The translations under genes were made by a program, and so were the position numbers. Source: Candidatus Doudnabacteria bacterium (GTDB lineage: Bacteria; Patescibacteriota; Doudnabacteria; UBA920; 2-01-FULL-46-14). From it: 40,455 nucleotides of DNA. The DNA lies in NCBI GenBank assembly GCA_023246055.1, contig JAHFJD010000003.1:1-40455 (forward strand). Reading direction: 5' to 3'. This document shows, piece after piece, positions 1 to 40,455 of the stretch (positions are counted from its first letter, which is position 1; each line of letters opens with the position of its first letter). Below the pieces are notes generated by a model. It saw nothing but the letters and a program-made list of their open reading frames with translations. It made no database searches and was not told the DNA's origin.

Positions 1-1020
1 ACCGGCACTCTGATTTTTGGTAATAACACCTCGAACATCCAATGGAATGGTCTCACATCTGGTGATAAGCTCAAATTCAACACTGCGACTACCACTCTGT
101 TTTCCATGGATGTCAGTGGGGAATTTATTTGTAAAGCAGCTTGTAGTTCCAACGGTTCGCCAGACTATGCGGAAACATTTTTCGCCTCGGATGATGCTGA
201 TGCAGCGAATGTGGTGGCAATGGTTGCCACTTCTACAACCGATTATCAAACGCAGGACATAGTCCAAAAATCCCAGATGGCTTACCAAAGCGATCTCGTG
301 GGCGTGGTTTCCACAGGTCCCGGATTTCTCATCCGTGCCCTCAACGACGATGTTGACGAGATTACCATTGGCGTGCCAGTGGCTCTCGCTGGCCGCGTAC
401 CCGTGAAAGTGACAGCAGAAAATGGGCCGATCGCGGCCGGAGATTTGCTGGTATCTGCGCCGACTCCAGGACATGCTATGAGATACAATCCGGGAGGCCA
501 AAATCCGATCTCTGTACCGACCAGCACTCCGTTCGTGGCTGTCATAGGGACCGCATTATCTGGCTTCGATGCTCCCACGTCCACAGCGACCAGCACGGTA
601 ACAGTGTTTGTCGGCTTGGAACATAACTTTTCCAATCTCAACTTTGGCGGTGATAAAACCTTTGCTTTTGATCTCTCTGCCAAGAGCGGTAAATGGAGCC
701 TTAATCAGGGAGGTCTGCTCATCGTGGATGAGGTCCAAGCGCAAAAAATAACTACGAACGAGCTGTGCGTTGAGGATGTGTGTGTGAGTAAAGATCAACT
801 AAAAACGCTCTTGCAGAGCGCGGGAGGGCAAACGCAAACATCTCCTCCGCCACCGTCTCCTGCTTCGATTCCAAGTCCAGAACCTACTCCGACAACATCA
901 CCCCAAACTCCGACGCCCGAACCTCCGACGCCCGCCGAAGACGGAATCGGAGCTCCGACCCCAACGGAACAACAGGGGCAGGCAGAAAGCGTCAGCGCCG
1001 AGCCTGCTGCCATTCCGTAG
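1..1020 (+). CDS. Cell-surface protein, C-terminal part (S74-peptidase-adjacent-like region, Pro/Thr-rich tail); 5' end outside window
   Basis: Frame 1 is open from base 1 (TGTLIFGNNTSNIQWNG...) to TAG at 1020; motif DYAETFFASDD...GDLLVSAPTPGHAMRY typical of bacterial surface proteins; tail SPPPPSPASIPSPEPTPTTSP. Confidence 0.75.
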   Translation, partial: TGTLIFGNNTSNIQWNGLTSGDKLKFNTATTTLFSMDVSGEFICKAACSSNGSPDYAETFFASDDADAANVVAMVATSTTDYQTQDIVQKSQMAYQSDLVGVVSTGPGFLIRALNDDVDEITIGVPVALAGRVPVKVTAENGPIAAGDLLVSAPTPGHAMRYNPGGQNPISVPTSTPFVAVIGTALSGFDAPTSTATSTVTVFVGLEHNFSNLNFGGDKTFAFDLSAKSGKWSLNQGGLLIVDEVQAQKITTNELCVEDVCVSKDQLKTLLQSAGGQTQTSPPPPSPASIPSPEPTPTTSPQTPTPEPPTPAEDGIGAPTPTEQQGQAESVSAEPAAIP

Positions 1021-1218
1021 TGATTTTACTGGAAAGACTCACGAGATTTTAGTGATTGATGATAAAACAAGTTTCACGGTTCAACTCTTGAATTGATACT
1101 GACACTGCTGTCTGAAAGTGGCTTTACAACCACCTCGAACCTACTTGTGGTTAGCGGGTTCGAATCCATTTAGCAAAAAATGCTAATGTTGACGAACGCC
1201 TCCGCATCCGAGAGAGGA

Positions 1219-1349
1219 CTGTTGCCGAATGGCTTAATCTGTCATTGCGAGGAGGCGAGGCTAACGAAGCAATCTCATGATTAAGCCAAAAAAAGATTGC
1301 TTCTCCGCCCAAGGCGGATCGCGATGACAAAATACGAGTTTGGCAACAG
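1219..1349. repeat. Nested imperfect inverted repeat (REP/MITE-like)
   Basis: ctgttgccgaa (1219) pairs with tttggcaacag (1339-1349); inner tgtcattgcgag pairs with atcgcgatgaca; inner gaagcaatct pairs with agattgcttc. Confidence 0.65.
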
Positions 1350-1383
1350 TTCCAAGCGAGAACGTCAGCACGACTACATGTGC

Positions 1384-1407
1384 TATTAGCATACTAGTAT
1401 GCTAATA
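1384..1407. repeat. Perfect palindrome TATTAGCATACTAGTATGCTAATA, copy 1
   Basis: Read directly; self-reverse-complementary over 24 bp. Confidence 0.9.
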
Positions 1408-1640
1408 CTGTCCTGGTACATTGACCGTAAGTAGAAACAATAAATCTATAAGTTGCTTGAAGTGGAAGCGGACTGATGTCTGCTCTGACTTGCCTGCCTT
1501 GGGCATGGCTTCGGCAGGCGGCGGCAAAAATCGTCGGCGACCATGGGTTTCAAAAAAGAGACAAAGCTGATAAAATTGGATGAGAAATGCTTGACCCACC
1601 TCCCGCGCGCGCATTTCTCAAACTTTTGAACTCCTCAAAG

Positions 1641-2327
1641 ATGAATTCTCAAACTTCTCAAATGCGGAAATATCAAAAAATTATTGAATATGTCTGGCTT
1701 GTCATAATCATTGCACTTTTTGTTATTTCGGTTCAGATAATAAAAAGTGGCTCTTTGGAAAATCAAGTTTATTCTTTTGGCATTTGGGCACCAATTATTT
1801 TTGTCTTACTAAAAATATCTACCTTGGTTATTGCACCCTTAAGCGGGACTCCGCTCTACTTCGTGGCTGGTAGTCTTTTTGGGCCTTACTACGGGCTAAT
1901 TTTGTCCCTTGTTGGAGATGTTTTGGGCTCGACAATATGTTTTTTCTTGAGTAAATTCTATGGACATAGGATAATAAAAATCTTTGCGGGAGAAAGATAT
2001 TTTGGGAAAATAGTAAACACAGTATCGATATTAAAAAATACCAAGTCGTTTATAAAAGCTAGGGTGTTATTCATTGGAATACCGGAAATATTGGCATATG
2101 CCAGCGGATTAAGCAAAATAAATTTTTTCGCTTTTTCTTTAATAAATATTTTGTTTTATCTGCCAGTTGATTTTACATTTGTATTTTTTGGTTCTGAAAT
2201 TATAAGAATTATAGCTAAACATTCAATTTTGTTTTATTCCGTTGTCTTGCTTATCTCCGTCGCTGGGTTTTGGTCTTTGCAAAACGACTATAAGCATGAA
2301 AAGTTGGATAATATGCAAGGAATGTAA
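1641..2327 (+). CDS. VTT/DedA-like (TVP38/TMEM64 family) membrane protein
   Basis: ORF 1587-2327, likely start at internal ATG 1641 or 1662; multiple TM segments; PLSGTPLYFVAGSLFGPYYGLILSLVGDVLGSTICFFLSKFYG is typical of the VTT domain. Confidence 0.75.
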   Translation: MNSQTSQMRKYQKIIEYVWLVIIIALFVISVQIIKSGSLENQVYSFGIWAPIIFVLLKISTLVIAPLSGTPLYFVAGSLFGPYYGLILSLVGDVLGSTICFFLSKFYGHRIIKIFAGERYFGKIVNTVSILKNTKSFIKARVLFIGIPEILAYASGLSKINFFAFSLINILFYLPVDFTFVFFGSEIIRIIAKHSILFYSVVLLISVAGFWSLQNDYKHEKLDNMQGM

Positions 2328-2332
2328 TTATT

Positions 2333-2749
2333 ATGAAAAATGAAAATTTTTTAAAAATTGTTTTAAAAATTTCAGCCATATTTCTATGCTACTTTACGCC
2401 TTTGTTTTTGCTTGTAATTTCAGATGTCGGTAGCCGTTTATTTCAAGAAGGAACATTTTTGGGCGAGGCGATTGTTCGTCATCCCTACCAATGGGACTAT
2501 GAATTGATGTTTGCCGGACTTTATTTTGTTTGGGGTATATTCGTTTGGAAAGCCGCAAAAAATCCAAAAGAAAATTTAAGTTTTATTAAATTCACTGCAT
2601 GGGGATTTTTTGCAAATGTTGCAACAAATATCCTTGTCGGCTTATTTAGAACAAAAGAACTCACACATTTGGCTGCCGATAGTATTCCTTGGTTAGTTTT
2701 GGGATTATTGATTTTTTATTTCAGTAATAGATTTACGACTAAACTATGA
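2333..2749 (+). CDS. Hypothetical multi-pass membrane protein
   Basis: 138 aa, about four hydrophobic segments, tightly packed with neighbours (overlaps next start). Confidence 0.65.
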   Translation: MKNENFLKIVLKISAIFLCYFTPLFLLVISDVGSRLFQEGTFLGEAIVRHPYQWDYELMFAGLYFVWGIFVWKAAKNPKENLSFIKFTAWGFFANVATNILVGLFRTKELTHLAADSIPWLVLGLLIFYFSNRFTTKL

Positions 2750-3219
2750 GAGAAATTATTAAAGAACCGAACGAAATACTACATAAAAAATGCGAACCAG
2801 TTGTAGATTTTGAAGAAGCAAGAAAAATTGCTGGCGATTTATTGCAGGTAATGAAATCAATACCTGTTAAATTTTTAATTTGGAATCGCTGGATAGGTTT
2901 TGCCGCAAATCAAATCGGATATTCAAAAAGAATCATTGCATTAAAAAGAGGCAAAAACAAATACGAAATTTTAGTTAATCCGGTTATCGTAGAAAAAAGG
3001 TTTCCATCTTTGCAACCAGAATCGTGTTTTAGTTTGAACAGAAAACGTCTTTTACAACGCTTCTATCTTGTCAAAAGGTATTTATGGACGAAAGTTAAAT
3101 ATCAAGATTTGGAAGGCCAGCCGCACGAAATAGTTTTGAAAGGTCCTAATGCAATTTATCAAGAAATTGATCACATTAACGGAGTAATGATTCCCGAAAT
3201 AGGATTTCGAATTTTGTAA
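2746..3219 (+). CDS. Divergent peptide deformylase-like protein
   Basis: Motif I GFAANQIG, motif II ESCFS (Cys ligand kept), motif III QEIDH instead of HEIDH. Confidence 0.75.
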   Translation: MREIIKEPNEILHKKCEPVVDFEEARKIAGDLLQVMKSIPVKFLIWNRWIGFAANQIGYSKRIIALKRGKNKYEILVNPVIVEKRFPSLQPESCFSLNRKRLLQRFYLVKRYLWTKVKYQDLEGQPHEIVLKGPNAIYQEIDHINGVMIPEIGFRIL

Positions 3220-3335
3220 ATTTAGGGCGTTGATAGTCAATGCCGCGCGGTGGGCAGATAGGGGCCATGACTTTTTCAACTCCAGCCGAAGCCGTATCAG
3301 GGGAGGTAAGCTCGCACAGTCATCAACACGGCTAC

Positions 3336-3371
3336 ACGCGCTATCACCATACTAGTATGCTAATAGCGCGT
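3336..3371. repeat. Imperfect 36-bp palindrome, copy 2 of the ATACTAGTAT family
   Basis: acgcgctatcaccatact|agtatgctaatagcgcgt, two mismatches per arm; flanks resemble copy 1. Confidence 0.85.
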
Positions 3372-3504
3372 TGGTACATCTACCGCGGAAGGCTAAACAT
3401 TAAATCTAAAAAATCCTAAATGCTCTGTGCAGGGATCGAATCCTGATCGTAGAGCCGATTCGGATCGGATCACTACGGGGCAGGCCTGCAACTTCTATTC
3501 AAAT

Positions 3505-3577
3505 TGGGTCGCCTGGGAATCGAACCCAGAACCTTATCCTTAAGAGGGATCTGCTCTGCCAATTGAGCTAGCGACCC
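3505..3577 (-). tRNA. tRNA-Lys(CTT)
   Basis: Reverse complement GGGTCGCTAGCTCAATTGGCAGAGCAGATCCCTCTTAAGGATAAGGTTCTGGGTTCGATTCCCAGGCGACCCA; cloverleaf stems pair; anticodon CTT; CCA not encoded. Confidence 0.93.
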
Positions 3578-3642
3578 ATGCTTCGTCAACACTTCGCATG
3601 GCAAGACCGTGAACTAACATAAGCTTACTATGGCACGCCTCG

Positions 3643-3668
3643 CCCTCCGTAGCTTTAGCGAAGGAGGG
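3643..3668. repeat. Imperfect inverted repeat ccctccgtagc-ttta-gcgaaggaggg
   Basis: Arms pair with two mismatches. Confidence 0.6.
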
Positions 3669-3721
3669 AGCTAGTGGCCCGTACGTGATGTTGGCACTCA
3701 AATGCCCTCGGCAGGAATTGT

Positions 3722-3750
3722 CAGCCCGCGGCTGATCCGCCTTGGACGGA
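3722..3750. repeat. 29-bp two-hairpin element, copy A
   Basis: cagcc-cgc-ggctg-a-tccgcc-ttg-gacgga (5 bp/3 nt loop, spacer a, 6 bp/3 nt loop; one mismatch in stem 2). Confidence 0.75.
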
Positions 3751-3792
3751 AACCCTACCCTTATGTGCTCCCCACCCGCCTGCCAGTGCCAA

Positions 3793-3864
3793 TGCCCCCA
3801 GAGGGAATCGAACCCCCATTTCTAGTTCCGAAGACTAGCGCTCTATCCGTTGAGCTATAGGGGC
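3793..3864 (-). tRNA. tRNA-Arg(TCG)
   Basis: Reverse complement GCCCCTATAGCTCAACGGATAGAGCGCTAGTCTTCGGAACTAGAAATGGGGGTTCGATTCCCTCTGGGGGCA; full cloverleaf; anticodon TCG. Confidence 0.93.
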
Positions 3865-3954
3865 ACAGGCATTGGCGGGCAGGAGTCTGTCGTGATATCC
3901 ATTTCAACACGAGGGTACATTTAAATAACCCCCTAAAGTATAATTTTTTTATGG

Positions 3955-4275
3955 CTACTGCGCAAACGGATTTTCGCGGCCGTAAAAAGCTGTGGTGGTC
4001 GCAGTCCCGGTAGCGGTTCGGAGTTGATAGGGGGGGAGCTCGTAAGCGCGATTCTCATCAATCCACGCTTTGACCTTGTTATATTGCACCAAATCCAAGC
4101 TAACCTTCTGGGCAACACCAGGAGCGGCCGCGTCTTGAGGTACAGCATTTCCCACGGCAGCATAAAATGCGTGATATACCGCAAAGCCTTCAAGCGCCAA
4201 CGTGAGCGCGAGAATAAACAGCAAAATCTGCTGCAGGTTCAGATGCCCTTTGATTTTTGGTATCTTTTTGATCAT
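3955..4275 (-). CDS. Hypothetical protein at the end of the pilus operon (PilP position, one N-terminal TM)
   Basis: 106 aa, start overlaps the stop of the PilO-like gene (ATGA-type coupling). Confidence 0.6.
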   Translation of the reverse strand: MIKKIPKIKGHLNLQQILLFILALTLALEGFAVYHAFYAAVGNAVPQDAAAPGVAQKVSLDLVQYNKVKAWIDENRAYELPPYQLRTATGTATTTAFYGRENPFAQ

Positions 4276-4910
4276 TGCTGTTTTATGAAAAAATGGCCTT
4301 TGATAGTGCCGTCCGCAAATCCGGTTTTATTTAATCCCCCGTCTTCTGTTTGTTCGGATTCGGCTTTGACATCAAAATCATTGATCTCGATGATGAATGG
4401 CAAGTTCTCTACAAACTGCATAAAATCTGTAAAATTACGATATTGATTCTTGTATTTTAAGGTAAACGGCACCTCCTCGATATGTTTCAGGGTGCGCGTG
4501 CTCACTGGAGCAGGATTGGCCCCACCAATCCGTTCCCCTGCCTGATCGCCTTCTTTCTTATCCGTTATGTTAAGCTCTGCGCCGGCAATTTGGGACCGAG
4601 TGAGTGCACTCTCCAAAGCTTCGACAAGATTCACCGAGTCTTCCCTGTCCGGAAACAACCCTTGTGCATCTGCTATAGAATTTTTGATTTTTGCGAGCCT
4701 CCCCTCTGCAGCCTGAAATTCCGCAATCTGCGTTACTTGAGCTTCGATTGCAGTTTGATTCTGGAGTATCTTTGCCCTTGTGTCGCGAACTTGCGAAGCA
4801 AAAGGCAGGACTAGAAAGAACACGAGCGCCACCACTGCGAAGACAAAAAATCCGATGCTGAAAAAAACTTTTAATCTGTTATCTTTCAAATTTAGTACTT
4901 TATGGGGCAT
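4272..4910 (-). CDS. pilO: Type IV pilus assembly protein PilO-like
   Basis: N-terminal TM, coiled coil, position after PilN; VPFTLKYKNQYRNFTDFMQFVENLPFIIEINDFDV. Confidence 0.8.
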   Translation of the reverse strand: MPHKVLNLKDNRLKVFFSIGFFVFAVVALVFFLVLPFASQVRDTRAKILQNQTAIEAQVTQIAEFQAAEGRLAKIKNSIADAQGLFPDREDSVNLVEALESALTRSQIAGAELNITDKKEGDQAGERIGGANPAPVSTRTLKHIEEVPFTLKYKNQYRNFTDFMQFVENLPFIIEINDFDVKAESEQTEDGGLNKTGFADGTIKGHFFIKQQ

Positions 4911-5454
4911 GGGCCTTCAAATAAAAACGAAATTTCCAGGAAACATTATTTGGCTTTTCCAGGTTAACAAGCGGAAAATTGATGTTTTCAAAATACCGAG
5001 AACGCAGGATGTTCTCACGCAACTGCAAAACCGAGTCTCTCGTAAGCGACGTGCCCGCAGCTTCCACCTTGCGGGTGGCGGCATTAATTTTGAGCGAATC
5101 AATGCTTACATCCGTAGGCAAAATCCGGGCTAACTCTATCAAATAAGGAGACCATTTCGGTTGGGAGCTGAGTAGCGAGTTGAAATTGCTCATGGTTTCG
5201 TTGAGCTCCAAAATCTCGTTCTCGAGACCGGCTTTCTGGTAATGTGCCAGGATTTGTTTATTGATTTCAATCTCCACCTCTGTTTGGCTCAAGGTGTTTT
5301 CAAAAAATAACTGCGCAACAAATAAACCCAAAATCAATATCAAAACGGTGGCTGTGACAATAGAACCGAGACGAACGATTTGGAAATTGATATCCGAAAA
5401 TCGATTCTGATTTTGGTCGCCAGGCGGTAGTAGGTTGATGCGCTTTTTTACCAT
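4900..5454 (-). CDS. pilN: Type IV pilus assembly protein PilN-like
   Basis: MVKKRINLLPP start typical of PilN, single TM, downstream of PilM. Confidence 0.85.
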   Translation of the reverse strand: MVKKRINLLPPGDQNQNRFSDINFQIVRLGSIVTATVLILILGLFVAQLFFENTLSQTEVEIEINKQILAHYQKAGLENEILELNETMSNFNSLLSSQPKWSPYLIELARILPTDVSIDSLKINAATRKVEAAGTSLTRDSVLQLRENILRSRYFENINFPLVNLEKPNNVSWKFRFYLKAHAP

Positions 5455-5531
5455 TTACCCACCTAAATTTTCTTAACTATTTTATAAATCATGTTCTCCA
5501 TGTATTTCGCGCCAAAATTTTGGCGGGTGAA

Positions 5532-6638
5532 TTATTCCTCAAAATCCCGTAATGCAAGCCCAATGGCCGTAGAATAGCTCAAAGATTCTTCGCGTGAAAT
5601 AGGAGGCACTTGTTTCTTGCCGAGGACCTTCTGCCACGGGTTGCCAAGTTCGACTCGCATGCTGGGTAGAGAGCGAATCGCATGTCCGTCGTCCTCTTTG
5701 TTTAGCAATTCTTTGAGGACTGACGGCAAATGTTTGAGCTTCGAAGATCCGCCGGAGAGCATCAATCGGGAAATTTTTCCCGTCGGGTTGACGTGCTCCT
5801 CGTAAAAACGCAGGATATTTTTGGTTTCTGACGCCAGGTCGTGAATGAGCGGAGTTAAAGATTTTTTTACCCGGCCTTTCGCTAGAGCCGGATCGAGTCC
5901 GCTTTCGCGTTTCAGTTTTTCCGCTTCTTCCATCGGAACACCCAATTCCTTGGCTATTCTGTCGGTAAACATCGTGCCCGCGAGTGGAATGGATGAAGTG
6001 AATTCCAGAGTACCTTGATCATAAATAATAAAACTCGTCCTGGCAGTATCAATATCGAGCAGTAACACTGTTTCTTTCGTATTGCTGACGAGTGATCTTG
6101 CGATCGCTTGGCTCTCAATTTCTAGAGCCACGGGTTTCAAACCCGCCTCTTTGAGGATCCGGGTATATTCGTCGACATAATCTTTGGGAGCGGCCGTGAT
6201 CAAAACTTTCATTTTATCTTTTTGTGCAGGATCAACTTCAGAAAGAATAACCCAATCAAGATAGACCTGGCTCCTCGGCATTGGGATATAGGCTTCAGAC
6301 TCCCAGGGAATAGCTTCAAAAGCCTCCTCTTCAGACACTCGTGCCATGGAAATCACCCGAACGAAACATTTTGTCTCCGGAATAGATGCGACCACATGAG
6401 CTGTAGATATGTGTCCAAATTTGGGATGAGCAACCGCGTTTTGTATTAACCGAGTGAGAGTTTTCGGATCCTTGATGGTATTCTGTTCGATGATCTCTTT
6501 TGGCAGAAGTTCGTCAGAAAAGACTACGGTCTTAAAAGCCGCGCCTTTTTTCTCAAACTGAACAAGTTTTAACGAAACGTCCCCGAGATCAAGGCCGAAA
6601 GCGCCTTTGCTTTGAGGGCGGCCGAATAGATTTAACAT
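5532..6638 (-). CDS. pilM: Type IV pilus assembly protein PilM
   Basis: Actin-like: FGLDLGDVSLKLVQ, LLLDIDTARTSFIIYDQG, LMLSGGSSKLKHLPSVL. Confidence 0.92.
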   Translation of the reverse strand: MLNLFGRPQSKGAFGLDLGDVSLKLVQFEKKGAAFKTVVFSDELLPKEIIEQNTIKDPKTLTRLIQNAVAHPKFGHISTAHVVASIPETKCFVRVISMARVSEEEAFEAIPWESEAYIPMPRSQVYLDWVILSEVDPAQKDKMKVLITAAPKDYVDEYTRILKEAGLKPVALEIESQAIARSLVSNTKETVLLLDIDTARTSFIIYDQGTLEFTSSIPLAGTMFTDRIAKELGVPMEEAEKLKRESGLDPALAKGRVKKSLTPLIHDLASETKNILRFYEEHVNPTGKISRLMLSGGSSKLKHLPSVLKELLNKEDDGHAIRSLPSMRVELGNPWQKVLGKKQVPPISREESLSYSTAIGLALRDFEE

Positions 6639-6662
6639 TAACTTTGCTTTGGTTTTTATTTT

Positions 6663-6691
6663 CCGCCACAGGCGGACTGGCCTTTGGCCAG
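6663..6691. repeat. 29-bp two-hairpin element, copy B
   Basis: ccgcc-aca-ggcgg-a-ctggcc-ttt-ggccag, perfect stems. Confidence 0.85.
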
Positions 6692-6746
6692 CCTGAATTT
6701 TTATTTCGGTTAATCAATTTATAACACTTATTTTTATTATATCACA

Positions 6747-8153
6747 TTATTTGATTTCGCGCCAGGTGCCGCGAACCGGCGTCCAAGACCCTCCGGGCCC
6801 GCCAGAAAATTGTAAATTAGCCAGACCGGTTTCATAAATCACCTGAGTGTCCTTCGCAGTAGATAAACCCCAAGCTGTAATTTCCCTCAGCACCGAAGAC
6901 TTGCTAACTGAAGCGGTACCATTTGGTGCGTAAATAATCAGAGCATCTGCGCTTTTTGCCACACTAATCGCACCTGGAGATGTTGACAAACCTATGGCTA
7001 AAATATAACTATTCGAACCGGCTCGTACAAAATTGACCTCCTTGGACAAATCAATGTTGCCATCGGCGATGTACACTTCACTGATGTCGCCATATGAGGG
7101 CGCAAGTTTTATAGTTGAGTCTTTGGCCGCATCAATGTAACCGGTAACCCATAACGGTCCTGTTAGCGTCAAGATGGCATTATTGCCTAGGTTCAAATTG
7201 CCGCTGATTTTTTTTGGCCCCAATGATACACTTTGACCTGCGGCAAGTGTGTATCCACCTGAAATTGTCCCCCCAGTAGCGGCCGCGGCTTTCCAATCAG
7301 TAATCTGCTGATCGGTAATAGGAAAAGGCTCCGGGCCAGGATCCGGGTCACCAGGATAAGGGGTGGTAATCGCACCGCTCACCGTGCAAGCTGTTCGCGT
7401 AGTATAATGAGCCCCGCCATTTACTGTACAGCTTGAGATTGAGTTCATCCACGCATGTCCTGTCAAGGTGCTGCCAGTCAGCGCAGTCCCATGAGCCGAG
7501 CCACCGACGATTGAGCTTTGAATAGTGTGAGCGTATGCATTGCCCTGCACGGTAAAAGATTGTATTCGCCCGCCTGATCCTGCCGAATAGGCATCTCCGG
7601 TGATAACATCCCCGCTCGCTCCGACAATCGGCCCATTGCTGTAAACATTGCCAAGAATACTGCTGTCTTTAGCCATAGTCAACCCTCCATCTCCCACCTG
7701 GACCCCGTAATTAAAGCTCACGGTCGCGGGATTGATACTCACCCGTATCTTCACTGTACGGCTTGCCTGCGGATTGGTTTTGTTCGGAGCGTAGCCTGTA
7801 ACAGTGATCTCTTTCAAAGAAGCGGAGAGATTCGCCACACTCGAGTCAAATACTCCCGTCCCCAATACAGTGCCGGTCTCACCAGTATATGAACCGGCCG
7901 TAGCGTTGAGTTCCGAGACAGCTTTGTCCACCCCAGCATCGGCGAGGGCCATAGCTTGTTCCCCGGCTACTGCCCGCCTCGTGGCTTTGACATTTTGCGT
8001 GACGAACTCAAAGAGCGAGCCGACTAAAACCAAAATCACTAGCATAAAAATGAAAGAAATAATCAAAGCGGAACCATTTTGTCCCACACCACTTTTTGTG
8101 GTTAATATGCGATTCAAAGAGAAAAAATTCCGTTGAAGTTTATGCTTGATCAT
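6747..8153 (-). CDS. PilX-like pilus protein with predicted beta-helix repeat region
   Basis: GSALIISFIFMLVILVLVGSLFEFVTQN N-terminus, then G/S/T/V-rich repeats (GNVYSNGPIVGASGDVITGDAYSAGSGG...). Confidence 0.7.
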   Translation of the reverse strand: MIKHKLQRNFFSLNRILTTKSGVGQNGSALIISFIFMLVILVLVGSLFEFVTQNVKATRRAVAGEQAMALADAGVDKAVSELNATAGSYTGETGTVLGTGVFDSSVANLSASLKEITVTGYAPNKTNPQASRTVKIRVSINPATVSFNYGVQVGDGGLTMAKDSSILGNVYSNGPIVGASGDVITGDAYSAGSGGRIQSFTVQGNAYAHTIQSSIVGGSAHGTALTGSTLTGHAWMNSISSCTVNGGAHYTTRTACTVSGAITTPYPGDPDPGPEPFPITDQQITDWKAAAATGGTISGGYTLAAGQSVSLGPKKISGNLNLGNNAILTLTGPLWVTGYIDAAKDSTIKLAPSYGDISEVYIADGNIDLSKEVNFVRAGSNSYILAIGLSTSPGAISVAKSADALIIYAPNGTASVSKSSVLREITAWGLSTAKDTQVIYETGLANLQFSGGPGGSWTPVRGTWREIK

Positions 8154-8181
8154 AAGTCAATAGTGAAAAAGTGGTGCGGGC

Positions 8182-8754
8182 TTAATTTCTCAAAGTCACT
8201 TGGCCATCGACTGTTTCCGTAGCCGGGTGCCGGCCTGCAGATGTGGCGGTGATTTCAAAGGAGAGATTATGCGCTTGCGTTACATCGGCATTATCATACG
8301 TAAATGCAAGACTAGTCAAACGATCGGTCAGTAAATGCTCCCGTTGCGGCCTCGCGCTCGACGGATCAGGATCCACAATAAGCAAGAGATGCGCGGCATC
8401 TGCAGAATCGGTGCTAACAATCACATGATCATAGATCCCGGCCAGAATGTCCCCTGACGCGCTCCTGCCTGGTAAACGAAAAATCACTGTGGCGGACCCG
8501 GTACTATATGTTGTGCCGGAATAAACATAGGAGCTTTCGAAAGCTTTCGCCTCCCGGCCATATTCAGCGAGTCGATCCGCGACTTCACGCGTGGCGTTGA
8601 TAACGGCTATTTTACCGGTTTGATTTTCGTAAAATAAATTATTGTCGAAAAATATGCCCAAACCCAGGACCACGGTAACCAAAAGCAAAGCGATGACCAC
8701 TAAGACTTCAGCCAGGGTGAACCCCAAACTTGGTTTTTGACTTGCTTCGATCAT
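8182..8754 (-). CDS. Prepilin-type N-terminal methylation domain protein
   Basis: GFTLAEVLVVIALLLVTVVLGLGIFF; the longer ORF starts at 8823, but 8754 overlaps the upstream stop (ATGA) and fits a prepilin. Confidence 0.85.
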   Translation of the reverse strand: MIEASQKPSLGFTLAEVLVVIALLLVTVVLGLGIFFDNNLFYENQTGKIAVINATREVADRLAEYGREAKAFESSYVYSGTTYSTGSATVIFRLPGRSASGDILAGIYDHVIVSTDSADAAHLLLIVDPDPSSARPQREHLLTDRLTSLAFTYDNADVTQAHNLSFEITATSAGRHPATETVDGQVTLRN

Positions 8755-9182
8755 TGATTCAATCCTGCCAAAGCCATAAGCGTTTCTATAACTACCGACC
8801 GCGCGGTACCTGCTTCTTGCCAAGAAACCGTCACAGTTACCCGTTTGATTTGATTTGCCCCGTATTGAGCAATGGTTAGCTGGCCGGTCGCGCCTGGGAG
8901 ATCGGTAAAACCTGTATCGCTAAACGAGGAGGTTCCGTTAGCCGGCAAAGAAGCATATGGAGTGTGACGCAGGACTTCAATTTTTTTTGAAGCGATATGA
9001 TAGGCGAGATTTTGATTGCGGGCGGTTTTAGTAAGGGGCGCCGTAGACACGGCCACACCGAAAATTGTGAGGGTCAAAATAAACACGGCCAAAGCGACCA
9101 CAACCTCGATCAATAAAAAACCGTAGCTGATGGCTCGTAGCTGATGGCTCTGGATATTATTTTCTAAAACTTTGTGAATCAT
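8751..9182 (-). CDS. Prepilin-type N-terminal methylation domain protein (PilV/GspI-like)
   Basis: GFLLIEVVVALAVFILTLTIFGVAVS with Glu at +5. Confidence 0.82.
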   Translation of the reverse strand: MIHKVLENNIQSHQLRAISYGFLLIEVVVALAVFILTLTIFGVAVSTAPLTKTARNQNLAYHIASKKIEVLRHTPYASLPANGTSSFSDTGFTDLPGATGQLTIAQYGANQIKRVTVTVSWQEAGTARSVVIETLMALAGLNQ

Positions 9183-9220
9183 ATGCTAGCAACTGTCTAC
9201 CGCCTACCAACTACGAGCTA

Positions 9221-10432
9221 CTAAATATTCTGGCCAATGTTATAAATCGGCATGATGAGCCCTACGGCCAGGACCCCGACAATCGCGCCGATGATGATAA
9301 CTAACAGCGGCTCAATGATTGAAGACAAATTTTTTACTGTATCATCAATCTCCGCTTCGTAAAACGTAGCAACTTGTTCCAAAGACTTTTCCATGGTCCC
9401 TGTCTCTTCCCCCACCTGGATCATCTGCGTGACCATAGGGGTGAAAAGTTTAGGATAATTGTTCAACACTCCGACGAGATCAACTCCGATTTTGACTTTT
9501 TCCGAGGCATCCGCCAGGGCCTGCCGATAATAAATATTGGTCATAGTATCACTCGTTATCGCCAGAGCTTCCACAATAGACATGCCGCTGCGCAAGAGGC
9601 CGGCAAAAATGATCGTGAACCTAGCCAAGTTAAGCTTTTTTACCACATTTTTTATCACCGGTAAATTGAGGTTCAGCCGATCTACAATCATCATCATCCT
9701 GTGAGTGGTGCGGAGCATCCACAGACCGGTTAGCAGACCGATCCCCAACACCAAAATTACTATGGAATAGTGAGAAACGATATTTACAACCGTGATAATC
9801 AGGCGAGTCAGCAACGGCAATTCAGTCTGAAACTCCTCAAACGTGGCTGTGAGTTTGGGAAGCACGAAAGCAAACATCAAATACCCGATGACTAGTAGAG
9901 CCAAGAGGACCACGGCCGGATAAGTCATTGCGCCTTTGGTGCGGCGCAGCAAATCATAATCGCGGGAGATTTGCTTGGCTAAATAATCAAGGGTATTTTC
10001 GAGGTCTCCGCTCGACTCTCCGACCTTGACCATGTTCACGACAATCGGCGAAAACACTTTGGGATAGGCAGCCATGCTCTCGGAAAGCGATTTGCCCGCT
10101 TCCACATTGTGAGACAAATCCTCCACAACCTTACGGAAATATGCATTGGGGAATTGCTGGACCACGATCTTGAGCGCGCGGGAAACCGGGAGTCCAGCCT
10201 TGAGGGTCACCGAAAGATTTTTTATGAATGTCAGTCTTTCAAGGAGCGACACTCTGCGAAACAGCAGGAGCAGCGATTTAAATTCCAGACGCTTGCGTTT
10301 TTCTTCGATCTTGGTCGGGAGCAGACCTTGAGTGCGTAGCATCTGGCCGAGTGCGTCCCTCGATTCGATATCAACGGTATCGGTAACCGTCTGACCGTCG
10401 CGATTTCTGGCAGTGTAAGTAAAAATAGGCAT
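9221..10432 (-). CDS. pilC: Type IV pilus inner-membrane platform protein PilC (GspF family)
   Basis: MPIFTYTARNRDGQTVTDTVD start; two GspF repeats (SGDLENTLDYLA, TGTMEKSLEQVATFYE). Confidence 0.95.
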   Translation of the reverse strand: MPIFTYTARNRDGQTVTDTVDIESRDALGQMLRTQGLLPTKIEEKRKRLEFKSLLLLFRRVSLLERLTFIKNLSVTLKAGLPVSRALKIVVQQFPNAYFRKVVEDLSHNVEAGKSLSESMAAYPKVFSPIVVNMVKVGESSGDLENTLDYLAKQISRDYDLLRRTKGAMTYPAVVLLALLVIGYLMFAFVLPKLTATFEEFQTELPLLTRLIITVVNIVSHYSIVILVLGIGLLTGLWMLRTTHRMMMIVDRLNLNLPVIKNVVKKLNLARFTIIFAGLLRSGMSIVEALAITSDTMTNIYYRQALADASEKVKIGVDLVGVLNNYPKLFTPMVTQMIQVGEETGTMEKSLEQVATFYEAEIDDTVKNLSSIIEPLLVIIIGAIVGVLAVGLIMPIYNIGQNI

Positions 10433-10544
10433 TTACTCTCCTAAATTTCTATTATTCATATTTGGTGATTCCGGCTAATTATTTCAAGGAGAAAATAATT
10501 TAGATTTCGAAAATAAACGAGAAAAAAAAATTTTGGAGGGTAAA

Positions 10545-12293
10545 TTACTCTTTTGTGACTCTTAAAATTTCTTCAATCGTGGTCAAGCCTTGGAAAGCCT
10601 TGATAAAGCCGTCCTGCCACATGAGTACCATTCCGTCAGCGACAGCTTGGGCTTGAATATCGTTCGTCGTGGCCCTTGAGACCATCAGTTTTTGTATGGC
10701 ATCAGTGTTATCCAGCACTTCGTAGATTCCCACGCGGGACCGGTAACCACGATGATTGCATTTGTCGCAGCCCTTGCCCGCAAAAAATTCCAAATCAGAA
10801 ATCCTCTTGGCCTTTTTGGTTAGCACCCCTTCCTTACCCATGACCTCTAGCAAATGCTCCAGGTCAAATTCCAACTCCAAGCCCTGAATGGTTTTTTCGT
10901 CCAGTTTGATAGCGGTTTTACAGTCAGGACAAATCTTGCGCACGAGCCGCTGCGCCACCACCGTATTCAGAGTCGAGGCGATGAGGTACGGCTCTACCCC
11001 GATGTCCAACAGACGGGGGACGGAACCGGCCGCATTGTTGGTGTGCAGGGTTGAGAGCACGATGTGTCCGGTCATAGCCGCGTGAACAGCCTCCTCTGCA
11101 GTTTCCCGGTCTCTGATCTCGCCAATCATAATGATGTTTGGATCCTGCCGCAAGAGCGCCCGCAGTCCGATGGCAAAAGTTAGATTAATTTTGGGATTGA
11201 CCTGCATTTGATTAACCCCGGGAATCCGATACTCAATTGGATCCTCTATGGTGCTGATGTTTACAGATTTTGTATCGAGCATTGATAAAATGGTATAAAG
11301 CGTGGTCGATTTCCCGCTGCCAGTGGGACCGGTGATCAGCGTCATGCCATGGGGACGCGCCAGATTGCGCTTTATCACCTCGAGAGCCGACCTCGCAAAC
11401 CCGAGTTCCTCAAACGTCAGCGCTTTAGCAGATTCGTCGAGCAGGCGCATCACAATTTTTTCCCCGTCAAAAATCGGAATAGTAGAAACGCGCAAGGAAA
11501 TATTGTAGCGGTCAGACTGGATTTTAAACCGGCCGTCCTGCGGCAAGCGATGTTCGTCAATCTTGAGATTCGAGAGCACTTTGATGCGGGCGACCAGGGC
11601 CGGTTGAATCAGCTTCGGCAAAGTCATGACGTCGTGCAGTATTCCGTCGATCCGATAACGGACAATCACCTCTCGCTCTTGGGGTTCAATGTGTATATCG
11701 GAAGCGTTTTCAAATACAGCATATTCGAGAAGCGTATCCACCACTCGGACGACGGGAATTTCCTGGGCCATTTTCTGAAGCTCCCCTGTTTCATCGCTTA
11801 CCGGCTCCCCCTTTTTGGCTTCTTTTCGAGAAACGAGGATGTTTTCAAACTCGGCCTTGAGACTGGTATGATATTGCGACAGCGCAGTTTCGAGCCCAGA
11901 AGCGGTAGCGATATAAGGCTTCACTACGAAGCCGGTTTTCTTTTTGAGAAACTCCCTCGTCTGCAAATCCTCCGGATCAATCATGGCAATATCCAATTCC
12001 CCTTCTTTCTTACGAAAGGCCACAACTTGATGGCGTCTAGCAATCGGCTCCGGAATAATTTTCAACACGTCCTGCGGAATTTTTTCTTCTGCCAGGTCGA
12101 TGTATGGCACTTTGAAAAAATCGCCTATTAACTTGGCGAGTTTATTCTCCGCAATCACTTTGTCAGCAACCAGAAAATTCGCCAAAGACATTTTTTGTTC
12201 AGTGGCTCTGATCTCCAATTTTTCCAACTCTTTCTGGGTTGTGATTTTTTCCGCAACCAGGATTTTTTTTAAATCTTCAGAAGCTAAGGCCAT
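10545..12293 (-). CDS. pilB: Type IV pilus assembly ATPase PilB (GspE family)
   Basis: Walker A GPTGSGKSTTLY, Walker B-region DPNIIMIGEIRDRETAEEAVHAAMTGH, CPDC...CDKCNHRGY zinc motif. Confidence 0.97.
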   Translation of the reverse strand: MALASEDLKKILVAEKITTQKELEKLEIRATEQKMSLANFLVADKVIAENKLAKLIGDFFKVPYIDLAEEKIPQDVLKIIPEPIARRHQVVAFRKKEGELDIAMIDPEDLQTREFLKKKTGFVVKPYIATASGLETALSQYHTSLKAEFENILVSRKEAKKGEPVSDETGELQKMAQEIPVVRVVDTLLEYAVFENASDIHIEPQEREVIVRYRIDGILHDVMTLPKLIQPALVARIKVLSNLKIDEHRLPQDGRFKIQSDRYNISLRVSTIPIFDGEKIVMRLLDESAKALTFEELGFARSALEVIKRNLARPHGMTLITGPTGSGKSTTLYTILSMLDTKSVNISTIEDPIEYRIPGVNQMQVNPKINLTFAIGLRALLRQDPNIIMIGEIRDRETAEEAVHAAMTGHIVLSTLHTNNAAGSVPRLLDIGVEPYLIASTLNTVVAQRLVRKICPDCKTAIKLDEKTIQGLELEFDLEHLLEVMGKEGVLTKKAKRISDLEFFAGKGCDKCNHRGYRSRVGIYEVLDNTDAIQKLMVSRATTNDIQAQAVADGMVLMWQDGFIKAFQGLTTIEEILRVTKE

Positions 12294-12312
12294 TGTCCGG
12301 AAGCAATTAATG

Positions 12313-14481
12313 TTATTTTCCCTGGCATGTCTTCTCTAATTGAGCGAGGAAAGTTTGCGCATCGGCCGCGAATTTTGGTTCTAGTACAATAGCTGCTTGG
12401 GCATGCTGACGAGCTGATTTGAGATCGCAAATCTGCCCAAAGGCATTGGCGAGATTGGCTTCTTCCTGCATTGTCAATTTATGTTCCCAATTTTTAAGCT
12501 CTCGGAGTTCCTGCTCCGCGATATCCGGCCTTCTCGAATAAATAGCTGCCATCAAATAATTAAGATGTGACTCTTTGGGTTGTGGATTGAGCGCCACGGC
12601 CTTGCGGAAATACTCCAAAGCGTCCTCGGTTCGTCCGATCAGCAGCGTTGCCTGCCCCAGTTCGAAATAGATTTGCATGCGGGTTGGCGAAAGGATTGTC
12701 GCCTGTCGGCCGAGATCAAACACCCGGTCAATCTTGTTCGTGCGCTGGGCGGTGGCATTGTAAAAATTCATGAGGTAGAGGTGATTCTTTGTATCTAGAG
12801 GAGACGCAACCAGATTTTTCTCGAGCTCGCTCGATATGAAAGCTATCAAGGTATTCTGCTGATCTGCCGTGAGTTTCCCGCTCGAGTTTGCTTGTCGAAA
12901 GTAATCCACCATATGCTGGCGAATTTCCTCATCCATATAAGTGCCATAGGATAAAGCTTTGCGAAATCCCGGTTCGAGAGCTTGGTATTGCCCTTCACGA
13001 ACGCTTTTGATGGTGGTAATCGCCGCGTGGTTTGCAAGCGCGGGACGGACGTTGACAAAATACCCAGCCACTACCATTACCAAAGCAACCACTACCAAAG
13101 CCGGAAGCTCGGCATCATACTGTCGCCCATTTGATACTCTGGCCTGGGTAAGCTCCGTATTCTCCAGGAACACCAAATGAGCGAGCACTAAAAAAAACAT
13201 TAAATAAGTGGCATGCGTGTCAAAAACAAATAAATTTTGCACAAAATACCCGACAAGCAAAGCGGCCAAAATCACGGCCGATCGCGCAGGCAGCTTGGGA
13301 GCACGAAAAAGACGATATAAAATCCGAAAGCTGATGTAAAAAATCCCGAAGTAGACAATGATTCCGACGATTCCCGACGTAACCGCCACATCAAGGACGG
13401 TGTTGTGTGCGCGATCAAACCAGATTTGACTGCCGGCCGCTTTGAAAATCCGCGGCGGAAAATATTTGTTGAAAGCGATATTGTAATTTTCATAGCCATA
13501 GCCCGTCCAAAACCGATCCTTCCACCCAAGCCACGATGCTTTCCATGTGTCAAGACGTGATTGCGTGGTGATATCATTGATGGAAATGCGCAAAATCCGG
13601 CGCACCACAACAATCTCTCTCACGCGCTCCGGAAAAATCTGGGGCTTGAGAATCAAAATTGTGGGAATCAAAACCATAAACGCCCCAAGCACCGCGGCTA
13701 TCATCTTCAATGCTCGTGCTTGGCCACGCAAAGCATGAAAAACAACCAGAATAAAGACTCCGATATATAATGCGATTGCCCCACCCCGAGTTTGCGTGGA
13801 CACGAGGAGCAGAGCGTTAAAAATCGCATTTGAAAAAAACACAAATTTTACCAAGCGATTTGTTGACTCAAACCCGAGAAGCAGTGAAAGGAACATTCCA
13901 AAAAGCATAAACGCCGCATAAAAAGCGGAATTGCCGATTGTCGCGGAAATCCGGCTCCCCTGCGCTGGCGGGACAAAGGTACAGAGTCCGTTATAATTCC
14001 CCGGCCCGCAAACCATCTGCCCAATACTTAACACCCCGGTAAAGCTTATAACAATAAGCGCGACTGTGATATACCGCCGCCAATCTCGCTTGCTCTGGAA
14101 GACAGCAGTAAGCATGCTGAAATAAACACCAAAATGGAGCATTGTGAGCACGCCTTCGCCTCTTTCCAGGGTACCCCAAAAACTTTTGTAAAAATTGACG
14201 CCAAAAATACTCATCACTAGCATCACCCCGAGATATATCCAAACCATTCTGGTAAGCCAATTCCATTGCGGCCGCAAACCTGGGTATTTAAGCGCCAATG
14301 GCAGGTAAAAAACTAGCGCGAGTTCCACGCCCAGACGGAAATAGACGACTTTGCTTGTGATAAATGGGAACAAAAAACCGCTCCACACCCAAATCGGGGT
14401 CAGAAGGAGCGCAAATAAGACAAATTTCAAAATTTTATAGAGAATTTTTGTTTCGTATCCGAGGTTTTGTTCTTTTCCCAT
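12313..14481 (-). CDS. O-antigen ligase (Wzy_C)-like membrane protein with C-terminal TPR region
   Basis: About 12 TM segments, FWTGYGYENYNIAF and FDRAHNTVLDVAVTSGIVG motifs; helical repeats (YFELGQATLLIGRTEDALEYFRKAVALNPQ). Confidence 0.88.
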   Translation of the reverse strand: MGKEQNLGYETKILYKILKFVLFALLLTPIWVWSGFLFPFITSKVVYFRLGVELALVFYLPLALKYPGLRPQWNWLTRMVWIYLGVMLVMSIFGVNFYKSFWGTLERGEGVLTMLHFGVYFSMLTAVFQSKRDWRRYITVALIVISFTGVLSIGQMVCGPGNYNGLCTFVPPAQGSRISATIGNSAFYAAFMLFGMFLSLLLGFESTNRLVKFVFFSNAIFNALLLVSTQTRGGAIALYIGVFILVVFHALRGQARALKMIAAVLGAFMVLIPTILILKPQIFPERVREIVVVRRILRISINDITTQSRLDTWKASWLGWKDRFWTGYGYENYNIAFNKYFPPRIFKAAGSQIWFDRAHNTVLDVAVTSGIVGIIVYFGIFYISFRILYRLFRAPKLPARSAVILAALLVGYFVQNLFVFDTHATYLMFFLVLAHLVFLENTELTQARVSNGRQYDAELPALVVVALVMVVAGYFVNVRPALANHAAITTIKSVREGQYQALEPGFRKALSYGTYMDEEIRQHMVDYFRQANSSGKLTADQQNTLIAFISSELEKNLVASPLDTKNHLYLMNFYNATAQRTNKIDRVFDLGRQATILSPTRMQIYFELGQATLLIGRTEDALEYFRKAVALNPQPKESHLNYLMAAIYSRRPDIAEQELRELKNWEHKLTMQEEANLANAFGQICDLKSARQHAQAAIVLEPKFAADAQTFLAQLEKTCQGK

Positions 14482-14532
14482 GTATTTATTATACCAACTT
14501 CTGCAAAGCTTGGCAATTTGTCTTCTTCCGTG

Positions 14533-14558
14533 GTATTAGCATACTAGTATGCTAATAC
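14533..14558. repeat. Perfect 26-bp palindrome GTATTAGCATACTAGTATGCTAATAC, copy 3
   Basis: Read directly; lies between divergent genes. Confidence 0.92.
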
Positions 14559-14644
14559 AGCCAATTGCGGGATGAGAGTAAACTGGGATTGTCATCGGGG
14601 GCAAAAAGATGTATATTGCATAAAATTCGAGAAGGAGTGACCTT

Positions 14645-14911
14645 ATGTCCACACGTCCCCCAAACCAGAGCCAGCAGCCCGAAAAGTTTGGTGACTTGAA
14701 GGCAACGGACAGGTTCAAACCTGTCATCAGAAAACTCACACAAGCAGAAACACCGGTGCACACAAAACTGCCGGGCACATGCACGACCCCTGATGGCCGC
14801 CAAAAAGGAACTGCAATGATTGATGATTATGGGGAAAAAAGGAAAGATGGCGGCGGCCGCAACGGCGAACTCGTGGATTTGAATAACGACGTCCCTGTCA
14901 TCAGGCTATAG
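14645..14911 (+). CDS. Small hydrophilic hypothetical protein (88 aa)
   Basis: SD-like aaggag upstream of ATG; followed by a terminator hairpin; no overlapping alternative gene. Confidence 0.6.
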   Translation: MSTRPPNQSQQPEKFGDLKATDRFKPVIRKLTQAETPVHTKLPGTCTTPDGRQKGTAMIDDYGEKRKDGGGRNGELVDLNNDVPVIRL

Positions 14912-14937
14912 CATCACCGCGCTACAGCTCATCGCTC

Positions 14938-14960
14938 GGACCCTTCGGGGTCCTTTTTTA
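14938..14960 (+). terminator. Rho-independent terminator
   Basis: ggacccttcggggtccttttttat. Confidence 0.88.
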
Positions 14961-14973
14961 TTTATTGTCAAAA

Positions 14974-15810
14974 TCAGACCGCCAATAAAACGATTCCACC
15001 AATCAGCAAAACAAGAAGAGAAGCTTTGAAGGCAAAATTTTTCTCGGAAAAAACGAATTGGCCGGAGAGCATGGACCAGGTTGTGGCGCTCGAGCGCTTG
15101 ACGGCCATGATGATCGAGGCTGGTGCGAACGGATAAGCAAAACTTTCGACCGCTCCAGCGAAGCCCTGGATCAAGGATTGGAAAAAGAAAATGCGGCTTG
15201 AAAACATGCGCTTAAAATTATTCTTTCCGGAAAACATTAACCCAGCGATCCAAAAATAAATCAGTAAAATGACAGTGATGATCAGCTGCTCCGCTTCTAC
15301 AGAATTGTAGTGGGTAATATCGTATTTGAATAGCGACGTGGTCGCTGCTGCGTTCACGGCAGTTGCCAGCACTAGCCAACGGCCTTTCTTGCCAACCTTG
15401 TCGCTCAAAAAAATAACCAGTAAGGTAAAAGCAATCACGCCTATTCCGAAAATTTGGTGCGAGGAGAGCGCATACCCGAGGAGTAGATCAACACAAAGGA
15501 GCAGCGGCATGGTCAGAACGCGAATGAATCCATAAGTGCTGCGATCAGCGCGGATGATAGCCAGCATCATTAGATGAGTCTGGACAATTTCGAGAATAGC
15601 CCGAGGGATAAATGTTGGCAGACTCCCGATACTAAATGCAAATGTAGATTTGTAAATCACGACCGCGAGAAATATCACCCCAGCCCAAAAATAATTGAAA
15701 AATCCCATGGCCAAGGCATCCTGCCTGCCCATACCCGCCTGTTTTTTCCCGACAAGGTCGCCAATTTCGCCAAAAAAAGTTGCCAGCGATGTCAAAAGAA
15801 TTCCTAACAT
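14974..15810 (-). CDS. EamA/DMT-like transporter
   Basis: About 9-10 TM segments; internal pseudo-repeat layout; C-terminal FAYPFAPASIIMAVKRSSATTWSMLSGQFVFSEK. Confidence 0.7.
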   Translation of the reverse strand: MLGILLTSLATFFGEIGDLVGKKQAGMGRQDALAMGFFNYFWAGVIFLAVVIYKSTFAFSIGSLPTFIPRAILEIVQTHLMMLAIIRADRSTYGFIRVLTMPLLLCVDLLLGYALSSHQIFGIGVIAFTLLVIFLSDKVGKKGRWLVLATAVNAAATTSLFKYDITHYNSVEAEQLIITVILLIYFWIAGLMFSGKNNFKRMFSSRIFFFQSLIQGFAGAVESFAYPFAPASIIMAVKRSSATTWSMLSGQFVFSEKNFAFKASLLVLLIGGIVLLAV

Positions 15811-15824
15811 AGTTCCAGTATAAC

Positions 15825-15851
15825 AAAACCTCCCCGATGCGGGGAGGTTTT
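15825..15851. terminator. Bidirectional-type terminator hairpin
   Basis: aaaacctcccc-gatgc-ggggaggtttt, 11-bp stem with A/T tracts on both sides. Confidence 0.88.
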
Positions 15852-15881
15852 TTGTAATCAGGACCCAAGCGTAATCGAAAG

Positions 15882-17120
15882 TTATTCCACTGTGCCGCCG
15901 TCCCCGTACGAAGAAAGATCGGCGCTAATCGCATTCTCCACCTTATACCCCTTGAGCTTCAGATTGTCTACATGCGGGAAATGCTTCTTCATGCCGTCAG
16001 AAATCAGATAATACTGCCCACCGTCATTCACGAGTGTGCCGTCGCGGAATTTTACTATATCCCCGACCGAAAGCACCATATCACTGTCATTGGCTGGGAC
16101 GATCTTGGCAAAAGCGAATCCATAGGTGTAGAACACTTCCGCGGACTGAAATCCTTTGCGCGTTCCTCCCAGGATCCACCACACAGTTCGGCCGTCAGTT
16201 TTGTCGAGCACCAGGGCACCATCAGGGTGGGGCGGTGCAGCTGAATCAATTATCGGCCCAGTCGGATAATCAGAAAGGTCAACAGGCACAGCCTCATTAA
16301 ATTTGTACCCAAGACCGAAAAACACATCCGCAGATGTAAATCCGCGTTTCTTACCAGCTGCAATCATGTAAATCGTTCGGCCGTCGCTCTTATCTAGCGC
16401 CAGAGTGCCATCGAGAGCCTTCTCTATTGATTGAGAGTCATTTGGCAATGCCCGATCAACATCGCTTGCTGCCACAGCCTGGCTGAACCGGTAGCCGTGG
16501 GACATGTATTCCTCTGGGTTGCGAAAACCACGTTTTGCTCCGTTCACGATGAGATAAATAGTCCCATCAGTGTCCAAAATCAAAGTTCCGTTGGGGTGAG
16601 CGCCAGATGGTGCTGGAGTTGGAGTTGGACTAGGAGTCGGGGTTGGGGTGGGTGTTGGGGTAGGCGTGGGACTCGGGGGTGGAGTTGAACCGCCTCCTCC
16701 ACCGCCACCTCCCCCTCCCCCTCCACCTCCACCGCTGCTGCCTCCAGAACACGGCAAGGCTGTGGGTGTGAATGTCAAGGTCTCTGCAGATCCACTGGTC
16801 GTCACAAGGATTGAAGCCACACTCTCACTGCTGCAATTACTGACTATCGTGGCGCTGGAATTGCCACCGACCACGATATTGCGCGAACCAGAAGTGAGGG
16901 AAAAAGTGCTACTACCTGGAATGGTCGCCACGATATTGCCGGTATTGACCGTAAGCGAGGTGGCTGTAGAACCCGCATTGATAGTGAAAGTTATGGCTGG
17001 ATCAGTCAAACTGATCGAGGTATTCGCGCTCCAGGTCAAATCTGCGGCCTGTGCCCACAAACCTGGAATGAATAGCGCGAGCAAGAAAAACGCCGCAAGA
17101 AAAAATTTTATGTTGGACAT
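15882..17120 (-). CDS. Secreted repeat protein with poly-Gly and (TP)n linkers and four ~50-aa C-terminal repeats
   Basis: Signal peptide; GGGGGGGGGGGGGGG, TPTPTPTPTPSPTPTP; repeats DGTLALDKSDGRTIYMIAAGKKRGFTSADVFFGLGYKF. Confidence 0.75.
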   Translation of the reverse strand: MSNIKFFLAAFFLLALFIPGLWAQAADLTWSANTSISLTDPAITFTINAGSTATSLTVNTGNIVATIPGSSTFSLTSGSRNIVVGGNSSATIVSNCSSESVASILVTTSGSAETLTFTPTALPCSGGSSGGGGGGGGGGGGGGGSTPPPSPTPTPTPTPTPTPSPTPTPAPSGAHPNGTLILDTDGTIYLIVNGAKRGFRNPEEYMSHGYRFSQAVAASDVDRALPNDSQSIEKALDGTLALDKSDGRTIYMIAAGKKRGFTSADVFFGLGYKFNEAVPVDLSDYPTGPIIDSAAPPHPDGALVLDKTDGRTVWWILGGTRKGFQSAEVFYTYGFAFAKIVPANDSDMVLSVGDIVKFRDGTLVNDGGQYYLISDGMKKHFPHVDNLKLKGYKVENAISADLSSYGDGGTVE

Positions 17121-17153
17121 GATTGCAAGAATTTACTGTAAGCTAACCAAGGA

Positions 17154-17939
17154 TTACGGATCGTTGCACGCGCCAGCGGCAACCACCACGCCGTTTCCCG
17201 CGCCATTAATGTAGACTTTGTAGGCTTTATTGCCTCGCCACATCTGTATGCAACTCTTGCTGTTCTCCGGGCCTCCGGCAACATCCTGACCGCCGATTTG
17301 CAGGACCGTGGTGCTGGCTGTGCTTGCTTGACGGGAAACCCACGCACCTGGCGTGGTTGTGGCCGAGCTGGTTGCCAAAGCTGCTGTAGTTGCGTTCACA
17401 AACACCACGTTATTCGTGGAATTGCCAATAGTTTCAGCATTTTGCAAAGCGAGAATCCCTTGGAGGGTGAGTGTATTAGCCGAACTGCGATATACCGGAA
17501 CATCAGCGCCGATGACGAGGGCGGTGGCTGAAGCTGTGGCCGCGGTATGCTGGTCTAGGCCGCCAACATACAGAGAATCTGTCGTTGTAGCTGAAAGAAT
17601 ATTATTGGCTAAACTCAACTTCCCTTGTATTCGCAGTTGATTGGCTGCATTGCGGAATAGCACCACGTCACTTCCGATCACCATAGCTGTTCCTGATGCC
17701 GTGGCACCAGTGAATGTGGTCAATCCTCCGATAGATAAAGAATCCGTCGTTGTCGCAGAATTCGCGGTTAGACCCCGTGTTACCGCCACGTTCGACCCGG
17801 AAGCTGTAGTTAAAGTTATACTGCTATCACTCGTGACTGTGGTGGCGTCAAAGGTGAGAGCAGCATAGGTTGCCGAAGCTGACAGCAGTATAGTAAACAC
17901 TGCCAAAACAGCCAGCAAAAATATGTTTTCCCTATTCAT
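17154..17939 (-). CDS. Secreted surface protein with tandem repeats
   Basis: Signal peptide; duplicated unit SATTTDSLxxGGL...TAMVIGSDVVLFRNAANQLRIQGKLSLAN. Confidence 0.75.
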   Translation of the reverse strand: MNRENIFLLAVLAVFTILLSASATYAALTFDATTVTSDSSITLTTASGSNVAVTRGLTANSATTTDSLSIGGLTTFTGATASGTAMVIGSDVVLFRNAANQLRIQGKLSLANNILSATTTDSLYVGGLDQHTAATASATALVIGADVPVYRSSANTLTLQGILALQNAETIGNSTNNVVFVNATTAALATSSATTTPGAWVSRQASTASTTVLQIGGQDVAGGPENSKSCIQMWRGNKAYKVYINGAGNGVVVAAGACNDP

Positions 17940-18067
17940 CTCGTTTGCTCCTTGTTATTATTTTTGTATCTTAATGAAAAGCTTATGTCTTGATTATCAC
18001 AATCAAGTTTAATTTTGTCAAAAAGTTATCCACACTCCTTCAACTCCAACGGCGGGGCACCCTGTTC

Positions 18068-18757
18068 TCAATATTCGATATCATTCTTTGAACTAATGAT
18101 ATCAATGTCTGATAGGCCTGGCAGTTCAGCTAAACGTTTTGCGAATTTCTCGATCTCTTCTGTATTGATAAATTTGATGTTGTAGCTATGATCGAGGAGC
18201 CGCCCGTTTTCGCGAGCCACGATGTTGAGCAGTTGGTCGTATTTGAGAAATTCCCCAAACAATTGCCGCATTTTGTCTCCGCTAAAACCCCCTGATTCCG
18301 CAGAAAAACTTAACACATAATCATATTTGCGGATTGAACCAAAATTGGTTTTGTACAAAACGTAAGAAATGAGCATCGCAAACCCGGCGGTGATGATGGC
18401 GAGCGCAAAATTGCCCGTGCCGGAAGCAAATCCAATCACCACGACGAGCAGAACAAAAGCCACGTCCCGGACATCTTTGATCGCCGTGCGAAAACGAATA
18501 AGCGACATAGCACCAAACCCAGCAAAAGCCAAGGCTAGCGAATTGCCGATGATCATGACCGTTGCGGAAACCAAAAATCCGATCAAAATCAGGCTAATGG
18601 TAAAGCCTTGGGAATAGGACAGACCCCGGTGGGTCGCTCGGTAGATCACGGCGACGAGGAAACACAAGATAAACGACACTGCAATCCCGAGCAAAATAAA
18701 ATGCAGGCTTAATTTTCCTGAAATCAGAGGCGAAGAAGCGTTGAGAAATGTGGACAT
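18068..18757 (-). CDS. DUF4956 family membrane protein
   Basis: TM N-terminus, LAFAGFGAMSLIRFRTAIKDVRDVAFVLLVVVIGFASGTGNFALAI; next to VTC/CotH genes. Confidence 0.85.
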   Translation of the reverse strand: MSTFLNASSPLISGKLSLHFILLGIAVSFILCFLVAVIYRATHRGLSYSQGFTISLILIGFLVSATVMIIGNSLALAFAGFGAMSLIRFRTAIKDVRDVAFVLLVVVIGFASGTGNFALAIITAGFAMLISYVLYKTNFGSIRKYDYVLSFSAESGGFSGDKMRQLFGEFLKYDQLLNIVARENGRLLDHSYNIKFINTEEIEKFAKRLAELPGLSDIDIISSKNDIEY

Positions 18758-18772
18758 ATGAATGTTAAATTA

Positions 18773-19522
18773 TTAAACGGGTTTATAATTATTATCGTCA
18801 AAAACTGGAATGAGATGGCGAATCGAGTTGCCGTATTTGGAATAAGCCAGCCGCTGGAGATTAAATTTCTGGAGAATCGGGTGAAACCAGCCGGGAAGGA
18901 CATTGTTAAATTTGACCTCAACCACTACACCATCCTGGTAGATTTTTGCCGCATGACCTGGCGGCGAGATAAAATCGAACTGCTCGCGGGACTCGATATT
19001 CTCGTCCACTGTGACGCGAAACTCCCGATTCCGTTTTGAGAGGAGCGCATACCGGATATAAGAGATGAAGATCTTAGGACGCAAGGAGTTTCGGCGCGTG
19101 AACCAAGCAATCTCTTGCATGAATTCGTTGTCACGATTGGCCTTGTGCATATCCAAGAATTTCTTCTGTAATCTAGGCCCACCGGCATCGCCCAACCGCA
19201 GATTCACACGGTCCTTGATGACCAGCTCGTTCTGTTTGCGTTTGAGTTCTGCATAGATCTCGGTATCAGGCGAAAGAGTATCGCCATAGTAGCGAAGTCG
19301 CAATTTTTTCCGATCTGCTACCCCGGCCTCCTTATCCCAAAAACAGTCAAAACCCGGAGTATCATAATACAGGCTGTTAACCCGGTACCAACCCTGACCA
19401 TTCGTACCATATGGATCCCAGATCATGTGCGGGCGCAGAGCAGACACAAGTGGTCTGGCGTGGGATCGCGGTAAAAAATATTTGAACTCAAATCTCTGAA
19501 AATGTAACGTTGGTTTGGCCAT
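18773..19522 (-). CDS. VTC domain (polyphosphate polymerase-like) protein
   Basis: RFEFKYFLPRS, YRVNSLYYDTPGFDCFWDK, KKLRLRYYGD, IYAELKRKQ motifs. Confidence 0.88.
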   Translation of the reverse strand: MAKPTLHFQRFEFKYFLPRSHARPLVSALRPHMIWDPYGTNGQGWYRVNSLYYDTPGFDCFWDKEAGVADRKKLRLRYYGDTLSPDTEIYAELKRKQNELVIKDRVNLRLGDAGGPRLQKKFLDMHKANRDNEFMQEIAWFTRRNSLRPKIFISYIRYALLSKRNREFRVTVDENIESREQFDFISPPGHAAKIYQDGVVVEVKFNNVLPGWFHPILQKFNLQRLAYSKYGNSIRHLIPVFDDNNYKPV

Positions 19523-19577
19523 TTAGGTTCCTTAATATGATACTAAGACTCAAGTCTGGTGTAAAGCCTGCGGTTTT

Positions 19578-20888
19578 CTAACCGGGTGAGGGCGAAACTT
19601 TCCCGCGCAGATAATGGAAAATATCAATAATCTCCTGGCGGTGCAACTCATAGGCCTGATCCGCAGACCGATTAGCATAAATCTTGAGGCGATCTTTGTA
19701 AAGCGAAATCTTAAAGCTGCTGTATGTTTGGTCGTAAAAACGCAGGTCATCCTCAAGATTTTTTTCATCGGCCACGTATTCATAAAGCCGCTGGTTTTTT
19801 TCTTGCAAGAAAAACGGATTCGAAAATATCCGCTGGCCCAGTTTACCATATTGCCTAAAATAGCTATGCGCCGGAGGCGAAATCTCCACGTCCCAAGGGA
19901 CAAAGAAAAATTTGCCCTGTTTTGAATCATAATATAATCGCACATTGTCATCAAACTCATGTGGAGAATTGGCGAGCTCCTGATGCATCTGCCAAGTATA
20001 AAAATTCTCTTTATCTATCAGGTCAAAAATTCTGGCATTAAATTCGCTATCCGGCGCTGTATTGAGAAGTTTGATTAACTCCTCCAATCTGGATAGTTCA
20101 ACATTGTTCTGTTTGGAAGTACCGACAGACACTTGCCAATTCTGGACGTCCTGCCACAGGCTCTCTCCGCCGTTCGAGTTTGAGTAAAAAATGCTGTCTG
20201 GCGAGACGTCCCATTTGTCGAGCATCTCCCGAGACCAGCTTTCGATCGCAAAATATAAGGCCGAGCCCTGGCTATTCACATCGAGGTTGGCAAACCCGCT
20301 CACCGGCGTGTTCAGCCCCAGTTTCCTGGCGCGGTAATTGTTAAAATCCTCAACCGCGAACAGACGGTCATCGGGAATGATAAAACTGACCTCGCTTTGA
20401 CCTTGAAAAAGATTTTTTTTGTCAAATTTCACGAGATAAGATTTCTTGGGCGCGTTCCAGTGTCTTGCTCGGTCGCCGCGATATCTGACTGTGACCTTAT
20501 AAATCTTGCCGTGCGCGCGAAAAACGGCCGGCACAAACATCCGCTCGGTGAGACTCACCCCCATAAAAGCCTCGGGCAAACTCTGATTCAATTTCTCCAG
20601 GTCTTTCGGCGAGATCTGAAGCAAATAGGTCGGGACTGCATCATGCTGAAAAAAATACGGCAAGTAAATAATATCGCTCAATTTCCTCGCCTGCCAATAG
20701 ACTGGCAAGAGTTTGGTTATGCTTGGATGGGCTTGTAGAAACAGTGCCCGGCTTTCCACGGTCTTAAATTTGTTAACGGAAATCAAAACAATAGCAACGA
20801 TGATGATCAAAAACAGCGCTGCTAATTTGGCAATTGGCCGCCACACAGGGCTTTTTATTATGCGAAAATAATACTGTTTTACAGCCAC
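19578..20888 (-). CDS. CotH kinase-like protein, membrane anchored
   Basis: VRYRGDRARHWNAPKKSYLVKF, FFFVPWDVEISPP. Confidence 0.85.
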   Translation of the reverse strand: MAVKQYYFRIIKSPVWRPIAKLAALFLIIIVAIVLISVNKFKTVESRALFLQAHPSITKLLPVYWQARKLSDIIYLPYFFQHDAVPTYLLQISPKDLEKLNQSLPEAFMGVSLTERMFVPAVFRAHGKIYKVTVRYRGDRARHWNAPKKSYLVKFDKKNLFQGQSEVSFIIPDDRLFAVEDFNNYRARKLGLNTPVSGFANLDVNSQGSALYFAIESWSREMLDKWDVSPDSIFYSNSNGGESLWQDVQNWQVSVGTSKQNNVELSRLEELIKLLNTAPDSEFNARIFDLIDKENFYTWQMHQELANSPHEFDDNVRLYYDSKQGKFFFVPWDVEISPPAHSYFRQYGKLGQRIFSNPFFLQEKNQRLYEYVADEKNLEDDLRFYDQTYSSFKISLYKDRLKIYANRSADQAYELHRQEIIDIFHYLRGKVSPSPG

Positions 20889-20906
20889 ACTTTTTTCAGG
20901 CCGAAA

Positions 20907-22697
20907 TTATTGGGACCTAAAAGCCTCTTCATTAATAATCCGTTTACTCACCTTCGTGTCTTTAATTTTCTCTCCAGTAATCCCACTGTTCAGCAAAATC
21001 TTGAAATCTCGAAATTTACTGGCAAACTGTGTAGAGCTGATTTGCTGGCTCACGAGAAAAAAACGATGACGGGTTAGGGTTTTCTTCATCGCAGAATAGA
21101 TATCATCAGGTTTGAGGCGATTAGTATAAATAATGACGTTCTGAAACTGACTGCTATCAGCGGAGTCAAGCTCGCCGTTATCATTGCTATCGTAACGCAG
21201 CTCGAATCCTTTGAAAACATTCTTGTCAGCAAGCTCTGTGGTCAGTTCCTGAAGCTCGAAATCAGGATTGCCTTCGACCTCAATATCGACTGCTCCCAAC
21301 ACAAACTCACTAGCAAATCGCATGCTGTCATTGTTCGTGACATGGAAATTGGCAAGGATTATTCCCTCATTCTCATAACGACTCCGCAAACGGTCGAAAT
21401 TTGCAATTATCTCACTGCGATACTGCTGATACATTTTGTCTGCGTAGTGATTCGTCACCAGCTTCATCCGATCTTTGTAGAGAGACACTTTCATGCTCTC
21501 ATAGATATGATCATAGGCTGCAAGATCTTCAGTCAAATTTTCCTCTTTTGACACGTATCCATAAAGTTTTTTGTTCTTTTCATGTAAAAATTCTGGGTTT
21601 CTGAAGATGCGACCCGCCACGACTCCATAAATGTCAGAGTTATCGCGCTCCGGGGGGTTGCTCGAGACGTTCCACGGCACAAACATAAACTTACCCTTTA
21701 GAGCGTCAAAAAATAGACGAGTATTATCCACGTTCTGGTGGATCGAATTCATGAGCTCCTGGTGGATTTGCCAACCGTAAAAATTATCTTTGTCCACGAG
21801 CTTGAAAATATTCGCGAAAAAAAACTGATCAGAACTGTTATGCAAAAGCTTGATGAGCGCCTCCAGATCGGAAAAATCTTCATAGCCGTAACGATCGTCG
21901 CGGACGACATGATGCCAGGCATAGAGGTTATCCCACATTCCAAAGCTGGTTACCCCTTCGACGTAACCGGGCAAATCCATCACATTGACGCTATAAAAAT
22001 TGCTATTTGACGGCGCTCCCCATTTAGCCAGAGTTTGCGGACTCCAGCCGTCGATCATGAAATACAAACCATGGTTCTCGCCATTGATGATCAAATTGGC
22101 AAAACCACTATCGGGATGAAGGAGGCCGAGTTTGCCTGCTCGCCAATTATGAAATTGCTCCAAAGCGAATTTCCGATCATCGACCAGGATAAAATTGATG
22201 CGGGTTTGGCCCATAAACTGGTCTGAATTTTTGAAATCAATCAAATAGGATTTTTGTGGATATTCCCAATGCAGAGCCTCATCCCCACGATAACGCACTT
22301 CGACATTGTAACTTTTTCCAGCATATCTAAATTTGGCAGGCGCAAAAATCTTGTCATCAGACACTACGTGGCCGGAATTTTTCGCGATCCGCTCATCCAT
22401 CTCTTTAATCTTGGCCAGATCGATTTCGAGTTCAAAGGTTGGAATCTCATCCTTTTTGAAAAAATATGGAAGATACATGATATCACTTATCTGTCTCAAG
22501 CTGCTGTAGATCGTATAGGCCCTGGGATTTTGGCGCAGGGTATCCCTTTTCCTAACTAGCATGAAGCCCAAAAACAACACACCGACAAGAAAAACTGTCA
22601 GGAAAATTTTCGCTCTCCGGCTCTTCACAAACCGGTAATAATAACGGCTGATCATGCGCATAAGCCAAATTTTACCAAAATCCCTTGGAAAATTCAA
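20907..22697 (-). CDS. CotH kinase-like protein (paralogue with C-terminal extension)
   Basis: VRYRGDEALHWEYPQKSYLIDFKNSDQF, FMFVPWNVSSNPPERD; similar to the adjacent CotH ORF. Confidence 0.85.
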   Translation of the reverse strand: MNFPRDFGKIWLMRMISRYYYRFVKSRRAKIFLTVFLVGVLFLGFMLVRKRDTLRQNPRAYTIYSSLRQISDIMYLPYFFKKDEIPTFELEIDLAKIKEMDERIAKNSGHVVSDDKIFAPAKFRYAGKSYNVEVRYRGDEALHWEYPQKSYLIDFKNSDQFMGQTRINFILVDDRKFALEQFHNWRAGKLGLLHPDSGFANLIINGENHGLYFMIDGWSPQTLAKWGAPSNSNFYSVNVMDLPGYVEGVTSFGMWDNLYAWHHVVRDDRYGYEDFSDLEALIKLLHNSSDQFFFANIFKLVDKDNFYGWQIHQELMNSIHQNVDNTRLFFDALKGKFMFVPWNVSSNPPERDNSDIYGVVAGRIFRNPEFLHEKNKKLYGYVSKEENLTEDLAAYDHIYESMKVSLYKDRMKLVTNHYADKMYQQYRSEIIANFDRLRSRYENEGIILANFHVTNNDSMRFASEFVLGAVDIEVEGNPDFELQELTTELADKNVFKGFELRYDSNDNGELDSADSSQFQNVIIYTNRLKPDDIYSAMKKTLTRHRFFLVSQQISSTQFASKFRDFKILLNSGITGEKIKDTKVSKRIINEEAFRSQ

Positions 22698-22734
22698 TGA
22701 TTGCGGCTATTCAAAATCCGCGAGAGAAACTGTC

Positions 22735-23853
22735 CTATTTTTTCTCATACTGCTCCAGGTGGCGCTCCACGGATCGTTCCCAGGAAAAATTTTCACGCAC
22801 AAACTGTTTGCCTGCCCCACCCATACGTTTAGCCAAATCCCGATCATTTTTCAACTTCAAAATTGCTTCAGCGATTGCATCTACATCACTTTCTGGTACG
22901 ATTATTCCCGTCTTGCCGTCCAGAATCGTCTCCGGAATTCCTCCGCTCGCGGTACCGATCACTGGCAAGCCGAAATACTGCGCTTCCAAAATGGAGAGGC
23001 CCAAGCCCTCCACATCACCGTCATTTGCCAAGTACTTGGAGGTCATGGCAAAAACATTGCTGGCTTGGTAATAGCTGGCGATGGACGCCACAGATCCGGC
23101 AAAAATCACTCGATCTGAAACATGTAATTGGCTGGCGAGATTTTTGAGATTTTCTGCCTCTGGCCCTTTGCCCACGATCAGGAGTTTAATTTTTGAATCA
23201 GACAGTTTTGACACAGCTCTGATCAAATCATCAATCCCTTTGCGACGGATTAACTGGCCGACGCAGAGCACCACAAACTCGTCAGGACCTAAATGATACT
23301 GTTTACGGACATCCGCTTTGCTCTCGCTGTCAGAGGGGTCATCAACTCCGGGATAAATCACGGCAAATTGCTTGGCCTCCACTCTCTGCCGGGCGGTGGC
23401 GAGCGCCATTGTGGAGCGACTGTTGGCCAAGGCGAGATCAACTTTCCGTAACGTGTACCGCTTCGCCCATTTGACTAGCGCTGACCCTTGCCTTGTCGCC
23501 ACGTCTGTACCGTGGAGTGTGAGGAAAACCTTTTTGCGAAATACCAATTTGGCAAACACAATCACAAAAAACCCCACAGGAAAAATATTGGAAGCGTGAA
23601 ACACCTCGAAATGTCGGAATCTGTGGATATATTTGGCTGTAAGCCACAGCATAGACCAGATGCCAGTCCCTGCAAACGCAAACACCTCCAGCTTGCCGCG
23701 GATCTCATGCCGCGGCTGCGAATTTTTGAATGCCACAACCTTCACGGCTTCGACACGAGGATCAACGGCCATGTGCCCCGCAAGTCCTCCGGCAAATGTC
23801 GCCACACCCCCGCGATCCGGCAAATAACCGGAATTGAAATAACCAATCTTCAT
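22735..23853 (-). CDS. Glycosyltransferase family 4 (GT-B)
   Basis: DRGGVATFAGGLA, VVLCVGQLIRRKGIDDLI, EGLGLSILEAQYFGLPVIGTASGGIPETILDGKTGIIV. Confidence 0.93.
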   Translation of the reverse strand: MKIGYFNSGYLPDRGGVATFAGGLAGHMAVDPRVEAVKVVAFKNSQPRHEIRGKLEVFAFAGTGIWSMLWLTAKYIHRFRHFEVFHASNIFPVGFFVIVFAKLVFRKKVFLTLHGTDVATRQGSALVKWAKRYTLRKVDLALANSRSTMALATARQRVEAKQFAVIYPGVDDPSDSESKADVRKQYHLGPDEFVVLCVGQLIRRKGIDDLIRAVSKLSDSKIKLLIVGKGPEAENLKNLASQLHVSDRVIFAGSVASIASYYQASNVFAMTSKYLANDGDVEGLGLSILEAQYFGLPVIGTASGGIPETILDGKTGIIVPESDVDAIAEAILKLKNDRDLAKRMGGAGKQFVRENFSWERSVERHLEQYEKK

Positions 23854-24596
23854 ATTCTTGGAAATTCTCTTTTGCCAATGATCATTTTGATTATCGTTTT
23901 TACCATAAACCAGACTCTGCCAAGCCGTCCCATCACATAGTATCTCACTAACACATCGCTCCCGCTTTTTAGGCGATATTTTCCCGTAGCCGCATTGTAG
24001 ATGACTTCCGCAACTTTTTCAGGAGGCATGCCTTCTGGAGCGCCCATCTGCGTCGCAGTCAGCCCAGGATGAACTGCCAGGACAAGCAAATCAGGCCGCT
24101 CTTCAGCGAGCGATTTCGTAAACCCTCGCAGTCCCCATTTGGTTGCCGAATACACGCTGGCCTTTTTTTTGCCAAACAACCCGAGCCTGCTTCCCACATT
24201 GACGAGAGACTTGCGCACGATCGGCAGCAATTCATGCGTGAGTTTAACCTGCCCCTCAAGATTGACTGCGATGAGCCTGCGGATCTCCGCAAAGCCTTGT
24301 TCATTGACTAGACCCTGCTCATAAATCCCCGCATTGTTGATCAAAATATCAATCCGACCAAATCGACCGGCCGTAATTTCGGCAGTGCGTTTGATGCTGT
24401 CATCGTCGCGCAAGTCCAATTCGAGGGTCAGAATCTCAAGCGCGCCAGCTTGCTTGCATTCCAGAGCGGCTGCTTCAGCTTCTGTCTTGGAATTCTGATA
24501 AGTAATGACGATACTATATCCCTCACGGGCAAAACGCAGAGCAGTCGCCCGGCCAATGCCGCGCGATGCCCCGGAAATAAACACGGTTTTATTCAT
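23850..24596 (-). CDS. SDR family oxidoreductase
   Basis: MNKTVFISGASRGIGRATALRFA, NNAGIYEQG, YSATKWGLRGFTKSLA; ORF extends to 24638. Confidence 0.92.
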   Translation of the reverse strand: MNKTVFISGASRGIGRATALRFAREGYSIVITYQNSKTEAEAAALECKQAGALEILTLELDLRDDDSIKRTAEITAGRFGRIDILINNAGIYEQGLVNEQGFAEIRRLIAVNLEGQVKLTHELLPIVRKSLVNVGSRLGLFGKKKASVYSATKWGLRGFTKSLAEERPDLLVLAVHPGLTATQMGAPEGMPPEKVAEVIYNAATGKYRLKSGSDVLVRYYVMGRLGRVWFMVKTIIKMIIGKREFPRI

Positions 24597-24690
24597 CTGG
24601 TAATTTTGATCAGTTGTCCCAAGTTTCATACAAGGCAAGTGCGTAAGTCCTAATATAAATATACATAAATCAATTCCGCACCGCTACCTT

Positions 24691-24728
24691 ATACTCATAG
24701 ACTTCACGGCCGTGAAGTCTATGAGTAT
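24691..24728. repeat. Perfect 38-bp palindrome
   Basis: ATACTCATAGACTTCACGGCCGTGAAGTCTATGAGTAT, directly adjacent to the stop codon of the 24729-26042 CDS. Confidence 0.95.
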
Positions 24729-26042
24729 CTATGTGCCGATAGATGTTATCAACTCCAAAAATTTATTAACCAGCACCTCATAGATAAAATTTTCCTGAAC
24801 TCTTTTTCTTGCGGCTGACCCCATGCGTTCTCGCAGCCTGTCATTCTGCAACAGTTTAACTATCGCCTCTGCTAGACGACTCGAGTCCTTAGCCGGGACG
24901 ATTATTCCACACTCACCCTCCTCTTGCCCCTCCCCTCGAGGGAGGGGAATTCCTTTGTGTGCTTCCCTCCCATTGATGGGGAGGGTCAGGGAGGGGTGAA
25001 CAATCTCCGGAGTGCCACCGATGTTTGTACCTACTACCGGCACACCGCAAGCCATAGCCTCAATCGTCACTTGCCCAAAATGCTCCATCCAAACAGAAGG
25101 CATAACAAACACTTTTGATTCATTTAAATATTTGGGAAGCTCGGTAAATGGTTTTTTGCCCAGCAATTCAACATGGTCCTTTATGCCAAGCTGCGCAATG
25201 AGACCATTCATCTCTTGACTCTCTCCACCGCCACCAACAATACCCAATTTTGCATCTGGCACTGCATTCAGTATTTCTGGCATGGCCTGCAACAAATAAC
25301 CAATTCCCTTTTCCGCAAAATTTATCCGCCCAATGAACAGCAGATCATATTTTTTTTCTAAGTTTTGCGGTCGGAACAAATCCGCCTCAACACCCACGCC
25401 GATCACGGCTATTTTTGACGGCTCAAGTCCCATATCGAGACCTTCCTTTGAAGCGGCTTCGCTCACAAACACCACGCGGTCGGCTTTTGCGTAGATCCCT
25501 TTCACATATTTTCTCTGCAATGACTTTTCCAAAAATATCATCTCCAAAAAAGGATCCAAAAAACTTCTATACCAAACGCGCTTCCCATAAACTTGTGCGG
25601 CAGTCCGGCGGAGGTGCCACTGCCAGGCGGTGATTTGCCGGAACAGAAACGGGGCTCGCAATCTGGATTTGATTTCCGCGACAGCGTAACCGGTGAGCCG
25701 AGACTGCCAAACATAAATGACTGACAAATCGAGTTTAGCATCAAGCTGGCGAATCATTCTCTGGGTTGCGACGCGGTACCACAGATTGATGAGCCGATTG
25801 AGAGGGAAAATTTTTGGGTTATTCACACTGGGCGGAAAATATCGCAAGACCTTCACCCCATCCACGTCCACACTTCCCCTTCGCCAAAAAGACAGCCAGG
25901 GCGCAACCACATAAACCTTGTGTCCAAGTTTCACGAGGCGGCGCATCTTTTCAATAAAATAGTGATACGTACCGAGATGCTCTCCGATCTCCTGCTCCGT
26001 GCCAAATTTGTAGGCGACTACGCAGATTTTCATAGTAATCAT
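24729..26042 (-). CDS. Glycosyltransferase family 4 (GT-B) with repeat-derived insertion
   Basis: DLLFIGRINFAEKGIGYLLQAM, HFGQVTIEAMACGVPVVGTNIGGTPEIV, GIIVPAKDSSRLAEAIVKLL. Confidence 0.92.
   Translation of the reverse strand: MITMKICVVAYKFGTEQEIGEHLGTYHYFIEKMRRLVKLGHKVYVVAPWLSFWRRGSVDVDGVKVLRYFPPSVNNPKIFPLNRLINLWYRVATQRMIRQLDAKLDLSVIYVWQSRLTGYAVAEIKSRLRAPFLFRQITAWQWHLRRTAAQVYGKRVWYRSFLDPFLEMIFLEKSLQRKYVKGIYAKADRVVFVSEAASKEGLDMGLEPSKIAVIGVGVEADLFRPQNLEKKYDLLFIGRINFAEKGIGYLLQAMPEILNAVPDAKLGIVGGGGESQEMNGLIAQLGIKDHVELLGKKPFTELPKYLNESKVFVMPSVWMEHFGQVTIEAMACGVPVVGTNIGGTPEIVHPSLTLPINGREAHKGIPLPRGEGQEEGECGIIVPAKDSSRLAEAIVKLLQNDRLRERMGSAARKRVQENFIYEVLVNKFLELITSIGT
24909..24998 (-). repeat. 90-bp in-frame palindromic insertion (30 codons) in glycosyltransferase
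   Basis: HPSLTLPINGREAHKGIPLPRGEGQEEGEC between GGTPEIV and GIIVPAK; DNA has cccctcccctcgagggagggg. Confidence 0.75.
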
Positions 26043-26156
26043 TATATCTAATCATTGACTTTCCGGCCATACGGGGAATTAATCCGCAGTGAGGCCGATT
26101 TTTTTGCTTGCTGTTTTAAACAGATTCTTTTAAGCTTATTGTGAAAGGCTAACCTT

Positions 26157-27215
26157 ATGAAAGTTCTCTATGTCTTCGCTGGCGCGCGCAAAGGACGTTT
26201 TGAAGGAGTCCCTGGCGTTGACTACCCCGACACCCAGCTCTACGGCTTCAATCATCTGCAAAAACATGGCATTGATGCCGCATTCAAGGAAACGAATGAT
26301 CTTTTCCCTGCAATAATCAGGGCCAAGGTGGGTTTCCGGATTCGACATTTTCTGATGTTCTTTGCGACCTTTGGTTATGATATCGTGTTCGGGTCCGCGC
26401 TGATGTATATGCTATTTTGGAAACGCCTCATTCCGCGGCGGACGAAATTTGTGCTTCTCAATTTCAGCCTAAAACGGCTGCTGGAATCAAATAAAGATAA
26501 GCCCTTGAAACTGGCGCTGATCCATTGGCTGCTCAAGGGAGCCGATGAGGTTGTCAACGTGAGCGCGGTGCAGCAGAAGTATCTTGCAGAACACTGTCCG
26601 TATTTGCACGGCAAAATGAGCGTGGTATTCGGGAACGTGGACATCGATTTTTATCACGGTGACAGATCTCGCAGTGAGGATTTTTTTGCAGTGGGGCGGG
26701 ATAACGGCCGAGACTATAAAACGCTCATTGAGGCCGCGCGCCGATTACCTCAAGCTCGTTTTGAAATTGCATGCGGCGAGCGCAACGTGAAAGGCATCAC
26801 CAACATACCCCAAAATGTAACCGTGCATTATAACTTTAGGTTTCCACAAGTCAAGAAAAAACTGGAAACCGCTCGCGCGATGCTGCTCATCACGCATCCT
26901 GACACGTTTAGCGACGGTGCCGACTGTTCAGGACAAACGGTCCTGATGGAGGCGATGGCATCAGGCGTCCCCATCATCATGACCAGAAAAGCGTATCTGC
27001 CAGAGTATGTGACCGACGGAGTGGAGGCCCTAGTTGTTGAACCTTATGACGTGGAGGGGATTGTGAAGGCCGTCCGCCAGCTGGACGACGAATCGTTTCG
27101 TGCCCACATGGGAAAAAACGCACGGGAACGTGCAGAGAAACAGCTTAGCAGCGCACTTATGGGAGAGCGTCTGGCGCGCGTGTTTCGAACTGTATTGGCG
27201 CGATCCCAATCTTAA
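26157..27215 (+). CDS. Glycosyltransferase (GT-B, GT4-like)
   Basis: GADEVVNVSAVQQKYL, DCSGQTVLMEAMASGVPIIMTRKAYLPEYVTDGVEALVVEPYDVEGIVKAV. Confidence 0.85.
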   Translation: MKVLYVFAGARKGRFEGVPGVDYPDTQLYGFNHLQKHGIDAAFKETNDLFPAIIRAKVGFRIRHFLMFFATFGYDIVFGSALMYMLFWKRLIPRRTKFVLLNFSLKRLLESNKDKPLKLALIHWLLKGADEVVNVSAVQQKYLAEHCPYLHGKMSVVFGNVDIDFYHGDRSRSEDFFAVGRDNGRDYKTLIEAARRLPQARFEIACGERNVKGITNIPQNVTVHYNFRFPQVKKKLETARAMLLITHPDTFSDGADCSGQTVLMEAMASGVPIIMTRKAYLPEYVTDGVEALVVEPYDVEGIVKAVRQLDDESFRAHMGKNARERAEKQLSSALMGERLARVFRTVLARSQS

Positions 27216-27237
27216 CAGTAATTTTTTGTGGCTGCCC

Positions 27238-28236
27238 TTAACCCCACCCAACGGGGAAATTTTTTTTAACCTCGATATTCTCAAAATCACGACTTTTTTT
27301 TGAACCAACGCGTAATGCCCAGGCCGCCATACGCTTTATTCCCTCCTCAATAGATACAGTATTTCTGTAGCCGAAAATTTCTTTCACTTTGCTGTGGTCC
27401 GAGTAAGCGTTTTTTACCTCGTTTCTCGGCGGCAAATGCTCAATTTTAAACTCCACACCCATAGCGCCGCCTACAATTTCAGCAAGCTTATTGACGGTCA
27501 TCACTTCATCGCCCCCAATATTGAAGACTTGCCCATAAGCTTTGGGTTCAAAAATAGAACTAGCGATGGTCCGCGCTACGTCACTAATATAAGTAAACGC
27601 TCGTTGCTGCTCCCCGTCGCCAAAAACCGCCATCGGTTTCCCCTGCATCAGATTGTTCATAAAGATCCCAATCACGTTGCGATATTTATCAGCGATATTC
27701 TGTTTTTCGCCAAATACATTGTGCGGCCGGAAAATAATATGCGGCAAACCGAACATCTCATGACTCACTTTCAGCTCCTGTTCCACTGCGTATTTGGCGA
27801 TACCATAGGAATCTTCAGGCTGCGGAACAGTATCTTCCCGCAGCGGTAGCTGTCCGGCCCCATAAACGGCGATGGAAGAAGTAAAAACGAAGCCTTTAAT
27901 GTTGTTATTGACTGAAGCGTTAATTAAATTTACGCTTCCAATTAAATTGTTTTCATAATTAAACCTTTTGATAAAATGACTCAACCCTTCAGCGGCGTAA
28001 GCCGCTAAATGGTAAACAAAATCAAACTGCCTCTCAGCAAACAGCTTGCTTATAAATTCATGATTAGTAATGCTGCCTTCGATAAACTGGGCAGAAGGGT
28101 TGACGTTTTCGCGAAAGCCCCCGCTCAAATCGTCCAATACCGTAACCTGGTGTCCGAGGTTAACGAGCTCGGAAGCGACATGGGAACCGATGAATCCCGC
28201 CCCGCCCGTTACTAATATTTTATTCCTCTTGCTCAT
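27238..28236 (-). CDS. NAD-dependent epimerase/dehydratase
   Basis: KILVTGGAGFIGSHVASEL, YxxxK as YGIAKYAVEQ, RPHNVFGEKQN. Confidence 0.93.
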   Translation of the reverse strand: MSKRNKILVTGGAGFIGSHVASELVNLGHQVTVLDDLSGGFRENVNPSAQFIEGSITNHEFISKLFAERQFDFVYHLAAYAAEGLSHFIKRFNYENNLIGSVNLINASVNNNIKGFVFTSSIAVYGAGQLPLREDTVPQPEDSYGIAKYAVEQELKVSHEMFGLPHIIFRPHNVFGEKQNIADKYRNVIGIFMNNLMQGKPMAVFGDGEQQRAFTYISDVARTIASSIFEPKAYGQVFNIGGDEVMTVNKLAEIVGGAMGVEFKIEHLPPRNEVKNAYSDHSKVKEIFGYRNTVSIEEGIKRMAAWALRVGSKKSRDFENIEVKKNFPVGWG

Positions 28237-28301
28237 AATCTTGTTGAATCAAGCATGATTTGGTTCCGGTTTTTCAAGCTCTATTTTATCATCTTTTCTT
28301 T

Positions 28302-29120
28302 CTATGCACTACCGCGGGAGGCATAGATGAGATATTGTCGCATCCGCTTCGGCGGTTTCCAATTGATGTCAGAAAAAAGGGGGAAGCATAAATATTCAAA
28401 ACTATTTTTTTCCAAAAGTGCCAGAAGGCGCGCCATTGAATATCCACGATTCTGGTCATGCATATGATATTCGATAATCATATCGCGGATCAAAGTCAGT
28501 TTGCCGGTTTCTTCCAGGTCTTCCAAAATCTGCCCCTCGGCGCCCTCGACATCAATCTTAATAAAATCTACAGGCTTTTCGATAAAATCGGATAACCGGC
28601 GCACTGGAACCCGAAAACTGCGCTCCTTATTAATAGGCGGAATCGTGGAAGCGCTCGTCGAACCTTTCACCTCCGCGCTAGTAAACAGCTCCTGTTCCCC
28701 GTTTAGCTTCCCGAGGGCAACGGGAAAAACTTTGACATTGGCAAGCTTGTTGCGCGAAATATTTTTTTCAAGAAATCCAAGCACTTCAGGATTTGGTTCA
28801 AAACATAACACGCTGGCCCGTGGGTGGAGCCACTTGAAATAAAGCGTCGCCAATCCGATATTTGCACCCACATCGATAATAGTCCGGATATCTGTATCCG
28901 GCAATTTGTAAAACCGGCGAAAATAAATTTCTGTCAGCATGCCGAAAAACATCGGCCGGTCAGGAAATTCGACTGCATAACCCATAATCCGTTCCTGGTT
29001 ATGGTGGATAAATGGCAACCGGTTGCGGATAATTATCCGGAAATAATTCCGCAGAATCATCAGAGCTTCGGAAAGCGGATATGCAGAATAAATTTCGAAG
29101 GCTATTTTAAAAAATCTCAT
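28302..29120 (-). CDS. FkbM family methyltransferase
   Basis: IDVGANIGLATLYFKWLHP, VLCFEPNPEVLGFLEKNI, DFIKIDVEGAEGQILED. Confidence 0.92.
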   Translation of the reverse strand: MRFFKIAFEIYSAYPLSEALMILRNYFRIIIRNRLPFIHHNQERIMGYAVEFPDRPMFFGMLTEIYFRRFYKLPDTDIRTIIDVGANIGLATLYFKWLHPRASVLCFEPNPEVLGFLEKNISRNKLANVKVFPVALGKLNGEQELFTSAEVKGSTSASTIPPINKERSFRVPVRRLSDFIEKPVDFIKIDVEGAEGQILEDLEETGKLTLIRDMIIEYHMHDQNRGYSMARLLALLEKNSFEYLCFPLFSDINWKPPKRMRQYLIYASRGSA

Positions 29121-30265
29121 TAATGTATGTGAGAACTGATAAAATCCGAAATCCGATTGGCGCGATTGTCCCAGGAATATTGCGGGGCGAGCGTAGCCGC
29201 GTTCCGGGCGATTTTTTCGGCTAAGGCCTCGTCGGTCAATGCTGTTTTGATGGCTTTTGCCAGAGCTTCTGGATCATCCGGTTTGACTAGAAGGGCATTT
29301 TCCTCGCTCAAAATTTCGCGGTGAGACGGGGTATCAACCGCCACAATCGGCCGGCCGGCCGCTAAATACTCAAACAGTTTGAGGGGAGAGACATAGTTTA
29401 GCGATATCTCTGATTTGGCAGTACCGCATAAAACTAATGCATCAGCAATTGAAAGCCATAGCGGGATTTCCTTTGGCGGTTTGTGCCCGATAAAAACCGC
29501 GCGCAGATCATCAATCGGCCTCACAGAACCCACAAAATATACCCGCCAGTCTTGAGGCAGCAATCTCACCGCCTCTTTGAAAGTTTCCACTCCTCGCCAC
29601 CCCAGATCCGTTCCGGTATAAACAATTATCTTCTTATCTTGTGGTATGCCCAATCGTTCCCGAATTTGGAATTTGGAGTTTGAAATTTGTCCGCCCGAGG
29701 CGGATCCGCCTTTGGCGGAAAATTTTGCGAGATCCACTCCATCCGGCGCCCATATTATTTTATTAGCGGGGATATGGTATGCGGACGTGAGTTCTCTCCG
29801 ATAGGCTTTTGTGACCACCACTATGCCCCGGGCTCGCACGAGCGGTCTGAGATGACGCCGGAACTTTCTGGATTTGAAATGCGTTTCAATGAATATTGGA
29901 AACTTCTTAAACAAAAAAAATGGCCACAACAATGCTGAATCGCCGCGGGTGTAAACCACGGCCTTGCGTTCCTGAAATATCAGAAAAACCAAACTGGAAA
30001 GAGCAAAGGACACATTTTGCAAAATGAAAAAAACTGACCAGCCAAATCTGGTCCAATCAAGACTGTAAAGCTTCCGAATCCGAAACCGGTGGTCAACCTG
30101 GTAGTACAGAAACGGATCGGTGTTTATCGAATTCTTCCGGCGTTCCGGGATGATCAATTCCACCTCGATTCCTGATTTTTGGAAAGCCTCGCACATTTTC
30201 ATTATCTGTATGCCATGCGCTCTATCGGTCGGAATCCGGACATTCGCGATGTAAAATAATTTCAC
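29120..30265 (-). CDS. Glycosyltransferase family 4 (GT-B)
   Basis: RAHGIQIMKMCEAF, IIVYTGTDLGWRGVETFKEA, SPLKLFEYLAAGRPIVAVDTPSHREIL. Confidence 0.92.
   Translation of the reverse strand: MKLFYIANVRIPTDRAHGIQIMKMCEAFQKSGIEVELIIPERRKNSINTDPFLYYQVDHRFRIRKLYSLDWTRFGWSVFFILQNVSFALSSLVFLIFQERKAVVYTRGDSALLWPFFLFKKFPIFIETHFKSRKFRRHLRPLVRARGIVVVTKAYRRELTSAYHIPANKIIWAPDGVDLAKFSAKGGSASGGQISNSKFQIRERLGIPQDKKIIVYTGTDLGWRGVETFKEAVRLLPQDWRVYFVGSVRPIDDLRAVFIGHKPPKEIPLWLSIADALVLCGTAKSEISLNYVSPLKLFEYLAAGRPIVAVDTPSHREILSEENALLVKPDDPEALAKAIKTALTDEALAEKIARNAATLAPQYSWDNRANRISDFISSHIH
29661..29688. repeat. In-frame AT-rich minisatellite (gaatttg-type units)
   Basis: cgaatttggaatttggagtttgaaattt encoding ISNSKFQI on the minus strand. 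Confidence 0.7.
29691..29719. repeat. 29-bp two-hairpin element, copy C, in-frame within a glycosyltransferase
   Basis: ccgcc-cga-ggcgg-a-tccgcc-ttt-ggcgga, perfect stems. Confidence 0.85.
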
Positions 30266-30343
30266 CTTGTGTTGATTAAGCCTTTCCGTCCTAGTATAAT
30301 ACTATATCTTAATTTTTTCAACACCTCAAGGGAATTGGCGGCC

Positions 30344-31171
30344 TTATGTTGGATCCCAGCAGGTGCGGAAATTTTCATGCAAGCCGTCGAGGGTTTGCAT
30401 ATCCCGGGAAGAAATTGCAAAATCAAATACTTGAAAATTTTCCTCTATCCTTTCTTTGTGGGTGGATTTGGGCAGAACAATAAAACCGTGCTCCAGGCTC
30501 CAGCGAATCAGTATCTGGGCAGTTGATTTCGAATATTTTTCCGCAATTTGGGCAACCAACCGATCCTCAAGCTTCGCGCCATGCGCGAGTGGGGAATAAG
30601 CTTCGATTTGAATGTTATTTTTTACGCAGTAAGCCGCAAGCTCCTTTTGATACAAAAACGGATGCATTTCCACCTGATTAACAGCTGGCATGACCGTGGC
30701 ATGGTTTTTCATCTCCTCAAGATGCGCTTCCGTGTAATTGGACACGCCAATGGCTCGCGCCAGCCCCTGGCGATACAACTCCTCCATGCCGCGCCAAGTA
30801 CTAGATCGCTTCTCGCTGATTTTCTCTTCGTCAGCAAATGGCCAATGCACGAGATAAAGATCAACGTAATCCATTCCTAGACGCTCGAGTGATGCGGTTA
30901 GGGCCGCGAGAGTACGATCATAACCTTGATCGCGAACCCAGAGCTTGGTTGTCATAAATACTTCTTCCCGCGGGATGCCGCTCTGGCGCAAGCCTTCCCC
31001 AACTCCGGTTTCATTGCGGTAGATCATGGCGGTATCAATGTGCCTGTATCCTGCCTGAAGGGCCGACATCACCGAGTTCCGAACAGCTTCGCCATCCCGA
31101 ATCTTCCATACCCCAAGTCCCAAACGTGGAATCTCAATGCCGTTATTCAATTTAATTGTTTTCAAGTTCAT
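30344..31171 (-). CDS. Aldo/keto reductase
   Basis: GYRHIDTAMIYRNETGVGEGLRQSGIPREEVFMTTKLW, YVDLYLVHWP, AIGVSNYTEAHLEE. Confidence 0.95.
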   Translation of the reverse strand: MNLKTIKLNNGIEIPRLGLGVWKIRDGEAVRNSVMSALQAGYRHIDTAMIYRNETGVGEGLRQSGIPREEVFMTTKLWVRDQGYDRTLAALTASLERLGMDYVDLYLVHWPFADEEKISEKRSSTWRGMEELYRQGLARAIGVSNYTEAHLEEMKNHATVMPAVNQVEMHPFLYQKELAAYCVKNNIQIEAYSPLAHGAKLEDRLVAQIAEKYSKSTAQILIRWSLEHGFIVLPKSTHKERIEENFQVFDFAISSRDMQTLDGLHENFRTCWDPT

Positions 31172-32241
31172 TGAAATCTCTCCACAATCCGAACTGCCAG
31201 CTTATCAAGGTCATGCTCTTCCTGCACCCAGGAGCGGAGTCGTTGTCCCACTGCTGCCCTTTGATTTGTATTCCAATTCTTGATCTTGATTATTTTTTCA
31301 GCCAAGTCAGCAGGATTATTTCTTTCAAAAAATAGATCCCCTGAAATCTTTGTGAGCGGCTCTTTGAATGCTTCATTTGAGGTCAAAACTACTGCTTCGC
31401 AAGCTGCGGCTTCCAAAATATTTTTATCAATGCTCCCTGTCATGCTCAAATTCACGAACAGATCGGCCTCGCGGTAAATCTCGTCCACAAATTCATAATC
31501 AAGCTCACCCTGAAACTTCACATAATCCTCGAGCTCTGCATTGCGGACAAATTTGGCTAGTGAATCCATATACGATTGGTGCTCTTCAAGCCCTATTCGT
31601 CCGTAAATATTTACTTCAAAATCTCGGATTTGCTTTTTTACCAGCACACGAGCGGCTTGGATCAAAGTCTCGTAGTCCTTCACTGGACTGATCCGGCCTA
31701 TACTTAGAATATGGAATTTAGAAGTTGGAATTTGGGGTTTTGTTTGGAATTTGTCATTTGAAATTTGAAATTTTTTCAAGTCAATTCCGTGCCCGACAAC
31801 ATTCACCTTTTTTGATGGCAGCCGAAAACTTTCTTTTGATGCGGTCAGTACTTCGTCTGCCAAAAAATGTGCGATCCGCAGTTTCAAATCCACTGATTTA
31901 TGCGTGTACCAGAGAATCAATTTTTTCCGAAATAATTTTGCAGGCAGCCAGGCCACGATCGCATATATCGGATGCATATGCACGAACACACCACCCACCT
32001 TACGAAATAATTGAAAATTGATAATTGATAATTGTAAAATTTGGCGAAATCTACCGTTACCCCGCTCTTTACCAAACGAATGCACGCTGACATTTTCCGG
32101 CAAACCCGAAGCGTCTCCCTTTTCTTGGCAAATCACGTATAGATGCTCTAGCTTTTGCGCAAGCGCTGCGATCCACCCAAACACAAAACCAGTGAGCGCA
32201 TCCCCCCGGTCAACTTTTCTGGTGATAAATATTAATTTCAC
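31168..32241 (-). CDS. Glycosyltransferase (GT-B)
   Basis: FHILSIGRISPVKDYETLIQAARVL, ADLFVNLSMTGSIDKNILEAAACEAVVLTSNEAF. Confidence 0.88.
   Translation of the reverse strand: MKLIFITRKVDRGDALTGFVFGWIAALAQKLEHLYVICQEKGDASGLPENVSVHSFGKERGNGRFRQILQLSIINFQLFRKVGGVFVHMHPIYAIVAWLPAKLFRKKLILWYTHKSVDLKLRIAHFLADEVLTASKESFRLPSKKVNVVGHGIDLKKFQISNDKFQTKPQIPTSKFHILSIGRISPVKDYETLIQAARVLVKKQIRDFEVNIYGRIGLEEHQSYMDSLAKFVRNAELEDYVKFQGELDYEFVDEIYREADLFVNLSMTGSIDKNILEAAACEAVVLTSNEAFKEPLTKISGDLFFERNNPADLAEKIIKIKNWNTNQRAAVGQRLRSWVQEEHDLDKLAVRIVERFQ
31711..31772. repeat. In-frame AT-rich minisatellite in glycosyltransferase linker
   Basis: gaatatggaatttagaagttggaatttggggttttgtttggaatttgtcatttgaaatttga; encodes KFQISNDKFQTKPQIPTSKFHI. 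Confidence 0.7.
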
Positions 32242-33404
32242 GGCCTTTCCTTCCTCTCCCCCTCATGAGGCTCTGACCCTCCTCTTTCCCCCCTCATGAG
32301 GGGGGATGTAAGGGGGGTATTCGCTATCTCCCGCCAAAACATCATAGTCCGCTCCAGTCCCGCAGCTGCATCATACCGCTCGGACATATCTTGCGCTTTC
32401 TTGGCCCAGTATTCCCGCTCATAGGTTTTGGTGAGCAGGTTTTTTAGCTCGCGCTCGAGGTCTTTCTCTGATCCGACAGGAACGAGAATGCCGGATTCTC
32501 CTTCTCCTAAAATCTCCCTCGCGCCTGGCGTGTCAGTCGATAAAATCGCCAGCCCGCTGGCTGCGGCTTGCAGCAAGACCTGGCCAAAACTCTCCGTATT
32601 TGACGGCAAAACAAAAATATCTGCTCCTCCGAAAATTTCCGGCAGTTCCTCAAGATTTTTTTGACCCAAAAATTCGATTCTCACGTCGCTGGCAGCCAAC
32701 CGCTTGAGCGGTGTTGCCTCTACCCCTTGCCCTACCACGATTAATCTGAAGCCACCATTAATTTTTTTAAACGCTCGGATTAGCAATCCGACATTCTTCT
32801 CCGGAGATAATCTTCCAACAAATAAAACATCAATTCCCCGCTCTCCTTTATTCTTTATTCTTGACCCTTGATTCTTAAATCTCTCGATATCAATCGGTGT
32901 CGGCTGAACCAAAATTGGTTCGGTGATTCCCCAGCTGGCGAGTTGGCTGCGAATCTCGTTATTGTTCACTCGAAATCCGTCGGCTGCTTTGATGGCGCGC
33001 TTCACCAGCCAAAGTAAATACCAGGATACCAGATTGAATCCGAGCCATCGCCGCGAAAAAAACATACTGTGAATGTTCACGATCCAAGGCAGATTTAAGT
33101 ACTTTTTTATTCGCAGCCCCGCCGGAGCTGTAAAATCCTGGGTCACGAGCAGGTCATAGGCCTGCTCCTTGTTCAGTGCGAGTGCTAAATCCACGGCTTT
33201 TGAGTAATGCGAAAATTTTGAAGACCTCGTCGGAAAAATCCTCAAATTCTGCGCCAGGTGATATTCCGTATACTTGGCACTGGCAAAAACGATGATATCG
33301 AGCGCACCAGCGAGATTCGCATATCGCCTATGCCGCTCCACCACATCCCCGGACCCAGCCCGCCCCAGCAATCCCCGATCAAGACTAATCATCAAAACTC
33401 TCAT
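32238..33404 (-). CDS. Glycosyltransferase family 4 (GT-B)
   Basis: VLFVGRLSPEKNVGLLIRAF, TESFGQVLLQAAASGLAILSTDTPGAREILGEGESGILVPVGS. Confidence 0.92.
   Translation of the reverse strand: MRVLMISLDRGLLGRAGSGDVVERHRRYANLAGALDIIVFASAKYTEYHLAQNLRIFPTRSSKFSHYSKAVDLALALNKEQAYDLLVTQDFTAPAGLRIKKYLNLPWIVNIHSMFFSRRWLGFNLVSWYLLWLVKRAIKAADGFRVNNNEIRSQLASWGITEPILVQPTPIDIERFKNQGSRIKNKGERGIDVLFVGRLSPEKNVGLLIRAFKKINGGFRLIVVGQGVEATPLKRLAASDVRIEFLGQKNLEELPEIFGGADIFVLPSNTESFGQVLLQAAASGLAILSTDTPGAREILGEGESGILVPVGSEKDLERELKNLLTKTYEREYWAKKAQDMSERYDAAAGLERTMMFWREIANTPLTSPLMRGERGGSEPHEGERKERP
32288..32305. repeat. Perfect palindrome CCCCCCTCATGAGGGGGG inside the 3' end of a glycosyltransferase CDS
   Basis: Read directly; part of a larger accctcc...ggggggt inverted repeat. 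Confidence 0.85.
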
Positions 33405-33498
33405 CGAAAATAAAATTAATGCAACCAGTTGCCAGTTTTGTTAATCAAAGTCTATCACCAAAATCTCAAAAAATAAAGACTAAAATAATACATCCCTC

Positions 33499-33536
33499 GT
33501 ACTAAAACCTATCGCGGCCGCGATAGGTTTTAGTAC
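33499..33536. repeat. Perfect 38-bp palindrome
   Basis: GTACTAAAACCTATCGCGGCCGCGATAGGTTTTAGTAC, 19 bp from the stop of the 33556-34716 CDS. Confidence 0.95.
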
Positions 33537-33555
33537 AGAGATTTTGAGCTGAAAT

Positions 33556-34716
33556 CTAAATTTTGCTAGTGTTGGAGGCTTCGATCAGAACTTGGGCAGT
33601 TTTATTAATCATATATTCGAGATTGAATTTCTCCAGGCCTGCGGAATTACCCAATCTATTACGTAATTCTATATGAGAGTATAAAAGCTCAATTGCCTGC
33701 TTTAATTGCTCCTTGTTATTATAATCAATCAAAATCCCGTTGGCAGATAACCCCCCTTCAGTTCCCCCTTCATGAGGGGGGGAAGGCAGGGAGGTGATAA
33801 TTTCCGGGTTACCGCAGACACGAGTGGTAATAATCGGGGTCCCGATATGCAAAACCTCAACCAAAGTGTTTGATAACCCTTCGTAGCCGGTATTTAAGAC
33901 ATAGAGATCAGCGGCCATAACCCATTCATGAAATTCCGCCCGCGGGATCTTGTGAAGGATTTTAAGCTGTATATCCGGATATGTGATTTTCAATTCTGAT
34001 ATAACTTTTTCTAGCAACTTAAACCCTTTCCAAGGCACATCCCGCCCAGAGGACAGAACTAGAAAAGTGCTGACCTTTATTCCGTATTTTTTTCTTAATT
34101 CTTGCTTCTCAATTCTTAATTCTGGCTTTTCGACTGCATTATAAATCACCCTGACTTTGGACTCGTTTATCCCCCACCCGACTACTATCTTTTTGAGATA
34201 TTCGGAAGGGGTAATGATAATTTTCGCATGCTGGCAAACGGTTCTTTGGATGTCACGCATTCTCCTCGTCCGTCGCGGATAGCGCCCCAGTGTTTGGAAT
34301 TCATCGATTAGCTTATCCGTGAGCCCTCTGTTCACAGCCTGCTCCCAGGAATAATCGCCGGTAACCTTCACGACCAAAGGCTTTTTCAGAACCCGGGTCG
34401 CGAGATATGAAGGATACCCCTCGGAGACCGGACCCTGGGCGTAAATTACATCAGCTTCGCGACCGTATTTTTTCACTGCTCGGAAAAATTGAAAATACCG
34501 CCATAGCTTGAAAGGCGACCGGACAATACGTATCAATTGGAACTCCCCTCCATCTCCCCTCTTTGACAAAGAGGGGCGGGGGGAGTTCTTGTCAGCGTAA
34601 GCCACGACCCTGACCTCATGCCCGCGTTTTGCGAGCTGCGTAGCGAGTAGTTGGCTGTATGTGGCCGGCCCTCCGACATCCGGCGGAAATATCCCAGTGG
34701 CAATCAAGATTTTCAT
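33556..34716 (-). CDS. Glycosyltransferase family 4 (GT-B) with two repeat-derived insertions
   Basis: GIFPPDVGGPATYSQLLATQLAKRGHEVRVVAYAD, YEGLSNTLVEVLHIGTPIITTRVCGNPEII. Confidence 0.92.
   Translation of the reverse strand: MKILIATGIFPPDVGGPATYSQLLATQLAKRGHEVRVVAYADKNSPRPSLSKRGDGGEFQLIRIVRSPFKLWRYFQFFRAVKKYGREADVIYAQGPVSEGYPSYLATRVLKKPLVVKVTGDYSWEQAVNRGLTDKLIDEFQTLGRYPRRTRRMRDIQRTVCQHAKIIITPSEYLKKIVVGWGINESKVRVIYNAVEKPELRIEKQELRKKYGIKVSTFLVLSSGRDVPWKGFKLLEKVISELKITYPDIQLKILHKIPRAEFHEWVMAADLYVLNTGYEGLSNTLVEVLHIGTPIITTRVCGNPEIITSLPSPPHEGGTEGGLSANGILIDYNNKEQLKQAIELLYSHIELRNRLGNSAGLEKFNLEYMINKTAQVLIEASNTSKI
33742..33795 (-). repeat. 54-bp in-frame palindromic insertion (18 codons)
   Basis: TSLPSPPHEGGTEGGLSA between GNPEII and NGILIDY; DNA contains cccccttcatgaggggg. 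Confidence 0.7.
34541..34587 (-). repeat. In-frame palindromic insertion near the N-terminus of the same glycosyltransferase
   Basis: aactcccctccatctcccctctttgacaaagaggggcggggggagtt, paired ends; encodes NSPRPSLSKRGDGGEF. Confidence 0.75.
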
Positions 34717-35432
34717 GGTCGCTGCTCCTTATTGCATGACCTAAACAAATTATACCCCACCACATGCCAAAGCGCTGCCACCCCATCACGCCAGCCAATC
34801 TTCTTGCCTTCCTCGTAGGTCCGGCCATGATAAGAAATACCAACCTCATAAATCCGAAATTTATGACGAGCCGCCTCCGCTGTCAGTTCCAGCTCGATGC
34901 CAAATCGCTTCGCAGTAAGATGCGGCAAGATCTCCATCAATGCTTCGCGCTTAAACACTTTATAGCCCACCTCCACATCAGTAAGGTTAATTCCAGAAAA
35001 TAGATTAGAAATAAAGGTCAGGAGTTTATTCGCCAAATAATGATAAAAATAGAGCACCCGGCGTGGATGATGCGTGACAAACCGCGAACCGTAAACGACC
35101 TCTGCTCGCCCATTGAGAATGGGGCTCAACAAATTTAGGTACTCTGCCGGATCATATTCCAGGTCAGCATCCTGAATCAAAATGATGCCCCCCGAAGCCT
35201 TCGCAAAACCCCGCCGCAATGCTGCGCCTTTGCCGCGGTTTTTGTCTTGGTAGAGGATGTTATAAGCCCCAGACAGGCGCTCGAGCATCTCCCGCGTGCC
35301 GTCTTGAGAACCGTCATCAACTATGATAATCTCCTTTTCCATTCCTGGCAGAGCGACTCCTTCCACAGCGCGTAACAGCGCTGCTAGAGTGGCTTTTTCA
35401 TTATACACTGGGATAACTATTGATAAGGTCAT
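34713..35432 (-). CDS. Glycosyltransferase family 2 (dolichyl-phosphate-glucose/mannose synthase-like)
   Basis: LSIVIPVYNEKATLAALLRAV, IIIVDDGSQDGTREML, ILIQDADLEYDPAEYLNL. Confidence 0.93.
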   Translation of the reverse strand: MTLSIVIPVYNEKATLAALLRAVEGVALPGMEKEIIIVDDGSQDGTREMLERLSGAYNILYQDKNRGKGAALRRGFAKASGGIILIQDADLEYDPAEYLNLLSPILNGRAEVVYGSRFVTHHPRRVLYFYHYLANKLLTFISNLFSGINLTDVEVGYKVFKREALMEILPHLTAKRFGIELELTAEAARHKFRIYEVGISYHGRTYEEGKKIGWRDGVAALWHVVGYNLFRSCNKEQRP

Positions 35433-35440
35433 GGCAAAAA

Positions 35441-37117
35441 CTATCTTGGCAATTCGGTATAAATATAAAAAGCTTCACGTCCTTTATCGTCCCGTATAAC
35501 CTCCGGCTGAATGTTCTGATCAGTAAAATGCTTGAGAACGTATTTAGTTTGCGACATTTCTTCACCTCTCTTAAGTTTTGTATTCTCGCCCGCTTTGATG
35601 AAAATCATTCCATCTTTAGTTAAATATTTATCAAAGACAGCCCTGGTATTGGGCGCCGAGACAATGGCCGCAAACTCATCAGTGCCAGCGATAAAAAACC
35701 GGTCGTAAAACCGCCATCGATCAAACACCCAAGCGAGTGGAAACCAATACATGTTCACATCATATACAAAAAGATAAGGCCATGGCTGTTTGCTCTGGTC
35801 ATGCAGTTCTGAAAAATCTATGGCCTCCGTCTTCATCTGCCGATACCAGATCCAGTTGGTAACCCCTTTCTGGGCTTCAGGAGCGCGTTTTTGCCTCAAT
35901 AAGTGTGAGAGCCTTTGATCCAATTGGTTAAAACCCAGATTTTCTTTGCGCAATGTCGAAACCAAAAATCGATTAGCGGGAGCAGCTACTGCGTGATTCG
36001 TGTTAAAAATATAGATTAAACAGTAAACGAACAGTAGGCCGGCAGTCAAGGCAGTCAGGCGATACTTCCACAATTGAAAGATGGCTATGGCAAATATTAA
36101 CGCCGCAAACGGCGACAATACGCCGAGCAACCGCTCCGCTCCGCCGACATACACTAGAAACAAAAACATGAGTGCTGCCGGCAACAGCAATAACCAAAGC
36201 AATTTTTGCTGCTTGCGCCAGGCCAAAACTATGACCGCCAGAAACGAAATTACCGCACCGGAAAAATATGGCCAAGACATCCCCTGTCCTAAACTTTTCA
36301 TCGGTTCAATCAAATTGATGTGAAACCCGTCAATGCGGTTGCCAAGTACTGGCCAGTCGGCATTCCCTTGCCCAAACAGATCAGCAAACTGCACGTCAAA
36401 ATGCCCGCGAGTTTTATACATTTCAAAATTGAATATCAAAATCGGCGAGATGATTAGAAACCACATCGTAACGCCGAACCAAAACTTTTTACTTCTAAAT
36501 ACCGATCTCTCCTGCCACAGCAAATACATCCCAATCGCGGGCAGGACAAAAAGAAAAGTATATTTGGTGAGCATGGCTGCTCCAAAAAACACTCCGCTCC
36601 AGATAAAAAATTTGTCATCGCCCTGGAGCGCTTTGACCAAATAGAGCAGTCCCAGCAACAGCCAAAATACAAACAACGACTCCAGTAGGCCGATCCGTGC
36701 TTGCCAAATAAAATAATTATTCATCGCTAGGGCGGTCATTGCCAAAAAGCCGAGACCATCCCCTCCGAACCTTCGGCCCAAAAAAAACATTACGATAACC
36801 GAACCAAGTCCCGCCAGGGCCGACGTCAAACGAGAAACCACCACCGAAACCCCAAACAAATTGAAAAAAATATGCTGAATTGAAAAAAATAATGGCGGGT
36901 GGTCGTGAAATGACAGATACGACCACCATGGCCGGCTGCCAAACCATTGCACCGGTGTGGTCTGCTGACGAGAAGACATATAATCAAAATAACCGATGGC
37001 CCTTGTGGCATAATGCGCATCATCACCGAGCAGATCCTGTCGGCCAAGACGGAAAAAAATAAGACCCGCGGAAATCGCCAGTAAACCCGCAAATAATAAT
37101 TTTTGCCGAGGAGTCAT
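35441..37117 (-). CDS. GT39/ArnT-like integral membrane glycosyltransferase
   Basis: LGDDAHYATRAIGYFDYM, FHDHPPLFFSIQHIFFNLFG, many TM segments; ORF extends to 37144. Confidence 0.88.
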   Translation of the reverse strand: MTPRQKLLFAGLLAISAGLIFFRLGRQDLLGDDAHYATRAIGYFDYMSSRQQTTPVQWFGSRPWWSYLSFHDHPPLFFSIQHIFFNLFGVSVVVSRLTSALAGLGSVIVMFFLGRRFGGDGLGFLAMTALAMNNYFIWQARIGLLESLFVFWLLLGLLYLVKALQGDDKFFIWSGVFFGAAMLTKYTFLFVLPAIGMYLLWQERSVFRSKKFWFGVTMWFLIISPILIFNFEMYKTRGHFDVQFADLFGQGNADWPVLGNRIDGFHINLIEPMKSLGQGMSWPYFSGAVISFLAVIVLAWRKQQKLLWLLLLPAALMFLFLVYVGGAERLLGVLSPFAALIFAIAIFQLWKYRLTALTAGLLFVYCLIYIFNTNHAVAAPANRFLVSTLRKENLGFNQLDQRLSHLLRQKRAPEAQKGVTNWIWYRQMKTEAIDFSELHDQSKQPWPYLFVYDVNMYWFPLAWVFDRWRFYDRFFIAGTDEFAAIVSAPNTRAVFDKYLTKDGMIFIKAGENTKLKRGEEMSQTKYVLKHFTDQNIQPEVIRDDKGREAFYIYTELPR

Positions 37118-37121
37118 TATT

Positions 37122-37826
37122 TTATTTGCGCAATAGTCGTTCAAAGTATACTTTTAACGGAAACTTCACGCCTTCTAAGATAATCACCAGGGAAAATTTA
37201 GATTTCCCTCCCTCTCGTTCTACGAACGCTATCGGGTGTTCATGTATATTCGCGCCCAGGGCATGCAAACGATGCTTCATCTCAATCTGAAACGCATATC
37301 CCTCGGCTTGAATATTTTGGAATGGCACTCGGTTCAGCCAACTCGTCTGGTACGCAACATAGCCACTCGTCAGATCCGAAACCGGAGTGGCGGTTAAAAA
37401 TTTTGCATAAATATTGCCAAATTTGCTGACCAGGCGACGCACAAGGTTCCAGTTAATTATTTTACCCCCTGCGACATAGCGAGATCCCACTACCACCGGA
37501 TGAAGCTTAATGAGTTTCAAAAAAATCGGTAACTCTGATGGATCATGCGACAAATCGGCATCCAAAGTGATAACAAATTCTATCTCCGGAGAACGCCGGA
37601 CGTGCTCAAAAGCCGCCCTGTAAGCTGAACCCAAACCCTGCTTTTTGGGACGCGCCAATAGATAAATATTTTTATCAGTTTTCTGCATCGCAACGATTTC
37701 CACCTGGGTACCGTCTGGGGAATTGTCATCAACAAACAAAATCGACAGATCGCCTGTTGCCTTTCGGATCCGTTCGACCAAAGGCCTAACATTACTCCGC
37801 TCGTTGTAGGTGGGGATTATGATCAT
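37122..37826 (-). CDS. Polyprenol monophosphomannose synthase-like GT2
   Basis: IIIPTYNERSNVRPLVERI, LFVDDNSPDGTQ, FVITLDADLSHDPSELP, VSDLTSGYVAYQ. Confidence 0.93.
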   Translation of the reverse strand: MIIIPTYNERSNVRPLVERIRKATGDLSILFVDDNSPDGTQVEIVAMQKTDKNIYLLARPKKQGLGSAYRAAFEHVRRSPEIEFVITLDADLSHDPSELPIFLKLIKLHPVVVGSRYVAGGKIINWNLVRRLVSKFGNIYAKFLTATPVSDLTSGYVAYQTSWLNRVPFQNIQAEGYAFQIEMKHRLHALGANIHEHPIAFVEREGGKSKFSLVIILEGVKFPLKVYFERLLRK

Positions 37827-37879
37827 ATCTATTTGAAATGATAAACCGTAAATAGCACTTCGTTCTTCGGCCCAAATAT

Positions 37880-38177
37880 TTATTTTGCAGGTTCGATATT
37901 GCTGTCTTTGAAAAATTCTCGGTACGATTCTAGAAGAGCGGTATAGGTGGGGTCAGTCTCGGTTTTGATATTGCTTCCCTCCGCCATCACCAGCCAAAAG
38001 CCGCGGGCGCCGTGGTCTCGAAAATACGCAAAAATATTTATATCCCTCTTACCAGCCGAGAGCCCGCATGGAGTTGAGTGCCGCGTCATGATGCACTCCC
38101 TGAGCCGCGATGCCCCAAAATCGCAAAAGGGTCGCCACAGCTAAAATAATCATGATATTTCGGTGTTTCGTAAACAT
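37880..38177 (-). pseudogene. Degraded remnant of a GT39-like membrane glycosyltransferase
   Basis: MFTKHRNIMIILAVATLLRFWGIAAQGVHHDAALNSMRALGW then TAA (38049-38177), followed in another frame by RDINIFAYFRDHGARGFWLVMAEGSNIKTETD... (to 37880). Confidence 0.6.
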
Positions 38178-38179
38178 GT

Positions 38180-39427
38180 TTACTCCAGAGTTTCAAATAT
38201 CTTTTTCATTTGTAAGGCAATATGATCCCAGTTATATTTTTTTTCGACTAGTCTCTGGCCATTTTCGCCCAGCTGCTTTCGCAATTGCGAATTCTGCATT
38301 AAGAACCTTATTTTCTTCGCCAGATCCTGAGGATCATCCACATTCGCAAATAATCCATTAGCTTCACCCTCCCCTTGCCCCTCCCCTTGCCCCTCCCCTC
38401 GAGGGAGGGGAACTTCCTCCCCCTTGCCGGGGTCCCCCAAAAGCGTACTCGATTTTGGGGTAGGCTTGAGGGGGAAGGGGAGGTGGGGGTGAAGAAAATC
38501 AGGAATCCCGCCAACCCTCGTGGCGATCACCGGCAATCCTGCGGCCATGGCTTCCAAAAATGCGGTCCCGAGGCCCTCTGATCTCGAGGGTCTGACAAAA
38601 ATATCCGCTTGCGAGAGATACGGAGGCAGATCGTCTTGCGCGACCTTGCCAACAAATTCGACACGATCCTCGATTTTCAAATCTTTGGCAAGCGCTTTAA
38701 GCTTTGTCTCCTCTGAGCCACTGCCGAGTATTTGAATTTGGAATTTGGAATTTGGAATTTGGAATTTTAATTCTGTGGCAGCGCGAATCAGGATATCGAT
38801 CCCGTTTTTCGGCACCAATCTGGACACCGTAATAATTTTGAAAATTGAACCTTCGGAATTTTTTTGGAATTTGAAATTTGGAATTTGAAATTTCTCGACA
38901 TCCACCCCGTTCGGGACTACCTCAATCGGGCAGGTGGCACCCTCTTGCCTTGCCCAATCTGCCAAAAAATTGCTAATCGCCTGGATGTAATCTGCTCGCC
39001 GAAAAATCGCCTGCCACTGTTTTTTAAAACCCCGGACTTGCGCGTAAATATGTTCCAGCGAATCACCTTCTTGCAAAGTCAGCAAAAATTTTACCATGGG
39101 AAAGCGCTTGGCAAATAGCAGCCCGGCAGCCCCGGCATAAGCCGCCATTATACTCCAGACGATTTGATAATCGCGTGCCTGGTGCAATTTTTTTGCACAG
39201 CGAAACGCCAGTATCGGATACGCGAGCCTCCCGAGGCGGCCGCCAAACCCCACCCGGTAGACATTCACATTTCCGATTCGTTCAAATTTTTTATGCGCCC
39301 GGCTGAACCGGCAGGTAATCAAATCAAATTCGTAATCAAATAAGCGGTCAGTAATGTTCCTGACCGCCAGTTCCGCCCCGCCGATGAGCGGCTCATAGGC
39401 AATGCTGAAAATAAGGATGCGTGTCAT
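38180..39427 (-). CDS. Glycosyltransferase family 4 (GT-B) with several repeat-derived insertions
   Basis: GGAELAVRNITDRL, IITVSRLVPKNGIDILIRAA, RSEGLGTAFLEAMAAGLPVIATRVGGIPDFL; start MTRILIF overlaps upstream TGA. Confidence 0.92.
   Translation of the reverse strand: MTRILIFSIAYEPLIGGAELAVRNITDRLFDYEFDLITCRFSRAHKKFERIGNVNVYRVGFGGRLGRLAYPILAFRCAKKLHQARDYQIVWSIMAAYAGAAGLLFAKRFPMVKFLLTLQEGDSLEHIYAQVRGFKKQWQAIFRRADYIQAISNFLADWARQEGATCPIEVVPNGVDVEKFQIPNFKFQKNSEGSIFKIITVSRLVPKNGIDILIRAATELKFQIPNSKFQIQILGSGSEETKLKALAKDLKIEDRVEFVGKVAQDDLPPYLSQADIFVRPSRSEGLGTAFLEAMAAGLPVIATRVGGIPDFLHPHLPFPLKPTPKSSTLLGDPGKGEEVPLPRGEGQGEGQGEGEANGLFANVDDPQDLAKKIRFLMQNSQLRKQLGENGQRLVEKKYNWDHIALQMKKIFETLE
38362..38491 (-). 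repeat. ~130-bp in-frame G/C-rich palindromic/tandem insertion
   Basis: HPHLPFPLKPTPKSSTLLGDPGKGEEVPLPRGEGQGEGQGEGE; DNA ccccttgcccctccccttgcccctcccctcgagggagggg. Confidence 0.75.
38731..38768. repeat. Tandem 7-bp repeat (ggaattt)n
   Basis: tttgaatttggaatttggaatttggaatttggaatttt, encodes KFQIPNSKFQI. Confidence 0.9.
38864..38893. repeat. AT-rich minisatellite in glycosyltransferase linker
   Basis: tttggaatttgaaatttggaatttgaaatt; encodes KFQIPNFKFQK. Confidence 0.8.
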
Positions 39428-40332
39428 AGCAGTCCATGGATTTTTTTGAGTTCTGCGATGCCTTCTTCGATATTGACTTTTGGCTCCCAACCCAGCATTT
39501 TCCTGGCCTTCGTGTTGTCGGCTAAAGTAATCAGCGCGTCCCCGGGTCGCCTGGGAATGTGAGTGATTTGGCCGCCAATCATCTCTGCCACTTCCTTGAT
39601 AGAATAATTTTTCCCGCGTCCGATATTAAAAAGTTCGCCACCTCCCATATCCGACCGCCAAGCCAGCATGTTGGCTTCCACCACGTCAGAGATGTGGGTG
39701 AAATCCCGTCTGATCTGATCCCCGTTCTCCACGAGTGTCATGGGCTGTCCGGATGCAATTTGCTTCAGAAAAATTCCGATCACGGCCGCGTACGCGCCTT
39801 CCAAAATTTGTTTCGGACCATAGACATTGAAATATCGCAGACTCACTGTCGGAAGATCATACAACTTGCTGAACAGGGTGCAATACAATTCACCCACGTA
39901 TTTTTGTACAGAATACGGGGATTTGGGCTTCGGAATCATATCCTCTGTCAGGGGAAATTTATCTTGATCTCCGTAGGCAGATGATGACGCGCAATAAATC
40001 AGTTTTTTGACGCCAGCGTTTTTCGCAGCCCAGAGGACGTTCAAAGTGCCGGTGATATTGGTCTGGTTGGCAGGTAGCGGATCTTGAATAGATGGCTGGA
40101 TGCGCGCCAGAGCCGCTGCGTGAAATACTGCTTCTACTCCCGCAAAATGCGGCGCGATACTCTCATGGTCCGCAATATCGCATTGTTTGAAATCTGCGTC
40201 GGGATTGAGATTCTCTTTTTTTCCTGTAGAGAGGTTGTCGAGGATCAGCACTTCATGTCCATCGCGAATCAGCCGATCCGTCAGGTTTGATCCGATGAAC
40301 CCCGCGCCGCCAGTTACAAGTACCTTAGTCAT
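39424..40332 (-). CDS. NAD-dependent epimerase (UDP-glucose 4-epimerase-like)
   Basis: MTKVLVTGGAGFIGSNLTDRLI, YCASSSAYGD, SPYSVQKYVGEL, RYFNVYGPKQ. Confidence 0.93.
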   Translation of the reverse strand: MTKVLVTGGAGFIGSNLTDRLIRDGHEVLILDNLSTGKKENLNPDADFKQCDIADHESIAPHFAGVEAVFHAAALARIQPSIQDPLPANQTNITGTLNVLWAAKNAGVKKLIYCASSSAYGDQDKFPLTEDMIPKPKSPYSVQKYVGELYCTLFSKLYDLPTVSLRYFNVYGPKQILEGAYAAVIGIFLKQIASGQPMTLVENGDQIRRDFTHISDVVEANMLAWRSDMGGGELFNIGRGKNYSIKEVAEMIGGQITHIPRRPGDALITLADNTKARKMLGWEPKVNIEEGIAELKKIHGLL

Positions 40333-40357
40333 AAGTAAATATTATTTCGATAATTTT

Positions 40358-40438
40358 CTAAATCTCGCAAAATAACACACCAATTAACATTGGTGTGGGG
40401 GTGAACCCCGCTCCACCGGTTATCAGGACTTTGGCCAT
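40358..40438 (-). pseudogene. Fragment of a second epimerase gene start
   Basis: MAKVLITGGAGFTPTPMLIGVLFCEI*: 12 residues match the epimerase N-terminus, then divergence and stop. Confidence 0.55.
40376..40397 (-). terminator. Hairpin, probable terminator
   Basis: cacaccaat-taac-attggtgtg, perfect 9-bp stem, followed on minus strand by TTATTTTG. Confidence 0.55.
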
Positions 40439-40455
40439 TAGCGGTCCACTCCCCC

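Follow-up and report, generated by a model that had tools for sequence, protein, structure and literature searches.

Palindromic repeats flanking an AT-rich gene islet in a Doudnabacteria genome are predicted operators of a TrpR-family repressor

The window analyzed here, 40,455 nucleotides in length, is contig C49 of a 1.16-Mb genome (67 contigs, 93% complete) from an uncultured Candidatus Doudnabacteria bacterium. Near its beginning lies an islet of three genes on the forward strand, encoding a VTT-domain membrane protein (PF09335; 1587-2327, GC 34%, with 1641 or 1662 as possible alternative starts), a DUF6632 membrane protein (PF20337; 2333-2749, GC 33%) and a peptide-deformylase-like protein (PF01327; 2746-3219). 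Two tRNA genes on the reverse strand, tRNA-Lys(ctt) at 3504-3578 and tRNA-Arg(tcg) at 3792-3865, adjoin the islet, as the preliminary description had stated, and are kept beside each other and the pil genes. The same description had judged by eye that the islet is richer in AT than its flanks, and the computed composition agrees: GC content is 33.2% at 1587-3219 compared to 47.1 ± 1.9% (minimum 42.5%) in 707 other windows of equal length, and its tetranucleotide distance of 0.51 exceeds every other value on the contig (at most 0.35). By eye, an inverted repeat, GAGAAATGC ... GCATTTCTC, is visible at 1581-1620, just upstream of the VTT gene.

The deformylase-like protein carries QEIDH instead of HExxH as its metal-site motif, and the longer form YQEIDH is found both in this protein and in its two relatives from Nomurabacteria and Taylorbacteria (L036 8001-8447; L037 8001-8438). 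Active deformylases have a metal-binding HExDH motif; in the YQEIDH proteins the first histidine is replaced by glutamine and the ExC cysteine is retained. Judging by these residues, they possibly form an altered or inactive deformylase subfamily. The relatives of this gene detected by protein similarity are from metagenome-assembled genomes of Patescibacteria, and since they lack VTT or DUF6632 genes nearby, we rejected the idea that the islet is an operon conserved elsewhere.

The islet looks horizontally acquired, because the three other members of the family lack any match to the VTT gene and because the islet is missing from the tRNA/pil locus of a relative, G002. There, pilMNO, tRNA-Arg and tRNA-Lys keep their order, and no islet adjoins them. 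The tRNA pair of G002 is followed by two unrelated genes, which from their translations we take to encode a small HTH protein and a HolA-like protein. The tRNA pair also adjoins pilMN in G006.

Two related segments in direct orientation, both read on the forward strand, enclose the islet at 1365-1457 and 3323-3411. The relatedness noted earlier is significant, with 79% identity over 63 bp and 76% over 89 bp (E 6e-12), or 76-79% over about 87 bp including a shared palindrome. The left segment contains this palindrome and a right flank common to both copies. Outside of the palindrome, the right flanks are clearly related (score 19 versus 8.4 +/- 1.6 for shuffled sequences, 0 of 2000 shuffles reaching it), reading TGGTACATnnACCG...AAACAwTAAATCTAwAA, and the left flanks show no relatedness above chance (0.20). 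Each segment contains a 26-bp dyad site: CTATTAGCATACTAGTATGCTAATAC at 1383-1408 (core 1390-1401) in the left segment and a second copy at 3341-3366 (core 3348-3359) in the right one, between the convergent deformylase-like and tRNA-Lys genes. A third copy occurs at 14533-14558 (core 14540-14551), between divergent ORFs and 65 bp from the nearest start, with a Wzy_C gene (12313-14481) on one side and an 88-aa ORF (14645-14911) on the other. Short fragments resembling tRNA T-arms, GGGTTCGAATCC and GGATTCGATCCC, also flank the islet at 1156-1167 (forward strand) and 3432-3443. They are possibly decayed tRNA genes; neither the Rfam covariance model nor ARAGORN at default thresholds called a tRNA in them.

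Altogether, the core CATACTAGTATG has 16 copies in the 1.16-Mb genome, distributed over contigs C4 (four copies), C31 (three), C49 (three), C23, C30, C37, C50, C52 and C58, whereas the reversed control pattern has none. This 12-mer has no copy in 39 relatives. The consensus of the sites, GTATTAsCATACTAGTATGsTAATAC, is dyad-symmetric. When the 32 half-sites are stacked on the center, they read AGTATG-S-TAATA-S-C-R-Y and become degenerate past position 16; their first six positions are invariant in a set that was gathered by the core itself, and a looser 18-mer search likewise returned perfect cores only. Most copies have only the dyad in common and differ in their flanks, and near-perfect palindromes of greater length occur on C50 and C52. 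The arms vary independently, likeness within a copy being no higher than between copies (permutation fraction 0.66 at positions 14-22), so base pairing is not what preserves the dyad, which resembles a protein-binding site. A hairpin RNA or single-stranded DNA element was rejected on the lack of arm covariation, folding z values of -0.95 and -2.0 and the absence of any Rfam match. Terminators were rejected as well, as no T-run follows either islet palindrome; one weak site was seen elsewhere in the region. A viral origin was discarded with zero matches to the site in IMG/VR.

All 16 sites are intergenic or, in one case, overlap a start codon, in scanned sequence that is 89.5% coding. They are not enriched near gene starts, with 53% located within 150 bp of a start compared to 60% of random intergenic positions; a uniform promoter-operator role is therefore not demonstrated. 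Placement between convergent genes, which includes the copy at 3348, accounts for 2 of 15 sites versus 12% of random intergenic positions. The sites are strongly clustered, with five gaps under 2 kb, a pattern matched by none of 20000 random placements. Two further observations concern individual palindromes. On C31, a 219-bp exact direct duplication (13892-14110 and 15596-15814; L040 4892-5110 and 6596-6814) has its left end at the palindrome edge, a weak hint that recombination may have passed through the palindromes at least once. In another genome of the order, an agmatine-deiminase-like gene contains an ACTAGT palindrome with extended arms (G044:C22; L198 1832-1843) and has no insertion relative to solved homologues.

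The copy at C4:17734 covers the -10 box and the ATG of a gene encoding a TrpR-family protein (PF01371), hereafter trpR. Its promoter reads TTGACA-N17-TACCATACTAGTATG, and the final ATG, inside the palindrome, starts a 103-aa protein (MVKARQQ...). We rejected a start codon within the palindrome as a rule for all copies, because a long ORF begins in this way only at trpR. The same -35 box recurs at a second copy located after the gene, at C4:18110, and two more copies at 18985 and 22054 complete a group within 4.5 kb; such a local cluster at a predicted target gene is seen around trpR only. Among 140 relatives searched, orthologues of this protein are 41-55% identical and have the same TRGSRE-type recognition helix. 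In five other genomes of the same order (G043, G044, G037, G027 and G008), YRYACTAGTRYR is located within about 150 bp upstream of the trpR orthologue; these genomes contain only 2-9 such sites each, and we estimate the chance of this placement at about 2e-4 to 1e-3 per genome. The geometry is also retained in two of them: trpR of G043 has TTGACA-N17-TAGCATACTAGTATG with the identical CATACTAGTATG 12-mer and the ATG inside the site, while that of G044 has TTGAAA-N17-TACTGTACTAGTACA with the same arrangement of -35 box, -10 box and operator. The pairing of this protein with ACTAGT sites is not exclusive, since G003 has three good ACTAGT-type sites and only a HisR-type TrpR was found there. G025 encodes a TrpR of the C4 type and has no exact ACTAGT site.

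The genome encodes two PF01371 proteins, at C4:17788 and C18:7121. The second is HisR (TIGR02531, YerC/YecD; 90.3 bits versus a cut-off of 42.2) and belongs to a his cluster, hisR-hisD-hisC-hisB(N)-hisG-hisS (L181 1726-7411), in this small Patescibacteria genome. The site TTAGCATGTTAACATGCTAA precedes both hisR and hisS and has two further exact copies on C27 and C37. Its arms are those of the sites in the window (TTAGCATACTAGTATGCTAA), and only the six central bases differ, GTTAAC instead of ACTAGT. The hisR gene of G003 has the same kind of site. Overall, a dyad site was found in the regulator's own promoter at trpR of the present genome (G000), G043, G044, G037, G027 and G008 and at hisR of G000 and G003. 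HisR operators are described as 20-bp palindromes with a lineage-specific consensus, which is cacTTTAnnnnnnTAAAgtg in Firmicutes, and the TrpR motif is given as TGTAcTnGTnnACnAgTACA; Patescibacteria are not mentioned in that work (PMC9413887). YerC-type genes of other Patescibacteria (L107, L108, L109 and L111) have ACTTTAnnnnnnTAAAG-like promoter sites that match the Firmicutes consensus.

On the basis of the copy in the trpR promoter, the sites and geometry conserved at trpR orthologues, and the presence of a HisR with sites having the same arms, we propose that the repeats, with the consensus given above, serve a TrpR-family repressor as operators. We consider this reading about 80% probable, the binding itself being predicted from sequence. 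A PF01371 dimer, or tandem dimers, would bind the dyad, and the TrpR-like protein of C4 appears to be the likeliest binder. From the promoter geometry we infer that this protein would occlude the -10 box and the start codon of its own gene and thereby repress it, probably when an amino acid or a related small molecule is bound. HisR, the paralogous second regulator in the his operon, would act at the sites with the same arms and a GTTAAC center. Support for an operator function is good at trpR, and at most other copies, including those of the islet, such a function is putative. Of the islet copies, the first precedes the VTT gene by about 190-260 bp and could control it, and the second, between convergent genes, has no obvious promoter to control.

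The Escherichia coli TrpR operators at trp, aroH and trpR are CTAG-containing dyads with CTAG-like steps at 8-bp spacing, and TrpR regulates its own gene through an operator over the -10 box. The C4 protein has the same PF01371 fold and a TRGS-type recognition helix, and a profile of its group matches structures of E. coli TrpR across the full domain (E 3e-8). The sites described here also contain CTAG in a dyad with CTAG-like steps at this spacing, and their position at trpR points to a similar autoregulation. However, they are longer, symmetric, centered on CTAG rather than TTAA, and dispersed in 16 copies, and no trp operon was seen adjoining any of them. Moreover, the C4 protein scores below the TrpR equivalog cut-off (TIGR01321, 37.4 versus 67.25 bits). 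The HisR systems (PMC9413887) resemble the present one in palindromic, lineage-specific operators and in autoregulation, and the genome itself encodes a genuine HisR, with a his operon and with the operator arms in common. In contrast, the sites in the window are ACTAGT-centered and go with the non-HisR paralogue.

The preliminary description had likened the layout to a cassette or small island between recombination sites, loosely in the manner of integron attC or tRNA-proximal islands. The AT-rich foreign block between direct repeats and beside tRNA genes, the T-arm-like fragments on both sides and the G002 locus without the block all fit such a scheme, and a probably acquired islet by the tRNA genes is supported by the VTT gene and by G002. 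A role of the repeats as recombination sites is not supported: they are two of 16 dispersed copies, diverged from each other by 21-24%, the trpR copies have the geometry of operators, and the copies across the genome are not tied to AT-rich cassettes. Integron cassettes likewise have direct-orientation repeats around genes, but an attC identity was rejected because the RYYYAAC and GTTRRRY cores are absent from both repeats, and no integron integrase was found. Two tyrosine recombinases are encoded on C39 and C30 and none on C49, in line with the earlier statement that no integrase is seen in the window, and the sole full-length one (C39) is Xer-like, with 231/223 bits for XerC/XerD and 105 bits against the integron integrase cut-off of 265. 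A tRNA-directed island with tRNA-derived attachment sites was also rejected, as the 3' ends of tRNA-Lys and tRNA-Arg are not repeated in 1000-1600, the contig lacks an integrase, and only T-arm-like fragments, not recognized as tRNA by the covariance model, are present. We regard movement of the islet between these repeats as highly improbable.

Under an unlikely but somewhat more credible alternative, the palindrome would be a REP/MITE-like intergenic repeat, dispersed and possibly mobile, that happens to resemble or has captured a TrpR-family site, has spread by copying or recombination, and is mostly non-regulatory. Its random-like intergenic placement, which extends to convergent regions, would be natural for such a repeat, as would the strong clustering, the C31 duplication beginning at a palindrome, the flank sequence shared by the C49 pair, and the long palindromes on C50 and C52. 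REP elements are similarly dispersed, intergenic, palindromic and lineage-specific. However, their RAYT partner has no counterpart here: Y1_Tnp (PF01797) has no match in the genome at E <= 0.01, while control genomes were positive, and RAYT/IS200 repeats were rejected on this ground. The absence of arm covariation, the restriction of similarity to the dyad in most copies, the G044 copy inside a coding gene without an insertion, and the location kept at orthologous trpR promoters also argue against a mobile element.

The operator interpretation removes a tempting cassette reading of the repeats and extends a known kind of regulator to Patescibacteria, a poorly studied group, with an unusual number and placement of sites. 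Few pairs of regulator and site are known from Patescibacteria, and in the literature on CPR regulons and operators we found none. The operator interpretation also poses the puzzle of why one TrpR-family protein should have 16 sites in a 1.2-Mb genome. As a speculation that we consider rather improbable, the protein may have changed from an operon repressor to a chromosome-wide binder of dispersed sites with an architectural or domain-marking role, its clustered intergenic sites not being tied to promoters and being set apart from those of the HisR paralogue only by the six central bases of operators that are otherwise identical. With two paralogous TrpR-family repressors whose predicted operators have the same arms and are distinguished by an ACTAGT or GTTAAC center, this single genome offers a test case for how TrpR-family proteins separate their sites.
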